NCBI GenBank assembly: GCA_027306585.1 | Contig: DAHUZJ010000117.1 | Coordinates: forward strand, 1-64,000 | Direction: 5' to 3' | Length of the DNA stretch: 64,000 nucleotides | Source: Acidimicrobiaceae bacterium | Lineage (GTDB): Bacteria; Actinomycetota; Acidimicrobiia; Acidimicrobiales; RAAP-2 | Part shown: positions 1 to 64,000 of the stretch, piece after piece | Position numbering within the stretch: position 1 is the first letter of the stretch | How the letters are laid out: every line of letters begins with the position of its first letter | Made by a program: the position numbers and the translations under genes | The notes under the pieces: model-generated | The model's database searches: none | Seen by the model: the letters and a program-made list of their open reading frames with translations, nothing else | What the model was told of the DNA's origin: nothing

Positions 1-3000
1 GGCAGGCAACCACCTTCACCGCCGCCGGCTCGAGCGTCGCCTACGGCACCATCGCCTCCTACAAGTGGACATTCGGTGACGGCTCGGCACCGGTCACCAC
101 CGCCACCGAGACCACCACCCACACCTACGCCGCCGCCGGCAGCTACACCGCGTCGGTGACCGAGACCGACTCGGCAGGGACCTCGACCACCCAGGTCTTC
201 ACCGGCCAGACCGTGTCGGACAACGGCGGCCCCTCGGCCACCGCCACCACGCCGGTGTCGGTCGACGCGGCCGTCAGCGCCTTCCCGGTGCTCATCGCCA
301 ATGCCAACTCCGGCACCGTCACCGACATCGGCCCGTCGGGCACCACCACCTTGAGAGTGGGGCTCAACCCGGACGCGGTGGCGATCACCCCCGACGGCAA
401 GTACGCCTACGTGACCAATGCCGCCTCGGGGACCGTCAGCGTGATCGACGGGCCCAGCAGCGCCACCCCGACCGTGTCGGGCACCGCCCTGACCGTGGGG
501 AGCAATCCAGAAGCGGTGGCGATCACCCCGGACGGCACCTACGCCTACGTGGCCAACTACGGCTCGGGGACGGTCAGCGTGATCGACGGGGCCAGCAGCG
601 CCTCTCCGTCGGTGTCGGGCACCGCCCTGACCGTGGGGAGCGGTCCGGAGGGCGTGGCGATCACCCCGAACGGCACCGACGCCTACGTGGCCAACAACGG
701 GTCGGGGACGGTCAGCGTGATCGTCGGCGCCAGCACCGGCTCGCCGTCGGTGTCGGGCACCGCCCTCACTGTCGGGACGGGCCCGGACGCAGTGGCGATC
801 ACCCCGGGGGGCACCTACGCCTACGTGGCCAATTACGGGTCTCACGACGTCAGCGTGATCGTCGGCGCCAGCACCAGCTCGCCGTCGGTGTCGGGCACCG
901 CCTTCACAGTGGGGACAGGGCCGGAGGGACTGGCGATCACCCCGGGCGGTGCCTTCGCCTACGTCACGAACGTGACATCGGGCACGGTCAGTGTCATCGA
1001 CGGAGCGAGCACCGCCAGCCCGAGCGTGTCGACCCCCGCCCTCGCCGTGGGGAACCGTCCCTACGGGATCGCGGTGAGCCCCGACGGCGCCACCGCGTAC
1101 GTGGCCAACAACGAGTCACCCGGCACCCTGGCCGTGATCGACGGTGCCAGCACCGCGTCCCCGACCGTGTCGCCCACCGACCTGTCGGTGGGCGGCAACC
1201 CCACCCGGATGGCCGTTGTCCCGGACCAGGCGCCGGTGGCGAGGATCTCGGCTCCCGCCGTCGTGTCCGCCGGGCAGGCGGCCACCTTCACCGCCGCCGC
1301 CTCGACCGTCGCCTACGGCACGATCGCCGAGTACGCCTGGACATTCGGCGACGGCTCGGCCTCTGTCACGACCAGCAGCGACACCACGCACGTCTACGCC
1401 GCGCCCGGGTCCTACACCGCGTCGGTGACCGAGACCGACTCGGCGGGGACCTCGACCACCCAGGTGTTCACCGGCCAGACCGTGTCGCAGAACGGGGGTC
1501 CCTCGGCCACCGCCACCACGTCGGTGTCGGTCAACGCGCCGATCGACGCCTACCCGGTGCTCATCCTCAACGCGGGTAGCACAACCGTCACCGATATCAG
1601 CCCCGCGGGCACGACCACCTTGGCCGTAGGGGGCGAGCCCGCCGGGGTGGCCGTCACCCCCGACGGCGCCTACGCCTACGTGGCCGATTACTCCGGGGGC
1701 GTCAGCGTGATCTCCGGGGCGAACACCGCCGCTCCCACCGTGTCGGCCACTCTCAGCGCGGGAACAAACCCGGTCCGGGTGGCGATCACCCCCGACGGCA
1801 AGTACGCCTACGTGACCGGCAACACCGCCTCGGGCACCGTGACCGTCATCAAGGGGGCCGATACCACCAACCCGACGGTATTGACCACTCTCCACGTGGG
1901 CGCGGACCCGGCCGGGGTGGCGATCACCCCCGACGGGAAGTACGCCTACGTGGCCAACAGCTCGTCGGGCAGCGTCAGCGTCATCGGGAACGCCGACACC
2001 ACAACGCCGAGCGTCGTGGCCACGCTCCCTGCGGGAGCCACCCCCACAGCAGTGGCGATGGCCCCCGACGGCCAGTACGCCTACGTCACGAACGACATCA
2101 GCTCGGGAACGGTGACCGTCTTCAAAGGGGTCGAGACCGCCACGCCCACGCCCTTGACCACCCTCGCCGTGGGCAGCGACCCGACCGCGTTGGCGATCAC
2201 CCCCGACGGGCAGTACGCCTACGTGGCGAACGACACCAGCTCGGGCATCGTCAGCGTCATCGACGGGGCGAGCACGACCAGCCCGACTGTGTCGCACGCA
2301 TCGCTCACCGTGTGCTCGGGGCCGCAGGGTGAGGCGGTCACCCCCGACGGCCAGAACGTGTACGTGATCTGCGGGGCGACCAACGCCGGCAATGTGATCG
2401 ACGGGGCGAGCACCGCTGCCCCGAGCGTCTCGGCGACCCCGTTGCGGCTGGGGACGAACTCCGAAGAGGCGGCCGTGGTGCCCGACCAGGCGCCGGTTGC
2501 GGCGATCTCGGCTCCGGCCGTCGGGCCACCCGGGCGGCCCACGTCGTTCACCGCCGCCGGCTCGACGGTCGCATTCGGCACGATCGCCGAATACGCGTGG
2601 ACATTCGGCGACGGCTCGGCCCCGGTGACGACCAGCACGGACACCACCACCCACGTCTACGCCGGGCCCGGGTCCTACACCGCGTCGGTGACCGAGACCG
2701 ACTCGGCGGGGACTTCGACCACCCAGACCTTCACCGGCCAGACCGTCTCGCAGAACGGCGGTCCCTCGGCCACCGCCACCACGACGGTGTCGGTGCACGC
2801 TTTGACCGCTCCCGGAGCACCCACCGGGTTGGTCGCCACCGCCGGCGATGGCCAGGCGAGCTTCGTCTGGAACGCGCCCTCCTCGAGTGGCAGTTCGGCG
2901 ATCAGCTCCTTCACCGTGACCTGTTCTCCCTCGGGAGCGGCGACGGTGAACGGCACTAGCGCGACGATCACCGGGCTCCACAACGGGGTCACCTACACCT

Positions 3001-3206
3001 GCAGCGTGGCAGCCCGCAATGCCGTCGGCACCGGCCCGTTCTCGGCATCGGTGACGGTGACGCCGCAGTCGCAGGCGCAGGTCTCGAGCAGTGGCTACCG
3101 CCTGGTCGCCGCCGACGGCGGGGTCTTCGCCTTCGGGGACGCCGGCTTCCACGGGTCGACCGGGGGGATGCACCTCGACCAGCCGATGGTCGGCATGGCC
3201 GCCTGA
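1..3206 (+). CDS. PKD / YVTN beta-propeller / Fn3 surface protein (5' end outside window)
   Basis: The reading frame is open from base 3, so the true start lies upstream; 1067 residues are visible. In order they hold the end of a PKD domain (to about residue 90), a YVTN-type propeller (about 95-405; repeated 'PDGxYAYVxNxxSGTVSVI'), a second PKD (410-513; 'WTFGDGS', 'GSYTASVTETDSAG'), a second propeller (515-825), a third PKD (830-930), an Fn3 domain (935-1022; 'PGAPTGLVAT', 'GLHNGVTYTCSVAARN') and one short blade ('YRLVAADGGVFAFGDAGFHG') before TGA. Such arrays are normally extracellular adhesion or binding modules; no enzyme domain is visible. Related proteins usually carry many copies of the last blade, so one copy is unusual. 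The partner gene and secretion signal are out of view. Confidence 0.85.
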   Translation, partial: QATTFTAAGSSVAYGTIASYKWTFGDGSAPVTTATETTTHTYAAAGSYTASVTETDSAGTSTTQVFTGQTVSDNGGPSATATTPVSVDAAVSAFPVLIANANSGTVTDIGPSGTTTLRVGLNPDAVAITPDGKYAYVTNAASGTVSVIDGPSSATPTVSGTALTVGSNPEAVAITPDGTYAYVANYGSGTVSVIDGASSASPSVSGTALTVGSGPEGVAITPNGTDAYVANNGSGTVSVIVGASTGSPSVSGTALTVGTGPDAVAITPGGTYAYVANYGSHDVSVIVGASTSSPSVSGTAFTVGTGPEGLAITPGGAFAYVTNVTSGTVSVIDGASTASPSVSTPALAVGNRPYGIAVSPDGATAYVANNESPGTLAVIDGASTASPTVSPTDLSVGGNPTRMAVVPDQAPVARISAPAVVSAGQAATFTAAASTVAYGTIAEYAWTFGDGSASVTTSSDTTHVYAAPGSYTASVTETDSAGTSTTQVFTGQTVSQNGGPSATATTSVSVNAPIDAYPVLILNAGSTTVTDISPAGTTTLAVGGEPAGVAVTPDGAYAYVADYSGGVSVISGANTAAPTVSATLSAGTNPVRVAITPDGKYAYVTGNTASGTVTVIKGADTTNPTVLTTLHVGADPAGVAITPDGKYAYVANSSSGSVSVIGNADTTTPSVVATLPAGATPTAVAMAPDGQYAYVTNDISSGTVTVFKGVETATPTPLTTLAVGSDPTALAITPDGQYAYVANDTSSGIVSVIDGASTTSPTVSHASLTVCSGPQGEAVTPDGQNVYVICGATNAGNVIDGASTAAPSVSATPLRLGTNSEEAAVVPDQAPVAAISAPAVGPPGRPTSFTAAGSTVAFGTIAEYAWTFGDGSAPVTTSTDTTTHVYAGPGSYTASVTETDSAGTSTTQTFTGQTVSQNGGPSATATTTVSVHALTAPGAPTGLVATAGDGQASFVWNAPSSSGSSAISSFTVTCSPSGAATVNGTSATITGLHNGVTYTCSVAARNAVGTGPFSASVTVTPQSQAQVSSSGYRLVAADGGVFAFGDAGFHGSTGGMHLDQPMVGMAA

Positions 3207-3407
3207 GGAGGGGCGCGGACCATCGACCGTCGCATTCCCTTGTCCATCCCCCTTTGGTACGCGGATGTGGCGGCTACGGAGCAGATCGCCGTCCGGGTTC
3301 CCCCGGAGCACCTGAGAGAGGGCCGGGCCAAGCCCGAGGAAGGAGCCGGCCGGGCTCGGACCGGGCGGGGCGGTGCTGGAAACCGGGCGGGGCCCCGGCC
3401 CACGGGC

Positions 3408-3641
3408 TCAGAGCTTGACGAGGTCTCGAGCCTCGAAGCGGCCCAGGAGGCCCGGCGCCACCTCGTAGGCGACCTCGGCGCCGACGTCCACCGTGCGGGA
3501 GCCGTCGGCGATGGCCGTACAGTGGAAGCCCAGCACGTCGCCGTCCTCCTCCGTCACCTCGCCCAGCCCGCGGGCCTCGTCGAAAGCCGTCACGGCGCCC
3601 CGGCGGACTGGCTTGGCGGCCAACGCAGCGGTCACGGCCAC
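3408..3641 (-). CDS. small cold-shock-domain (OB-fold) protein
   Basis: This 77-residue protein has the OB-fold pattern of cold-shock domains: 'GAVTAFDEARGLGEV', an acidic turn, 'FHCTAIADGSRTVDVGAEV' and a final strand 'GRFEARDLVKL'. The usual KGFGFI RNA-binding aromatics are not conserved, so nucleic-acid binding is inferred from family membership rather than seen. It starts with GTG 10 nt after the hisG stop and is the last gene of the long minus-strand block; beyond it lies the convergent surface-protein gene. Its role is unknown; a small nucleic-acid chaperone is the simplest guess. Confidence 0.7.
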   Translation of the reverse strand: MAVTAALAAKPVRRGAVTAFDEARGLGEVTEEDGDVLGFHCTAIADGSRTVDVGAEVAYEVAPGLLGRFEARDLVKL

Positions 3642-3651
3642 CTCTGTCCCC

Positions 3652-4527
3652 TCAGTGGACGATCTTCGAGAGGGCGAGCTCGAGGATGTCCGTGGCCCCG
3701 CGGTCCTTCAGCTCGGGGATCAACGTGTTGATCTCGGCCTTGGGGACCACCGTCTCGAGGGCATAGCCGCCCCCGCCCGACAGCTCGGACACGGTGGGCG
3801 CCCGGAGGGACGGCAGCGCGTCCACCACCGACTCGAGGCGGTTGGCCGGCACGTTGAGCTTCACCAGGACCTTCTCGCGCGCCTCGAGGGTCCCCTGCAG
3901 CAGCGTGAGCAGCTGCTCCATGGCGTGGTACTTCTCCGGGTCGGCCGCCGCCTCCGGGTTGGCGATGAGCTCGGTCCGGGAGACGAGGAGCGTCTCGATG
4001 ATCCGCAGCCCGGCAGCGCGCAGGGCACGGCCCGTCTCGGTGATCTCCACCACGCAGTCGGCGATGTCGGGCACCTTGGCCTCGGTCGCGCCATAGGAGA
4101 GGGACACCCGTGCGTTCACGCCGTGGGCGGCGAGGGCCCGCGAGGTCAGCTCGGGGTACTCGGTGCTCACCCGCACCCCGTCGGGCAGGTCGGCGAGCTT
4201 CTCGAAGGGCGAGCCGGCGGCCACCGCCAGGACGACCCGGATCGGGTTGGTGGTGGCCTTCGAGTAGTTGAGCTCACCCAGGGACACCACGCTGGCGCCT
4301 CGCTCCTCGATCCAGTCCCGGCCGGTGATCCCGAGATCGAAGAGGCCGCTCGCCACGTAGACCGGGATCTCCTGGGGCCGGAGGATGCGGACCTCGTCGA
4401 CCCGGGGGTCGGCGATCGAGGCCCGGTAGTCGATCTCCGAGGAGCGCGACACGGCGAGGTCCGCCGCGGCGAACAGCTCGAGAGTGGCCCGCTCCAGCGA
4501 GCCCTTGGGAAGGACGAGGCGCAGCAT
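3652..4527 (-). CDS. hisG: ATP phosphoribosyltransferase, long form (HisG)
   Basis: HisG catalyses the first step of histidine synthesis, joining ATP and PRPP to give phosphoribosyl-ATP. The 291 residues open with 'LRLVLPKGSLE', include 'GLFDLGITGRDWI' and the PRPP-site stretch 'DIADCVVEITETGRALRAAGL', and end with an ACT-like regulatory domain (about residues 215-291, 'VVPKAEINTLIPELKDRGATDIL'). That marks the long form, which needs no HisZ and is feedback-inhibited by histidine. It starts 2 nt after the ribH stop. No other his gene is present in the window, so it is separated from the rest of its pathway and is co-transcribed with riboflavin genes. Confidence 0.97.
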   Translation of the reverse strand: MLRLVLPKGSLERATLELFAAADLAVSRSSEIDYRASIADPRVDEVRILRPQEIPVYVASGLFDLGITGRDWIEERGASVVSLGELNYSKATTNPIRVVLAVAAGSPFEKLADLPDGVRVSTEYPELTSRALAAHGVNARVSLSYGATEAKVPDIADCVVEITETGRALRAAGLRIIETLLVSRTELIANPEAAADPEKYHAMEQLLTLLQGTLEAREKVLVKLNVPANRLESVVDALPSLRAPTVSELSGGGGYALETVVPKAEINTLIPELKDRGATDILELALSKIVH

Positions 4528-4529
4528 GC

Positions 4530-5066
4530 TCAGATCATCACCGACCGGAGGAGACGGTACATCTCGACGGCGCCGTGGGCGGCCTCCCGGCCCTTGTTCG
4601 CCGGTCCGGGCTCAGAGCGCGCGAGCGCCTGCTCCACCGTGTCGGTGGTGAGGACCCCGAACGCCACGGGCACCCCCGTGTCGAGCTGCACCCGCTGGAT
4701 GCCGGCCGCGCACTCCCCCGCGACCACGTCGTAGTGGCCGGTCTCGCCCCTGATCACGGCGCCGAGGCACACCACGATGTCCACCGCGCCGTGCGTGGCG
4801 AAGCTGCGGGCCACCAGCGGCAGCTCGAACGCGCCCGGTGCCCAGGCCACCTTCACGTCGCTGCGGGCCACGCCGAGCTCGTCCAGCCCGGCCAGCGCTC
4901 CCTCGAGCAGCCGCCAGGTGATGTTGCCGTTGAAGCGCGAGCACGCGATGCCGGCACGCACGCCGCTCCCGCCGCCGTCGCCGTGCAGCACCGCGCCGAC
5001 CTGGCCCTCGAGGGACTCGAGGACCCCCGCCGGGAGGGCGGCCGCCTGTTGCTCGTCCGTCGCCAT
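4530..5066 (-). CDS. ribH: 6,7-dimethyl-8-ribityllumazine synthase (RibH)
   Basis: Lumazine synthase condenses 5-amino-6-ribitylaminouracil with dihydroxybutanone phosphate, the penultimate step of riboflavin synthesis. Family marks in order are 'IACSRFNGNIT', 'APGAFELPLVA', 'CLGAVIRGETGHYD' (the GETxHYD active-site region) and 'FGVLTTDTVEQAL'. At 178 residues it is a little longer than usual because of an N-terminal extension of about 35 residues rich in Ala, Gln and Gly. The ATG was chosen because the stop of ribBA lies only 11 nt upstream; a longer frame upstream only overlaps ribBA. Confidence 0.97.
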   Translation of the reverse strand: MATDEQQAAALPAGVLESLEGQVGAVLHGDGGGSGVRAGIACSRFNGNITWRLLEGALAGLDELGVARSDVKVAWAPGAFELPLVARSFATHGAVDIVVCLGAVIRGETGHYDVVAGECAAGIQRVQLDTGVPVAFGVLTTDTVEQALARSEPGPANKGREAAHGAVEMYRLLRSVMI

Positions 5067-5077
5067 GGCGCTCCTGT

Positions 5078-6298
5078 CTAGAGCACGCCGTCGAGACCCT
5101 CGAGCAGGTGCCCCATCCGCTCGCGCTTGGTCCGCAGGTACTCGATGTTCTCCGGGTTGGGGGCCGACTCCAGCGGCACCCGCTCGGTGATGTCGAGGCC
5201 GAACCCCTCGAGGCCGCCGTACTTCACCGGGTTGTTGGTGAGGAGCCGCATGGTCGTCACGCCCAGGTCGACGAGGATCTGGGCTCCGATGCCGTACTCG
5301 CGGCCGTCCACCGGCAGGCCGAGCACGACGTTGGCGTCCACCGTGTCGTGGCCCTGCTCCTGCAGGTGGTAGGCGCGGATCTTGTGCCCGAGCCCGATCC
5401 CTCGGCCCTCGTGGCCGCGGAGGTACACCACGACCCCGCGGCCCTCCGCCTCGATCAGCTCGAGCGCGGTGCGCAGCTGCGGCCCGCAGTCGCACCGCAA
5501 CGAGCCGAAGACGTCACCGGTCAGGCACTCGCTGTGCACCCGCACCAGGACGTCGCGCTCGCCGTCGACGTCGCCCAGCACGAGCGCCAGGTGCTGCTCG
5601 CCGCCGAGGACCGACTCGTAGACGTACGCCCGGTAGGCGCCCGTCGGCGTGGGGATCCGCGCCTCCGAGACGCGCCGGACCAGCTTCTCGGAGCGCCGCC
5701 GGTACCGGATGAGGTCGGCGATCGAGATCAGCGGCAGCCCGTGCTGTTCGGCGAACCCCTCCAGCTCCGGCAGCCGGGCCATGCCGGACTTGTCGGCCGA
5801 CACGATCTCGCACAGCACCCCGGCCGGGGCGAGCCCGGCCGCACGGGCCAGGTCGAGGGTGGCCTCGGTGTGGCCGGCGCGCTTCAGCACCCCTCCCGGC
5901 CGGTAGCGCAGGGGGAAGACGTGACCGGGGCGCGCGAGGTCGCCGGAACGCGTCGCCGGGTCGATGAGGGCGGCCACGGTGGCCGCCCGGTCTGCGGCCG
6001 AGATGCCGGTGGTCGTCCCCCGGCGGGCGTCGACACTGACGGTGAACGCCGTTCCCTGCGACTCGGTGTTCTCCGCCACCATGAGCGGCAGCTCCAGTGC
6101 GTCGGCCCGCTCGGGGAGCACAGGCACGCAGATCACCCCTGAGGTGTGCGTGAGGAAGAAGGCGATGCTCTCGGGCGTCGCCGCCTCGGCCGCCATGACG
6201 AGGTCACCCTCGTTCTCCCGGTCCTCGTCGTCGACGACCACCACCATCCCGAGGCGCCGGACCGCCTCGACGGCCTCCTCCACGGTCGAGAACGGCAC
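5078..6298 (-). CDS. ribBA: bifunctional DHBP synthase / GTP cyclohydrolase II (RibBA)
   Basis: This fusion supplies both riboflavin precursors. The N-terminal half (residues 1-205) is 3,4-dihydroxy-2-butanone-4-phosphate synthase: '[13 protein letters not shown]' binds metal and ribulose phosphate, followed by 'TGISAADRA' and 'RPGHVFPL'. The C-terminal half (210-406) is GTP cyclohydrolase II with the zinc cysteines in '[11 protein letters not shown]', the '[10 protein letters not shown]' loop and '[12 protein letters not shown]'. The GTG start lies 2 nt after the ribD stop; the open frame runs on upstream but only as antisense-like sequence inside ribD. The riboflavin synthase gene (ribE) usually found between ribD and ribBA is absent here. 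Confidence 0.96.
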
Positions 6299-6300
6299 GG

Positions 6301-7332
6301 CTAGGCCGCCACCGCCGGCGCCAGGTCCAGCCGCACGTCGTCGCCGAGGCGGGCCACGGACACGAGCCGTCCCCGCCACACGTCGTCGATGGTGGGCGCG
6401 CCCGGTCCGGCAAAGAGCGGGCGGCCGTCGTCGCCGCCGAAGAAGGCCGGCGCCACGTAGAGCACGTACCGATCGACCAGGCGCGCGGCGTGGAAGGCGT
6501 GCGCCACACCGGCTCCGCCCTCGACGAGGACCTGCAGCACGCCACGCCGGCCGAGCTCGTCGAGGACCTCGCCGGGCGCACCCGACAGCGAGACGGCCGG
6601 CTGCACCCGAGCGGCGGGCGGCGCGGCGCCCAGCACGACCCGCAATGGCTGGCGGGCTGGCGGCGGGTCGAGGCGCGCCCTGAGCTCCGGGTCGTCGGCC
6701 CGCACCGTCCCGGCTCCGACGAGCACGGCGTCCGACTGCGCGCGCAGGCGGTGGACGTCGAGGCGAGCTGCTGCGCCGGTGATCCACCGGCTGGACCCGT
6801 CGGGAGCCGCCGTGCGCCCGTCGGCCGTGGCCGCCAGCTTGAGCACCACCCATGGGCGCCCCGTCCTGCGGTGCTTGAGGTAGGGGGCCAGCTGCTCGTC
6901 CACGGCCTCGGCCGCCACGCCGACCACCACCTCCACGCCGGCCGCCCGCAGCGTGGCCGCGCCCCGCCCCGCCACCTGCGGGTCGGGGTCGAGCACGCCC
7001 ACCACCACCCGCCGCACTCCGGCGGCGGCGACCGCATCGGCGCACGGTCCCGTGCGCCCGGCGTGCGCGCACGGCTCGAGGGTCGTGTACAGCGTGCTGC
7101 CGCCAGGGTCGTCGCCGGCGGCGCGAGCCCGTTCCAGCGCCGCCACCTCGGCGTGGGCGCCGCCGGGCGGCGCCGTGGCGCCGCCGTGGACCGCCCCGGA
7201 CGCCGTCACCAGGACGGCACCGACCCATGGGTTGGGCGACGTGGCTCCCCGCACGTGCTCGGCCAGGTCGACCGCCCGCAACATCCAGGCGCGGTCCCCG
7301 ACCGTCTCGACCGAGGTCCACTGCGCCGCCAC
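6301..7332 (-). CDS. ribD: riboflavin deaminase/reductase (RibD)
   Basis: RibD deaminates and then reduces the pyrimidine intermediate of riboflavin synthesis. The deaminase part (residues about 15-155) has the zinc site 'HAEVAAL' and '[14 protein letters not shown]'; the reductase part follows with '[13 protein letters not shown]', 'SRWITG', '[15 protein letters not shown]' and '[13 protein letters not shown]'. The GTG start is supported by AAGGAG five nt upstream and gives 343 residues, normal for the family. A TAGGAT box about 40 nt ahead of the start, inside the rpe 3' end, could be a -10 element for the rib genes, but without a recognisable -35 this is weak. Confidence 0.96.
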
Positions 7333-7375
7333 GCACGCTCCTTCCGCCCCGGCGCCGGTGTCGGGTGGCGTCATC

Positions 7376-8086
7376 CTACCGGGGGCCATCGGAGGCCCTC
7401 CCGCGCACCGCGGCAGCGCGGATCGCCTCGGTGGCCTCCCACGGCCGCTCGCGCCCGAAGATGGCGGAGCCGGCCACCAGCACGTTGGCGCCGGCACGCG
7501 CCGCCGCCGGGGCCGTCCGCTCGTCGATGCCGCCGTCCACCTCGAGGTCGACCCGGTCGGCCAGGCCGCGCTCGACGAGCGCCGCCCGCATCTGGGCCAC
7601 CTTGGGCACGACCTCCTCCATGAACGACTGGCCCCCGAACCCGGGGAAGACCGTCATGCACAGGACCAGGTCCACCCGGTGGAGATGGGGCTCGAGCGCC
7701 TCGAACGGCGTGTCCGGGTTGGCCGCGAGCCCGGCACGGAGCCCGAGGGCCCGGCAGCACTCCAGCAGCTCGTCGGTCCTCCCGACCTCGACGTGCACGG
7801 TGCAGCCGTCCGCACCGGCCTCGGCGAAGGCCTCGAGGTAGTCCCCGGGGTCGGTCATCATGAGATGACAGTCGAAGTACAGGTCCGAGTGCTTGCGGAG
7901 CGACCGCACCACCGGGGGCCCGATGGTCAGATTTGGCACGAAGTGGCCGTCCATGACGTCGAGGTGGAGCCAGTCGGCCACCCCGGCCACCTCGCCCACC
8001 GCCTCGGCCAGGCCCCCGAAGTCGGCTGAGAGCAGGGAGGGCGCCATCTTGAGGGCGCCGGCGGTGCCGGGGTCGTGGGCCACCAC
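7376..8086 (-). CDS. rpe: ribulose-phosphate 3-epimerase
   Basis: Rpe interconverts ribulose 5-phosphate and xylulose 5-phosphate in the pentose phosphate pathway. The protein shows the TIM-barrel signature in order: 'MAPSLLSADFGGLAEAV', 'WLHLDVMDGHFVPNLTIGP', 'CHLMMTDP', 'MTVFPGFGGQSF', 'LEVDGGI' and 'AGSAIFG'. The metal-binding His and Asp residues of these motifs are present. It lies 6 nt after fmt and just ahead of ribD, so it may help supply ribulose 5-phosphate for riboflavin synthesis (inference). Two adjacent GTG codons can serve as start; the first gives 236 residues. Confidence 0.96.
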   Translation of the reverse strand: MVAHDPGTAGALKMAPSLLSADFGGLAEAVGEVAGVADWLHLDVMDGHFVPNLTIGPPVVRSLRKHSDLYFDCHLMMTDPGDYLEAFAEAGADGCTVHVEVGRTDELLECCRALGLRAGLAANPDTPFEALEPHLHRVDLVLCMTVFPGFGGQSFMEEVVPKVAQMRAALVERGLADRVDLEVDGGIDERTAPAAARAGANVLVAGSAIFGRERPWEATEAIRAAAVRGRASDGPR

Positions 8087-8092
8087 GCGAGC

Positions 8093-9022
8093 CTAAGCGA
8101 GGCCGTCGGCGGACAGGCGCTCCCCGGGCGCCGGCCGGGCGCCGCGCAGCCATGTGCCGGCTGCCATCGGGGCCTTGCCCTCTGGCTGCACCGTCGCGAG
8201 GCGGAGCGCGCCGCCGGCCGTGACCACCGTGTCGCCGACGAGCGTCCCGGGCGGCGCACCGGGAGGGGGCGAGCCGTCGCCGGCTCGGCCGTCCGGGGCC
8301 GCCGCGCCGGTGAGAGCGGGCACCGGCGCGGCGGCCAGCACCCGCAGCCGCCGCCCCCGCCACGTCGTCCACGCCCGGCCGAGCTTGACCACCCGCGCCA
8401 GCTCGCCGGCCGGACGGTCCCACCGCAGCTCCAGCTCCTCGGGCCTCACCTTCTCGGCGTAGGTGGCGTCGCCCGCCTGGGGCACCGGCTCGGGGAGCGG
8501 TGCGGCGAGCGTCTCGACAAGGAGCTGCGCGCCGACATGCACCAGGCGGTCGCGCAGCGAGGCCAGGTCGTCGGCGTCGTCGACGGCCACCCGCCGGGAG
8601 GCGTAGACGTCCCCCGTGTCGAGCCCCGCGGCGACCTCCATGACGCACACGCCGGTCTCCCGGTCACCGGCCAGGAGGGCGCGCTCCACCGGCGCCGCCC
8701 CCCGCCAGCGGGGCAGGAGGGAGAAGTGGAGGTTGACCATGGGCACGGCGGCGAGGACGTGCTCGGGGATGATCCGCCCGTACGCCACCACCACGCCCAG
8801 CTCGGGCCGGGCGTCCACCGCGGCGTCGAGGTCGTGGGCCACCGGGATGCCGAGCCGCTCGGCCGCCGCTCGCACCGGGCTGGGCGAGGTGGCCGCACCC
8901 CGCCCCCGGCGACGGTCAGGGCGCGTCACGACCATCACCACGTCGTGGCCGGCGGCGACCAGCGCCTCCAGGGGCGGCACTGCCAGCTCGGGGGTGCCCA
9001 GGTAGGCGAGGCGTCGGCCCAT
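8093..9022 (-). CDS. fmt: methionyl-tRNA formyltransferase
   Basis: Fmt formylates initiator Met-tRNA using 10-formyl-tetrahydrofolate. The N-terminal catalytic domain contains 'LAYLGTPELAVPPLEAL', 'VVAYGRIIPEHVL' and the active-site run 'NLHFSLLPRWRGAAPVE' then 'GLDTGDVY'; the C-terminal tRNA-binding domain begins near residue 205 and has an insertion rich in Gly and Pro. The 309-residue length is normal. It sits 11 nt after def, the usual fmt/def pairing that couples addition and removal of the formyl group. The next gene is rpe, not the rRNA methylase often found here. Confidence 0.97.
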   Translation of the reverse strand: MGRRLAYLGTPELAVPPLEALVAAGHDVVMVVTRPDRRRGRGAATSPSPVRAAAERLGIPVAHDLDAAVDARPELGVVVAYGRIIPEHVLAAVPMVNLHFSLLPRWRGAAPVERALLAGDRETGVCVMEVAAGLDTGDVYASRRVAVDDADDLASLRDRLVHVGAQLLVETLAAPLPEPVPQAGDATYAEKVRPEELELRWDRPAGELARVVKLGRAWTTWRGRRLRVLAAAPVPALTGAAAPDGRAGDGSPPPGAPPGTLVGDTVVTAGGALRLATVQPEGKAPMAAGTWLRGARPAPGERLSADGLA

Positions 9023-9033
9023 CGGCCGGCCGG

Positions 9034-9519
9034 CTACCCGGCGACGGCGCGGCTGCGCAGGATCGTGAGGGCCTCGCGCCGCTGCTCGGGCTCCAGGCGC
9101 TCGAGCAGCAACGTGCCGTCGAGGTGGTCGAGCTCGTGCTGGAACACCCTGCCCTCGAGCTCGCTCGCCTCGATCGACACCTCGCGGCCGTCGAGGTCCA
9201 ACCCCACGAGGTGCACGTGGTTGGGACGCACGATGGTCCAGCTGAGCCCGGGCACCGACAGGCAGCCCTCCTCGTAGGCCCACTCCCCCGACGACTCGAC
9301 GATGCGGGGGTTGATGATGGCCGCCGCCCCCTCGCCGACGTCGTAGACGAACAGGCGGCGCTGGACGCCGACCTGGTTGGCCGCCAGCCCCACGCCCGGG
9401 GCCTCGTACATCGTCTCGATCATCTCGTCGACGAGCTTGGCGACGCGCCCGTCGATCTCGTCCACCTCTTTGGTGGGCTGCTTCAGGACGGGGTCACCGT
9501 ACTGGCGGATCGGGAGCAC
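9034..9519 (-). CDS. def: peptide deformylase
   Basis: Def removes the formyl group from nascent proteins. All three signature motifs are present: motif I 'GVGLAANQVG', motif II 'EGCLSVPG' with the metal cysteine, and motif III 'HELDHLDG' with the two metal histidines and the catalytic Glu. The 161-residue length is standard. The start is GTG, 9 nt after the priA stop, in one run with metK-priA-def-fmt. Confidence 0.98.
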   Translation of the reverse strand: MLPIRQYGDPVLKQPTKEVDEIDGRVAKLVDEMIETMYEAPGVGLAANQVGVQRRLFVYDVGEGAAAIINPRIVESSGEWAYEEGCLSVPGLSWTIVRPNHVHLVGLDLDGREVSIEASELEGRVFQHELDHLDGTLLLERLEPEQRREALTILRSRAVAG

Positions 9520-9528
9520 CTGCCCAAA

Positions 9529-11229
9529 TTACACGTCGGTCGGATCCACCTGGACGCCCCCGTGCAGGACCGACACGGCGTCGCACAGGACGGCGTGGTC
9601 GGGCGCCCGCACGAGCCACCGCTCCCCGCCGAGCGGGGCCACCTCGACGCCCTCGAGCGCCGGCCGGTGCGCCGACCGCACGACGGCCAGGGCGGCGTAC
9701 GGGGGCAAGGACAGCGCCCGCCGCACGTCCAGCTCTGTCACGAGCCCCGGGTTGCCGGCCACTGCGGCCTGCAGCACGGTGTGGTCGGGCAGCCGGGTCT
9801 GGACGAGGACCGTGCCCGCTGTCGCGTCGCCCCGGCCCCCGACCAGCCGCCCGGCCCGTACCAGGAGGGCGAGCGTCTCCTCGGCCGCCGTGTAGCGGGG
9901 CGCCAGGAGGTGCTGGTCGACGTCGAGGAAGGCGACCCCGGCGGCATGGCGCACCCGGTGCAGGACCGCCTCCGTGCCGACAAGGACGGGGGCGGCGGGA
10001 ACCGGCTGGCGCGGTCCCCACACCTCCCCCACGACCACCCCGAGCAGCGCCTCGAGCTCGCCGCGCAGCCGGCTCACGCTGCGCCGCCGGACGGCGAGCC
10101 GGGTGGCGCCGCAGGCGGTGCACACGACCGGCCGGGCCGTCGCGCACCCGCCGCACACCAGCTCGTCGCCCACCTCCTCGACCGGCCGGCCGCACTCGTC
10201 GCAACGGGCCAGTTCCCCGCAGGCGGCGCAGGCGAGGAGCGGTGCCGTGCGGTTGAGCACGCAGACCAGCGGACGCTCGGGCGTCCCGGGTCGCCGTCGG
10301 GCGAGCGCCACCAGCTCCTCGGACAGGAGGCCGGTCCGGGGGTCCGCGCCCCGCCGGTCGGCCATCGTGACCGCGGGCCACCCCGACCGCTCCGCCGAGC
10401 GCTCTGGCACCTCCGCCGGCCCGTACCGCGCCACCTGGACGGCCGTGGGGCACGGGGACACGAGCACGCAGGGCGCACCGTCGCGAGCCGCCCGTTCCGC
10501 CAGGACCTCGGCGGCGTCGTAGCGCTCGGTGTGGTCGTGGCAGTCCAGCACCACCGCCGCTCCCAGCCGGGGGACCGGCGCCCACGCCACCGAGCGGGCG
10601 CCCACGACCACGGGCCACCCGGCCGCCGCCTCGTCCCACCCCCGGGCGACGTCCACCCCCCGGCGGCGGAGGCGGTCGGCGAGCCGTACCGCCCACCCAG
10701 CAGCCGGCACGAGCACCACCACCGGTCCGGTGGCCTGCCCGACGACCTCGAGCACGAGCGGAAGGAGGTCGGTGGCGGGCGGGCGACGGAGGAGCCGGGG
10801 CGGCGGGCCCGACGGCGGGCCGCCCCGCTCGTCGCCCGGCAGCGGGGTCCGGACGGCGTCCCGCTCCGGGGTCCCCACCGCCGTCCCCGAGCTCGGCGGC
10901 AGAGCCGGGAGGTGGCGGACATTGCGCTCTGGCGACGCCATCCGCAGCACCGTCGCCGGTGCCAGCGCCCACCGCCACGACGCCCACCCCGCCAGGTCGA
11001 GCACGGCGGGCGGCGGACCATGGCCGGAGACACCGGTGATGGCCTGCAGCCGTACGCCCGGCGGCGGCTCGACGCCCAGCGCCGTGACCCACCCCCCGAC
11101 GCGGCGCCCGTGGAACGGGACCCGGACGCGCGCGCCGACGCGCACCTCCGCGCGCCAGCGTTCGGGCACCGTGTAGTCGAAGCGCCGCCGGCTGACGACC
11201 GGCACGTCGGGGACGACCCCGACCACCAC
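9529..11229 (-). CDS. priA: PriA-like primosomal protein N' without an ATPase site
   Basis: PriA reloads the replicative helicase at stalled forks. The N-terminal 3'-DNA-binding domain is clear ('PVVSRRRFDYTVP', 'GARVRVPFHGRRVGGWV'), as is the zinc-binding Cys set around residues 330-385 ('CAACGELARCDECG', 'CGGC', 'CTACGA') and the C-terminal domain. The Walker A motif is missing: the place where GxTGSGKT is expected reads 'VLVPAAGWAVRLADRL', and the Walker B DEH is replaced by 'LDCHDH'. Helicase-dead PriA is typical of actinobacteria, so it probably acts only as an assembly platform. The GTG start is the first possible one downstream of metK; the ribosome site is weak and the start uncertain. 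Confidence 0.85.
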   Translation of the reverse strand: MVVGVVPDVPVVSRRRFDYTVPERWRAEVRVGARVRVPFHGRRVGGWVTALGVEPPPGVRLQAITGVSGHGPPPAVLDLAGWASWRWALAPATVLRMASPERNVRHLPALPPSSGTAVGTPERDAVRTPLPGDERGGPPSGPPPRLLRRPPATDLLPLVLEVVGQATGPVVVLVPAAGWAVRLADRLRRRGVDVARGWDEAAAGWPVVVGARSVAWAPVPRLGAAVVLDCHDHTERYDAAEVLAERAARDGAPCVLVSPCPTAVQVARYGPAEVPERSAERSGWPAVTMADRRGADPRTGLLSEELVALARRRPGTPERPLVCVLNRTAPLLACAACGELARCDECGRPVEEVGDELVCGGCATARPVVCTACGATRLAVRRRSVSRLRGELEALLGVVVGEVWGPRQPVPAAPVLVGTEAVLHRVRHAAGVAFLDVDQHLLAPRYTAAEETLALLVRAGRLVGGRGDATAGTVLVQTRLPDHTVLQAAVAGNPGLVTELDVRRALSLPPYAALAVVRSAHRPALEGVEVAPLGGERWLVRAPDHAVLCDAVSVLHGGVQVDPTDV

Positions 11230-11258
11230 CTCGCCGCCGGTGCCCGACGGCAGGCCGC

Positions 11259-12449
11259 TCAGAGGCCGAGCGCCCGCCGCAGGTCGTCCAACTTCGGGGT
11301 CGCCTCCCAGGTGAACTCCTTGTCGCTGCGCCCGAAGTGGCCGTAGGCGGCGGTGCGCCGGTAGATGGGCCGGCGCAGCTCGAGCTCCTGGATGATGGCC
11401 GCCGGTCGGAGGTCGAAGAGCTCGCGCACCGCGCCGGCGATCTTCGCCGGGTCGACGGTCTCGGTCCCGAAGGTCTCGACGAGGAGGGAGACGGGCTGGG
11501 CGACGCCGATGGCGTAGGCCACCTGGACCTCGCACCGGCGGGCGGCGCCAGCCGCCACCACGTGCTTGGCCACCCAGCGGGCGGCGTAGGCGGCGGAGCG
11601 GTCCACCTTCGAGGGGTCCTTCCCGGAGAAGGCGCCACCGCCGTGGCGGGCCATCCCGCCGTAGGTGTCGACGATGATCTTGCGGCCCGTCAGCCCGGTG
11701 TCGGCGTGGGGGCCGCCCAGCTCGAACGTCCCCGTCGGGTTGGCGAGCACCCGCATACCGTCCGTGTCCAGGTCGGCCGGGAGCAGCGGGTGGATCACGT
11801 GCTCCCGCAGGTCCGGCAGCAGCAGGGTCTCGAGGTCGATGCCCGGCTGGTGCTGGGTCGAGATGAGGACGGTGCCGAGGGCCACCGGGCGCCCGTCCTC
11901 GTAGTCCACGCTGACCTGCGTCTTGCCGTCGGGCCGCAGGTAGGGCAGCACACCGACCCGGCGCACCTGAGCCAGGCGCTGGGCGAGACGGTGCGACAGC
12001 CAGATGGGCAGGGGCATGAGGTCCGGCGTCTCGTCGCAGGCGTAGCCGAACATCATCCCCTGGTCGCCGGCACCCTGGGCGTTGAGCCGGTCCTCGCCCC
12101 CCGCCCCGCTGCGCAGCTCGTAGGCGGCGTCGACGCCCTGGGCGATGTCCGGCGACTGGCCGTCGAGGGCCACCACCACGCCGCAGGTGCGGCCGTTGAA
12201 GCCGTAGGCGTCGTTGTCGTAGCCGATCTCGCAGATGACCTCGCGGACCAAGGCGGGGATCTCCACGTAGGTCTTCGTGGTGATCTCGCCGGCCACCACG
12301 ACGAGCCCGGTGGTGAGGAGCGTCTCGCACGCCACCCGGCTGAAGGGGTCCTGCTCCAGGAGGGAGTCGAGGACGGCGTCGGAGATCTGGTCTGCCATCT
12401 TGTCGGGATGCCCCTCGGTGACCGACTCCGAGGTGAAGGTGGTCCTCAC
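11259..12449 (-). CDS. metK: S-adenosylmethionine synthase
   Basis: MetK makes SAM from methionine and ATP. It shows the '[21 protein letters not shown]' N-terminal signature (split here as [10 protein letters not shown] and [11 protein letters not shown]), '[12 protein letters not shown]', '[20 protein letters not shown]' and '[20 protein letters not shown]', all conserved substrate and metal sites. The 396 residues match the family. The GTG start shares a 4-nt GTGA overlap with the coaBC stop and has AGGAAGGA upstream. Confidence 0.98.
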
Positions 12450-13666
12450 GTCGCCGTCCTTCCTGTCTGGTCCGCCGGGGCCGTCCGCGGCGGATCGCGG
12501 TGCGTGGTGGTGAGCAGGCCGACCACCCTATCCAACAGCGCCTCGGCGACCTCCCGCTTGGTCCGCAGCGGCACCTCCACGGCTCCGCCCCCGGCGGACA
12601 GGATGGTCACGGCGTTGGTGTCGTGGTCGAACCCGACGCCGGGGGCCGAGACGTCGTTGACCACCAGCAGGTCGACCCCCTTGCGCTCGAGCTTGCCGGC
12701 GCCCCGCTCGAGCGGGTCGTCGGTCTCCGCCGCGAAGCCGACGATCACCTGACCGGGGTCCCGGCGCCGGACCAGCTCGGCCAGGATGTCGGGCGTCTGC
12801 TCGAGGACCAGCTCGGGCACCCCGTGGACCTTGACCTCCGCCGACGCCTTGGGCCGGAAGTCGGCCACGGCCGCCGCCATGACGACGACGTCGGCGCCGG
12901 GGGCCGCAGCCACCATCGCCGCCTCCATGTCGGCCGCGGACTCCACCCGCACGACCTCGACCGCCGGAGCGTCCACCGAAAGGGGTGCGGCGGTGACCAG
13001 CGTCACGGAGGCGCCGCGAGCGGCCGCGGCCTCGGCGACGGCATGTCCCTGCTTCCCCGACGAGCGGTTGGTGATGACGCGGACCGGGTCGATCCGCTCC
13101 CGCGTGCCGCCGGCGCTCACCACCACCCGGCGCCCCTCCAGGTCGCGGGGACCCCCGGCGGCCGCCACCGCGGCCACGATCGCCGCCGGCTCTGCCATCC
13201 TCCCGGCGCCGACGTCCCCGCCGGCGAGACGACCGGTCTCGGGGGGCACCACGACCACGCCTCGGGCGACCAGCCGGGCCAGGTTGTCCTGGACCGCAGG
13301 GTGCTCCCACATCTCGGTGTGCATGGCCGGGCAGACCACCACCGGCGCCCGGGTGGCGAGCAGAGTGGCGGTCAGCAGGTCGTCGGCCATCCCGGCGGCA
13401 TAACGGGCCAGCAGGTCGGCGGTCGCCGGTGCGACCACCACCACGTCGGCCGTCTTCCCGAGCCGGGTGTGGGGGATGGTGCCCTCCCACAGGCTGCGCT
13501 GCACCGGTGCCGAGGCCAGGGCGGCGAAGGTCGTCTCCCCCACGAAGTGGACGGCGGCGTCGGTCAGGACCGGGGTGACGTGGTGCCCGGCATCGACCAG
13601 GCGGCGGCACACCTCGATCGCCTTGTAGGCGGCGATGCCGCCAGAGACCCCCAGGACGACGCGCAC
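12446..13666 (-). CDS. coaBC: bifunctional phosphopantothenoylcysteine synthetase/decarboxylase
   Basis: CoaBC performs the second and third steps from pantothenate to coenzyme A. The N-terminal flavodoxin-like decarboxylase (residues 1-180) has '[12 protein letters not shown]', the active-site His in '[19 protein letters not shown]' and the substrate loop 'PAMHTEMW'. The synthetase (185-395) starts with '[16 protein letters not shown]' and 'TNRSSGKQG' and carries '[14 protein letters not shown]'. It follows rpoZ by 11 nt and overlaps metK by 4 nt, an arrangement common in actinobacteria. Confidence 0.97.
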
Positions 13667-13677
13667 GGGGACCGGCG

Positions 13678-14034
13678 TCAGCCGGCGGCGGGGCCCTCGT
13701 CCACGGGCGCCGGGTCCTCGCCGAACGCCCCGCCGGCCTCGGCCGCCTCCGCCGCCTCGGCAATGGCCCGAGCCTCGCCGGTGTCCTCTTCGCCCTCCGG
13801 GCGGTCGTACGTCACCTTGCCGGCGGCGATCTCCTCGAAGGCGATCGACAGCGGCTTGCCGGAGACGGAGGTCACCTGCGGGGGCACGATGCGGCCCAGG
13901 CCCTCGCCGAGGCTGTTGTAGTACGAGTTGACCTGGCGGGCGCGCCGCGAGCCCAGCGTGACCAGCGTGAACTTGGAGTCCACCTTGTCGAGGAGCTGCT
14001 CGATCGGCGGGTCCATCAGCGTGTTACGGGCCAT
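13678..14034 (-). CDS. rpoZ: RNA polymerase omega subunit
   Basis: Omega stabilises the beta' subunit of RNA polymerase. The N-terminal half carries 'PPIEQLLDKVDSKFTLV', 'GSRRARQVNSYYN' and 'PLSIAFEEIAAGKV', the conserved omega core. The last 40 residues are an acidic Ala/Glu-rich tail, common in high-GC relatives. The gene starts inside the end of gmk (11-nt overlap), the usual gmk-rpoZ-coaBC order. Confidence 0.95.
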   Translation of the reverse strand: MARNTLMDPPIEQLLDKVDSKFTLVTLGSRRARQVNSYYNSLGEGLGRIVPPQVTSVSGKPLSIAFEEIAAGKVTYDRPEGEEDTGEARAIAEAAEAAEAGGAFGEDPAPVDEGPAAG

Positions 14035-14572
14035 CGGGTTCCTTTCGGCGGGTCGCGGCCACTATACCGGCCAGCTCGGCAACGGCTTGGCCCACCTCGT
14101 GGTTCACGACCTCGTAGGCGGCCAGGGCGCGGCCGCGACCGACCTCCTCACGCCCTGCGGCGACCCGGCGCTCGACGTGCTCGGAGGAGTCCCCCCGGGC
14201 CCGCAGCCGCGCCCGCTGCACCACGCTGGACGGAGGGAGCAGCAGGACCACCACGGCATCGGGCCGCTTGGCCACGACCTGCTCGGCCCCCTGGACGTCG
14301 ATCTCGAGCAGGACGTCGCAGCCCGACGGAGGCTCGGGGTCCGGCGTGCCGTAGAGGTTGCCGAGGAACTCGGCCCATTCGAGGAACCCGTCGTCCGCCA
14401 CCCGCGCCAGGAACTCCTCCCTGGTCACGAAGACGTAGGCGTCCTCGGCCTCGCCAGGACGGCGGGGCCGGGTGGTCCACGACCGGCTCAACCACACCCT
14501 CGGATCGGCGGCGGTCAGCGCCGCGGCCACCGTGCCCTTCCCGGCCCCTCCGGGGCCGACGAGCACGAACAA
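14024..14572 (-). CDS. gmk: guanylate kinase
   Basis: Gmk phosphorylates GMP to GDP. The P-loop is 'GPGGAGKGTV' at the N-terminus, followed by the GMP-binding residues in 'LSRSWTTRPRRPGE' and 'EFLGNLYGTP', and 'LEIDVQGAEQV' (Walker B). No ATG or GTG lies upstream in frame; a TTG 7 nt after the mihF stop gives the usual distance to the P-loop and was chosen (182 residues). A GTG two codons further in is an alternative. Confidence 0.95.
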   Translation of the reverse strand: MFVLVGPGGAGKGTVAAALTAADPRVWLSRSWTTRPRRPGEAEDAYVFVTREEFLARVADDGFLEWAEFLGNLYGTPDPEPPSGCDVLLEIDVQGAEQVVAKRPDAVVVLLLPPSSVVQRARLRARGDSSEHVERRVAAGREEVGRGRALAAYEVVNHEVGQAVAELAGIVAATRRKEPDGP

Positions 14573-14579
14573 GCGATGC

Positions 14580-14900
14580 TCAGTGGGAAGCAGTCTCTTT
14601 GAGCAGGTCGGCCCGCTGCTTGGCCCCGAGCCCCTGGAGCCGACGGCTGTCGGCGATCCCCACGGACTCCATGAGCCGGCGGGCCTTGACCTTGCCGAGA
14701 CCGGGCAGCGACTCCAGCACCGAGAGGACCTTCATCTTGCCCACCGTCTCGTCGGCGTCGGCCCGCTGGAGAAGCTCCGAGAGCGGCATGGCCCCCGACT
14801 TGAGCTTCTCCTTCACATCGGCACGCTCACGACGGACTTTGGCGGCCTTCTCGAGTGCAGCCTGGCGCTGCTCGGCAGTCAGTGCGGGAGGTTGGGGCAT
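14580..14900 (-). CDS. mihF: actinobacterial integration host factor
   Basis: This 106-residue basic protein is the actinobacterial integration host factor, a nucleoid protein that binds and compacts DNA. The DNA-binding helix-two-turn-helix is seen in 'LPGLGKVKARRLMESVGIADSRRLQGLG'-type residues (here about 66-93), preceded by the charged helix 'KAAKVRRERADVKEKLKSG'. A TACAGT box 8 nt ahead of the ATG fits a leaderless promoter, so mihF-gmk-rpoZ-coaBC-metK can be transcribed separately from the pyr genes. Confidence 0.95.
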   Translation of the reverse strand: MPQPPALTAEQRQAALEKAAKVRRERADVKEKLKSGAMPLSELLQRADADETVGKMKVLSVLESLPGLGKVKARRLMESVGIADSRRLQGLGAKQRADLLKETASH

Positions 14901-14908
14901 GGGAACCG

Positions 14909-14914
14909 ACTGTA
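14909..14914 (-). promoter_or_regulatory. -10 element of leaderless mihF promoter
   Basis: TACAGT (TANNNT class) ends 8 nt before the mihF ATG and no Shine-Dalgarno sequence is present, so the transcript probably begins at or near the start codon. No convincing -35 is visible. Confidence 0.5.
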
Positions 14915-14934
14915 GCGCCTCCTCCCTGCCCTGT

Positions 14935-15813
14935 TCATGCGAGGACGGCGGAAAGTTCGTCCCTGACCAGGGCGGCGGCCCGCCGCAGGGCGTCGACCGC
15001 GGGGCCCGCCCCGAGCACCGACCGGGAGGCACTGGGCAGGACGGTCCCGGGAGCGCACCCCGCGAAGAGGGCGCCCACGTCCGCGGGGGTGGCGCCCTGC
15101 GCACCCAGCCCCGGCGCCAACAGAACCCCGCCGACCTGGGAGAACGCCGTGGGCGCGGGCTCGGCGCCGTCCGCCGGTCGCCCCGCCAGCGTGGCACCGA
15201 CCACCGCGCCGACGGCGCCGACGGCCAGCCCCTCCTCCCGGTTGAGGGCGGCGACACCTTCGAGCACCAGGTCGCCCACCGCCCGGCCGCCGGCGGCGGC
15301 GGCCGCCTGCACGGACTGCCCCTCGGGATTGCTCGATCTCGCCACGACGAGGAGCCCGCGCCCGTTGCGGCGGGCCATCTCGACCATGGGGGCGAGGGCG
15401 CCGAGCCCGAGGTACGGGTGGGCCGTCACGGCGTCGGCCGCCAGCGGGCTCCCCTCGCCCAGCCAGGCGTCGGCGTACGCTGCCGACGTCGAGCCGACGT
15501 CGCCCCGCTTGGCGTCGGCGATCACGAGGAGCCCGGCGTCGGCGGCGTCGGCCAGCAGGCGCTCGAGGACGGCGATCCCGGCGGCGCCGTGCCGCTCGAA
15601 GAAGGCCACCTGCGGCTTGACCACGGGCACCACCCCGGCCAAGGCCTCGACACAGCGGCCAGCGAACGTCGCCAGACCCTCGGCGCTGTCCGGCAGCCCC
15701 CAGTCGGCGAGGAGCTGGGGCGAGGGGTCGATCCCCACGCACAGGGGCCCCGTCCGGGCGACGGCGGCCACCATCCGGGCGCCGAAGGCGCCCGGCACGG
15801 GGTCCGTCACCAC
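14935..15813 (-). CDS. pyrF: orotidine-5'-phosphate decarboxylase, type 2
   Basis: PyrF makes UMP from OMP, the last step of de novo pyrimidine synthesis. The catalytic core 'VIADAKRGDVGSTSAAYADA' (Lys-Asp network of DAKRGD), 'PLCVGIDPSPQLL' and 'LAPGLGAQGATPADV' identify the longer type-2 enzyme of actinobacteria. The start is uncertain: a 9-nt tandem repeat places GTG codons at 15831, 15822, 15813 and 15810, all in frame after the pyrD stop; 15813 best matches the family's N-terminus. Confidence 0.93.
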   Translation of the reverse strand: MVTDPVPGAFGARMVAAVARTGPLCVGIDPSPQLLADWGLPDSAEGLATFAGRCVEALAGVVPVVKPQVAFFERHGAAGIAVLERLLADAADAGLLVIADAKRGDVGSTSAAYADAWLGEGSPLAADAVTAHPYLGLGALAPMVEMARRNGRGLLVVARSSNPEGQSVQAAAAAGGRAVGDLVLEGVAALNREEGLAVGAVGAVVGATLAGRPADGAEPAPTAFSQVGGVLLAPGLGAQGATPADVGALFAGCAPGTVLPSASRSVLGAGPAVDALRRAAALVRDELSAVLA

Positions 15814-15856
15814 CGTCGCCACCGTCGCCACCGTCCCGTGGCGGCACGCCGGGACC

Positions 15857-16749
15857 TCACGCCGCGGCCCCGACCACGTCCCGCAGGCGGCGGACCCGGC
15901 GACGGCGGCACCAGCGCGCCAGCTCGCCCTGGACCTTCCACGGCGCCCGGGGATCGGCAAAGGTCGCCGTCCCCACCTGCACGGCGTCGGCACCGGCCAT
16001 CAGCAGGGCGAGCGCCTCCCGGCCCGACGCCACGCCGCCGACACCCACGATCCCGGCGTCGGGGAACGCCCGCCGGCAGTCCCGGACGGCACGCAGCGCC
16101 ACCGCGTGCAGCGGGGGGCCCGAGAGCCCGCCGTTCCACGCCCGGCGGCCGTCCACGTCCACGCCGGCAGCGAGGAGCGTGTTCACCAGCGTGAGGGCCT
16201 CGGCGCCGGCGCCGAGGGCGGCGCCGGCGATCTCGCACAGGTTGCCGGCGTTGGGGCTGAGCTTGGCCCACCGGGGCACGCCGGCCGCGGCGCAGGCGTC
16301 CACCGCCTCGGCCGTCGCCGTCGCCGAGTGGGCGAACATGCGGGAGCGGTCCTCGAGGTTGGGACAGCTCACGTTCACCTCGACGGCAACGACCGCCGGC
16401 GCCCCGGCCAAGAGGGCGGCGGCCTCGGCGAACTCGTCGACCGTCCGGCCCCACAGGCTGGCGACGACGCGGGCGCCGCTGGCGGCCAGGCCCGGGAGGT
16501 CGTGCTCCCGCCAGGCGGCGACGCCCGGGCCCTGGAGGCCCACGTGGTTGACCATCCCGCCCCCGGCCGCCGGGTGGAGGCGGGGAGCGGGGTTACCCGG
16601 CCACGGGGCGGCGGCCAGGGACTTCACGACCACCGCCCCGAGGGCTGCCAGCGCGCCATAGGCGACGAGCTCGGTGCCGTGACCGGCGGTGCCCGAGGCC
16701 GTCATCACCGGCGCCGGCAGGGCCACCGTGCCGACGGTGGTCGCCAGTG

Positions 16750-16753
<4 letters not shown>
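15857..16753 (-). CDS. pyrD: dihydroorotate dehydrogenase, class 1 (1B-like)
   Basis: PyrD oxidises dihydroorotate to orotate with FMN. The soluble class-1 pattern is seen in '[14 protein letters not shown]', '[12 protein letters not shown]' (catalytic Cys), 'KLSPNAGNL', '[13 protein letters not shown]', '[14 protein letters not shown]' and 'GVGGVASG'. The sequence is closest in pattern to class 1B, whose members normally work with the iron-sulphur flavoprotein PyrK, yet no pyrK lies in this operon or window. A short Arg-rich tail ('[10 protein letters not shown]') ends the protein. The GTG start overlaps the carB stop by 4 nt. Confidence 0.95.
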
Positions 16754-20094
<3,341 letters not shown>

Positions 20095-21165
20095 TCAGCC
20101 GGACCTCCCTGCCGCCATGGCGGCGGCGAACTCGTCGAAGAGGTAGCGGGCGTCGTGCGGCCCGGGCCCGGCCTCGGGGTGGTACTGGACGGAGAAGGCG
20201 TTGGCCGAGTCGACGCGGATGCCCTCGACCACGCCGTCGTTCAGGTTGACGTGGGTCACCACGGCGCCGGGCACATCGGCCACCGCGTAGTTGTGGTTCT
20301 GGCTGGTCACCTCCACCCTGCCGTCGGCCAGGCGCTGGACCGGGTGGTTGGAGCCGTGGTGGCCGAACGGCAGCTTGTAGGTGCGACCCCCGAGCGCCGT
20401 GCACAGGAGCTGGTGGCCGAGGCAGATGCCGAACACCGGCACCTTGCCCACCAGCTCGGCGATGGCCGCCGCCGGGCCCGGCAGCGCAGCCGGGTCCCCG
20501 GGACCGTTCGAGAGGAACACCCCGTCGGGCGCCAACGCCAGCACGTCGGCCGCCGGCGTGGCGGCGGGCACCACCGTCACCGTGGCCAGGGTGCCGAGCT
20601 GGCGCAGCATGGTCTCCTTCACGCCGAAGTCGTAGACGACCACCCGCCAGGGACCGTCCCCGCGTTCGTAGGCCCGGTCGGTGGTGACCCCGTGCACCAG
20701 GTCGTGGCCGTCGGTGGGCTCGGCGGCGGCGGCGGCCGCCCGCAGCTCGGGCTCGGGCGCGGTGCCGAAGGCGCACGGCATGGCGCCGTGGTCGCGCAGG
20801 TGCCGCGTGAGCCGGCGGGTGTCGACGCCGGTCACCGCCGGCACCCCGTGGCGGACGAGGAAGGGCTCGAGCCCGCCGGTGGCGCGCCAGTTGGAGGGCT
20901 CGTCGGTGAGGTCGCGCACGACGACGCCCCGGCACCACGGGCGGCGGCCCTCGTCGTCGTCGGCGTTGACCCCGCAGTTGCCGATGTGGGGGTAGGTGAA
21001 GGCGACCACCTGGCCGGCGTAGGAAGGGTCGGTGAGCACCTCTTGGTAACCGGACAGCGCGGTGTTGAAGACGGCCTCGCCGGTCGCCACCGCCTGCGCC
21101 GCGCCCGCCGCCTCCCCCTCGAACACCTCGCCGTCCGCCAGGACGAGGAGTGCCGGCGCCCTCAT
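20095..21165 (-). CDS. carA: carbamoyl-phosphate synthase small subunit
   Basis: CarA is the glutaminase subunit of carbamoyl-phosphate synthase. The N-terminal part shows '[24 protein letters not shown]' in pieces and '[13 protein letters not shown]'; the class-I amidotransferase part has the nucleophile in '[11 protein letters not shown]' and the His/Glu pair in '[13 protein letters not shown]'. The 356 residues are normal. The ATG overlaps the pyrC stop by 4 nt. Confidence 0.98.
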
Positions 21166-22439
21166 CGGAGGGCCTCGGCGTCGACCACGACCGGCACCCC
21201 GGCAACGACCGTGTGGCGCACCCGGCCAGTGAGCTTCCACCCGTCGTAGGGGGTGTTGCGGCTCCGGCTGGCCAGGCGCCCGGCGTCGACCTGCCAGGTG
21301 GCGGCCGGGTCGATCACGCACAGGTTGGCGGGCCGGCCCTCGGCCACGGGACCACCGTGCCGGTCGGCCAGGCCGGCGATGGCGGCCGGCTGCCAGCTCA
21401 TGAGGGCCAGCACCTGCTCCAGCGGCGCCACCGACAGGGCCACGGCGAGCGCCGTCTCGAGGCCGAGCATCCCCGGCGGGGCCTCGGCGAACGGCACGTC
21501 CTTCGTCTCGGGGGCGTGCGGGGCGTGATCGGTGGCGACGACGTCGATGGTCCCGTCAGCGAGGCCCGCCCGCACCGCCGCCACGTCGGCCTCCCCCCGC
21601 AAGGGCGGGTTGACGCGGAAGACGGGGTCGAAGCCACCCACGGCGGCGTCGGTCAGGACGAGGTGGTGGGGGGCCGCCTCGGCCGTCACGGGGAGACCTT
21701 CGGCCTTGGCCCGGCGCACCAGCTCGACGGAACCGGCCGTCGACAGGTGGAGGAAGTGGAGCCGGGCGCCAGTGAGCCGCACGAGGGCGAGGTCCCGGGC
21801 GACCATGGCCTCCTCGGCCGCCGCCGGGACGCCGGGGATCCCGAGCCGGCTGGACCACGAGCCCTCGTGCATGGCGCCGCCCGCGGCCAGCCGCTCGTCC
21901 TCGCAGTGCTGGGCGAGCGTCACGCCCAAGCCTCGCGCATAGTCGAGCGCCCGCCGCATGAGCGCCCCGTCCTGCACGCCGGTGCCGTCGTCGGTGAAGA
22001 GGCGCACCCCGAGCGCCGCCAGCTCGGCCATGGGGGCCAGCCGCTCCCCCGCCCGGCCCACGGTGATGGCGCCCGCCACCGCCACCTCGACGGCGGCGTG
22101 GCGGCCGAGCTCGAGCACCTCGCGCGCGGTCCCGGCCGAGTCCAGGGGGGGCTCGGTGTTGGGCATGGCCACGATCGCCGTGTACCCGCCGAGGGCGGCG
22201 GCCCGTGCCGCCGTCTCGACCGTCTCCGTCTCCTCGCGGCCCGGCTGTCGCAGGTGGGCGTGCAGGTCGACCAGGCCGGGGGCCACGACGCAGCCCCCGG
22301 CGTCGAGCACCGTGGCGCCGGCCGGCGCCTCCAGGCCTTCGCCGACGGCCCGGACCACCGCGTCGGCGACGAGCACGTCGGCGCGGCGGCGCCCACCGGC
22401 GTCGAGCACCTCGCCACCACGTACCAGCACGTCAGCCAT
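21162..22439 (-). CDS. pyrC: dihydroorotase
   Basis: PyrC cyclises carbamoyl aspartate to dihydroorotate. Metal-site motifs are '[17 protein letters not shown]' (HxH), 'HCED', 'LHFLHLST', '[11 protein letters not shown]' and '[13 protein letters not shown]', typical of the class-I enzyme. 'MPNTEPP' is the usual substrate loop. The 425-residue protein starts at an ATG overlapping the pyrB stop by 8 nt. Confidence 0.97.
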
Positions 22440-23397
22440 CAGCCTCCTTCCCGAGCCCCTCGGCACCGCCCGGCGCCCCGAGAAGGAGGAACAGGACGGC
22501 CATCCGGACGGCCACACCGTTGGTCACCTGCCGGGTCACCACCGCCTGCGGCAGGTCGGCCACGTCGCCGGCGATCTCCACGCCGCGCACCATCGGCCCC
22601 GGGTGGGTGACGATGGTCGTCGGCGCCAGCAGGGCGGCGCGCCGTGACGTCAGCCCCCACCCCGCCGTGTACTCGCGCAGGCTCGGGACGAAGGCGCCGC
22701 TCCCGCGCTCGGCCTGGAGCCGGAGCAGGGAGACGACGTCCGCCTCGACCAGGGCGCCGTCGAGGTCCTCGGCCACGCGCACCGGCCACCCCTCGAGGGA
22801 GGGCGGCAGGAGGCTGGCCGGGGCCGCGAGGGTGACCTCGGCACCGAGCAGGCTGTAGGCCAGGACCTGGGAGCGCGCCACCCGGCTGTGGCGGACGTCC
22901 CCCACCACGAGGACCTGCAGCCCCTCGAACCGCGGGTCCCTCCCCTGCTCGGCTCGGACCTGGCGGACGGTGAAGCAGTCGAGGAGCGCCTGGGTGGGGT
23001 GCTCGTGCCAACCGTCGCCGGCGTTCACCACCTTCGACGACCGCACCCACCGGGCCACCTGCTGGGGCACCCCGGCCGCCGAGTGGCGGACCACGAGGGC
23101 GTCGATCCCCATGGCTTCGATGGTCTCCACCGTGTCCCGGAGGGACTCGCCCTTCTTGAGTGACGAGGAGGCGGCGGCGAACGACAGCACGTCGGCCGAG
23201 AGGCGCTTCGCCGCCGTCTCGAACGACAGCCGGGTGCGGGTCGACTCCTCGAAGAAGAGCGTGGCGATGGCCTTGCCGCGCAGCGTCGGCACCTTGCGCA
23301 CCGGGCGCCGTGCCACCTCGGCGAAGGCGTCGGCCACCCGCAGGACCTCGTCGATGCCGTCCCGGCCGAGGTCCGCCACGGAGAGCAGGTGTGTCAT
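22432..23397 (-). CDS. pyrB: aspartate carbamoyltransferase catalytic subunit
   Basis: PyrB transfers a carbamoyl group to aspartate, the committed pyrimidine step. The carbamoyl-phosphate loop is '[13 protein letters not shown]' and the partner loop '[15 protein letters not shown]'; '[10 protein letters not shown]', '[16 protein letters not shown]' and '[11 protein letters not shown]' complete the signature. No regulatory pyrI gene is nearby, as usual outside the enterobacteria. ATGA overlap with pyrR upstream. Confidence 0.98.
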
Positions 23398-23948
23398 CGC
23401 AGCGTCCCGATCACGACGCCTTCGGCGCTCACATCGACGATCTCCTCGCGCGCCGTCGGGAGGTTCTTGCCGACGTAGTCGGGGCGGATCGGCAGCTCCC
23501 GGTGGCCGCGGTCGACCATGACGGCCAACTGGACGGCGCGGGCCCGCCCGAAGTCGCCGAGCGCGTTCAGGGCGGCGCGTACCGTGCGCCCCGTGAAGAG
23601 CACGTCGTCCACCAGGACCACGACCTGCCCGGTGAGGTCGCCCGGGATGTCGGTCACCGCCTCGGGGAGCACCGGCCGCAGGCCGATGTCGTCGCGATAG
23701 AAGGCCACGTCGAGGCTGCCCACGGGGACCTCGACGGCTTCCGCTTCTTCGAGCACCTTGGCCATGGCCTGGGCGAGGGGGACGCCGCCGGTCTGTAGTC
23801 CGACCAGGACGACCTGGTCGAGGCCACGGTTGCGCTCCGCGACCTCGTGCGCCATCCGGGTCAGGGCGCGCTGGACGTCGGCGCCGGTGAGGACCTGGGA
23901 ACGGGGCACGAAGACGCTGCCCATATGGCTGCGCTCGCGTTCTGCCAC
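23394..23948 (-). CDS. pyrR: pyrimidine operon regulator / uracil phosphoribosyltransferase PyrR
   Basis: PyrR senses UMP/UTP and binds pyr mRNA to lower expression; many members also have uracil phosphoribosyltransferase activity. The PRPP loop is '[19 protein letters not shown]', with '[12 protein letters not shown]' and '[22 protein letters not shown]'. The GTG start has a strong AGGAGG four nt upstream and gives 184 residues; an ATG eight codons inside lacks a ribosome site. It heads the pyr operon, and a PyrR-type RNA hairpin lies immediately upstream of the ribosome site. Confidence 0.97.
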
Positions 23949-23960
23949 CGTTCCTCCTGT

Positions 23961-23991
23961 CCGTTCGGGCCTCACGGGACCCGCTTCACGG
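23961..23991 (-). promoter_or_regulatory. PyrR-binding hairpin in the pyr leader
   Basis: On the minus strand CGGG and CCCG (23980-23983 and 23966-23969) enclose a ten-base loop TCCCGTGAGG, which matches the UCCNGNGAGG core known from PyrR-binding RNAs. An internal bulge separates this from a lower stem CGG/CCG (23989-23991, 23961-23963). The hairpin ends two bases before AGGAGG of pyrR, so bound PyrR would cover the ribosome site. This layout fits translational repression rather than attenuation; no intrinsic terminator is seen. Confidence 0.75.
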
Positions 23992-24001
23992 TCAGGTGAG
24001 A

Positions 24002-24007
24002 AGCCTA
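24002..24007 (-). promoter_or_regulatory. candidate -10 element of the pyr operon
   Basis: TAGGCT overlaps the nusB stop and would start a transcript near 23995, giving a leader of about 47 nt that contains the whole PyrR hairpin and ribosome site. No clear -35 is visible. Confidence 0.45.
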
Positions 24008-24400
24008 CCGGACCCGACGGGCGACCGTCGACAGCACGCCGTTGACGAAGCCGCCCGATTCCTCGGTGGAGTAGGTCTTGGCCAGCTCGACCGCCTCGTC
24101 GAGGACCACCGCCACCGGCGGGCCGTCCGGCTCGAGCAGCTCGGCGACGGCGAGGCGGAGCACCAGGCGGTCGACGACGGCCATGCGCTCCAGGGGCCAC
24201 CCGACGGCAGCGTCCGCCAGCAGCCGGTCGGCCTCCTCGCGATGGGCCTCGACGGCGCCGACCAGCGCCAGGGCGAAGGGGTCGGGCGGGACCGGCAGCG
24301 CCGCCACTACGTCGGTGGCGGCGATGCCCTTCAGCTCTGCCTCGTACAGGAGCGACAGGGCGCGCTCGCGCGCCTGGTGGCGCGTGGCCCCGTCGGCCAC
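24005..24400 (-). CDS. nusB: transcription antitermination factor NusB
   Basis: NusB binds boxA RNA with NusE (ribosomal protein S10) and promotes rRNA antitermination. The all-helical fold is indicated by 'RHQARERALSLLYEAELKG', 'WPLERMAVVDRLVLRLAVAEL' and the C-terminal 'VLDEAVELAKTYSTEESGGFVNGVL', a classic NusB ending. The GTG start lies 2 nt after the efp stop and yields 131 residues. Confidence 0.95.
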   Translation of the reverse strand: MADGATRHQARERALSLLYEAELKGIAATDVVAALPVPPDPFALALVGAVEAHREEADRLLADAAVGWPLERMAVVDRLVLRLAVAELLEPDGPPVAVVLDEAVELAKTYSTEESGGFVNGVLSTVARRVR

Positions 24401-24402
24401 GA

Positions 24403-24963
24403 TCAGGCGCGGGTCAGGTACTCGCCGGAGCGAGTGTCGACTCGGATCGTCTCCCCGGGGTTGACGAACAGCGGCACCTGGACGACCAGCCCGGTCTCGA
24501 GGGTGGCCGGCTTGCGGGCGCCCGACACCCGGTCGCCCTGGATCCCCGGCTCGGTCTCGGCGACCGACAGCTCGACGGCCGCCGGCAGGTCCACGCCGAC
24601 GATCTCCGTGCCGTACATCTGGAGGTAGACGGCGTCGCCCTCCTTCAGGAAGTTGGCGGCGTCGCCGAGCGCCGTCCGCGGCACCTGGAGCTGCTCGTAG
24701 CTGGAGTTGTCCATGAAGACGTAGTCGGCGCCGTCGCGGTAGAGGAACTGCATCTCCCGCTTCTCGATGATGGCCTGCTCGAGCTTCTCGTCGGCCCGGT
24801 AGGTCCGCTCCACGACGGCGCCGGTGCGGAGGTTCTTGAGCTTGGTGCGCACGAAGGCGCCGCCCTTCCCCGGCTTCACGTGCTGGAACTCGACGACGCT
24901 GCACAATCCCTCGGGCAGGTCGAGGGTCATCCCGTTCTTCAGGTCGTTGGTCGAGATGGCCAT
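24403..24963 (-). CDS. efp: translation elongation factor P
   Basis: EF-P relieves ribosomes stalled on proline runs. It has the three-domain pattern with the tip loop 'KPGKGGAFVRTKLKNL' (Lys in PGKGG that reaches the peptidyl-transferase centre), 'YRADEKLEQA', 'EMQFLYRDGADYVFMD' and the C-terminal 'ETGLVVQVPLFVNPGETIRVDTR'. The 186 residues are full length. No EpmA/EpmB or EarP gene is in the window. Likely clients include the PPPG-rich RDD protein near 49 kb (inference). Confidence 0.98.
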   Translation of the reverse strand: MAISTNDLKNGMTLDLPEGLCSVVEFQHVKPGKGGAFVRTKLKNLRTGAVVERTYRADEKLEQAIIEKREMQFLYRDGADYVFMDNSSYEQLQVPRTALGDAANFLKEGDAVYLQMYGTEIVGVDLPAAVELSVAETEPGIQGDRVSGARKPATLETGLVVQVPLFVNPGETIRVDTRSGEYLTRA

Positions 24964-25010
24964 GGCGGTTGCGCTCCTGTGGCGGCCGGCTGGGTCGGTC
25001 GGGTCGGCGG

Positions 25011-26081
25011 CTAGTTGACGGCGACGGTCTTGGCGAAGGCGGTGAGCGGACGGCCACCGTCCTCCGTCACGACCAGCGTGTCCTCGATGCGAACCCCGCC
25101 GGTCCCGGGAAGGTACACACCGGGCTCGACGGTGACGATCATGCCGGGGGCGAGGATAGCAGTGCCCAGCGGGCTGACCGTCGGGGCCTCGTGGATGTCG
25201 AGCCCGACGCCGTGACCGGTCCCGTGCTCGAACCGCTCGGCCCAGCCGGCCTCGTCGATGACCCGCCGGCAGACCGCGTCCACGTCCTTGGCCGCCACAC
25301 CGGCGCGGACCGCGGCCACGCCCTGCGCCTGCGAGTCGCGCACCACGTCGAACACCCGGGCCAGCTCGCCCTCGGGCTCGCCTCCCGCGCAGAACGTCCG
25401 GGTCATGTCCGAGCGGTACCCCTCGTAGGTGGCCCCGAAATCGACCACCACGGCATCGCCTCGTCGCACCACGCGATCACCGGGCCGGTGGTGTGGCTTG
25501 GCCGAGTTGGGCCCGGCGGCCACGATCGTCTCGAAGGCCGTGCCCTCGGCGCCGCCGCGACGCATGGCCGAGTCGAGCAGCTGGGCGAACGCCGTCTCGG
25601 TGATCCCCGGAGCGAGCTCGGGCAGCACCTCGCCCAGCGCGGCGTCGGCGATGGCCGCCGCCCGAGCCATGAGCTCGATCTCCTCCTCGTCCTTGACCTC
25701 GCGGAGGGCCTCCACCAGGCCGGAGGTCGGGACCACGTCGACACCCTCCAACAGCTCCGCCCAGCGGCGGCTGCCGTTCCACGTCACGTGGTCGGCCTCG
25801 AGACCGACCCGTGCCGCGGCACCCACCAGGTCGCGAACGGCGGTCCGTTGGGCCTCGAGCCCGCCCACCGCCACCTCGACCGGTCCCTGCACCTGCTCGG
25901 CCGACTGGGTGCGGTAGCGGCCGTCGGTCGTCAGCACGGCGCCGTCCCCGGTCACGGCGAGGACCGCCGCCGATCCGGTGAACCCCGTCAGGTACCTGAC
26001 GTTGACAAGGTTCGTGACGACCAGGCCGTCGACCTGGGCCTCTTCCATGCGCCAGCGCAGCGGCGTCAACCGTGTCCTCAC
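25011..26081 (-). CDS. M24 family metallopeptidase (Xaa-Pro dipeptidase/aminopeptidase P-like)
   Basis: Enzymes of this family cleave bonds next to proline with a two-metal centre. All ligands are visible in the pita-bread domain: Asp in 'VVVDFGATYEGYRSDMTR' (two Asp), His in 'HGTGHGVGLDIHE', Glu in 'VTVEPGVYLPG' and Glu in 'GVRIEDTLVV'. The N-terminal creatinase-like domain includes 'NVRYLTGFTGSAAVLAV'. The 356 residues fit the aminopeptidase-P-like genes that precede efp in many bacteria. GTGA overlap with aroQ. Confidence 0.93.
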   Translation of the reverse strand: MRTRLTPLRWRMEEAQVDGLVVTNLVNVRYLTGFTGSAAVLAVTGDGAVLTTDGRYRTQSAEQVQGPVEVAVGGLEAQRTAVRDLVGAAARVGLEADHVTWNGSRRWAELLEGVDVVPTSGLVEALREVKDEEEIELMARAAAIADAALGEVLPELAPGITETAFAQLLDSAMRRGGAEGTAFETIVAAGPNSAKPHHRPGDRVVRRGDAVVVDFGATYEGYRSDMTRTFCAGGEPEGELARVFDVVRDSQAQGVAAVRAGVAAKDVDAVCRRVIDEAGWAERFEHGTGHGVGLDIHEAPTVSPLGTAILAPGMIVTVEPGVYLPGTGGVRIEDTLVVTEDGGRPLTAFAKTVAVN

Positions 26082-26533
26082 CGTGCCTCCCTGTCGTGCC
26101 GCTCCTGCAGCAGGCGTACCACCGCCGCCACCGCCAGCTCGTAGCCCAGCCCGCCGAAGCCGGCGACCAGCCCGTCCGCCACCGGCGCGACCACCGACGT
26201 GTGCCGGAAGGGCTCGCGCGCCGCCGGGTTGGAGAGGTGCAATTCCACCACGACCCCCTCGAAGGCGGCGAGGGCGTCGTGCAGCGACCAGCTGGTGTGG
26301 GTGAGCGCGCCGGCGTTCACCACGAGCGCGTCGGCGGTGCCCCGGGCGGCATGGACGGCCTCGACCAGCTCGCCCTCGTGATTGGACTGGACGTGGTCGA
26401 GCTCGAGGCCGTGTGCCCGAGCCGCCTCGGCGGCCGCCCGCACATGGTCCGCCAGGCGCGCCGTCCCGTACACCGCCGGCTCCCGATCACCCAGGAGGTC
26501 CAGGTTCGGCCCGGAGAGGAGGACTACTCGCAC
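26078..26533 (-). CDS. aroQ: 3-dehydroquinate dehydratase, type II
   Basis: AroQ dehydrates 3-dehydroquinate in the shikimate pathway. The type-II marks are 'LSGPNLDLLGDREPAVYG' (catalytic Arg and Tyr), 'QSNHEGELV', 'NAGALTHTSWSLHDAL' and 'ELHLSNPAAREPFRH' (catalytic His). The 151 residues are typical. It overlaps aroB by 10 nt and the peptidase gene by 4 nt. Confidence 0.97.
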   Translation of the reverse strand: MRVVLLSGPNLDLLGDREPAVYGTARLADHVRAAAEAARAHGLELDHVQSNHEGELVEAVHAARGTADALVVNAGALTHTSWSLHDALAAFEGVVVELHLSNPAAREPFRHTSVVAPVADGLVAGFGGLGYELAVAAVVRLLQERHDREAR

Positions 26534-27567
26534 TTCGCCATCTCCGCCAGGGTAGCGAGGACGGCGCCGGCGCCGACGTCCCGGACCACCTCGAGGCCGG
26601 CCGGCCCGTCGAGGACGAAGGTCAGGTCGTGCCGGGCCTTCTTGTCCCGGGCCATGAAGCCGAGGAGCTCGTCCGGGTCGCTGGCCACCGGCAGCTCGAC
26701 CGGCAGGCCGAGCCCGGCGACGACCCGGCGGTGCAGCGCCACGCGCTCGTCGTCGACCCGCCCCAGGTACCGGGCCAGCAGCGCGGCGTACACGAGCCCG
26801 ATCCCGACCGCCTCCCCGTGGCGCAGGTCGCCGCCGCGAGCGAGGGCCGCTCCCTCCAGGGCGTGCGCCAGCGTGTGCCCGTAGTTGAGCAGCATGCGGC
26901 GGTCACCTTCACGCTCGTCGGCCGCCACCACGGCGGCCTTGATCGCCGCACAGCGCGCCACCTGCTCGTCGAGGGGCAGGTCGAGCAGGTCCGGACGGTC
27001 CAAGAAGACGTACTTGGCCACCTCCCCTCGCCCGCAGGCCCACTCCCGCTCGTCGAGGGTGGCGAGGGTGGCCGTGTCGCAGAGCACCGCCCGCGGCTGC
27101 CAGAAGGCGCCGACCAGGTTCTTGCCCTCGGGGAGGTCGACCCCCGTCTTCCCGCCGATGGCCGCGTCCACCTGCCCGAGCAGCGTCGTCGGCACGTTCA
27201 CGTAGCCGGTGCCGCGGTGGTAGGCGGCGGCGGCGAAGCCGGCGGTGTCGGTCACCACGCCGCCCCCGACCGCCACCACCACGTCGGTGCGGGCGAGCCC
27301 GTCGCGCGCGAACGACCGGCACAGCGCCTCGACGGCGCCGAGCGTCTTGTGCTCCTCGCCACCGGGCAGGGTGTGGACCGCGAACGGCAGCCCGGGGTCG
27401 ACGCCGGCGAACCAGTCCAACCCCGCCAGCCGCGCCTCGGTCACGACGGCCGCCCGCCGGGCGCCGGGCAGCTGCGCCGAGACGACCTCGGCCAGCAGGG
27501 TGCGGGCGCCGTCGCCCACCAGGACCTCGTAGCGGCGCGCGCCGAGCTCGACGGGGACCGTGATCAC
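26524..27567 (-). CDS. aroB: 3-dehydroquinate synthase
   Basis: AroB converts DAHP to 3-dehydroquinate with NAD and a divalent metal. It shows 'LPGGEEHKTLGAVEALCR', the NAD loop 'VVAVGGGVVTDTAGFAAA', 'PTTLLGQVDAAIGGKTGVDLPEGKN' in pieces, and metal ligands in 'RGEVAKY', 'NYGHTLAHALE' and 'RHGEAVGIG'. The 347 residues are standard. The start overlaps the aroK stop by 4 nt. Confidence 0.97.
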   Translation of the reverse strand: MITVPVELGARRYEVLVGDGARTLLAEVVSAQLPGARRAAVVTEARLAGLDWFAGVDPGLPFAVHTLPGGEEHKTLGAVEALCRSFARDGLARTDVVVAVGGGVVTDTAGFAAAAYHRGTGYVNVPTTLLGQVDAAIGGKTGVDLPEGKNLVGAFWQPRAVLCDTATLATLDEREWACGRGEVAKYVFLDRPDLLDLPLDEQVARCAAIKAAVVAADEREGDRRMLLNYGHTLAHALEGAALARGGDLRHGEAVGIGLVYAALLARYLGRVDDERVALHRRVVAGLGLPVELPVASDPDELLGFMARDKKARHDLTFVLDGPAGLEVVRDVGAGAVLATLAEMAKCE

Positions 27568-28070
27568 GAGGCGCCGACCCGGGCCGCGATGCGCGCCACC
27601 ACCTGATCGGGGGTGAGCCCGTCGACATCGACCACCTCGTCGGCCACCTCGGCGTAGAGCGGCCGTCGCACGGCGTCCAGGTCCCGGAGCGCCGTGGGCG
27701 GGTCAGCGCCCAGCAACGGCCGGCCCACCCCCGAACCGACCCGCTTCGCCAGCGTGGCGGGATCGGCCCGGAGCCACACCACGAGACCCGAGCGCCGGAG
27801 GAGGGCGCGGTTGGTGGGGTCGAGCACGGCGCCCCCGGCCACCGAGACCACCCGGTCGTCCGGGCCGGCCAGCGCCTGCTCCAGCGCCTCGGTCTCGAGC
27901 GAGCGGAAGGCCGCCTCGCCGCCCTCGGCGAAGAGCTCTGCCACCGTGTGCCCCGTGGCCTCCTCCACCTCCTGGTCCGAGTCGAGGTAGCGCCAGCCCA
28001 GCCGCTCCGCCAGGCGGCGGCCGGTCGTCGTCTTCCCGGCGCCCATCATCCCGACCAGGAGGACGTTCAC
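27564..28070 (-). CDS. aroK: shikimate kinase
   Basis: AroK phosphorylates shikimate. The P-loop is '[18 protein letters not shown]', followed by '[20 protein letters not shown]', 'FRSLETEAL', the shikimate-binding '[10 protein letters not shown]' and the lid 'GVGRPLL'. The GTG start overlaps the aroC stop by 4 nt, so aroC-aroK-aroB-aroQ forms a compact unit. Confidence 0.97.
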
Positions 28071-29287
28071 GAGCCGGTCGGGGCGGCACCGGTGCCCGCG
28101 GGCGCCGGGGGTGCCGGGGGCACCGGCCCCGAGGGCGTCTCGTCGAGGGCCGCCAGGAAGCCGTCGCGGTTGCGGAGGACCTCGGCCACGGAGTCGCCGC
28201 CGAACTTGCGCAGCGCCTCCCCTGCCAGGACCAGCGCCGTCATCGTCTCGGCCACGACCCCCATGGCCGGTACGGCGGTCACGTCCGTACGCTCCTTGAA
28301 GCTGAGCGTGGCCTCCTTGGTGGCCACGTCGACCGTCTCGAGCACGGGGCGGTTGAGCGTCGCCAGTGGCTTCATCGCCACGCGCACCACGATCGGGCCA
28401 CCGACCGAGATGCCGCCCTCGATGCCCCCGGCCCGCGTGGTCGCCCGCCGGTACCCGCCGGCCTCGTACCGGATGGCGTCGTGGGCGTCGGATCCCCGGC
28501 GCCCGGCCACGTCCCAGCCTTCGCCCACCTCCACCGCCTTCACCGCCTGGATGCTCATGAGCGCCTGCGCCAGCAGGCCGTCGAGCTTGCGGTCCCAGTG
28601 CACGTGGCTCCCGAGGCCCACCGGCACGCCGTAGGCCACCACCTCGGCGACGCCCCCCAGCGAGTCCCCCTCCTTGGCCGCCGCCTTGATGGCCGCCACC
28701 ATGCGCTCCTCTGCGGCCGGGTCGGCGGCCCGCACCGGCGACGCGTCCACCCGCTCGAGGTCGGCGGGCGTGGGCCGGGGCCCGCCGGCCACCACCGACC
28801 CGAGCTGGACGACGTGGCTCACCACCGCCATGCCGAGGCGGTCGAGGAGGATCTTGGCCAGCGTCCCGGCCGCCACGCGTGCGGCCGTCTCACGGGCCGA
28901 GGCGCGCTCGAGGACGTCGCGGGCGTCGTCGAAGCCGTACTTCTGCATCCCCGCCAGGTCGGCGTGGCCCGGACGAGGCTGGGTCAGGACCTTCGAAGGG
29001 CGCCCGGGGGCGGGGGACATCTCCTCGGTCCACTTGCGCTCCCATTCGGAGTTGGCGATCTCGATGGCGACCGGCGAGCCGAGCGTGCGCCCGTGGCGCA
29101 CCCCCCCGAGCAGCGCCACCTCGTCCTGCTCGAAGCGCATCCGAGGGCCGCGGCCGTACCCGAGCCGGCGGCGGCTCAGCTCGGCCTGGACCTGTTCGGT
29201 GGTGACCGGCAGCCCGGCCGGCAGCCCCTCGACGATGACGACGAGGGCCTTGCCGTGGGACTCCCCGGCGGTGAGGAAGCGCAGCAT
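28067..29287 (-). CDS. aroC: chorismate synthase
   Basis: AroC makes chorismate from EPSP using reduced FMN; chorismate feeds aromatic amino acids and also menaquinone, whose genes lie at 36-41 kb. Signatures are '[14 protein letters not shown]', '[12 protein letters not shown]', '[11 protein letters not shown]', '[13 protein letters not shown]', '[10 protein letters not shown]' and '[28 protein letters not shown]' in pieces. A Pro/Ala tail of about 20 residues is extra. TAGGTT six nt ahead of ATG suggests a leaderless promoter here. Confidence 0.98.
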
Positions 29288-29293
29288 GACCCC

Positions 29294-29299
29294 AACCTA
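29294..29299 (-). promoter_or_regulatory. -10 element of leaderless aroC promoter
   Basis: TAGGTT lies six nt before the aroC ATG and overlaps the TAG stop of the upstream peptidase gene; there is no ribosome site. It would start the aroC-aroK-aroB-aroQ unit. Confidence 0.45.
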
Positions 29300-30076
29300 T
29301 CCGTGGTGCAACCAGAGGTTCCCCAGGTAGCTGCCCCAGAGCACCCCCACGGCCGTGCCGGCGGCGAGCGCCGGGGCGAAGGGGAACCGGGTGGTGCCCC
29401 GGAGCACCAGATTTCCCAGACCGAACAGCAGGCCGAGCACGAACGCCGCGAGGAAGCCGACGTACAGCTCGGTGAAGCCCAGCCACCCGAGCGCCATGCC
29501 GCAGACCCCGGCGAGCCGCACGTCGCCGAACCCCAGGCCCTTCGGGTAGAGCCACCACACGGTGGCGAAGACCCCGAAGGCGGCCGCACCGCCGATGGCG
29601 GTGCCGGCCAGGGCGCCCCACCGGCCGTCGGCGCCAGAAGCGGCGACCAGGCCAGCAGCGACCACCGCCAACGTGGGGTAGAGCACCTTGCGGGGAACGA
29701 GCCCCACCCGCAGGTCGACGACCGACAAGGCCACGAACCCCATCCACAGCACGCAGTACGCCGCCAGCTGCGGCACCGCGCCGAGGCGGACCGCGGTCAG
29801 CGCCAGCAGCCCCCCGGTCACGGCGCCGGCTGCGACCCGGGCGGCGCCGACGTGCCGGAGCGGCTGCTCGGCCGGCACGGCGACGGTCGTCGGCGGCTCG
29901 ACCGCCGCGCCCGGGGCGGGTGCAACCGCAGACGCCGCTGGCGCCGGGGCGCCGGCGGGTGCGGTCGAAGGAGCGGCGGCTCCACGACGGACGGTGCGCG
30001 CCGCCGTGAGCTCCAAGAGCGGCCCGCCGACGACCCCGCACGCCGCGCAGGCGGCGACCACCCCCCCTGTGGTCAA
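29297..30076 (-). CDS. prepilin peptidase (A24) without methylase domain
   Basis: The C-terminal two thirds are the A24 aspartyl membrane protease: first catalytic Asp in 'FVALSVVDLRVGLVPRKVL' and second in the GxGD motif 'GLGFGDVRLAG', within about six hydrophobic segments. Such enzymes cut prepilin or pilin-like leader peptides at the inner membrane. The zinc-containing N-methyltransferase domain of classical PilD is missing; only 'CAAC' and an Ala/Pro-rich stretch (residues 30-75) precede the protease. No pilin or secretion-ATPase gene is in the window, so the substrate is unknown. The start is a TTG with no good ribosome site; a GTG five codons later is possible. Confidence 0.8.
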   Translation of the reverse strand: MTTGGVVAACAACGVVGGPLLELTAARTVRRGAAAPSTAPAGAPAPAASAVAPAPGAAVEPPTTVAVPAEQPLRHVGAARVAAGAVTGGLLALTAVRLGAVPQLAAYCVLWMGFVALSVVDLRVGLVPRKVLYPTLAVVAAGLVAASGADGRWGALAGTAIGGAAAFGVFATVWWLYPKGLGFGDVRLAGVCGMALGWLGFTELYVGFLAAFVLGLLFGLGNLVLRGTTRFPFAPALAAGTAVGVLWGSYLGNLWLHHG

Positions 30077-30092
30077 GGCGACCGAGGACGAC

Positions 30093-30734
30093 CTAGTAGT
30101 AGGGGTTCTCGCCGACCGCGTGGTCGGTCACGTCGACGACGCCCGTGAGCTCCGGCACCTCGTCGCGCAGCGCCGTCTCGATCCCCTGGGTGAGGGTCAT
30201 GCGCGACATGGCGCAACCCTGGCAACCGCCCGACAGGCGCAGGTAGGCCACGGCCTTGTCCTCGTCGATGGCGACCAGATCGGCGCGGCCGCCGTGGGAG
30301 GCGATCGAGGGGTTGACCACCTGGTCGAGCACGGACGTCACCCGGGAGCCGAGGACACCACCGGTCCCGGCAGCCAGGACCTCGGCCGGCACGCCGGTCG
30401 CCTCTGGCTCCGGGGTGTTGGGGTTCACGAGCACGAGACCGCCCTCGCCGTCGGCCGACCACTCGAGCCGGGCACCACGCAGCCGGTCGACGCTCGCCTT
30501 GGGCACCACGACCGCCAGCTCGCCGTCCCGCTCCACGGCGTCCTCCGAGTCGGCGTCCGCCAGCGCCTGGAAGTACAGGTCGTACGCGTACGCGCCGGCC
30601 TGCACCCCGCGCACCTCGAGCCACAGGGCGAGGCGGTCGGGGTCGGGCTCCTGCGCCAGCGCGTCGACCACGACCTGGTGCGCCTCCGGCGTCAAGCTGA
30701 TCATCGGGCGTACGACGACATCGTTCGGGGCCAT
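30093..30734 (-). CDS. NfuA-like iron-sulphur cluster carrier
   Basis: NfuA-type proteins carry and deliver [4Fe-4S] clusters. The C-terminal NifU domain has the cluster CxxC in 'RLSGGCQGCAMSRMTL' (about residue 172). The N-terminal half ('MISLTPEAHQVVVDAL' through residue 95) is a degenerate A-type scaffold domain with no conserved cysteines, as in true NfuA. The ATG has a TAGGAT box seven nt upstream and no ribosome site; a second ATG 10 codons in is possible. It is divergent from the Cys-rich gene on the other strand. Confidence 0.9.
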   Translation of the reverse strand: MAPNDVVVRPMISLTPEAHQVVVDALAQEPDPDRLALWLEVRGVQAGAYAYDLYFQALADADSEDAVERDGELAVVVPKASVDRLRGARLEWSADGEGGLVLVNPNTPEPEATGVPAEVLAAGTGGVLGSRVTSVLDQVVNPSIASHGGRADLVAIDEDKAVAYLRLSGGCQGCAMSRMTLTQGIETALRDEVPELTGVVDVTDHAVGENPYY

Positions 30735-30741
30735 GGGGGCG

Positions 30742-30758
30742 ATCCTACCGGGTAGGGT
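30742..30758. promoter_or_regulatory. face-to-face leaderless -10 elements of two divergent genes
   Basis: ATCCTA (TAGGAT on the minus strand, 30742-30747) and TAGGGT (plus, 30753-30758) are five bases apart and belong to the palindrome CCTACC-G-GGTAGG. Each box lies seven or eight nt from a start codon (30734 minus, 30767 plus). Both promoters therefore occupy the same DNA and could compete or share one regulator. Confidence 0.6.
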
Positions 30759-30766
30759 GCCGTCGC

Positions 30767-31510
30767 ATGCACGAGTGGGTCAGCTTCGAGGACCCCGACG
30801 AGGAGCGCACCTGGCTCTTCGACGTCACGTTCCTCACCAGCCGCTGGACCTGCATCTACGGCAGGGGCTGCCAGGGCGTCCTCACCGAGCCGGCACCCGA
30901 GCTGGTGCACGGCTGCTGCTCGTACGGGGCCCATTTCGTGGACGACGACGACGTCCGCCGGGTGGAGGCCTGTGCCGAGACCCTCGGACCCGACGAATGG
31001 CAGTTCGCCGGGCGCGGGCGCAAGCGCGGGATCTTCAAGCGGACGAAGGCCGGCGAGACCGTGACCCGCCTGGTGGACGGCGCCTGCATCTTCCTCAACC
31101 GCCCGGACTTCCCCACCGGCCCCGGCTGTGCCCTCCACCAGGCCGCGCTCGCCCGCGGGCGGGAGCCACTCGAGATGAAGCCCGACGTGTGCTGGCAGCT
31201 GCCGCTCCGGCGGGAGGACCAGGTGGCCGAGGACGGCCACGTGACCTCGACGATCACCCAGTGGGACCGGCGCCACTGGGGCGCCGGAGGCGCCGAGTTC
31301 GGGTGGTGGTGCACCGAGGCCCCCGAGGCCTTCACCGGCGCGGCCCCGGTCTACGTGCAGATGGCAGCCGAGCTCCGTGCGATGAGCGGCGACGAGGTCT
31401 ACCGGCTGCTGGCCGACTACCTGGAAGGGCTCACCGCCCAGGGCACGCCGCTCGCCCACCCAGTCGTGCGCCGACGTCCTGCTCAGTCGTCCAGGGGATC
31501 CGGCTCGTAG
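30767..31510 (+). CDS. Cys-rich protein, YkgJ/DUF3109-like
   Basis: This 247-residue soluble protein has cysteines at positions 29, 35, 50, 51, 69, 107, 121, 142 and about 183, several in conserved-looking settings ('WTCIYGRGCQGV', 'HGCCSYGAHF', 'GACIFLNR', 'GPGCALHQAA', 'KPDVCWQLPL'). The spacing 'CxFL...GCxLH...KPxxC' resembles the YkgJ-type cysteine cluster thought to bind zinc or iron; the assignment is by eye. Function is unknown. It faces the Fe-S carrier gene across a shared promoter, which fits a metal-related role but does not prove it. Its last 28 nt overlap the convergent mini zinc-ribbon gene. Confidence 0.75.
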   Translation: MHEWVSFEDPDEERTWLFDVTFLTSRWTCIYGRGCQGVLTEPAPELVHGCCSYGAHFVDDDDVRRVEACAETLGPDEWQFAGRGRKRGIFKRTKAGETVTRLVDGACIFLNRPDFPTGPGCALHQAALARGREPLEMKPDVCWQLPLRREDQVAEDGHVTSTITQWDRRHWGAGGAEFGWWCTEAPEAFTGAAPVYVQMAAELRAMSGDEVYRLLADYLEGLTAQGTPLAHPVVRRRPAQSSRGSGS

Positions 31511-31713
31511 TCGTTGCTGGGGACCGATCCGAGAATGCGGTCGTAGCTGTCCTCCTCGGCGAGGCACCAGGACGCGTGCACGTCCTCCGGCTCCGCTCCG
31601 CACTCCGGGCACCGTCCACCGGCGGTGGTCACCGAGCGCTTCAGGCTTCGCGCTTCCTCGAAGCGCCGATGGCGTCCCTTCTTCACGACCACTCCCTTGC
31701 TGCCCGTCGGCAT
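31483..31713 (-). CDS. small basic zinc-ribbon-like protein
   Basis: The 76 residues begin with a basic segment ('GVVVKKGRHRRFEEARSLKRS') and contain one Cys/His group, 'RCPECGAEPEDVHASWCLAEE', that could hold a zinc ion with CxxC, His and Cys. The tail is acidic. Codon use and the ATG start agree with a real gene, and similar small proteins occur in actinobacteria as far as I recall, but no function is known. The 3' end overlaps the convergent Cys-rich gene by 28 nt. Confidence 0.6.
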   Translation of the reverse strand: MPTGSKGVVVKKGRHRRFEEARSLKRSVTTAGGRCPECGAEPEDVHASWCLAEEDSYDRILGSVPSNDYEPDPLDD

Positions 31714-31731
31714 TCGCGGCCGGTCATCCCC

Positions 31732-31788
31732 ACAATGGACCCAGGGGCCGCGTCAACGACCTGGGCCGACATCTCCGGTCCCCATTGT
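31732..31788. promoter_or_regulatory. nested inverted repeats between two divergent small genes
   Basis: Outer arms ACAATGG (31732-31738) and CCATTGT (31782-31788) enclose inner arms CCCAGG (31740-31745) and CCTGGG (31760-31765). The right outer arm contains TACAAT on the minus strand (31784-31789), a good -10 element for the mini zinc-ribbon gene with a leader of about 65 nt. An operator is possible. Confidence 0.35.
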
Positions 31789-31850
31789 AGCCACCGACCC
31801 GTCCCCTGACCGTCGCCTGGAGCACGAACCGACGGTCCCGACCTTCGGCC

Positions 31851-31856
31851 TACCAT
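31851..31856 (+). promoter_or_regulatory. -10 element of leaderless small gene
   Basis: TACCAT lies six nt before the GTG start of the 86-residue gene, with no ribosome site, as in leaderless actinobacterial transcripts. Confidence 0.45.
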
Positions 31857-31862
31857 GGTCCC

Positions 31863-32123
31863 GTGGCGACGGAGTTCGACCCCAGGGCCATGGTGGCCCG
31901 CTTCCGAGACCGTGCCCGAGCCGTGCGCGACCGGGGCATGCCCCCGATCGAGGGAGCCGACCGGCAGCGGTTCCGGGAGCAGGCACAGCTCGACTACATG
32001 GACTTCGCGATGTTGGGGGACGCCGAACCGACGGTCGACGGGGGGATCCTGACGCTGCGGATCGACCTGCGCCCACCCGACCAGCGCGGCGCCGGGGCGA
32101 CGGGCGGCCCGCCCGGCGCCTGA
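31863..32123 (+). CDS. small conserved-looking hypothetical protein
   Basis: The 86-residue product is charged and helical at first ('PRAMVARFRDRARAVRDRG'), then 'DRQRFREQAQLDYMDFAMLGDAEPTV' and a short strand 'GGILTLRIDLRPP'. No signal peptide, membrane segment or known motif is present. The GTG start is supported by the TACCAT box six nt upstream. I do not recognise a function. Confidence 0.65.
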   Translation: MATEFDPRAMVARFRDRARAVRDRGMPPIEGADRQRFREQAQLDYMDFAMLGDAEPTVDGGILTLRIDLRPPDQRGAGATGGPPGA

Positions 32124-32125
32124 CC

Positions 32126-32215
32126 GCGCCGCGCCGCGCCGTGCCGGGCCGGGCCGTGCCGTGCCGTGCCGTGCCGTGCCGTGCCGTGCCGTGCCGTGCC
32201 GTGCCGTGCCGTGCC
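32126..32215 (+). repeat. GTGCC pentanucleotide microsatellite
   Basis: Eighteen consecutive five-base units run from the end of the 86-residue gene; the last twelve (32156-32215) are perfect GTGCC and the first six are variants (GCGCC, GTGCC, GGGCC). It lies between convergent stop codons, so copy-number change would not shift any reading frame seen here. Confidence 0.95.
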
Positions 32216-32243
32216 GGCGGCACGCGGCCCGGCTCGCGCCCGG

Positions 32244-32780
32244 TCAGCCGCCGTAGCTCATCCGGGTGTCCTCCATGCGGAGGACCGGCGGGACGTCCCC
32301 GTCAGGACCCCCCACCCCCACCACCTCCCCCACGAAGAGGAGGTGGCTCCCGAGGTCGAGCCGGTGGCGCACCGTGCAATCGAGCCAGGCGGCCGACCGG
32401 CCGAGGACCGGCGCCCCCGTCACCTCCTCGGTCACGGCCTCCCCCGCCATGGCCGTCGCCCGCCCCTCGCCGTCCGTCTCGACCTCACCCTCGGCCACCG
32501 GCTTGACGAAGCGCCGGACGACGGCACGGTCCTCGCGAGCGAGCAGGCTCACCGAGAAGCAGCCGCCCGCGGTGACGAGCTCGGCGGTCACGGCGTCACG
32601 GTCGACGGCCACCGCGAGGAGCTTGGGGTGGGTCGCCACCTGCACCACCAGGTTGGCCGTCATCAGGTTGCGGCGGTCGCCGGCTCGGCTCCCGACCACG
32701 TACAGCCCGGTGGGCAGGGCCCACAGGACGCGCCGTCGGCGGCGGTCGTCGAGCGGCTCCGGCGCGCGGTCGGCGGTCAC
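32244..32780 (-). CDS. flavin reductase-domain protein
   Basis: Proteins of this split-barrel family bind FMN or FAD and reduce them with NAD(P)H for partner oxygenases, or act as oxygenases' flavin donors. Visible marks are 'WALPTGLYVVGSRAGDRRNLMTANLVVQVATHP' in pieces (flavin phosphate loop around 'NLMTAN') and 'FSVSLLARED', with the C-terminal 'HLLFVGEVVGV'. The GTG start overlaps the upstream stop by 4 nt and gives 178 residues. No partner monooxygenase is next to it; the carotenoid oxygenase downstream of tyrS is not flavin-dependent. Confidence 0.85.
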   Translation of the reverse strand: MTADRAPEPLDDRRRRRVLWALPTGLYVVGSRAGDRRNLMTANLVVQVATHPKLLAVAVDRDAVTAELVTAGGCFSVSLLAREDRAVVRRFVKPVAEGEVETDGEGRATAMAGEAVTEEVTGAPVLGRSAAWLDCTVRHRLDLGSHLLFVGEVVGVGGPDGDVPPVLRMEDTRMSYGG

Positions 32781-33298
32781 AGGAATGTTGTGGCTGTCGA
32801 GCCGGGGCTGGTGGTGGTCGTGGTCGGCAGGGGCTGCCCGGTGATGCTCCGGACCCGGCGGAGGACCTGGGCGAACAGCTGCTCGGCCCGCATCCGGTCC
32901 GTATGGGACTCGGCCAGGAGCTTCGAGCCCGTGGCACCCGCCTTGTAGCACGCCTCGCCGGCGTCGTACTCGAGGGCGAACGCCCGGGCCAGCGTGTCGG
33001 TCACCGTCGTGTCCGGGGACGGCAGGTTCTGGTTCGCTGTCTGGGCCTCGTTGGCCAGCACCGCGCAGACGGTGTGGATCGACGTCGTGTCCTGGTGCGC
33101 GGCGAGCGCCCGGTCGACGCTGCGGTTGTCACCGGTGAGGGTGCCGATGGCCTGCCCGAGATCGGAGGCCTGGACCCAGCTCTGCAACCGCTGGGAGGGC
33201 GGCCCCGAGGGCCCTCGCGACCCGACGACCACGAAGGCGACGACGGCGACGGCGAGGAGCGCGACGATCCCCACCGGCAGCCACCACTTCCCCTTCAC
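32777..33298 (-). CDS. single-pass membrane-anchored hypothetical protein
   Basis: A short basic start is followed by one hydrophobic segment ('WWLPVGIVALLAVAVVAFVVV', residues 5-25), then about 130 mostly helical residues and a Thr-rich tail ('PTTTTTSPGSTATTFL'). The extracytoplasmic part has two cysteines that may pair. No known domain is recognised. It lies 3 nt after tyrS and overlaps the flavin reductase by 4 nt, so the three genes form one unit. Confidence 0.75.
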   Translation of the reverse strand: MKGKWWLPVGIVALLAVAVVAFVVVGSRGPSGPPSQRLQSWVQASDLGQAIGTLTGDNRSVDRALAAHQDTTSIHTVCAVLANEAQTANQNLPSPDTTVTDTLARAFALEYDAGEACYKAGATGSKLLAESHTDRMRAEQLFAQVLRRVRSITGQPLPTTTTTSPGSTATTFL

Positions 33299-33301
33299 GG
33301 C

Positions 33302-34555
33302 TCAGTCGAACCGCAGCAGGTGCTGGTCGCGGCGGCCCCGCCGCAGCACCACGTAGCGGTCGTGGAGCAGGTCACCGGCCGAAAGTGCCCGCTCGGGATC
33401 GTCGACCCGGCGGTTGTTCACGTAGGCCCCACCCTGGGCCTGCGTGCGGCGGGCGGCACCCCTGGACGGGGCGAGGCCCGTCCGCACCAGCGCGTCCACC
33501 ACCGTCAGCTCCTCGAGCTCCGACCGGGCGAGCACGGTGGAGGGAGCATCGGCCACGACGTCGAGCAACGTCCGCTCGTCGAGGGCAGCGATCTCCTCAC
33601 CGAAGAGGGCCCGCGCCGCGCGCTCGGCCCGGTCGGCCTCCTCGGCGCCGTGCACCAGGGCCGTGACCTCCCGGGCCAGGGCCCGGTGCGCCGCCCGCTG
33701 CTCGGGACGGGCCGCGGTCTCCCCGTCGAGGCGCTCGATCTCCTCGCGATCGAGGAAGGTGAGCTGCCGCAGGTACGCCCCCACGGCGTCGTCCTCCGCC
33801 CGCAGCAAGAACTGGTACAGCTGGTAGGGGCTGGTCATGGACGGGTCGAGCCACACCGCGCCCGCCTCGCTCTTCCCGAACTTCGTGCCGTCGGCCTTCG
33901 TGAGGAGCGGCGTGGTGAGGCCGTGGACGTGGTCGCCCGTCACCCGGCGTACGAGCTCGACGCCCATCGTGATGTTCCCCCACTGGTCGCTGCCGCCGAC
34001 CTGCAGATCGCACCCGTGCTCGGCGTGGAGCCGGAGGAAGTCGTAGGCCTGGAGCAGCATGTAGCTGAACTCGGTGTACGAGATCCCTTGCTCCAGCCGG
34101 CTCCGCACCGACTCCTTGGCGACCATCTGGCCGACCGTGAAGTGCTTGCCCACGTCCCGGAGGAAATCGAGGAGGCGGGCCGAGCCGAGCCAGGCGGCGT
34201 TGTCGAGGAGCAGGGCGTCGTCGAGGTCGAGGAACCGCTCCAGCTGCGAACGGATGCCTTCGAGGTTGGCCTTCAGCTCGTCGGTGCCGAGCAGCGCCCG
34301 CTCTCCGGTGCGCCCACCCGGGTCGCCCACCATCCCCGTCGCCCCCCCGGCCAGCGCGATGGGTCGGTGGCCGGCCAACTGGAACCGCCGCAGGGTGAGG
34401 AGCGGCAGGAGATGGCCCACGTGGAGGCTGGCGGCCGTCGGGTCGAACCCCGTGTAGACGGTCACCCGGGAGCGGTCGAGCAACGGCAGCGCGGCGTCAT
34501 CGGTCACCTGGTGCAGGAGGCCGCGCCAGCGAAGTTCCTCCGAGAACGTGGCCAC
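33302..34555 (-). CDS. tyrS: tyrosyl-tRNA synthetase
   Basis: TyrS charges tRNA-Tyr. The class-I HIGH motif is 'SLHVGHLLPL', the KMSKS motif is 'KFGKSEAG', and tyrosine-site residues lie in 'YTGFDPTA', 'YMLLQAYDF' and 'QVGGSDQWGNI'. A C-terminal S4 RNA-binding domain (about 350-417) is present. The GTG start gives 417 residues, normal for the bacterial enzyme; the longer open frame upstream lacks homology. Confidence 0.97.
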   Translation of the reverse strand: MATFSEELRWRGLLHQVTDDAALPLLDRSRVTVYTGFDPTAASLHVGHLLPLLTLRRFQLAGHRPIALAGGATGMVGDPGGRTGERALLGTDELKANLEGIRSQLERFLDLDDALLLDNAAWLGSARLLDFLRDVGKHFTVGQMVAKESVRSRLEQGISYTEFSYMLLQAYDFLRLHAEHGCDLQVGGSDQWGNITMGVELVRRVTGDHVHGLTTPLLTKADGTKFGKSEAGAVWLDPSMTSPYQLYQFLLRAEDDAVGAYLRQLTFLDREEIERLDGETAARPEQRAAHRALAREVTALVHGAEEADRAERAARALFGEEIAALDERTLLDVVADAPSTVLARSELEELTVVDALVRTGLAPSRGAARRTQAQGGAYVNNRRVDDPERALSAGDLLHDRYVVLRRGRRDQHLLRFD

Positions 34556-34705
34556 GGACCCAGCCTGCCATAGGCCCCGGGCCCGCAGCCGCCGGTCCGG
34601 CCACACCGCGAGGGTCTCCGCCCCCGGCCCTCCCCGACCGAGACCGCAGGCCGCCCGCCGCCCGGTTCCCCGGCGGAGTCCCCCGGACGCTCCTCGCTCG
34701 GGCCG

Positions 34706-34711
34706 TAGGGT
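34706..34711 (+). promoter_or_regulatory. -10 element of leaderless carotenoid-oxygenase-like gene
   Basis: TAGGGT lies seven nt before the GTG at 34719, which supports that codon as the start rather than the GTG at 34710 inside the box or the distant ATG at 34548. Confidence 0.5.
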
Positions 34712-34718
34712 GACGCTC

Positions 34719-35981
34719 GTGATCGAGCAGACCGTCGACGTTCCCCTGCCCACGGAGGGCGCGGTGCCCCCGGCGCTGGAGGGCCTCCTGGTGCGCAACG
34801 GCCCCACGGGCTACCTCGACGACGCCACCGGCCTCGACAGCGACGGGATGGTGCACGCCGTCGAGCTGCGTGGCGGGCTGGCGGCCGGGTACCGCAACCG
34901 GTGGGTCCGCACCCGCAAGCTGGCCGCGGTGGCCGGGACGCCGCCCCCCCGCGGGCCGGCGCAGCCCTTCGACGGGTCGGCCAACATCTCGGTCGTCTGG
35001 CACGCCGGCGCCCTCCTGGCCCTGGACGGGGTCGGCCTGCCCCACCGGCTCACGGCCCAGCTCGACACCGTCGGGATCGAGGACTTCGACGGCATGCTGA
35101 CCTCGCCCATCTCGGCCCACCCGCACCACGACCCCGAGACCGGCTCGCTCACGTGCACCGGTACCGACGTCTTCGGCCCGCCGTTCCTCCGGTACCACGA
35201 GCTCGACGCCGGCGGGGTCCTCGTGCACTCGACCGAGGTTCCCCTCGAGCAGGCCACCTACCAGCCGGGCGCCGCCGTGACCGCCACCCGGCTGGTCGTG
35301 CTGCAGCTCCCCCTTCCCTATGACGGCGCCGCGCCCTTCCCCTACCGGTGGGACGACGACGCCCCGACCCGGGTGGGGGTGCTCGACCGAGGCGCCGACG
35401 GTGCCGGCGTGCGGTGGGCCGACACGGAGCGGTGCGCCGTCCTCCACGTCGTGAACGCCTTCGACGACGGTGCGACCGTCGTCCTGGACGTCGTCCGGCA
35501 CGACGCCTGGGTGCCGGGCGACCCGCTCGGGGCGCCCGCCGTCCTCGAGCGATGGCGCTGCACGGGCCGCGCCGTCCAGCGGACCCCCCTCGACGACCTG
35601 GCGGTGGAGCTCCCCCGCGTCGACCCCGTGGTCGCCGGCCGCCCCTACCGCTTCGCCTACTGCGTGGGCACCGCCCGCGGCGACGACCCAGCGGGCGCCG
35701 GGCGCCCGCTCGTGCGCTACGACCTGGCCAGGGACGAGCGCGCGGTGTGGGACGCCGGGCCCGGTCGCTCGGCCAGCGAGCCCATCTTCGTCCGGGACCC
35801 CGACGGCCGCGCCGACGACGAGGGCTGGGTGCTGGCCTTCGTCGACGACGCCCCCGAGGGACGGACCGACCTCGTCGTCCTCGACGCCTCGTCCTTCGGA
35901 CGGCGGCCTCCCGACGCGGTCGTCCACCTCCCGCATGCCGTGCCGTCGACCATCCACGGCACCTGGGTCCCCGCCCACTGA
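34719..35981 (+). CDS. carotenoid-oxygenase family protein lacking one metal His
   Basis: Carotenoid cleavage oxygenases are seven-bladed propellers with a non-haem iron held by four histidines. The 420 residues follow the family in order: 'GLLVRNGP', 'DSDGMVHAVEL', 'SANISVVWHAGALLAL', 'SAHPHHDPETG' (His134), 'LHVVNAFDD' (His243) and the C-terminal 'IHGTWVP' (His413). The second ligand, normally in an 'HDFxxT' motif, is replaced: the matching place reads 'TYQPGAAVT' around residues 180-188. The enzyme may be inactive, use another ligand or have a changed reaction. No carotenoid synthesis gene is in the window. It is divergent from tyrS. Confidence 0.85.
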   Translation: MIEQTVDVPLPTEGAVPPALEGLLVRNGPTGYLDDATGLDSDGMVHAVELRGGLAAGYRNRWVRTRKLAAVAGTPPPRGPAQPFDGSANISVVWHAGALLALDGVGLPHRLTAQLDTVGIEDFDGMLTSPISAHPHHDPETGSLTCTGTDVFGPPFLRYHELDAGGVLVHSTEVPLEQATYQPGAAVTATRLVVLQLPLPYDGAAPFPYRWDDDAPTRVGVLDRGADGAGVRWADTERCAVLHVVNAFDDGATVVLDVVRHDAWVPGDPLGAPAVLERWRCTGRAVQRTPLDDLAVELPRVDPVVAGRPYRFAYCVGTARGDDPAGAGRPLVRYDLARDERAVWDAGPGRSASEPIFVRDPDGRADDEGWVLAFVDDAPEGRTDLVVLDASSFGRRPPDAVVHLPHAVPSTIHGTWVPAH

Positions 35982-35988
35982 CGCCCCG

Positions 35989-36013
35989 GTGACGGGCGGA
36001 CGGGCGGCGTCAC
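35989..36013 (+). terminator. weak hairpin between convergent genes
   Basis: GTGAC and GTCAC arms enclose 15 bases containing a repeated GACGGGCGG, just past the stop of the oxygenase gene and before the menD 3' end. No T-run follows, so termination is only a guess. Confidence 0.25.
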
Positions 36014-36058
36014 GGCCAGACGGGCGGGTGGCCGCCGCGACCCGGCGCCACCCGGCCG

Positions 36059-37786
36059 TCAGTCCCCGTGCAGCGCCTCGCCGGCGGCGGCGGCCACCGC
36101 CCGGTGGACTCGGTCGTGCACGGCGACGTTGTCCGGCCGGCCCGGCATCCGCACCCGCACCACGTCGGCCCCGGCGGCGATGCCGGTGCCCACCTCCCCC
36201 AGGTCGGCGGTGTCCACCACCTCGGCCCCGAACCCCCTCGCCACGGCCGCCACGTCCGGCGCCATCGGCGTGCCGAACAGGAGCTCGAACCGCTCGCGGG
36301 ACAGCGCCGCCGCCTGGGGCAGGAAGTCGAAGATCCCCCCGCCGCCGTTGTCGGCCACCACGAGGGTGCAGCGGGCGCGGGCGCTCCCCGCCGGGCGCAC
36401 CAGGGACGACACGTCGTGCAGGAACGCCAGGTCCCCCAGCACCCCCACGACCGGCCCTTGCCCGGCCGCCGCGACCCCGAGGGCGGTGGCGCCGACACCG
36501 TCGATGCCGTTCGCCCCCCGGTTGGCCAGCACCCTCGGCGGGGCCGCGGTCGGCGGCGCGTACCACTCGAGATCCCGCACCGGCATCGAGGACGACGCCA
36601 CGACGGCAGTCCCGGCGGGCAGCAGCCCGTAGAGACGGCGCGCCAGGGCCGGCTCGCTCAGGCCTCCGGCCAGCGCGCCGTCGATCGCCTTCTGCGCCGC
36701 GCCCTCCACCGCCCGCCAGCGGCCGGCCCACCCGCCATCGGCTGGGCCACCGGAGGCGGCCTCGCCCCCCTCCGTGGCCGCGAGCGCCGCCGTCAGCCAC
36801 GCGTCGGGGTCCACCGGGTGGACCACCGACACGATCCGGTCGGGGTCGGCCCATCGCCACCACGGGTCCACGGCCACCACGTCGGCTCCCGCCGCCGCGG
36901 CCCGGGCGAGCCAGGCGGCGACCACTTTGGAGGCCCACGGGGCGCCGAGCAGCAGCACCGCCTCGGGCCGGAGCGCGTCGGCGACCGCCGCGTCGCGGAG
37001 CAGGGCGTCGGCCGCTCCGACCACCTGCGGTTCGAGCCGGCGGCACCCCGAACGAGGGTCCGCCAGGACGGGCCACCCCAGCCGGCCGGCGAGCGCCAGG
37101 ACGCGCTCGGGCCGCCCGGCGCCCGCGCCCGCCATCACCACCCCGGGGACTCGCTGCCAGCGGCGGACCGTGGCGGCCACGGCGGCGCCGTCGGCGTGGG
37201 GGCGTTCCGCCACCCGGGCGACCGGGCCCCGGGGGGGGAGCGCTCCCGCCTCGCCCACCAGGGGGTCTCGAAAGGCGAGGTTGAGATGGACCGGCCCGGG
37301 TCCGGCCGGGCCGTGCTGCGCTTCGGCGAGCGCCCGCCCGGCCAGCGGCCGCCACGTCGTGCCGGTCGCCGGATCGGGGACGCCGGGGTCCGCCGCCCAG
37401 CGGACCGCCAGCCCGAACAGCCCGACCTGGTCGACGGTCTGCGGAGCGCCGACCCCGTGCAGCTCGGGCGGTCGGTCGGCCGTGCACACGAGCAAGGGGA
37501 CCCGCCCGTGGTGCGCCTCCACCACCGCGGGATGGAGCTCGACGGACGCCGTCCCGCTCGTCGTGCAGACCACCGGCGGCCGGCCGGTGGCGAGCGCGAG
37601 CCCCACGGCGAAGAACCCGGCACCCCGCTCGTCGAGGCGCACGTGCAGGCGCAGCTCGGCTCGGGCCGCCAACGCCACCGCCAGCGGGGTCGAGCGGGAG
37701 CCCGGGCACACGACGGCGTCGGTCACCCCTCCCCGTACCCACTCGTCGACCAGGGTGGCAGCGAACGTGGCCTGGGTTACGCTCAC
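36059..37786 (-). CDS. menD: MenD, SEPHCHC synthase
   Basis: MenD joins isochorismate and 2-oxoglutarate with thiamine diphosphate, an early step to menaquinone. It has 'VVCPGSRSTPLAVAL', the catalytic Glu region 'LDERGAGFFAVGLALATG', 'TSGTASVELHPAVVEAHH', 'TADRPPELHGVGAPQTVDQ' and the cofactor motif 'GDLAFLHD...NGGGGIFDFLP' near residues 465-490. The 575 residues are full length. The GTG start is five bases from the start of the divergent menH-like gene. Confidence 0.96.
   Translation of the reverse strand: MSVTQATFAATLVDEWVRGGVTDAVVCPGSRSTPLAVALAARAELRLHVRLDERGAGFFAVGLALATGRPPVVCTTSGTASVELHPAVVEAHHGRVPLLVCTADRPPELHGVGAPQTVDQVGLFGLAVRWAADPGVPDPATGTTWRPLAGRALAEAQHGPAGPGPVHLNLAFRDPLVGEAGALPPRGPVARVAERPHADGAAVAATVRRWQRVPGVVMAGAGAGRPERVLALAGRLGWPVLADPRSGCRRLEPQVVGAADALLRDAAVADALRPEAVLLLGAPWASKVVAAWLARAAAAGADVVAVDPWWRWADPDRIVSVVHPVDPDAWLTAALAATEGGEAASGGPADGGWAGRWRAVEGAAQKAIDGALAGGLSEPALARRLYGLLPAGTAVVASSSMPVRDLEWYAPPTAAPPRVLANRGANGIDGVGATALGVAAAGQGPVVGVLGDLAFLHDVSSLVRPAGSARARCTLVVADNGGGGIFDFLPQAAALSRERFELLFGTPMAPDVAAVARGFGAEVVDTADLGEVGTGIAAGADVVRVRMPGRPDNVAVHDRVHRAVAAAAGEALHGD
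37778..37783 (+). promoter_or_regulatory. -10 element of leaderless menH-like gene
   Basis: TACGCT, eight nt before the GTG start, lies inside the first codons of the divergent menD gene. No comparable box is seen for menD on the minus strand. Confidence 0.45.
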
Positions 37787-37791
37787 CTGCC

Positions 37792-38604
37792 GTGCCTCCC
37801 GTGGCCGTGCCTCCCGTGGCCGTGCCCTCGTCGCGCCTGCACGCGGAGCGCCGGGCGGCCGGGCCGGAGGCTGCCCCCGCCGCCCCGCCGCTCGTGCTGG
37901 CGCACGGGTTCACCCAGACCGGTCGGGTGTGGGGACCGCTCTCCGACGCGCTCGGCCGGCGGCACGCGTTGGTCCTCGTCGACCTCCCGGGCCACGGCGG
38001 CTCGTCCGACGTGCGGGCCGGGTTGGCCGAGAGCGGCGACCTCCTCGCCGCCGCCGGCGGGGAGGAGCCGTTCGACCTGCTCGGCTACTCGCTCGGGGCG
38101 CGGGTCGCCCTCCACGCCGCGCTGGCCCATCCGGACCGCGTGCGGCGCCTCGTCCTCGTCGGGGCGACGGCGGGGATCGAGGACGTGGCATCCCGGGCCG
38201 CCCGCCGCCGGCGCGACGAGGCAACCGCCGACGAGCTCGAGCGCTCCGGCGACGTGGCGGCGTTCGTGGACCGGTGGCTGACCGGCCCGATGTGGGCCAG
38301 CTTGCCGGCGGCGACCGCCGGCCGCGACGAGCGGCTGGCCAACACGCCGGCGGGCCTGGCATCGAGCCTGCGGCTGGCCGGCACCGGCACCCAAGAGCCG
38401 CTCTGGGACCGCCTTCCCGGCCTGGCTCCGCCCGTGCTCGTCCTGGCCGGAGCGGCCGACCTGCGCTTCGCCGTCGCCGGCCGTCGCCTCGCGACGGCCG
38501 CCCGGTCGGGGGTCCTGGCGCTGGTCCCCGGCGCCGGGCACGCCGCCCACCTCGAGCAGCCGGCGCTCGTGGCCCACCTGGTGGAGCGCTTCCTCGCCGG
38601 CTGA
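37792..38604 (+). CDS. alpha/beta hydrolase, MenH-like (SHCHC synthase)
   Basis: The 270-residue protein is an alpha/beta hydrolase with 'VLAHGFTQTGRVW', 'VDLPGHGGSSD', the nucleophile elbow 'LLGYSLGARVALHAAL' and the catalytic His in 'VPGAGHAAHLEQP'. Position between menD and menA and the short MenH-like pattern suggest it makes SHCHC by removing pyruvate from the MenD product; other hydrolase roles are possible. The N-terminus 'VPPVAVPPVAVP' comes from a 15-nt repeat and gives several alternative GTG starts. Confidence 0.8.
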   Translation: MPPVAVPPVAVPSSRLHAERRAAGPEAAPAAPPLVLAHGFTQTGRVWGPLSDALGRRHALVLVDLPGHGGSSDVRAGLAESGDLLAAAGGEEPFDLLGYSLGARVALHAALAHPDRVRRLVLVGATAGIEDVASRAARRRRDEATADELERSGDVAAFVDRWLTGPMWASLPAATAGRDERLANTPAGLASSLRLAGTGTQEPLWDRLPGLAPPVLVLAGAADLRFAVAGRRLATAARSGVLALVPGAGHAAHLEQPALVAHLVERFLAG

Positions 38605-38634
38605 TCCGGCTGATCCGGCTGATCCGGCTGATCC
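38599..38634 (+). repeat. four tandem 9-bp repeats over a stop codon
   Basis: GGCTGATCC is repeated four times across the end of the menH-like gene. Each unit contains TGA in the same frame, so the stop codon is present four times. Confidence 0.9.
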
Positions 38635-38643
38635 TCGACCGGT

Positions 38644-38659
38644 CGCCGGCCTCCCGGCG
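38644..38659. terminator. stem-loop between convergent menH-like and menA
   Basis: CGCCGG and CCGGCG form a six-pair stem around CCTC. It is located between two converging stops and could act on both strands, though no T-run is present. Confidence 0.35.
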
Positions 38660-38666
38660 GGGCCGC

Positions 38667-39533
38667 TCACACCCGTAACCCCACCGCCAGCAGCGCCCCG
38701 ACGGCGAGCTGGAGGCGGCCGGTGGCAGCCAGGACCGGAAGCAGGCCCGGGCCTTCGGCACCTGCCAGCACCGCCCGAACGGGGCCGATGGCCAGCGGTG
38801 CGGCAAGGTAGGCCAGCAGCGCCCACGGGTGCCCGGTGGCGACCAGCGCGACGCCGGCCGCCGCACCGAGCAACGCGCCGACGTACAGCCAGCCGCCGCG
38901 CCGGCGTCCGAGGCGCACGGCCAGCGTCCGCTTGCCCGATCGCCGGTCTCCCTCGACGTCGCGCAGGTTGTTGGCTTCCAGGAGGGCGACCGAGAGCAGG
39001 CCCACGGCGATCGACGCCCACAGGGCGTCCAGGCACCACCCGTGCTGCACGTAGGCCGACCCGACGGTCGCGACCACGCCGAAGAAGGCGAACACGAAGA
39101 CCTCGCCCAACCCGAGGTAGCCGTAGGGCCGAGGCCCGCCGGTGTACAGCCAGCCGGCTGCCATGCAGGCCGCCCCGATCGGGACCAGCCACCACGAGGT
39201 GGCGAGGGCCAGCGCCAGGCCGGCCACGGCCGACACGGCGAAGGACAGGTAGGCGGCCCGCTGCACGGTGGCCGGCGCCGCCAGGCCCGAGGCCACCAGG
39301 CGCACGGGGCCCACCCGCTGCTCGTCGGTGCCCCGCACCCCGTCGGAGTAGTCGTTGGCGTAGTTCGTGCCGACCTGGAGGGCGAGGGCGACCACCAGCG
39401 CGCACGCCGCCCGCCACCAGATGACGTCGCCCGAGGCCGCGGCCGTGCCGACCACCACCGGTACGGCCGCTGCCGGCAACGTGCGAGGCCGCGCCCCTTG
39501 GACCCAGCGCCCCGCCAGGCCGTGCGCGGTCAT
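38667..39533 (-). CDS. menA: 1,4-dihydroxy-2-naphthoate polyprenyltransferase
   Basis: MenA attaches the isoprenoid chain to dihydroxynaphthoate to form demethylmenaquinone at the membrane. The UbiA-family aspartate motifs are 'NYANDYSDGVRGTDEQR' (about residue 60) and 'NNLRDVEGDRRSGKRTLAVRLG' in pieces (about 190), among eight or nine membrane segments. The 288 residues are typical. ATG start with TAGCGT eight nt upstream and no ribosome site. Confidence 0.95.
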   Translation of the reverse strand: MTAHGLAGRWVQGARPRTLPAAAVPVVVGTAAASGDVIWWRAACALVVALALQVGTNYANDYSDGVRGTDEQRVGPVRLVASGLAAPATVQRAAYLSFAVSAVAGLALALATSWWLVPIGAACMAAGWLYTGGPRPYGYLGLGEVFVFAFFGVVATVGSAYVQHGWCLDALWASIAVGLLSVALLEANNLRDVEGDRRSGKRTLAVRLGRRRGGWLYVGALLGAAAGVALVATGHPWALLAYLAAPLAIGPVRAVLAGAEGPGLLPVLAATGRLQLAVGALLAVGLRV

Positions 39534-39540
39534 GGCGACC

Positions 39541-39547
39541 TACGCTA
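39541..39547. promoter_or_regulatory. shared, overlapping -10 elements of menA and menE
   Basis: The seven-base palindrome TACGCTA reads TACGCT towards menE and TAGCGT towards menA, each ending eight nt from its start codon (39555 plus, 39533 minus). The two leaderless promoters overlap almost completely, so polymerase can serve only one direction at a time. Confidence 0.6.
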
Positions 39548-39554
39548 CCGGCCG

Positions 39555-40709
39555 ATGCCGGACCTCGTCGCCCTGGACCTGCCGGGCGGCCGTGGCTTCG
39601 TCGATGCCCTGCGGGCCGTCTGGGACACGGGGGATGCGGTCGCCCCCCTGGACCCCCGGCTGCCGGCGCCGGCGAAGCGGGCGATGGTCGACGCCCTGCG
39701 GCCAACCTGCATCGTGGGGTCCGACGGCGAGCTGACCCGGTTGCCCGGCGGCGTCCCCGTGGAGGACGGCGACGCCGTGGTGGTGGCGACGAGCGGGTCG
39801 ACCGGCACGCCCAAAGGGGTCGTCCTCACCCTCGACGCGGTCACGGCCGGCGCCCGCGCCACCAGCTCCCGCCTGGGCATCGATCCCAGCCACCACGCCT
39901 GGCTGGCGTGCCTGCCGATGGCCCACGTGGGCGGCCTGTCCGTCGTCCTGCGGGCCCTGTTGACCGGCACCCCGCTCGTCGCCCGGCCCGGTTTCGACGC
40001 CGCCGAGGTCGCCCGCCTGGCCGCCGCAGCCGAGGTGACGCACGTCTCGCTGGTGGCGACGGCGCTGCGGAGGATCGACCCGTCCCCCTTCGCCGCCATC
40101 CTGCTCGGCGGGGCGGCCCCTCCGGGCGACCTCCCCCCCAACGTGGTGGCCACCTACGGCATGACCGAGACCGGCTCGGGCGTGGTCTACGACGGACGAC
40201 CGCTGGACGGGGTGGAGGTCGCCGTCGGGACCGGACGGCCGGGGGAGGGCGCCGCTGGCGAGGTCCTCGTGCGGGCACCGATGCTGCTCCGCTGCTACCG
40301 CGACGGGACCGACCCCCGGGTCCCCGGTCCCGACGGAAAGGGGGGCTGGCTCCCCACCGGCGACGGCGGCCGGGTCGAGGACGACGGGGGGCTGGTGGTG
40401 CACGGGCGGCTCGCCGAGGTCGTGGTGACCGGCGGCGAGAAGGTGTGGCCGGTGCCGGTGGAGCAGTTGCTCGCCACCCTGCCCTCGGTGGCCGAGGTGG
40501 CGGTATGGAAGCGCCCCGATCCCGAGTGGGGCGAGCGGGTGGTCGCCTGGGCCGTTCCTGCCGACCCGGCGGCGCCCCCCGTCCTGGAGGAGCTGCGGCA
40601 GCTGTGTGCCGCCATCCTCTCCCCGTGGGCAGCGCCCAAGGAGCTCGTGCTGGTGGACGCCCTCCCGCGCACCGCCTCCGGCAAGGTCCGCCGCACCGAC
40701 CTGCACTGA
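39555..40709 (+). CDS. menE: o-succinylbenzoate-CoA ligase (MenE)
   Basis: MenE activates o-succinylbenzoate with CoA for menaquinone ring closure. Adenylating-enzyme motifs are 'VVVATSGSTGTPKGVVLT', 'TYGMTETGSGVVYDG', 'GWLPTGDGGRVEDDG' and the C-terminal 'PRTASGKVRRTDL' with the catalytic Lys. It is short (384 residues) because the N-terminal subdomain is reduced, as is common in actinobacterial MenE. ATG start with TACGCT eight nt upstream. Confidence 0.92.
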   Translation: MPDLVALDLPGGRGFVDALRAVWDTGDAVAPLDPRLPAPAKRAMVDALRPTCIVGSDGELTRLPGGVPVEDGDAVVVATSGSTGTPKGVVLTLDAVTAGARATSSRLGIDPSHHAWLACLPMAHVGGLSVVLRALLTGTPLVARPGFDAAEVARLAAAAEVTHVSLVATALRRIDPSPFAAILLGGAAPPGDLPPNVVATYGMTETGSGVVYDGRPLDGVEVAVGTGRPGEGAAGEVLVRAPMLLRCYRDGTDPRVPGPDGKGGWLPTGDGGRVEDDGGLVVHGRLAEVVVTGGEKVWPVPVEQLLATLPSVAEVAVWKRPDPEWGERVVAWAVPADPAAPPVLEELRQLCAAILSPWAAPKELVLVDALPRTASGKVRRTDLH

Positions 40710-40721
40710 GGTCGCGCGGCC

Positions 40722-40748
40722 GCCGTCACCTCGAGGCGGGGTGACGGC
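40722..40748. terminator. 9-bp stem-loop downstream of menE
   Basis: GCCGTCACC and GGTGACGGC form a perfect nine-pair stem with a nine-base loop, 12 nt past the menE stop. Confidence 0.5.
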
Positions 40749-40759
40749 CCCCTGCGGCC

Positions 40760-40781
40760 CCCGGCGCGTCGCCGCGCCGGG
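40760..40781. terminator. 9-bp stem with TCGC tetraloop beside the SDR stop
   Basis: CCCGGCGCG and CGCGCCGGG pair over nine bases around TCGC, three nt from the stop of the convergent SDR gene. With the preceding hairpin it makes a bidirectional terminator region; neither has a T-run. Confidence 0.5.
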
Positions 40782-40784
40782 CGA

Positions 40785-41558
40785 TCAGCCGACGGCCCCG
40801 GTGGCCTGGCTGCGAGACCCGCCGTCCACCACCAGGACGTGCCCGGTGATCCACGAGGCGGCGTCGGACGCGAGGAAGAGGGCGGCCGTGGCCACGTCGT
40901 CGGGCACGCCCAGGCGCCGCATCGGCACGTGGGCCGAGATCCGGTCCTCGTGGTCCTCCCACAGGGCGCGGGCGAAGTCGGTCTTGACGAGGCCGGGCGC
41001 CACAGCGTTCACCCGCACGGCCGGCGCCAGCTCGTAGGCCAGCTGCTGGGTCAGGTGGATGACCGCCGCCTTGGTGGCGTTGTACCACCCGATGCCGGGC
41101 TCGGGCCCGAGCCCGCCGACCGAGGAGAGGTTGACCACGGCCCCGCCGTGGGCCGCCATCCAGGCCTCGTGCGCGGCCGCCGTCCACGCCACGATCCCCC
41201 ACTGGTTGACCTCCACCGTCTTCATGGCCCGGCCGTGGTCGAGCCCGGTCAGCGGGCCGAAGTACGGGTTGGTGGCGGCGTTGTTCACCAGCACGTCGAG
41301 CGAGCCGAACCGTGCCACCGTGGCGGCCACGCACGCCTGCGCCTCCTCGGCCCGTGCCGCGTGGGCGGGGTGGTAGCCGACCTCGGCGCCGGGAAAGGCC
41401 GCCGCGAGCTCGTCGGCCGCTCTCGCCAGGTCGTCCGCCTTCCTCGACGACAGCATCACCTTCGCCCCCGCCTCGGCCATGCGCCGGGCGATAGCCAGGC
41501 CGATCCCACGGCTCCCGCCCGTCACCAGAGCCGTCTTCCCGTCCAGTCGCAGTTCCAC
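40785..41558 (-). CDS. short-chain dehydrogenase/reductase
   Basis: A classical SDR of 257 residues: cofactor loop 'LVTGGSRGIGLAIARR', 'LVNNAATNPYFGPL', catalytic Ser in 'VVNLSSVGGLG', the YxxxK pair in 'GWYNATKAAV' and 'VNAVAPGLVKTDFAR'. Arg-Lys after the second strand ('LSSRKADD') suggests NADP(H). The ending 'GHVLVVDGGSRS' is typical of the FabG-like subgroup. The substrate cannot be read from sequence; no pathway neighbour points to one. GTG start with TACGGT eight nt upstream. Confidence 0.92.
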   Translation of the reverse strand: MELRLDGKTALVTGGSRGIGLAIARRMAEAGAKVMLSSRKADDLARAADELAAAFPGAEVGYHPAHAARAEEAQACVAATVARFGSLDVLVNNAATNPYFGPLTGLDHGRAMKTVEVNQWGIVAWTAAAHEAWMAAHGGAVVNLSSVGGLGPEPGIGWYNATKAAVIHLTQQLAYELAPAVRVNAVAPGLVKTDFARALWEDHEDRISAHVPMRRLGVPDDVATAALFLASDAASWITGHVLVVDGGSRSQATGAVG

Positions 41559-41566
41559 GGCCGCAA

Positions 41567-41583
41567 ACCGTAACCCGTAGCAT
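41567..41583. promoter_or_regulatory. divergent leaderless -10 elements (SDR and YyaL-like gene)
   Basis: TACGGT on the minus strand (41567-41572) lies eight nt from the SDR start, and TAGCAT on the plus strand (41578-41583) six nt from the YyaL-like start. Five bases separate them. Confidence 0.5.
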
Positions 41584-41589
41584 CGATCC

Positions 41590-43563
41590 GTGAACCGCCT
41601 CGCCGGCGCCACGAGCCCGTACCTCCGCCAGCACGCCGACAACCCCGTCGACTGGTACCCCTGGGGCCCCGAGGCCCTGGCGACGGCCGAGCGAGAGGGC
41701 AGGCCGCTGTTCGTCTCCATCGGCTACGCCTCCTGCCACTGGTGCCACGTGATGGCCCACGAGAGCTTCGAGGACCCTGCGACGGCCGCCGACCTCAACC
41801 GCTCCTTCGTGCCGATCAAGGTCGACCGTGAGGAGCGCCCCGACCTCGACGCCGTGTACATGGCCGCGGTGCAGGTCACGACCGGGTCCGGGGGCTGGCC
41901 CATGTCCGTGTTCTGCACGCCCGACGGCCGGCCGTTCCTCGGTGGGACCTACTTCCCGCCCTCGGACCGCCACGGGCTCCCAGCCTTCCGCCGGGTGCTG
42001 GCAGCGGTGGCCGAGGCGTGGCGGGACCGGCGGACCGAGGTCGAGGCCCAGGCCAGCGCCCTCGTCGAGGCCGTGGCGGGCGAGGTCCGCCTGGTGGACC
42101 GGCTCGGGCCGGTGCCGAGGCCCGGCTTCGCCCAGGCCCTCGACGCGCTGACGGCGGGCCTCGGCGCGCGCTTCGACGCGGAGTGGGGCGGCTGGGGGTC
42201 GGCGCCGAAGTTCCCCCGTCCCGGCCTCGTCGAGCTGTGCCTGTGGCACCACCGCCGCACCGGCGACCCGACGTCGCGCCACATGGCAGCCACGACCCTC
42301 GCCGCCATGGCGTCGGGCGGCATCTACGACCACCTGGCGGGGGGCTTCGCCCGCTACGCCACCGACCGGGAGTGGCGTGTCCCCCACTTCGAGAAGATGC
42401 TCACCGACCAGGCGCTGCTCGCCCGGACCTACGTGCGTGCCTGGCAGGTGACGGGCGATCCTTCCCACCTGCAAGTGGCGACCGAGACCCTCGACTACGT
42501 GCTGGCCACACTGGCGGCCCCCGGCGGCGGGCTGTGCTCCTCGGAGGACGCCGACGCCGGCGGGGTGGAGGGAGGGCACGCCACCTTCACCGCGGACCAG
42601 GTTCGGGCGGCGCTCGCCGGCGAAGGGCGGGAGGACCTGCTCCCGGCCGCGCTCGAGTGGTACGGCGTGACCGCCGAGGGCAACTGGGAAGCCACCACGG
42701 TGCTGCGCCGGCCGCTCGGCGCCACCCTGGCCCGCCCGCCCGAGGTCGAGGAGGCCCGACGGCTCCTTCTCGCAGCCCGGCGGCGGCGGCCCCGGCCCGC
42801 CCGGGACGAGAAGGTCCTCACCGAGTGGAACGCCATGGCGGCGGCGTCCCTCGCCGAGGCGGCGGCCGCCACCGGCGCGGGCCGCTGGCACGACGCCGCC
42901 GTCGCCATCACCGACCACCTGTTCGACCGGGCACGGCGGCCCGACGGCCGCTGGCTGCGGTCGGCCGGTGTCCCGGCCTTCGCCATCGACCACGCCTGGC
43001 TCGTCGACGCCTGCACTCGGCTCGGCGAGCTCACGGGCGAGGGGCGCTGGACCGCCCGGGCCGAGGAGGTGGCCGGCAGGATGCTCGACCTGTTCGCCGA
43101 GGGGGACGGCAGCCTGGCCACGACCGGCCACGACGCCGAGCGCCTCGTCGTCCGGCCCAAGGAGGTGCTCGACGGTGCTGTCCCGTCGGCCAACTCCGAG
43201 GCCGCCGTCGCCCTCCTGCGCCTGGCCGCCCTCACCGGCTCCGATCGCCTGCGGACCGCCGGGGAGCGCCTCGTCGAGCTGGCCGCGCCCCTGCTGGCGC
43301 AGCAACCGTCGGCGGTGGCCGACCTGCTGCCGGCCCTGGCCCTCGCCGAGGGAGGGACGGAGGTCGTGGTCGCCGGCAACCGCCCCGACCTCCTGGAGGA
43401 GGTTCGGCGACGCTGGCTGCCCGACGCCGTCGTGGCCTGGGGGGAGCCGACCGCCTCCCCGCTGTGGCGGGACCGTCCGGCCGGCGCGGCCTACGTGTGC
43501 CACCGTTTCTCCTGCCGGGCACCGGCCCAGGATGTGGCCACCCTGGCCGCGCAGCTTGGGTAG
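41590..43563 (+). CDS. YyaL/SSP411 family thioredoxin-fold and epimerase-fold protein
   Basis: The N-terminal 170 residues are a thioredoxin-like domain opening '[21 protein letters not shown]' in pieces, with a CxxC site '[15 protein letters not shown]' and '[14 protein letters not shown]'. The rest (to 657) is an alpha/alpha barrel like N-acylglucosamine epimerases: '[29 protein letters not shown]' in pieces, '[19 protein letters not shown]', '[14 protein letters not shown]'. The family is widespread from bacteria to mammals (SSP411/SPATA20), and its biochemical role is not established. A redox or sugar-related function is inference. Confidence 0.93.
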
Positions 43564-43601
43564 CGTGTCGCCCGGACCAGGGGCCACCGGGAGGACCAGC
43601 A

Positions 43602-44315
43602 GTGCCGGCACACGCGACGGGAGGGACCGACGCCCGCGACCTGCTCAAGGACGTGCCGCGGCGATCGCGGGCGCTGACCGAGGGCGGGGCGCGGCTGCGG
43701 CTGCTGGTGCTCGCGTGCACCGAGGACGACACCACCGCGGTGGACCTCGCCTCGGGTGCCCTCCTGCGGCTGCGGGTCGGCTGGCCCGACGACCACGAGC
43801 CCGACCTGGCCGCCTTCGACGTGGTGGAGGCCACCCTCGCCGCCGATCCCGAGCGGGACGACCTGGCCCAGCCGGAGGCGGCCACCGCCGCCGACCTCCC
43901 CCGTCACATCGGCACGTTGCGGGGCCGCCGGGTCCGCAAGATGCTGGCCCGCCTCGCCGCCCGCCCCGACGGGCCCCTGCTCGGCTTCCCCGGGTCGTCG
44001 GCGCCCTACTGGGAGTTCCGCGGCCTGCGGCCGTCGGTGGCCCTGGTGGCCCCGACCCGGCCGCCGCAGCTGATCCGGCGGCCGGCCGACCGCTCGACGT
44101 GGGTGCGGTTCGGCTGGAACCGCGACGACGTGTGGTTGCCGGTGGAAGACGTCCAAGCCGCCCGCGCCTTGGACGCGGCACGCCGGGAGCGGCTTGCGGG
44201 CAAGGACCTCCAGAGCGCCCTGGGCTTCACGCCGCACTACCTCCTGGCGACCGTCAGCCGGCCGCGGCAGGGGCACTGCTACAAGGTGTGCACGGCGGTG
44301 CTGCCGCGGGGCTGA
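43602..44315 (+). CDS. hypothetical protein of unknown fold
   Basis: GTG with GGGAGG nine nt upstream starts a 237-residue soluble protein. The N-terminus 'DARDLLKDVPRRSRALTEGG' is followed by strands 'ARLRLLVLACTEDDTTAVDLASGALLRLRV' in pieces and a middle part with 'RGRRVRKMLARLAARPDGPLLGFPGSSAPYWEFRG'-like residues; the end is basic ('YLLATVSRPRQGHCYKVCTAV'). No known catalytic motif is visible. It follows the YyaL-like gene by 38 nt and may be co-transcribed. I do not recognise the family. Confidence 0.7.
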   Translation: MPAHATGGTDARDLLKDVPRRSRALTEGGARLRLLVLACTEDDTTAVDLASGALLRLRVGWPDDHEPDLAAFDVVEATLAADPERDDLAQPEAATAADLPRHIGTLRGRRVRKMLARLAARPDGPLLGFPGSSAPYWEFRGLRPSVALVAPTRPPQLIRRPADRSTWVRFGWNRDDVWLPVEDVQAARALDAARRERLAGKDLQSALGFTPHYLLATVSRPRQGHCYKVCTAVLPRG

Positions 44316-44369
44316 GGGGACGGCTCGGAGGGCGCGGCCGCCGGAACCCCCTGACAGGGGCCCTGGCAG

Positions 44370-44388
44370 CGCCCGGAACGACCGGGCG
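44370..44388. terminator. 7-bp stem-loop between convergent genes
   Basis: CGCCCGG and CCGGGCG pair perfectly around AACGA and touch the stop codon of the minus-strand gene. A smaller CCCCT/AGGGG hairpin lies at 44348-44360. Together they can end transcription from both sides. Confidence 0.5.
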
Positions 44389-45051
44389 TCAGCGGGCCAG
44401 CTTGCCCCCGGCCAGGTCCTCGGCCATGGCCCACCCGAACGCCACCAGGCGATCGCCCTTCGCCGCCGCCAGGCTCTCGAAGAGCATGCAGGGCACGGAC
44501 GACTTGGCGCTCACGAAGTCGAGCCCGCGGGTGGCCGAGCCGTCACCCTCGACCACGAAGCTGCGGTCGTCGAGCCGGCTCTCGACGCCGAACCGCTTGG
44601 CCAGGCGGCGCGCCCACGCCCGCTCCTCACCGCTCGGGCGATGGCCCTCGGTGGGGACGACGTCCTCCAAGCCGGAGAAGGCCCGGAAGGCGTCCGGCCC
44701 GCACAGCATCGTCCCGAGCAGCACGTCCTCGTCGGGGAAGGCGAGGAGGGCCCGGCGGAACTGGTCGGCCATGATGGCCTTGAGGGCAGCGTCGGCCTTG
44801 CTCGTGCGGTCGACGAACGCCAGCCCCACCAGGAGCGAGGGGGTGCCACCGATGCGCTCGAGCGTGCAGAACGAGTAGCCCCGCAGCTTGGCGCCCTCCC
44901 GGGCGTCGGTCACCAGGACCCACTCCTCCCGTTCCTTGGAGAGGTACCCGATGTCGCAACCGGGCGCGTGCTCCATGCCCAGATCCGCCAGCTCCGCCAG
45001 CTCCGCGTCGCTGAGCGAGGTGCAGTCCTTGGTGGTGACCACGATCGACAT
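44389..45051 (-). CDS. hypothetical protein, possibly acetyltransferase-like
   Basis: The 220-residue protein has alternating strands and helices: 'DIGYLSKEREEWVLVTDAREGAKLRGYSFCTLERIGGTPSLLVGLAFVDR' in pieces reads like the central sheet of a GNAT-type fold, but no acetyl-CoA loop (Q/RxxGxG/A) is seen, so this is only a suggestion. Five cysteines are scattered. ATG with TAGAAT six nt upstream indicates its own leaderless promoter. Function unknown. Confidence 0.7.
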   Translation of the reverse strand: MSIVVTTKDCTSLSDAELAELADLGMEHAPGCDIGYLSKEREEWVLVTDAREGAKLRGYSFCTLERIGGTPSLLVGLAFVDRTSKADAALKAIMADQFRRALLAFPDEDVLLGTMLCGPDAFRAFSGLEDVVPTEGHRPSGEERAWARRLAKRFGVESRLDDRSFVVEGDGSATRGLDFVSAKSSVPCMLFESLAAAKGDRLVAFGWAMAEDLAGGKLAR

Positions 45052-45057
45052 GCCCCA

Positions 45058-45063
45058 ATTCTA
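45058..45063 (-). promoter_or_regulatory. -10 element of leaderless hypothetical gene
   Basis: TAGAAT, close to the TATAAT consensus, lies six nt before the ATG at 45051; no ribosome site is present. Confidence 0.55.
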
Positions 45064-45110
45064 CCGACCTGGCCTCGAACCGGCACGCCGCCGGGCCCCA
45101 GCGCCGGGCC

Positions 45111-48100
45111 CTACGCCACGATCGCCCCCGCACCCAACAGCCACTTCAGCTCCCCCACCAGGCCGTTCCGACTGTCGACGTTGAACTCGGGTGGGAGCCG
45201 CAGCACCTTCTCCCCCACGTGGAGGAGGACCGGCGAGGTCCCGGGGTGCTCGGTGAGGAGGCTCTTGAGCCGCCCCACCTTGTCGTCGGTCAGGGCGCCG
45301 AGCGGCAGGGCGATCCGCAGCTCCTGGGCGTCGGGTGAGCCCAGCTCGGGGCGCCGCAGCTCCATGGCCACGATCTTGGGTTGCTCGTCGCGCAGGTCGA
45401 CGCGGCCTCGGACCACGACCACGGCGTCGTTCTCCAGCAGCGCCCCGTAGTCGGCCATCACCTTGGGGAAGACGAACACCTCCATGGAGGCCTGGAGGTC
45501 CTCCAGCACGAAGCGGGCCATGAGGTCGCCCTTCTTCGTGTACTGGCGGCGCAGGTCCGTCACCACGCCGCCGACGGCGCGCACCACGCCCTCGCCGTCG
45601 CCCGCCGTCTCGCGGACCGCCGCCAGCGAGCAGTCGGTGTGCCGGGCGAGCGCCTGCTCCACCCCGAGCAACGGGTGGTCGCTCACGTAGAGGCCGAGCA
45701 TCTCCTTTTCGAAGGCGAGCTTCTGTGCCTTGTCGAACTCGAGGTCCGGGACCGGGACGCGGGTGCCCTCCCACTCGCCGCCGTCGCTGCCGTGGTCCGG
45801 CTCGAGGGCGGCGAACAGCGTGGAGATACCGACCTCGTGCTCCCGCCGTCGCTCCAGCGTGCGGTCGACGATCTCGTCCAGGACGAGGCACAGGCCCTTG
45901 CGGGGATGACCGAGCGAGTCGAAGGCGCCCGCCTTCGCCAGCGACTCCATCGTGCGCTTGTTGAGCACCACCGGGTCGACCCGGCGGCAGAAGTCGTAGA
46001 CGTCGGCGAAGGGACCGCCCGACGCCCGCTCGGCCACGATGCGCTCGACCAGGCTCTCGCCCACGTTGCGAACGGCGGCGAGGCCGAAGACGATCCCTGG
46101 AGGTCCCTCGCCGGGGCGGGGCGAGAACTCGGCGGCCGACCGGTTGACGTCGGGCACGACCACCTCGATGCCGAGGGACCGGCACTCCGCCAGGTAGACG
46201 GCGGTCTTGTCCTTGTTGTCCTTGACCGAGGTGAGCAGCGCCGCCATGTACTCCACCGGGTGATGGGCCTTGAGCCAGGCGGTCTGGTAGGCGACCAGGC
46301 CGTACCCGTAGGAGTGCGACTTGTTGAAGGCGTAGTCGGCGAACGGCTCGATGACGTCGAACAGCTGGGTGCCGAGCGCTTCGCCGTAGCCCTGCTCCTC
46401 GCAGCCCTTGACGAACTTCTCCCGCTCGGCGGCGATCAGGCTGCGGATCTTCTTTCCGCAGGCCTTCCGCAAATTGTCAGCTTCCTCGAGGGAGTAGCCG
46501 GCGAACTTCTGCGCCACCCGCATGACCGACTCCTGGTAGATCATGAGGCCCTGCGTGTCGGCCAGGATCGGCTCGAGGTCCGGGTGGGCGTAGGAGATCG
46601 GCTTGCGCCCGTTCTTCCGATCGGCGTAGTCGTTGTGCATGTTGGCCGCCATCGGTCCGGGTCGGTAGAGGGCGACGAGGGCGGCCACGTCGTCGAAGGA
46701 CGTCGGGGCGAGCGAGCGCATCAGGGCCCGCATCGGGCCACCCTCCAGCTGGAAGACCCCGACCGAGTCCCCCTTGCGGAGCATGACCAGGCTGTCCTCG
46801 TCGTCGAGCGGGACCCGGTCGATGTCGGGCCGCTCCCCGGTGGTCGTCTCGATGAGGTCCAGGGCCCGCTCGATGACCGAGAGGTTGCGCAGCCCGAGGA
46901 AGTCCATCTTGAGCAGGCCCATCTCCTCGACCCCGTGCATCTCGTACTGGGTGACGATGGGGGCGTCGCCGGGGTCGCCGCTGGCGTCGGGCTTGCGCTG
47001 GATCGGCAGGTAATCGGTGAGAGGGTCCTTCGTGATGACCACCGCCGCGGCGTGGATGCCGTCCTGGCGCCGCAGGCCTTCGAGGCCCCGGGCAACGTCG
47101 ACGACCCGCTTGACGTCGGGATCGGCCTCGTACATCGCCCGGAGCTCGGCGGCGGCGGCGTAGCCGTCCTCGTAGCCCTCGGTCCTCTCCAGGCAGGCGT
47201 ACAGGGGCGTGTCCCGTCCCATCACGAGCGGCGGCATCGCCTTGGCGACCTTGTCCCCCACCACGTAGGGGAGACCGAGCACCCGGGCGGCGTCCCGCAC
47301 GGCCGCTCGCGCCTTGATGGTGGAGAAGGTGACGATCTGGGCGACCCGGTCGCTCCCGTAGCGCTCGGCGGCGTAGCGGATCATGTCGCCGCGGTAGCGC
47401 TCGTCGAAGTCCATGTCGATGTCGGGCATCTGCTTGCGACCCGGGTTGAGGAAACGCTCGAACAGCAGGTCGTAGCGGATCGGGTCGAGGTCGACGATCC
47501 GCAGGCAGTAGGCCACGCAGCACCCGGCCGCCGAGCCGCGGCCCGGCCCCACCCGGATCCCCGACTCCCGGGCGAAGCGGATGAGGTCCCATACGACGAG
47601 GAAGTAGGCGGCGAAGCCCATGTCGCCGATGACGCCGAGCTCGTAGTCGAGCCGCTGGCGCACCTGGTCCGGCACCGGATCGCCGTAGCGCTCGACGGCA
47701 CCCTCGTAGGTGAGGTGCCGCAGGTAGGCGAGCGCCCGCTCCTCGTAGGTGTCGCCGGTGAAGCGGTCGGGCACCGGGAACTCGGGCAGGCTCGGCTTGC
47801 CCAGCTCCAGCTCGACGTGGGCCCGCTCGGCGATGAGCAGGGTGTTGTCGCAGGCTTCAGGCACCTCGCCGAAGAGCTGGCGCATCTCGGCCGCGGTCTT
47901 GAGATAGTGCTCGGTCCCCTCGAACCGGAAGCGGTTGGTGTCCGACAGCATGGCCCCGGTCTGGACGCACAGCAGGGCGTCGTGGGCGACGGCGTCCTCC
48001 CGGTGCGTGTAGTGGCTGTCGTTGGTGGCGAGCAGGGGGGCGTCGAGGCGGCGCGCGATCTCGACGAGCTGCGGGTTGGTCCGCCGCTGGTCGGCGATCC

Positions 48101-48680
48101 CGTGGTCCTGCAGCTCGATGAAGAGATTGCCGCGACCGAAGATGTCCTGGAGGCGGGCGGCCCGCCGCTCCGCCCCCTTCTCGTCGCCGACCAGGAGGGC
48201 CTGCAGCACGACGCCACCAAGGCAGCCCGTGGTGGCGATGAGGCCGTCGTGGTGGCGCTCGAGCAGCTCCCAGTCGAGGCGGGGCTTGTAGTAGTAGCCC
48301 TCGAGATAGGCCGCCGACGACAGCTTCAGGAGGTTGCGGTAGCCGTCGGTCGTCTCGGCCAGAAGGGTCAAGTGGTAGTAGAGCTTCTGGCCGCCGTCGA
48401 CGTCGCCCCCCGTGTCGTCGACCTTCCCTCGGCGGACCGGGCGCTCATGGCGGGACTCCCCCGCCATGTAGGCCTCCGTCCCGATGACCGGGTTGAGCCC
48501 CTCGGCCCGGCAGGCCTTGTAGAAGTCGAGGACCCCGTACATGTTGCCGTGGTCCGTGATGCCGAGCGCCGGCTGGCCGTCGGCGGCGGCCGCCTTGACC
48601 AGGTCTTCGACCCGGGCGGCGCCATCGAGCATCGAGAACTCGGTGTGGGTGTGCAGGTGGGTGAACGACGATGGTGCCAA
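45111..48680 (-). CDS. dnaE: DNA polymerase III alpha subunit (DnaE)
   Basis: DnaE is the replicative polymerase catalytic subunit. The N-terminal PHP domain keeps its metal residues: 'HLHTHTEFSMLDG', 'DHGNMYG', 'GTEAY', 'YHLTLLA', 'TTGCLGG' and 'ATNDSHYTH', so it can be an active proofreading exonuclease as in mycobacteria. The polymerase palm has 'PDIDMDFDERYRGDMI' and 'QIVTFSTIKARAAVRD'; 'FQLEGGPMRALMR' and 'NKSHSYGYGLVAYQTAWLKAHHP' in pieces follow, then the tau-binding/OB region. At 1189 residues it is full length. The start is TTG with GGAGGG four nt upstream. Confidence 0.98.
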   Translation of the reverse strand: MAPSSFTHLHTHTEFSMLDGAARVEDLVKAAAADGQPALGITDHGNMYGVLDFYKACRAEGLNPVIGTEAYMAGESRHERPVRRGKVDDTGGDVDGGQKLYYHLTLLAETTDGYRNLLKLSSAAYLEGYYYKPRLDWELLERHHDGLIATTGCLGGVVLQALLVGDEKGAERRAARLQDIFGRGNLFIELQDHGIADQRRTNPQLVEIARRLDAPLLATNDSHYTHREDAVAHDALLCVQTGAMLSDTNRFRFEGTEHYLKTAAEMRQLFGEVPEACDNTLLIAERAHVELELGKPSLPEFPVPDRFTGDTYEERALAYLRHLTYEGAVERYGDPVPDQVRQRLDYELGVIGDMGFAAYFLVVWDLIRFARESGIRVGPGRGSAAGCCVAYCLRIVDLDPIRYDLLFERFLNPGRKQMPDIDMDFDERYRGDMIRYAAERYGSDRVAQIVTFSTIKARAAVRDAARVLGLPYVVGDKVAKAMPPLVMGRDTPLYACLERTEGYEDGYAAAAELRAMYEADPDVKRVVDVARGLEGLRRQDGIHAAAVVITKDPLTDYLPIQRKPDASGDPGDAPIVTQYEMHGVEEMGLLKMDFLGLRNLSVIERALDLIETTTGERPDIDRVPLDDEDSLVMLRKGDSVGVFQLEGGPMRALMRSLAPTSFDDVAALVALYRPGPMAANMHNDYADRKNGRKPISYAHPDLEPILADTQGLMIYQESVMRVAQKFAGYSLEEADNLRKACGKKIRSLIAAEREKFVKGCEEQGYGEALGTQLFDVIEPFADYAFNKSHSYGYGLVAYQTAWLKAHHPVEYMAALLTSVKDNKDKTAVYLAECRSLGIEVVVPDVNRSAAEFSPRPGEGPPGIVFGLAAVRNVGESLVERIVAERASGGPFADVYDFCRRVDPVVLNKRTMESLAKAGAFDSLGHPRKGLCLVLDEIVDRTLERRREHEVGISTLFAALEPDHGSDGGEWEGTRVPVPDLEFDKAQKLAFEKEMLGLYVSDHPLLGVEQALARHTDCSLAAVRETAGDGEGVVRAVGGVVTDLRRQYTKKGDLMARFVLEDLQASMEVFVFPKVMADYGALLENDAVVVVRGRVDLRDEQPKIVAMELRRPELGSPDAQELRIALPLGALTDDKVGRLKSLLTEHPGTSPVLLHVGEKVLRLPPEFNVDSRNGLVGELKWLLGAGAIVA

Positions 48681-48719
48681 CTGCCCTCCGAGAACTACAG
48701 ATGTGTCGTTTGCGACCCT

Positions 48720-48729
48720 ACCGCGCGGT
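48720..48729. other. 10-bp perfect palindrome upstream of dnaE
   Basis: ACCGCGCGGT sits about 40 nt upstream of the dnaE start, in the 138-nt gap after the RDD gene. It may be chance in GC-rich DNA; no promoter is obvious in this gap. Confidence 0.2.
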
Positions 48730-48818
48730 CGCGACGCCCGCAGGTGCCCTCGTCGCCCCGCGACAGGGGGCCGCTCGCCCGTCGCCGCGACCGCAGCGCC
48801 ACCCGGGCGCGGTCGCGG

Positions 48819-49562
48819 CTACCGGGGCGGGGGCACCATCGCGGCCTTGACCACGATGGTGCGGGTGACCTTGTCGTGCAGCGTCTGGTGACGGCGGTCC
48901 CAGGCCGGCCACAGCATGTCGAGCACCCACCCGATGCCCACGATGATGAACATGAGGTACTCGAAGGCGCCGCGCCCGAGCGCCCGGGCGAAGCCGATGG
49001 GCTGTCCGTTGTCCCGGTCGACGGCCCGCACGCCCACCGCCATCATCCCGATGGTCTGCCCCCGCGACGACCCGCAGAAGAACGCCCCGTAGAGGATCAC
49101 GATCAGCACTTGGACGATCGGTGCGGCCACCGAGACGTGCGATGTCGTGTTGTTCGACGAGTTGTGCACGTTGACCCAGGCGATGTGGCCGGCGGAGAAG
49201 ACCATCTCGATGATGTAACCGACCACGAGGAGGATCACCCAGTCGATCAGCCAGCCGCCCACCCTCGCCCAGTAGCCGGCGTACGGGGGCGCCGCCTCGT
49301 AGCCGTAGCCAGCTGGGCCGCCGTAGCCGTACTGCGGGCCCGCGCCGGGTGGCGGGTAGCCCGGGCCGGGTGGCGGATAGCCCTGGCCGGGTGGCGGGTA
49401 GCCCGGGCCGGGTGGCGGGTAGCCGGGTGGCGGGTAGCCCTGGCCCGGCGGCGGGTACGACGGGCCCGGGGGGGCGTACGGCTCGCCGGTCGGGCCGGGT
49501 GGCGCCTCGCCGGGGCGAGGTCCCGGGTACGGCGGGAGGCCACCTTCGGATGTGCTGGTCAT
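48819..49562 (-). CDS. RDD family membrane protein with Pro-Gly-Tyr repeats
   Basis: The first 90 residues are nearly all Pro, Gly and Tyr in units such as 'YPPPGQG' and 'YPPPGPG'. Then comes an RDD domain: 'WARVGGWLIDWVILLVVGYII', a second membrane segment 'APIVQVLIVILYGAFF', the motif 'GQTIGMMAVGVRAVDRDNGQPIG' in pieces and a last segment near 'FEYLMFIIVGIGWVLDMLW'. RDD proteins are membrane proteins of mostly unknown role, some linked to ion transport. The repeats need EF-P for smooth translation (inference). ATG with TACAGT eight nt upstream. Confidence 0.9.
   Translation of the reverse strand: MTSTSEGGLPPYPGPRPGEAPPGPTGEPYAPPGPSYPPPGQGYPPPGYPPPGPGYPPPGQGYPPPGPGYPPPGAGPQYGYGGPAGYGYEAAPPYAGYWARVGGWLIDWVILLVVGYIIEMVFSAGHIAWVNVHNSSNNTTSHVSVAAPIVQVLIVILYGAFFCGSSRGQTIGMMAVGVRAVDRDNGQPIGFARALGRGAFEYLMFIIVGIGWVLDMLWPAWDRRHQTLHDKVTRTIVVKAAMVPPPR
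49340..49460 (-). repeat. coding Pro-Pro-Gly repeat tract
   Basis: The coding DNA for the PPPG units of the RDD protein is made of near-identical 12-27 bp blocks (GGGTGGCGGGTAGCC and close variants on the plus strand), which can expand or shrink in frame. Confidence 0.8.
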
Positions 49563-49570
49563 CGCGCGCC

Positions 49571-49576
49571 ACTGTA
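49571..49576 (-). promoter_or_regulatory. -10 element of leaderless RDD gene
   Basis: TACAGT ends eight nt before the ATG of the RDD gene, the same sequence and spacing as at mihF. Confidence 0.5.
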
Positions 49577-49626
49577 GGTCCTGGACAGGCGTGGCGGGGT
49601 GGTTCACCCCTGGCGGCGCTCGCTCG

Positions 49627-50121
49627 TCACAGGTAGGTCCCGGGCCGGGCCGCGGGACCCTCCACCTCGGCGCCGCGAGGGAGGCCGCGGTGGCGGATCT
49701 CGTCCAGTTGCGCCCGCGCCGCCATCTGTTGTGCAACGAGGCTTGCCTGGATCCCATGGAACAGGCCCTCGAGCCATCCGACCAGTTGCGCCTGTGCCAC
49801 CCGCAGCTCGGCCTCGGAGGGCACCTTGTCGTCGAAGGGCAGGGCCATGCGATCGAGCTCCTCCGACAGGTCGGGCGACAGGCCGCTCGAGAGCTCGCGC
49901 ACCGACTGCTCGTAGATCTCGCGCAGCCGGGTCCGACCCGCCTCGTCCATGGGCGCCTGACGCACCTCGTCGAGCAACAGCTTGACCATGGTGCCGATCC
50001 GCATCACCTTGGCCGGTTGCTGGATTGCCTCGCGGTGCTCCTCGGGGTCGCCGGAGCCGGGTTCGCCGCCGCGCTCGGACGCCGGCAGCACCTCGTCGGG
50101 GGCCACGGGTGTCTGGTTCAT
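49627..50121 (-). CDS. bpa: bacterial proteasome activator (Bpa/PafE)
   Basis: Bpa forms an ATP-independent ring that opens the 20S proteasome for unfolded proteins. The conserved helical core is clear: 'QPAKVMRIGTMVKLLLDEVRQAP' in pieces, 'SSGLSPDLSEELDRMALPF' and 'ELRVAQAQLVGWLEGLFHGIQ'. The protein ends in 'GTYL', matching the C-terminal GQYL/HbYX tail that docks into proteasome pockets, with Thr for Gln. At 164 residues it is close to the mycobacterial protein. No proteasome genes (prcA, prcB, mpa, pup) lie in the window, but the organism should have them. The alkaline-phosphatase-like gene is 21 nt upstream. Confidence 0.93.
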   Translation of the reverse strand: MNQTPVAPDEVLPASERGGEPGSGDPEEHREAIQQPAKVMRIGTMVKLLLDEVRQAPMDEAGRTRLREIYEQSVRELSSGLSPDLSEELDRMALPFDDKVPSEAELRVAQAQLVGWLEGLFHGIQASLVAQQMAARAQLDEIRHRGLPRGAEVEGPAARPGTYL

Positions 50122-50142
50122 GGCTCTGATGATGCCAGAGGC

Positions 50143-51300
50143 TCAGCGCGGCTCGAACGCCACGAACGGCACCAGCATCTCCGCCTCGGTGAGGGACCCG
50201 TGCCGGCTGACGAGGCGCTGCTCACCGGTGTCGGCCGGGTCGAAGAAGGCGGTGGGCGTGTACGGCGCCAGCACGACGTCGCCCAGTCGGGCGCGCACCT
50301 CCGGCACCGGCTCACCGCCCAGCCACCCCTCTTCGACGATCTCCTCGAAGGTCCGCACCCAAGCGACATGGCCGAAGGCGGCGGTGGCGGCGGCGGCCAC
50401 GTCCTCGGAGGCCCCCGGCCGCACGTGGAGCCACCGGAAGCGCCCCTCCCCCGACAGCAGGTCGACCCCGTCCATCACGTCCGACCCGAGGACCTCGACG
50501 GTGGCCCCCACCTCCACCTGGCCGTGGTCGGCCGTCACCGCCAGCACCGCGCCGGGCGGCAGGACGTCGAGCATGTCGGCGACCAGGCGGTCCGCCGCCC
50601 GCAGTTCGGCGTCGTAGTGCTCGCCCAGCCCCCGGGCGTGCGCCACCCGGTCGACGCCGTCGTAGTAGGCGTACACCAGCGGCTCGCCGGCCGCGAGCAG
50701 CCGCCGGACCTCGACGGCGAGCCCCGACGGCGTCACCCAGCCGTGCAGCTCGGCGCCGGCCAAGTGGGCGGCGGAGAAGCCCGTGGCGGAGTAGTCGGCG
50801 CGCGAGACGACGTGCGTCGTCGAGCCGTCCCCGGGGAAGGCGGGGAAGCGTTGGAAGTCGTACGGGCGCACGGAGCGCCGGGCGTCCCTGCCACCCACCC
50901 GCCAGGCAAGCACGTTGAGCACGCCACCCCCGGCGGCCACCCGGTAGCCGACCATGCCGTGGACGGCCGGCGGGAGGCCGGTCGAGAGGCTGGTCAGGGC
51001 GGCGGCCGTCGTGCTCGGTGCCACCGAGGTGATCGGCCCACCCACGGCGGAGCACAGGACGGGCGCCATCTGCGGCCGGGCCGTCAGCTGCTCCCAGCCG
51101 AGACCGTCGAGGACCAGCAGCACCACCTGGCGGCCACGGGCGATCGGGGCCGGCACCCACTCCGCCGCCGGCGGCACGCCGCCGCGGGTGTGGGCCAGAA
51201 GGACCGGCATCACGTTGACCAGGCATGGGCCCGAGAAGGCGGGGAGCACCGGCTCAGGCGTACGCGCGGGCGCCACGGCCGGCGCGGGCTGGGTGCTCAC
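50143..51300 (-). CDS. alkaline phosphatase superfamily / nucleotide pyrophosphatase-like protein
   Basis: The metal and nucleophile residues of type-I phosphodiesterases are seen in order: Asp in 'VVLLVLDGLGWEQL', Thr nucleophile in 'APSTTAAALTSLSTG', Asp and His in 'YYDGVDRVAHARG', Asp-His in 'VTADHGQVEVG' and His in 'VSRHGSLTEAEM'. 385 residues without a signal peptide suggest a cytoplasmic enzyme, unlike many secreted relatives. The substrate is unknown. GTG start with TAGGGT six nt upstream; divergent from the Rrf2 gene and followed by bpa. Confidence 0.9.
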   Translation of the reverse strand: MSTQPAPAVAPARTPEPVLPAFSGPCLVNVMPVLLAHTRGGVPPAAEWVPAPIARGRQVVLLVLDGLGWEQLTARPQMAPVLCSAVGGPITSVAPSTTAAALTSLSTGLPPAVHGMVGYRVAAGGGVLNVLAWRVGGRDARRSVRPYDFQRFPAFPGDGSTTHVVSRADYSATGFSAAHLAGAELHGWVTPSGLAVEVRRLLAAGEPLVYAYYDGVDRVAHARGLGEHYDAELRAADRLVADMLDVLPPGAVLAVTADHGQVEVGATVEVLGSDVMDGVDLLSGEGRFRWLHVRPGASEDVAAAATAAFGHVAWVRTFEEIVEEGWLGGEPVPEVRARLGDVVLAPYTPTAFFDPADTGEQRLVSRHGSLTEAEMLVPFVAFEPR

Positions 51301-51306
51301 GTCGCA

Positions 51307-51349
51307 ACCCTAGGACGTGGGTCCGGACAGCGGCACGCCCGGATACCAT
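51307..51349. promoter_or_regulatory. divergent leaderless promoters (phosphatase-like and Rrf2 genes)
   Basis: TAGGGT on the minus strand (51307-51312) lies six nt from the start at 51300, and TACCAT on the plus strand (51344-51349) eight nt from the start at 51358. The 31 bases between them would be the natural place for an Rrf2 operator. Confidence 0.5.
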
Positions 51350-51357
51350 GACCATGC

Positions 51358-51828
51358 GTGAAGGTGTCCACTCGGGGCGACTACGCGTGTCGCGCGCTGC
51401 TCTCGCTGGCGCTGCACGACACGCAGACGACGTCGGTCCGGGACATCGCGGAGCGGACCGGCCTGCCGCAGCCCTACCTCGAGCAGATCCTGCTCGCCCT
51501 CAAGGGCGCCGGGCTGGTGCGGTCGAAGCGCGGCGTGGGCGGCGGTTACGTGCTCGCCCGCGACCCCGCGGACATCACCCTCGCCCAGATCGTCTCCGCC
51601 GTCGACGGGCCGATCGTCGCCGGTGACTTCGGCGAGCCCCATGCCAACGGGGCGTGCGACCACGAGGGGCAGTGCGTCTTGTTGGCGGTGTGGGCCGACG
51701 TGGGCGAGACCATGCGCCGGTACCTGCAGTCGTTCACCCTCGCCGAGGTGGCGGCCCGAGCCCGTGGCCCGGTCACGAGCTCCATCGAGCCACGACCGGA
51801 ACCTCGCGTTCCCACCCGAGCACGCTGA
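51358..51828 (+). CDS. Rrf2 family transcriptional regulator
   Basis: Rrf2 proteins (IscR, NsrR, RsrR) are winged-helix regulators, many sensing redox or NO through an Fe-S cluster. The N-terminal 'MKVSTRGDYACRALLSLALH', the helix-turn-helix 'SVRDIAERTGLPQPYLEQILLALKGAGLV' in pieces and 'SKRGVGGGYVLARDP' are diagnostic. Only two of the usual three cluster cysteines are present (Cys100 and Cys106, spacing Cx5C; the third position is aromatic/hydrophobic), so the cluster would need other ligands, or the protein is cluster-free. The C-terminus overlaps the convergent phosphatase gene by 56 nt. Its target may be its own divergent promoter region. Confidence 0.92.
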   Translation: MKVSTRGDYACRALLSLALHDTQTTSVRDIAERTGLPQPYLEQILLALKGAGLVRSKRGVGGGYVLARDPADITLAQIVSAVDGPIVAGDFGEPHANGACDHEGQCVLLAVWADVGETMRRYLQSFTLAEVAARARGPVTSSIEPRPEPRVPTRAR

Positions 51829-52345
51829 GCGACCCGACCGCAAGGCCGAGCAGCCGCCCGCCGACGGGCGGGAGCCCCACCCACCGGGCCGCCAGCACCC
51901 GGAGCAGGTGGCCGTGGGAGAAGCAGATCACGTCGCCGTCGACGGCCCGGGCCCGGCGGATGACCTCGTCGGCACGGCGGCCCACGTCGGCCGCCGACTC
52001 CCCGCCGGGCACCCCGTCGGTCCACAGGGTCCAGCCGGGCCGTTCGGCCCGTATCTCCGCCGTCGTGCGACCCTCGTAGTCGCCATAGTCCCATTCGAGC
52101 AGGTCCTCGCAGGGCTCCGCACGATCGCCGAGCCCCGCCAGCCGGCACGTCGCCGCGGCCCGGGCGAGCGGGCTCGTCAGCACCAGCGCCGGATGGGGCA
52201 CACCGGCCGCCAGCCGCTCCCCCACCGCCTCGGCCTGGGCCTGACCTTCGGGAAGGAGCGGAACGTCCGTCCTTCCCGTATGACGGCCGTCGCGGCTCCA
52301 TTCGGTCGTCCCGTGTCGTACCAGCCACATCTGCACGGCGGACAC
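51773..52345 (-). CDS. histidine phosphatase family protein
   Basis: The phosphoglycerate-mutase fold is marked by 'MWLVRHGTTEWSRDGRHTGRTDVPLLPEG' in pieces (catalytic His in RHG), 'LTSPLARAAATCRLAG', 'LLEWDYGDYEG', 'GESAADVGRRADEV' and the second His in 'VICFSHGHLLRVLAARW'. The 'TEWSxxGRHTGRTDxPL' pattern resembles the sedoheptulose-bisphosphatase-like branch, but the substrate cannot be decided. The GTG start has AGGTGG upstream (190 residues); an ATG five codons in is possible. Confidence 0.93.
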   Translation of the reverse strand: MSAVQMWLVRHGTTEWSRDGRHTGRTDVPLLPEGQAQAEAVGERLAAGVPHPALVLTSPLARAAATCRLAGLGDRAEPCEDLLEWDYGDYEGRTTAEIRAERPGWTLWTDGVPGGESAADVGRRADEVIRRARAVDGDVICFSHGHLLRVLAARWVGLPPVGGRLLGLAVGSLSVLGWEREVPVVARWSS

Positions 52346-52494
52346 GACACCACCTGCAGCGGGCCGTGCGCAACCCCAGCTACCCCCGGGTGGCCAGCCG
52401 ATCACGGAATGTCATGGCCGGCATGGGCGTTGTATCCGTGCGAACGGGTAGGGCTAGACACAGGCACGCCGAGTGAGAGAGAACTGAACAGCTG

Positions 52495-53331
52495 ATGAGC
52501 ACCACGAGCAAGATGACGACCGACAGCCTCGGGCTGTTGCTGCGGGACCTCGACCGTTTCCCGATGCCCGATCACGAGCAGCAGGTCGCCCTGGCCAAGC
52601 GCGTCGCCGCCGGCGACGAGGAGGCCCGCAAGCAGATGGTGGCCGCCAACCTCCGCCTGGTGGTCCACTGGGCCCGTCGGTACCAGGACCGCGGCGTCGA
52701 CCTCGCCGACCTGGTCCAGGAGGGCACGTTCGGCCTCTTGCGGGCCGTCGAGAAGTTCGACTGGGAGCGGGGTTTCCGGTTCTCCACGTACGCCACGTGG
52801 TGGATCCGCCAGGCCCTCCAGCGCGCCGTCCAGCAGCACGGACGGACGATCCGCATCCCGCTCGAGGTCGGGGAGCGGCTGCAGCGGCTGGACGCCATCA
52901 CCGCCGAGCTCGCCGGCCAGCTGGGCCGCCCGCCGACCGAGGAGGAGATCGACGAGGCCACCGGGACCACCAGCGAAGAGCGCCGTTCGTTGGAGGACGT
53001 CGCCCGGGTGACCGCCAGCCTCGACCAACCGGCCGCCGTGGACTCCTCGACGTCCCTCGGCGAGCTGGTGGCCCCTGACCCCGACGACTGGGCCGAGCGG
53101 GTCGACCAGGAGATGGTCCTCCAGCGAGTACGGGACGCCATCGAGCGGCTGCCGGACCTCCAGCGCGACGTGCTGCGGCTGCGGTTCGGGTTCGGGGGCG
53201 ACTCCCCCGCTTCGCTGCAGACCACGGCGGAGCGGCTGGGGGTCGGCGTGCGCCGGGTCCGCCGGGCGGAGGAGGAGGCGCTGGCCGCCCTCTCGGCAGA
53301 CGGGGACGTGTTCGGCGCCCACGCCGCCTGA
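52495..53331 (+). CDS. RNA polymerase sigma factor, group 2 (RpoD-like)
   Basis: The 278 residues contain region 1.2 ('DSLGLLLRDLDRFPMPDHEQQVALAKRV' in pieces), region 2 ('AANLRLVVHWARRYQDRGVDLADLVQEG', 'FRFSTYATWWIRQAL'), region 3 ('RIPLEVGERLQRL', 'PPTEEEIDEATG') and region 4 ('DAIERLPDLQRDVLRLRFG', 'TTAERLGVGVRRVRRAEEEAL'). Without region 1.1 it is a non-essential group-2 type sigma rather than the housekeeping one. The region-4 helix is less typical ('GVGVRRVRRAE' for the usual 'VTRERIRQIE'), which may alter -35 recognition. No anti-sigma gene is adjacent. Confidence 0.93.
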   Translation: MSTTSKMTTDSLGLLLRDLDRFPMPDHEQQVALAKRVAAGDEEARKQMVAANLRLVVHWARRYQDRGVDLADLVQEGTFGLLRAVEKFDWERGFRFSTYATWWIRQALQRAVQQHGRTIRIPLEVGERLQRLDAITAELAGQLGRPPTEEEIDEATGTTSEERRSLEDVARVTASLDQPAAVDSSTSLGELVAPDPDDWAERVDQEMVLQRVRDAIERLPDLQRDVLRLRFGFGGDSPASLQTTAERLGVGVRRVRRAEEEALAALSADGDVFGAHAA

Positions 53332-53337
53332 TCGGGC

Positions 53338-54249
53338 TCAGCCCGGGTCGGGTGGGAGTGCCGGCACCTCCCCGACGACGGCCGCCAGGTCGGCCGGCAG
53401 CGGCGAGGTCCACGTGCAGCGGGCGCCGGTGCGCGGGTGGTCGAGGCTGAGCTCGGCGGCGTGCAGGAACATGCGGTGCAGGGGCGGGCCGCCGTAGCGG
53501 TCGTCCCCCACCACCGGGTGCCCGATGGCTGCCAGGTGGACGCGCACCTGATGGGTCCGACCCGTCTCGAGGCGGACCGCCAGGAGGCTGGAGGCCACCG
53601 GCGCTTCCAGCCGGCGGAGCACGGTGTAGCCCGTCCTCGCGGGTCGCCCGCGTTCGGTGACCGCCATCTTCGTGGGCGTCCGGACCGAGCGCCCGATGGG
53701 GGCGTCGACCGCTCCCCGGTCCTCTGCCACGTGCCCGGCGACGAGCGTCACGTAGCGGCGGCCGGCGGTGCGTTCCGCCAGCTGGGCTGCGAGCGACTGG
53801 CGGGCCAGCTCGGTGCGAGCCACCACCAGCAGCCCCGACGTCCCCCGGTCCAGGCGGTGCACGATGCCCGGGCGCTCGGGGTCCCCCACGCCGGCCACCT
53901 CGGGGTAACGGGCCAAGAGACCGGCCACCAGGGTGCCGTCGGCATGCCCGGCACCGGGGTGGACCACGAGCCCCGCTGGTTTTTCGACCACCACGAGGTC
54001 CTCGTCCTCGTGGACCACGACCAGCTGCACGCCGGGGTCGGCGGTCGGCCGCCGGTCGGCGGGGGGAGGGACCTCCACGTCGAGCTCGCAGCCCTCGGCC
54101 AGCGGGAGGCTGCGCGCCGTCACGGGCCGGCCGTCGACCCGCACCTTTCCTTCCGCCACCAGCGCCGCCGTCTCGGCACGTGAGAGCCCCGTGAGGAGGG
54201 CGACCGCCCGGTCGACGCGCACCCCGGCCAGGGTACCGGGCACCCTCAC
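53338..54249 (-). CDS. rluD: RluD-type 23S rRNA pseudouridine synthase
   Basis: Enzymes of the RluA/RluD family make pseudouridine in 23S rRNA (helix 69 for RluD). A short S4 domain ('[32 protein letters not shown]' in pieces) precedes the catalytic domain with '[17 protein letters not shown]', the catalytic Asp in '[17 protein letters not shown]' and '[25 protein letters not shown]' in pieces. The GTG chosen overlaps the lspA stop by 4 nt, the standard lspA-rluD arrangement, giving 303 residues; a later GTG at 54222 is possible. The exact target is inferred. Confidence 0.92.
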
Positions 54250-54755
54250 CGCCGGCCGGCGGATGCGACGGGACGGGCCGGCGGCTCGGCCGGTGGGTCG
54301 TCGGGCGGCTGCTCGTCGGAGCCGTGGGGGGGTCGCGCCGGGGCCCCCCAGACGACGCACACCGCGACGATCACCAGCCCGACGGTGATGGCGGCGTCGG
54401 CCAGGTTGAACGTCGGCCAGTGGGACAGGGTGACGAAGTCGACCACGCGGCCCCGGGCGACGCGGTCGGCCACGTTGCCGAGCGCCCCGCCGAGGACCAT
54501 CCCCGCCGCCACGGCCAGGAGCGTCGACCCGGCCCGCCAGGCGAGGACGGCGACGCCGGCCGCCAGCACCGCGGCCACCACCGCCAGCGCCGTCCCGTCC
54601 CCGGCGAACAGGCTGAACGCCGACCCCGAATTCTCCTGGAGCGCGAGCCCGAAGGGCCCGATGACGTGCGCGGGATGGGTGAGGTGATGGAGCGCGAGGG
54701 CCTTGGTGACCTGGTCGGCCACCACCACGACCGCGGCGACCGCTCCAGCGGCCAC
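54246..54755 (-). CDS. lspA: lipoprotein signal peptidase (LspA)
   Basis: LspA cuts the signal peptide from prolipoproteins in the membrane. Conserved boxes are '[13 protein letters not shown]', '[11 protein letters not shown]', '[20 protein letters not shown]' and '[11 protein letters not shown]', holding the two catalytic Asp residues, with four membrane segments. A Pro-rich tail of about 35 residues follows. The GTG start inside '[14 protein letters not shown]' gives 169 residues; the longer frame would overlap the upstream gene by over 90 nt, so the start is uncertain. Confidence 0.92.
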
Positions 54756-54775
54756 CCGGCGCGCTGCCCGTGGGC

Positions 54776-55363
54776 TCAGCGCCGCGACAGCCCTCCGCTC
54801 TTGCAGGCGACGCACAGGCGGGCGAACGGCAGTGCCTTCAGCCGTGGCTTGGGGATCGCCTGGTGGCACCGCTCGCAGGCCCCGTAGGTGCCGTCCTCGA
54901 TGCGGGTCAGAGCCTCGTCGATCTCTTGGACCGCCGCCAGCGCCTGCGCCGACAGCGCCAGGTCGCGCTCCCGGTCGACGGTGACCGTCCCGCCCTCGCC
55001 GGACTCCTCGTCGAACTGGACGTCACCGGGCTCGCGCTCCTGTGCCAGCGAGTCGGCCTCAGCCTTGAGGTCGGATGCCTGCGTCTCGTACACGGTCCGC
55101 TCGGCCACGAGCAACTGGCGCTGCTCGTCGAGGAACTTCTCGTCGTCGGCGTACGGCCCGCCCGGCCGCGACTTCACCGCCGTCGTCTTCTTGGTGGCCA
55201 CTGCGCTCTTCACCGCCTTCTTGGTCTTCGCCTTGGTGGCGCTCGTGGCGGCGACCTTACCCACCGGGGCCGTCCTCGCTACCGTGCGCGCCTGGGTGGG
55301 TGCCTCGGCCTTGGAGTTGGCAGCCTTGCGCGGCGCGGCGGCCTTCTTGGCGGTTGGCGACAT
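54776..55363 (-). CDS. TraR/DksA-type zinc-finger protein with Lys/Ala-rich tail
   Basis: The C-terminal 125 residues are a TraR/DksA protein: a coiled-coil ('[22 protein letters not shown]' in pieces), acidic tip and a C4 zinc finger '[29 protein letters not shown]' in pieces. Such proteins reach into the RNA polymerase secondary channel. The N-terminal 70 residues are a Lys/Ala/Thr-rich low-complexity tail ('[22 protein letters not shown]') like histone H1 or actinobacterial HU tails and could bind DNA. The start ATG has a perfect AGGAGG seven nt upstream. Confidence 0.88.
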
Positions 55364-55451
55364 GGCGTCCCTCCTCCCCGGCCCGGGGCGAGGCCAGGAG
55401 CGGGTGACGTTAGCGGACCGTCAACGCGAGGGCAAACCTCGCCGGGACCGG

Positions 55452-56189
55452 TCAGCCAGCCGCCGAGCGGCGCTGCTCGTCGCCGCCGCCGGCGGCTCCG
55501 GTGCCGTTGCTGGTGCTGCCGTTGACGCCCGCCGGCTCCGGGGTCCGCGCCCGCACGGACGTGAGACCGCTCGCCGGCTGCACGTTCTCGTCCAGCCACT
55601 TCAGCATCTCCCCGAGGGAGGTCCGCAGCCGGTTGCGCTCGGTCTCGAGGTGGCGGGCCATCTTCTCCACGTCGGCGGTGAGCTGGGTACGAATCCCCTC
55701 CAGGCGGTTGACGTCCTCCCGCAGCCGGTGCTCCGCCTCGGCGGCCATCGTCCGCGACCGCTCCTCGGCCTGGGACAGGATGTTCCGCGACCGCTCCTCG
55801 GCCTTGGCCACGACCTCGGAGGCCTCGTGCTCGCTGTCGCGCTTCACCTGGTCGACGAACTTCTGCGCGAGCACGAGGGTGCGCTGCAAGGTGTCGTCGG
55901 ACACCGCCGACGACTCGACGATGGGCAGGGCGGCGGTGGTCGTGACCGGCATCCCTGTCGCCGCCTGGCGCACCTCTTCTTCGAGCTGGGCGATCCGGGT
56001 CTGCGCCTGGCGCACCCGGTCGTTGGCCTGACGCAGCTGCTCCTGGACCGACTCCGCTTCGACGGCGGCCTTCTCCAGGTACTCGTCGACCTCGTCGACG
56101 TTGTACCCCTTCAGACCGAGCCGGAACTCCACCGTTCGCAGGGTGTCCAGCAGGGACTGGTTGGACTGGGTGGGCTGCGCGTTGTCCAT
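55452..56189 (-). CDS. wag31: DivIVA/Wag31 polar growth protein
   Basis: Wag31 marks curved membrane and directs cell-wall synthesis at poles and septa in actinobacteria. The membrane-binding N-terminus is 'LRTVEFRLGLKGYNVDEVDEYLEKAA' in pieces, followed by long coiled coils ('VRQAQTRIAQLEEEVRQ', 'HRLREDVNRLEGIRTQL') separated by a flexible Thr/Ala/Pro stretch. The C-terminus is Gly/Ser-rich. It lies at the end of the division cluster. ATG with TACACT eight nt upstream and no ribosome site. Confidence 0.95.
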   Translation of the reverse strand: MDNAQPTQSNQSLLDTLRTVEFRLGLKGYNVDEVDEYLEKAAVEAESVQEQLRQANDRVRQAQTRIAQLEEEVRQAATGMPVTTTAALPIVESSAVSDDTLQRTLVLAQKFVDQVKRDSEHEASEVVAKAEERSRNILSQAEERSRTMAAEAEHRLREDVNRLEGIRTQLTADVEKMARHLETERNRLRTSLGEMLKWLDENVQPASGLTSVRARTPEPAGVNGSTSNGTGAAGGGDEQRRSAAG

Positions 56190-56197
56190 GGGGCACC

Positions 56198-56203
56198 AGT
56201 GTA
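56198..56203 (-). promoter_or_regulatory. -10 element of leaderless wag31 promoter
   Basis: TACACT ends eight nt before the wag31 ATG with no ribosome site; it allows wag31 to be transcribed apart from ftsZ-sepF-yggT. Confidence 0.5.
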
Positions 56204-56245
56204 CTCCTGCCGCTCACGGCGACCGGGGATGGGCCCGCCGGGAGG

Positions 56246-56512
56246 TCAGGCCCGCAGGAGGGGGACCACGATGACCTGGGCCACGATCACCACGATGATG
56301 ATCGACAGGTCGATCCCCATGCCCCCGGCGCGGATCGGCGGGAGCACCCGGCGGATGGGGCGCAGGACCGGCTCGGTCACCGCGTCGAGGGCCCGCATGA
56401 CGCCGAAGAGCGGCGAGCCGGGCCGCGACGGGAACCAGCTGAGCAGGGCCCGGACGATCAGGACGAGGACGTACGCCTCGACCAGGTAGGCGAGGACGGA
56501 GCGGACCAACAC
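56246..56512 (-). CDS. YggT family membrane protein
   Basis: The 88 residues hold two membrane segments ('AYLVEAYVLVLIVRALLSWF' and 'IDLSIIIVVIVAQVIVVPLL') and the family motif 'LDAVTEPVLRPIRRVLPP'. YggT proteins accompany sepF and wag31 in Gram-positive division clusters; in some organisms they affect osmotic or septal behaviour, but the mechanism is unknown. The GTG start directly follows the sepF TGA. Confidence 0.92.
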   Translation of the reverse strand: MLVRSVLAYLVEAYVLVLIVRALLSWFPSRPGSPLFGVMRALDAVTEPVLRPIRRVLPPIRAGGMGIDLSIIIVVIVAQVIVVPLLRA

Positions 56513-57073
56513 TCAGGCGCGCCCGTAGCCACGCTCGAGCAAGCGCTGGCGCTCCTCCTCCGAGACCTTCACGTTCGTCGGCGTGAGCAGGAACACCCGG
56601 TCGGCCACCTTCTCCATCTCGCCGCTGAGCGCGTAGGTCACGCCGCTGCAGAAGTCGATCATGCGTCGCTGGAGGTCCAGCTCGGCCACTTGGAGGTTGA
56701 CGATCACGGGTCGGGTCGCCTTCAGGTAGTCGGCGATCTCCTTGGCGTCGCCGAAGCGGGTCGGGGCCACGACCTGGACACGCGTCGCCTCGCCCGGGCT
56801 CATGGGCCGCACGACGGGCGAGGAGGGTCGCAGCCCGACGGTGGGCGTCGCCGCCGTGGGCACGGGCGCCGGGGCCATCGACTCGCGAGACAGCGTCCGG
56901 ATGCGGCCGACCGGGACGGTGCGGTCGTCGATGTCCTCGGGCTCGGGCGGTGGCGGCACCGAACGGGCGGACGCCGGGGCGAAGCTCCGCGGGCTCTCGT
57001 ACTCGTCGTACTCGTCGTACTCGTCGTCGAGTAGTCCGAGGTAGACCATGGTCTTCTTCAGGAACGTCGCCAT
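56513..57073 (-). CDS. sepF: cell division protein SepF
   Basis: SepF anchors FtsZ to the membrane and takes the role of FtsA in actinobacteria. The membrane-binding helix 'ATFLKKTMVYLGLLDDEYDE' starts the protein; an acidic DEY repeat and a Pro-rich linker follow, then the SepF core with 'PTRFGDAKEIADYLKATRPVIVNLQ' in pieces, 'RRMIDFCSGVTYAL' and 'VFLLTPTNVKVS'. AGGAG lies seven nt ahead of the ATG. No ftsA is present in the cluster. Confidence 0.96.
   Translation of the reverse strand: MATFLKKTMVYLGLLDDEYDEYDEYESPRSFAPASARSVPPPPEPEDIDDRTVPVGRIRTLSRESMAPAPVPTAATPTVGLRPSSPVVRPMSPGEATRVQVVAPTRFGDAKEIADYLKATRPVIVNLQVAELDLQRRMIDFCSGVTYALSGEMEKVADRVFLLTPTNVKVSEEERQRLLERGYGRA
56999..57025 (-). 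repeat. three 9-bp repeats encoding the SepF DEY tract
   Basis: GTACTCGTC (plus strand) is repeated three times in tandem and encodes the (D)EYDEYDEY stretch after the membrane helix; copy changes would keep the frame. Confidence 0.85.
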
Positions 57074-57107
57074 CGCATGTCTCCTCGCGCACAGCGTAGT
57101 GCGTCCT

Positions 57108-57752
57108 TCACGCGAAGCGCGGACCACCCCCTCGCTCCCCGAACAGGGCCCGGCCCACCCGGACCATGGTCGACCCTTCGGCCACCGCCGCCTCGAGGTC
57201 GCCGGTCATCCCCATGGACCGCTCGGGCAGCCCGAGGCGGTCGGCCAGCTCCCGCACCGCCCGGAAGGTGGCCTGCGCGTCCTCCTGGGGCGCCACCGTC
57301 ATCAGGCCACGGACGTCGAGGCCGTCCGCCACCAGGTCGGCGACCAACGCCGGCACGGCGTCGAGCCGGCACCCGTTGCGGCCCGGCCGCCCCGTGAGCT
57401 CGACCTCCACGAGTACGAGGGCCCCGGGACGCCGGCGGGCGATGGCCTCGCCCTCCACCGCCCGCGCCACCGACTGCCAGCACGCCACGAGGGGCGCCAG
57501 GGCGGGGACCTTGTTGCGCTGGACGGCACCCAGGAAGTGCCACCTCGGGGTGCCGGCGACCCGCGGCGCCTTGGTCACGAGCTCCTGGGCGTAGTTCTCT
57601 CCCACGTCCTCGAGGCCGGCGGCCAGCGCCGCCTCCACCGCCTCGGGACCGAACCCCTTGGTCACGGCCACGATCCGCACGCGCTCCGGATCGCCTCCCG
57701 CCACCTCGATCCGGCGCCGCACCTCGGCCAGCCGGGCGGCGACCGCCGACAC
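57108..57752 (-). CDS. yggS: YggS family PLP homeostasis protein
   Basis: YggS/PLPBP binds pyridoxal phosphate and balances its supply. The protein shows 'VRIVAVTKGFGPEAVEAAL' (PLP Lys in TKG), 'DVGENYAQELVTKAP', 'WHFLGAVQRNKV', 'VLVEVELTGRPGR' and the phosphate loop 'SMGMTGDLEAAVAEGSTMVRVGRALFG' in pieces. At 214 residues it is slightly short. It sits 2 nt after ftsZ, the usual ftsZ-yggS-sepF order. The start is GTG. Confidence 0.94.
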   Translation of the reverse strand: MSAVAARLAEVRRRIEVAGGDPERVRIVAVTKGFGPEAVEAALAAGLEDVGENYAQELVTKAPRVAGTPRWHFLGAVQRNKVPALAPLVACWQSVARAVEGEAIARRRPGALVLVEVELTGRPGRNGCRLDAVPALVADLVADGLDVRGLMTVAPQEDAQATFRAVRELADRLGLPERSMGMTGDLEAAVAEGSTMVRVGRALFGERGGGPRFA

Positions 57753-57754
57753 GG

Positions 57755-58876
57755 TCAGCGCAGGAAGGAGGGCACGTCGAAGTCGTCGTCGCCGAGGTCG
57801 ACCGGCTCGTCGCCGGCGTCCCCGAAGATGTCCACCGGCTCGACCTCGTCGCCCAGGACCTTGCTCGAGGCGACCGGCGTCGGTCCGGTCGGCTGCGACG
57901 CGTCCCCCAGGCCGCTGCGCCCGTCCTCCCAGCGCTCGAAGCCCGCAGCGATGACGGTCACCCGGACCTCGTCCGCCATGGCGTCGTCGATCACGGCCCC
58001 GAAGATGATGTTGGCATCGGGGTGCGCGACGCCGTGGACGATCTCCGCCGCTTCGTTGACCTCGAACAGCCCGAGGTCACTGCCGCTGGCGATGTTGAGC
58101 AGGATGCCCCGGGCCCCCTCGATGGAGGCCTCGAGCAGCGGGCTCGTGATGGCGGCCCGGGCGGCGTTGACGGCGCGGCCCTCGCCGCTGGCCGCCCCGA
58201 TCCCCATGATGGCGGTGCCGGCATTGGTCATCACCATCTTCACGTCGGCGAAGTCGGTGTTGATGAGGCCGGGAACGGTGATGAGGTCGGTGATGCCCTT
58301 CACGCCCTGGAGCAGCACCTCGTCGGCCATCTTGAAGGCGTCGACCATCGACGTCTTCTCGTTGGACACGGTGAGCAGGCGGTCGTTGGGGATGACGATG
58401 AGGGTGTCGACCTTCTCCTTCAGGATCTGGATGCCCTTCTCCGCCTGCATGGCCCGCCGCCGGCCCTCGAAGGTGAACGGGCGGGTGACCACGCCGATGG
58501 TGAGCGCCCCGACACCCTTCGCCACCTCGGCGACGACCGGTGCCGCTCCCGTCCCCGTGCCGCCGCCCTTCCCCGCAGTGATGAAGACCATGTCGGCGCC
58601 CTGCAGCGCCTCCTCGATCTCCGTGCGGTGCTCCTCGGCGGCCTGGCGGCCCACCTCCGGATCGCTCCCGGCGCCCAGGCCACGGGTGAGCTGGCGGCCG
58701 ATGTCGAGCTTCAGGTCGGCGTCGCTCATGAGGAGCGCCTGGGCGTCGGTGTTGGCGGCGATGAACTCGACGTTGCGGAGCCCTGAGTCGATCATCCGGT
58801 TGACGGCGTTGACACCGCCACCACCCACCCCGACCACCTTGATCACGGCGAGATAGTTCTGCGACGGGATGGTCAT
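57755..58876 (-). CDS. ftsZ: cell division protein FtsZ
   Basis: FtsZ polymerises with GTP to form the division ring. The signature parts are '[16 protein letters not shown]', the tubulin loop '[20 protein letters not shown]', the catalytic T7 loop '[11 protein letters not shown]' and a C-terminal peptide 'DFDVPSFLR' that binds SepF. The 373 residues start at ATG with GAGG and GGAG just upstream. A long structured leader with its own promoter precedes it inside the ftsQ-ftsZ gap. Confidence 0.99.
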
Positions 58877-58893
58877 TGGCTCCCTCGGTATTG

Positions 58894-58914
58894 GGCGATC
58901 GCCGGCCGATCGCC
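58894..58914 (-). promoter_or_regulatory. stem-loop in the ftsZ leader beside the ribosome site
   Basis: GGCGATCG and CGATCGCC form a perfect eight-pair stem around CCGGC. It ends seven bases before the GAGGGAG ribosome site of ftsZ, so its folding can influence translation. The arms are rich in the GATC/GCGATCGC words. Confidence 0.55.
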
Positions 58915-58973
58915 GATGCGTCTTCCACACTGCCGGCGAGGGAACGGTCTCCGCACCGCCGTGACCACGACTC

Positions 58974-58994
58974 TCGACCTTACGCAAAGGTCGA
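58974..58994. promoter_or_regulatory. 8-bp inverted repeat at the second ftsZ promoter
   Basis: TCGACCTT and AAGGTCGA enclose ACGCA. The repeat directly follows a TACACT box on the minus strand (58995-59000), so it would lie over the start site of that promoter or at the 5' end of its RNA. It could be an operator or an RNA hairpin. Confidence 0.5.
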
Positions 58995-59019
58995 AGTGTA
59001 GCGGCCACGACCTCGCCAC

Positions 59020-59048
59020 ACGATACGGGGGGCCCTCGAGACGGTCAA
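59020..59048 (-). promoter_or_regulatory. sigma-70-type promoter for ftsZ
   Basis: TTGACC (59043-59048) and TATCGT (59020-59025) are separated by exactly 17 bases. The -35 box overlaps the TGA of ftsQ. Transcription would begin near 59013, giving ftsZ a leader of about 137 nt. This is the best -35/-10 pair I found in the window. Confidence 0.65.
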
Positions 59049-59860
59049 GCAGCGCTCTGGACCACCGGGGAGCCCGGCACGGACACGTCGATGACCTCAC
59101 CCGACTTCAGCGACGCGCCGGAGAGGACGGCTGCGACATCCTCGTACTTCTGGTGCAGCTGGCCCACCGTGCCCAGGTGGACGGTGAGGGGTGACGTGAG
59201 GTGGAGGTCGACCTGGCCGCCGGCGAGCTGGTCGACCTGAGTGACCTGGGCGGCGAAGGCCTTCGGGAGCGTGGCCGCCACCCTCAGTGCGGCGCCGTCC
59301 CCCGCCACGGTCGTCCCGGGCGGCCCGGCAGCCCCGGCACTGCCGGCGAGCTGCGGCACGCCGGCCGGCGGGCTCGCCGCGTCGGCCAGCACCCGCCCGG
59401 TGCGGTCGAGCAGCGCCCACCCGGACCCGGCGGGCACCACCGCCACCGCCGTGCGCTCGACCACGGTGATCCGGACGGCGTCGGGCCACTGGACGTCGAT
59501 GGTCGCCCGACGCACCCACGGGAGCCGCTCCACGCCCGTAGCCGCCCGTGGTCCGATGTCGACGAGGGGCGGGTGGCCGGCCAGCCCGGCGGCGGCGATG
59601 ACCGCCGACGCCGGCGTGTGGGCCGCGCCCACCACGGTGACCCGGCGGGCGCTCAGGAGGCTCGAGTGGAGCACGATGAGGGCGAGCACCCCGATGGTCA
59701 CCACCGACAGGGCGGTCACGACGACGCGCAGGCGCCGGCGCCCGCGGCGGCGGACCACCTCGGTGCGGCGCTGCCGGATGCGCGGGTCCATGGGGGGGCG
59801 CCCCACCCTCGGGGCCGGGCGCCCCGACGCCTCCTTCGTCCCCGGTCCCCTGCCGGTCAC
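59045..59860 (-). CDS. ftsQ: cell division protein FtsQ
   Basis: FtsQ is a bitopic membrane protein that links early and late divisome parts with FtsL and FtsB. A basic cytoplasmic part ('RRRGRRRLRV') is followed by one membrane segment ('VVTALSVVTIGVLALIVL') and a POTRA domain ('LSARRVTVVGAAHTPASAVIAAAG' in pieces), then 'LPWVRRATIDVQWPDAVRITVVERTAVAVV' in pieces. The 271 residues start at GTG overlapping murB by 4 nt. Confidence 0.94.
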   Translation of the reverse strand: MTGRGPGTKEASGRPAPRVGRPPMDPRIRQRRTEVVRRRGRRRLRVVVTALSVVTIGVLALIVLHSSLLSARRVTVVGAAHTPASAVIAAAGLAGHPPLVDIGPRAATGVERLPWVRRATIDVQWPDAVRITVVERTAVAVVPAGSGWALLDRTGRVLADAASPPAGVPQLAGSAGAAGPPGTTVAGDGAALRVAATLPKAFAAQVTQVDQLAGGQVDLHLTSPLTVHLGTVGQLHQKYEDVAAVLSGASLKSGEVIDVSVPGSPVVQSAA

Positions 59861-60795
59861 GGGAACCCCACGAGGCGCACCTCGGGGCAGAGCTCGACCC
59901 CCGTGCGCTCGGCCACCGTATGGCAGACCTGGGCCATGAGGGCCCGCACGTCGGCCGCCCGGCCGCCGTCGTCGGCCTGGATGAAGTTGGCGTGCTTCTC
60001 CGACACCCGGGCGGTGCCCAGCCGGAGCCCCTTGAGCCCGGCCGCCTCCACCAGCCGTCCCGCCGAGTCGCCCGCCGGGTTGGCGAACACCGAACCGGCG
60101 TTGCTGCCACCCGGCTGGTGCTCCCGGCGCCATCGCACGACCTCCGACAGCACCTGCCGCCCGGCGGCCGGGTCGCCGGGCCGGGCGCCGAGCTCGGCCC
60201 ACACGACCACCTCGCTCGGGCGGACCGACGAGGAGCGGTAGCCGTAGGCCAGGCGCTCGGGACCGTCGACGCCGTCGGCGTCGGCCGCCAGGTCGAGCCA
60301 CCGGTAGCGCACCAGGCACGAGGCGGTGTCGGCACCGTGGCCTCCGGCGTTCATCCGGACCGCGCCACCCACCGAGCCCGGGATCCCGACGGCCCACTCC
60401 AGCCCGGTCAGCCCGGCCGACACCGACCGGCGCGCCAGGACCGGGAGGTCGAGACCCCCGCCGGCCCGCACGACGACCGGGCCCTCGCCGGCCGCCGGTG
60501 CCGGAAGGTCGATCGCCGCCATGCCGGACCCGAGGCGCACCACCACGCCCGGGAACCCCTCGTCGGCGACCAGCAGGTTGGACCCCTTGCCGAGGACCAA
60601 GACCGGCACCCCGCCCCCCGCCCGGCGCAGCGCCTCCCGCACGGCGAGCAGCTCCACCTCCGATTCGGCCTCCACCAGCACGGCGGCGGGCCCGCCGACG
60701 CGATAGGTCGTGAGCGGCCCGAGGGGCACCTGCCGCCGGGCGGCCGGGCCGAGGGCGTCGGCGACCGCGTCGAGGAGGGCTGCCGGCTCGGTCAC
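59857..60795 (-). CDS. murB: UDP-N-acetylenolpyruvoylglucosamine reductase
   Basis: MurB reduces the enolpyruvyl group to make UDP-MurNAc. FAD-binding parts are 'TTYRVGGPAAVLVEAESE', 'VLGKGSNLLVADEGFPGVV' and 'GIPGSVGGAVRMNAGGHG'; catalytic residues lie in 'YRSSSVR', 'GSVFANPAG' (Ser) and the final 'GVELCPEVRLVGFP' (Glu). The 312 residues match the short type. GTG start with a 4-nt overlap with murC. Confidence 0.97.
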   Translation of the reverse strand: MTEPAALLDAVADALGPAARRQVPLGPLTTYRVGGPAAVLVEAESEVELLAVREALRRAGGGVPVLVLGKGSNLLVADEGFPGVVVRLGSGMAAIDLPAPAAGEGPVVVRAGGGLDLPVLARRSVSAGLTGLEWAVGIPGSVGGAVRMNAGGHGADTASCLVRYRWLDLAADADGVDGPERLAYGYRSSSVRPSEVVVWAELGARPGDPAAGRQVLSEVVRWRREHQPGGSNAGSVFANPAGDSAGRLVEAAGLKGLRLGTARVSEKHANFIQADDGGRAADVRALMAQVCHTVAERTGVELCPEVRLVGFP

Positions 60796-62156
60796 CCGAG
60801 CACCGCCAGCAGCTCGTCGGGGAAGGTCGTGAGGTCGCCGGCGCCCAGCGTGCAGCACAGATCACCCGGGCGCAGCTCGGAGGCCACGACGTCCAGCAGG
60901 TCGTCGCGGGCGGGCACGTACCGCACCCCGCCGCGGTGCCGCGCCACGGCGTCGGCCACCAGCTTCCCCGAGATCCCCGGCACCGGCGCCTCCCCCGCCC
61001 CGTACACGTCGGTCACCACGACCAGGTCGGCGTCGTCGAAGGCGGCGGCGAACGCCGGAGCAAGGGCCGCCGTGCGGGTGTAGCGGTGGGGCTGGAAGAC
61101 GGCGACGATCCGGTCCCACGCTCCCGCCCGCGCCGCCGCCAGCGTTGCCCGCACTTCCGAGGGCAGGTGGGCGTAGTCGTCCACGACCGTCACGCCCCCA
61201 GCCTCCCCTCGGAACTCGAACCGGCGGGGCACGCCAGCAAAGCGGGCCAGCGCCGACACGGCGGCGTCGAAGGGCACGCCGGCGGCGAGGGCGCCGACCG
61301 TGGCCAGTGCGCCGTTGCGGGCGTTGTGGACGCCGGGCACCGGGATCTCCACCCGTCCGAGGGGCCCCTCGGGCCCGGCGAGGTCGAAGGCCACCGAGCT
61401 GCGGGTGCTGCGGAGCGCCCGCATGGCGTAGGTGGCGCTCGGGTCGGTCCCGACCGTCGCCGCCCCGTGCGCCTCCCCGAGCTCGCGGGCCACCGGGTCG
61501 TCCGCGCAGACGACCCGGCCGACCTCGGCCATCCCGAGGAACCGGTCGAACGCCGCTCGGAGGGCGTCGAACGACCCGTAGTGGTCGAGGTGGTCGGCCT
61601 CGACGTTGGTGAGGAGCGCCACGTCGGCGTGCAGGTCGGCGAAGGAGCCATAGCTCTCGTCGGCCTCCAGCACCAGCCACTCGCCCTCGTCCCACGCCGC
61701 GTTGGTGCCGATCTCGTTGACGTCGGCGCCGATGAGGAAGGAGGGGTGGCAGCCCGCCTCGACCAGCACCAGCGAGAGCATCGAGGCCGTCGTCGTCTTG
61801 CCGTGCGTGCCGGCGACCGCCAGGGAGCGGCGGGTGGCCGCCACCGCCGCCAGGACCTCCGCCCTGCGGGCGACGCGGATGCCACGCCGGCGTGCCTCGA
61901 CCAGCTCGGGGTTCGAGTCGGGCACGGCGGGCGAGAAGGTGACGAGGTCGGCGCCGGCAACGTGCTCGGGACGGTGCCCGACGGCGACCGGGATCCCGTG
62001 CGCCGCCAGGCGATCCGTGACCATCGTGCCCTTGAGGTCGCTCCCCGTCACCTGGTGCCCCATGCCGGCGAGGACGGTGGCGATGGCGCTCATCCCCGCG
62101 CCGCCGATGCCCACGACGTGGACGTGCCGGGGCCGGACGAGTGTCTCAACGGGCAC
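60792..62156 (-). CDS. murC: UDP-N-acetylmuramate-L-alanine ligase
   Basis: MurC adds L-alanine to UDP-MurNAc. The N-terminal nucleotide loop is 'VHVVGIGGAGMSAIATVL', the ATP loop 'VAGTHGKTTTASML', then 'LEADESYGSF', 'NVEADHLDHYGS' and 'VVDDYAHLPSEVRATLAA' and 'FQPHRYTR'. The 454 residues are full length. The GTG start lies inside the murG 3' end (11-nt overlap). Confidence 0.98.
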   Translation of the reverse strand: MPVETLVRPRHVHVVGIGGAGMSAIATVLAGMGHQVTGSDLKGTMVTDRLAAHGIPVAVGHRPEHVAGADLVTFSPAVPDSNPELVEARRRGIRVARRAEVLAAVAATRRSLAVAGTHGKTTTASMLSLVLVEAGCHPSFLIGADVNEIGTNAAWDEGEWLVLEADESYGSFADLHADVALLTNVEADHLDHYGSFDALRAAFDRFLGMAEVGRVVCADDPVARELGEAHGAATVGTDPSATYAMRALRSTRSSVAFDLAGPEGPLGRVEIPVPGVHNARNGALATVGALAAGVPFDAAVSALARFAGVPRRFEFRGEAGGVTVVDDYAHLPSEVRATLAAARAGAWDRIVAVFQPHRYTRTAALAPAFAAAFDDADLVVVTDVYGAGEAPVPGISGKLVADAVARHRGGVRYVPARDDLLDVVASELRPGDLCCTLGAGDLTTFPDELLAVLG

Positions 62157-63258
62157 TGCGGTCCACCACCTCCGCCACCCGATCGGCGGCGTCGGGCCGT
62201 CCGAGCGCCCGCGCGGCGGCGCTCATCGCCCGCAACCGGGCGGGGTCGGCCAAGAGCTCGTCGAGCACCGCTGCGAGCCGTTCGCCGTCGCAGCGGTCGT
62301 CGGGGAGGAGCACCCCCGCACCGGCGTCGACGAGGACCCGGGCGTTCGCCGTCTGGTGGTCGCCCGGGGCCCCGGGCAGCGGCACCAGGACCGCCGGGAC
62401 CCCGGCCACCGCCAGCTCCGCCACCGTCACCGCGCCGGCCCGGCACACCAGCACGTCGGCGGCCTGGTACAGCAGCGGGATGCGGGCCTCGAACGGCATC
62501 GCCCGGTAGCACAGCGCGCCGGCCGGGTCCGCGGGGCGGCCCTCCCAGTTCCGGCGCCCCGTGACGTGGTACAGGGAGCGATCGCCCCGGTCCGCCCAGC
62601 GCCGGGCCAGGTCGCCTGCGGCGGTGTTGAGCCGTCCGGCGCCGAGGGACCCGCCGACCACCCCCACCGTCGGGCGCTCGGGTGGGAGCCCGAGGGCGCC
62701 CCGGGCGCCGGCGACGGCCTCGGGCGTCCGGTCGGCGGCCGCCACCACCTCCTCTCGGACCGCCGTCCCGGTCACCACCGCCCGGGGCAGCGCCGTCCCC
62801 GGGAACGAGACGGCGCTGGCAGCGGCGAACCGGCCCAGGAGGCGGTGCACCAGGCCCGGGACGGCATCGATGTTGACCAGCACGAGGGGCACCCCGAGGG
62901 CCACGGCCGCCAGGTCGGCGGGGAAGGCGGCGTACCCACCCACCGACACCACCACCCTGGGGCGGTCCCGGCGCAGCAACCCGACCGCTCGGGCCGTCGC
63001 CGCAACGAGGCCGACCGCCGCGCCGGCGTTGGCCCGGAGGCTCGCGGCGTCCATCCGGCGGGCGATGCCCCGGCCGGGAAGCAGGGTCACGGGGAAGGTC
63101 TCGCCGGCCAGGAGGTCGGCCTCCTGGCCGCGCTCCGAGCCGACGAGCTCGATGGTCGCCGGATCGTGCCCGCGAGCAGCCAGCGCGCGGGCCACGGCGA
63201 GCGCCAGCAGCACGTGGCCACCGGTCCCGCCGCCGGCCACGACGGCGTGGCGCGTCAT
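62146..63258 (-). CDS. murG: MurG, lipid II-forming N-acetylglucosaminyltransferase
   Basis: MurG adds GlcNAc to lipid I at the membrane. Visible are the G-loop 'VVAGGGTGGHVLLALAVARAL', 'VVSVGGYAAFPADLAAVALG', the second G-loop region 'VGVVGGSLGAGRLNTAA' and the UDP-GlcNAc site 'VCRAGAVTVAELAVAGVPAVLVPLPGAPGDHQTANA' in pieces. The first loop has 'HVLLAL' where HVxPAL is usual. 370 residues; the ATG overlaps the ftsW stop by 4 nt. Confidence 0.97.
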   Translation of the reverse strand: MTRHAVVAGGGTGGHVLLALAVARALAARGHDPATIELVGSERGQEADLLAGETFPVTLLPGRGIARRMDAASLRANAGAAVGLVAATARAVGLLRRDRPRVVVSVGGYAAFPADLAAVALGVPLVLVNIDAVPGLVHRLLGRFAAASAVSFPGTALPRAVVTGTAVREEVVAAADRTPEAVAGARGALGLPPERPTVGVVGGSLGAGRLNTAAGDLARRWADRGDRSLYHVTGRRNWEGRPADPAGALCYRAMPFEARIPLLYQAADVLVCRAGAVTVAELAVAGVPAVLVPLPGAPGDHQTANARVLVDAGAGVLLPDDRCDGERLAAVLDELLADPARLRAMSAAARALGRPDAADRVAEVVDRSAR

Positions 63259-64000
63259 CGCTCCAGCGGGGGCAGCTCGTGGCGGGCGATGTTCACGAGC
63301 ATGCCCGACGCCACCATGGTGATGACGAGGGACGACCCGCCGAAGGAGATGAACGGCAGCGGGATGCCCGTCACCGGGAGCAGGCCGAGCACGGTGCCCA
63401 CGTTGATGAACGTCTCGCTGGCGATGTACGCCACGAGCGCCACCCCGAGCAGCGAGCCGAACCGGTCGGGCGCCCGCATGGCGGCCCGCAACCCGAACCA
63501 GCAGAACGCCACGAGGAGCAGGAGGACGACCACCGCCCCCACCAGCCCGAGCTCCTCGCCGATCACCGAGAAGATGAAGTCGGTGTGGGCGTTGGGCAGG
63601 AACCCCCACTTCTCCTGGCCGTTGCCGAGCCCCACCCCGAAGAGGTGCCCGGAGCCCATCCCGATCAAGGACTGGAGGATCTGGTAGCCGGACCCGCTGG
63701 CATGGGCACCGGGGTTGAGGAAGGCGAGGAGGCGCTGGCGACGGTACGGGTCGATCAGGCCCGCCACGACGGCGAGGCCGGCGGCGGCCAGCAGGATCTT
63801 GGCGATCGGCTTCATCGGGACCCCGGCGGCGAACAGGAGCGCCAGCGCCACGCAGCAGACCACGACGGTCGTCCCCATGTCGGGCTGCGCCAGGATGAGC
63901 ACGGCGGCAGCGGCGGTCACCAGCAGCAGCGGCCCGATGATGCGGCGGTGGTCGCCGCCGGCGTCCTGGCGCCGCACCACGAGGTCCGCCCCGTAGAGCG
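63255..64000 (-). CDS. ftsW: FtsW, septal peptidoglycan polymerase (5' part outside window)
   Basis: FtsW is a SEDS-family glycosyltransferase that works with a class-B PBP at the septum. The visible C-terminal part includes 'QPDMGTTVVV', 'YRRQRLLAFLNP', 'GYQILQSLIGMGSGHLFGVGLGNG' in pieces, 'KWGFLPNAHTDFIFSVIGEELG' in pieces and 'TGIPLPFISFGGSSLV', all SEDS signatures, among at least six membrane segments. The frame stays open to the window edge ('LYGADLVVRRQDAGG'), so the N-terminus is missing. Confidence 0.96.
   Translation of the reverse strand, partial: LYGADLVVRRQDAGGDHRRIIGPLLLVTAAAAVLILAQPDMGTTVVVCCVALALLFAAGVPMKPIAKILLAAAGLAVVAGLIDPYRRQRLLAFLNPGAHASGSGYQILQSLIGMGSGHLFGVGLGNGQEKWGFLPNAHTDFIFSVIGEELGLVGAVVVLLLLVAFCWFGLRAAMRAPDRFGSLLGVALVAYIASETFINVGTVLGLLPVTGIPLPFISFGGSSLVITMVASGMLVNIARHELPPLER

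Follow-up and report, generated by a model that had tools for sequence, protein, structure and literature searches.

A carotenoid cleavage oxygenase homologue lacking one iron-ligand histidine and its glutamate partner at the tyrS-menD locus of an Acidimicrobiaceae bacterium

The gene described here lies on the plus strand between tyrS and menD, within the window, i.e., the whole stretch of 64,000 nucleotides that was analysed. It codes for a 420-amino acid protein (the query) with the fold of the carotenoid cleavage oxygenases (CCOs). The flanking genes were named from their translations, without a family search, and were taken as the borders of the slot by synteny. The CCO gene is divergent from tyrS and convergent with menD, which rules out an operon with menaquinone genes; the linkage is positional. 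The features of the locus, with the metal-site residues given by their query and Synechocystis ACO numbers, are as follows:

33302 to 34573, minus strand: tyrS (tyrosyl-tRNA synthetase), left border of the slot
34719 to 35981, plus strand: CCO-fold protein, 420 amino acids, GTG start (PF03055 match, AF2 model and Foldseek)
34986 to 34988, plus strand: Ile90, at the position occluding the sixth iron site (ACO T136), by alignment; Thr, Val and Ile are listed there (PMC12051055)
35028 to 35030, plus strand: Gly104, at the second-shell Glu position (ACO E150, LSD4 Glu135; partner of ligand His2), by alignment; His-Glu pairing from PMC8191317
35118 to 35120, plus strand: His134, metal ligand 1 (ACO His183), His in 131 of 132 homologues
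35265 to 35273, plus strand: lost ligand 2, where HDF has become P183-G184-A185 (CCG GGC GCC), aligned with ACO His238-Asp-Phe and with HDF of the orthologues
35445 to 35447, plus strand: His243, metal ligand 3 (ACO His304), His in 131 of 132 homologues
35607 to 35609, plus strand: Glu297, kept second-shell partner of ligand 3 (ACO E370)
35778 to 35780, plus strand: Glu354, kept second-shell partner of ligand 4 (ACO E426)
35955 to 35957, plus strand: His413, metal ligand 4 (ACO His484), His in 131 of 132 homologues
36059 to 37786, minus strand: menD, right border of the slot

Elsewhere in the window, the pentamer CCGTG is repeated in 18.6 copies (96% matches) at 32124-32216, and 138-base tandem repeats are found at 357-1053 (5.1 copies) and 1778-2287 (3.7 copies). 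The consensus of the 138-base repeat suggests a YVTN-like beta-propeller repeat protein.

The query matched PF03055 over the full length of the family, from profile position 9 to 469 of 469, with an E-value of 1e-86 and a score of 292 bits (cut-off 27). With NF052295, the profile of the 8'-apo-carotenoid 13,14-cleaving dioxygenase, it scored 293 bits, below the curated cut-off of 675. The AF2 model (pLDDT 92.7, pTM 0.92) is a predicted seven-bladed beta-propeller, and the PDB matches listed by Foldseek were all CCOs, the closest being lignostilbene dioxygenases, VP14 and ACO. The 420-codon frame is intact, and its GC content by codon position equals that of the neighbour genes. The view of the initial annotation that the gene does not suffer general decay survives. 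No second CCO gene was found in the genome, a draft of 138 contigs that is 92% complete.

Members of the family bind a five-coordinate Fe(II) through four histidines, and substrate binding primes the site for O2 (PMC12051055). In LSD4 three of the ligands are hydrogen-bonded to second-shell glutamates (His218-Glu135, His284-Glu353 and His476-Glu418), and Thr121 blocks the sixth position opposite ligand 3, His284 (PMC8191317). LSD4 Glu135, Glu353, Glu418 and Thr121 correspond to ACO E150, E370, E426 and T136, and to positions 104, 297, 354 and 90 of the query, which carry Gly, Glu, Glu and Ile. Alignment to ACO and to the relatives confirmed the earlier assignment of His134, His243 and His413 as ligands 1, 3 and 4, and also the replacement of the second ligand in the segment TYQPGAAVT (residues 180-188). 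In the phmmer alignment Pro183 stands opposite His238 of Synechocystis ACO with no gap between motifs, and a comparison with ∼45 relatives revealed that ATMQHDFGVT has become ATYQPGAAVT without any indel. At least five base changes are needed to convert CAC GAC TTC into CCG GGC GCC, and the frame is kept. Tyr181 is specific to the query; slot members with four His carry M, L or W at this place, which is the position of ACO Phe236. The initial annotation had described a single His lost from an otherwise intact site, with all surrounding family motifs kept. His2 is indeed gone, but its Glu is gone too, so that a His-Glu pair is lost, and the near-invariant family residues G41, D184, R407 and G411 are changed as well. 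The query thus keeps five of the seven metal-site residues: the set of four His and the set of three second-shell Glu are both incomplete, and the occluding position is filled by one of the three residues expected there. His160 and His170, considered earlier as possible stand-ins for the lost ligand, were ruled out, since both lie in ordinary columns that also carry His in four-His relatives (32 of 35 and 10 of 35, respectively).

In CAO1 a water lies trans to the first His (PMC12051055). With the water placed in this way and the blocked position facing ligand 3, ligands 2 and 4 would form the trans pair. By analogy with these enzymes, removal of ligand 2 would then leave a facial set of three His.

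To place these changes, 132 homologues from across the order were compared. Three of them lack His in the ligand-2 column. Position 104 is occupied by Glu in 120 sequences, Gly in 7, Gln in 3 and Leu in 1; all three His2 losses fall within the seven Glu-to-Gly proteins, and every one of the 120 with Glu retains His2. Counted without regard to descent, position 90 has no Thr in 7 of 7 slot members without the Glu, versus 5 of 30 with it. The protein of genome G061 (L008, positions 1501-2793) has Pro at ligand 2, and it is the only one of the 132 homologues with His at the occluding Thr position. This His2-to-Pro CCO is also found in the public record JAKADK010000099.1 (L034). The new His of G061 might represent a ligand swap.

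Across the taxonomic family, a CCO gene occupies the slot between tyrS and menD in more than 27 genomes; among the order-level CCO loci examined elsewhere, none has the tyrS-menD neighbourhood. Searching for tyrS in genomes without a close CCO revealed further states of the slot. Its contents vary from a four-His protein, through a four-His protein without the Glu, a protein with His2 changed to Pro (the query and G061) and a His-free protein, to no gene at all. Intact His-free reading frames are present in genus g8 (G030, L163:2796-4286; G033, L175:2147-3526; G034, L189:2783-4162) and, in very divergent form, in genus g7 (G027, L164:2747-4003; G028, L165:2595-3920). The slot is empty, with menD adjoining tyrS, in g13, g20, g11, G029 and G031, and in g19 and g21 it holds a CcdA-like membrane protein, identified by eye (L190, L191, L195, L197 and L200). 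The His-free protein of G027 is still predicted to adopt the CCO fold (pTM 0.80), and the PDB matches listed for it were all CCOs. Read from sequence, the locus thus shows a graded series, from an intact enzyme to a His-free protein to a missing gene.

On a tree built with the trait columns removed, His2 was lost three times (in the query, in G061 and in the g8 clade) and the Glu five times. The query clusters with L094, L095 and L111 (support 95/92), and G061 clusters with L012 and L022 (92/95), which lack the Glu and retain His2. These separate places rule out a His2 loss shared by the query and G061 through descent. Two to three of four independent pairs agree with an association between His2 and the Glu; the independent events are few and the sign test is not significant. 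We then estimated dN/dS by the Nei-Gojobori method, with codon-aligned tyrS as a control; dS is 1-1.8, and the values are therefore rough. The ratio is 0.60 for the query versus 0.37 for four-His pairs, and the CCO/tyrS ratio of dN is 1.60 for the query, 1.23 for four-His pairs and 1.94 for the four-His protein of G002. By these measures of sequence change the query is faster-evolving than usual, and not pseudogene-like, although its nearest relative, at 55% identity, is too distant for a clean selection test on this branch. Among the His-free proteins, the G033/G034 pair has a dN/dS of 0.29 (95% interval 0.22-0.37) and the G027/G028 pair one of 0.23. Given their intact frames, their low dN/dS and the predicted fold of G027, the His-free proteins look like maintained pseudoenzymes rather than debris.

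The genome of the query carries two adjacent PF00494 genes beside HpnE and squalene-hopene cyclase, in a hopanoid cluster. This set (L160, contig C114) consists of HpnC, a second PF00494 gene, HpnE, a polyprenyl synthase, squalene-hopene cyclase and ispH; one PF00494 gene is HpnC by its curated cut-off and was the only member scored singly. The PF00494 pairs of G061 and G059 match HpnC/HpnD better than CrtB, and PF00494 genes are absent from 18 of the 24 genomes sampled in the family. The PF00494 search found no phytoene synthase in the 92% complete genome of the query, and the ancestral substrate was probably not a home-made carotenoid; such a substrate is unsupported, as the PF00494 genes sit in the hopanoid cluster. 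A CCO in a bacterium without carotenoid genes is known from Mycobacterium tuberculosis (PMC5133782). A search for the rhodopsin family PF01036, made with retinal in mind, gave no matches, but neither did its control. Separately, five of the genomes sampled carry PF00494 genes as well as a slot CCO, and in four of these the CCO has lost its second-shell Glu.

Our preferred reading, which we hold with even confidence, is that the query still folds as a CCO but lacks the four-His site for cleavage; it would probably be a pseudo-oxygenase or a non-canonical one, in which three His remain as a facial site. The query is the syntenic orthologue of a four-His oxygenase of the carotenoid/stilbene type, and its own metal site has shed His2 along with the supporting Glu. 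The canonical reaction, i.e., alkene cleavage with O2 by Fe(II) held on four His, with one position water-bound and one occluded, would thereby have been lost. The protein would persist as a folded pseudo-oxygenase, most likely binding the hydrophobic ligand of its ancestor but not cleaving it in the canonical way, and His1, His3 and His4 may still hold a metal in the facial arrangement drawn by analogy above. A pseudo-enzyme, a binding protein and a three-His oxygenase had all been proposed at the outset. These options survive, and the comparison of proteins at the same slot makes a putative pseudo-oxygenase, or a metal protein of a non-canonical kind, more likely than an active oxygenase of the canonical type, because His2 was lost three times independently, His-free orthologues are maintained and the slot is empty in some genera. 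As the His-free proteins come from other genera, what their maintenance says about the query is no more than an analogy. It speaks against a pseudo-oxygenase that both proteins without His2 still carry five of the seven residues of the metal site, since a full pseudoenzyme could do without them. That the same five persist in two lineages which lost His2 independently speaks most strongly for the main alternative, which we consider somewhat unlikely: an active three-His enzyme in which a facial triad of His134, His243 and His413, together with Glu297 and Glu354, would bind Fe(II) or a different metal, leaving three sites open and catalysing altered oxygen chemistry. If constraint had ended with the loss of His2, the chance of keeping all five residues would be ∼0.13 and 0.20 in the two lineages, a rough estimate (branch lengths 0.75 and 0.38, dN/dS near 0.5 and 0.4, with the moment of loss placed at random along the branch) that is suggestive only. 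The change of HDF to PGA together with that of M to Y suggests that the loss is not recent, the set left after removal of His2 would be facial, and Ile90 is an allowed occluding residue. However, the helper Glu is lost as well, and in point-mutant work on mouse BCO1 and RPE65 mutation of the His reportedly led to loss of activity, so that each His would be needed. A broader version of this alternative appears to us rather unlikely. Here the query and G061 would each have evolved on its own into a three-His CCO with working metal chemistry, in G061 with a His put at the occluding position, and together with their His-free relatives they would make up one natural series dismantling the CCO iron site at a single slot.

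It could also be argued that the gene has lost its function and is drifting towards deletion. The empty slots of several genera (g13, g20, g11, G029 and G031), the raised dN/dS and deviations of the query at 8 of 69 family-invariant columns are in line with such a relic. We regard this as quite improbable, since the frame is intact with codon-position GC like that of its neighbours and the fold model is of high confidence; furthermore, L094, L095 and L111, which have four His, deviate at 18-20 of those columns. Replacement of the ligand by Tyr181, two residues before the lost His, would complete the site by other means, and both the restriction of this Tyr to the query and the Thr-to-His change of G061, which suggests that swaps are possible, speak for it. 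G061 has Leu at position 181, and we find a replacement by Tyr181 very doubtful. The chance of a sequencing or assembly error in the segment, a concern raised by the initial annotation and by the fragmented draft, is next to nil: at least five substitutions in three codons have left the frame intact and are accompanied by a Glu-to-Gly change 79 codons away, and the same kind of change is found in G061, where the public record JAKADK010000099.1 has it too.

Orthologues at one locus that lost the Glu, then His2, or the whole site, while apparently remaining folded, are natural variants. They allow tests of the role of the fourth His and of the passage from an iron oxygenase to a non-catalytic protein. 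A close comparison for the query is with the His-free slot proteins of g7 and g8, which have the locus and the CCO fold in common with it, and in g8 also the Gly at the E150 position; none of the four His remains in them, whereas three do in the query. Cysteine dioxygenase and Dke1 are three-His non-heme iron enzymes of cupin fold without homology to CCOs, and their likeness to the query lies in the possible three-His ligand set only. With the four-His CCOs (ACO, VP14/NCED and MtCCO; PF03055 and NF052295) the query shares full-length homology, a predicted propeller, ligands 1, 3 and 4 and the Glu partners of ligands 3 and 4; it differs in lacking ligand 2 and its Glu partner, and it scores below the NF052295 cut-off. 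The four-His site of the family has been called absolutely conserved (PMC6060882), and the conservation of the seven residues in the first and second shells has been called remarkable across all members characterised (PMC8191317). The lignostilbene dioxygenases LSD4, LsdA, PbLSD and NOV1 gave the best structural matches to the predicted model (TM 0.87-0.89), but their characterised members keep seven of seven metal-site residues (PMC8191317) and the query five. Our literature search on CCO pseudoenzymes found nothing direct. A precedent for an incomplete site comes from Phycomyces blakesleeanus, in which CCD-like genes are reported to lack expected histidines (PMC5133782); this is a fungal case, and the source does not say which residues are lost. 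CCO relatives without the expected His have thus already been mentioned in a fungus, and the larger finding here is the graded series at one locus.
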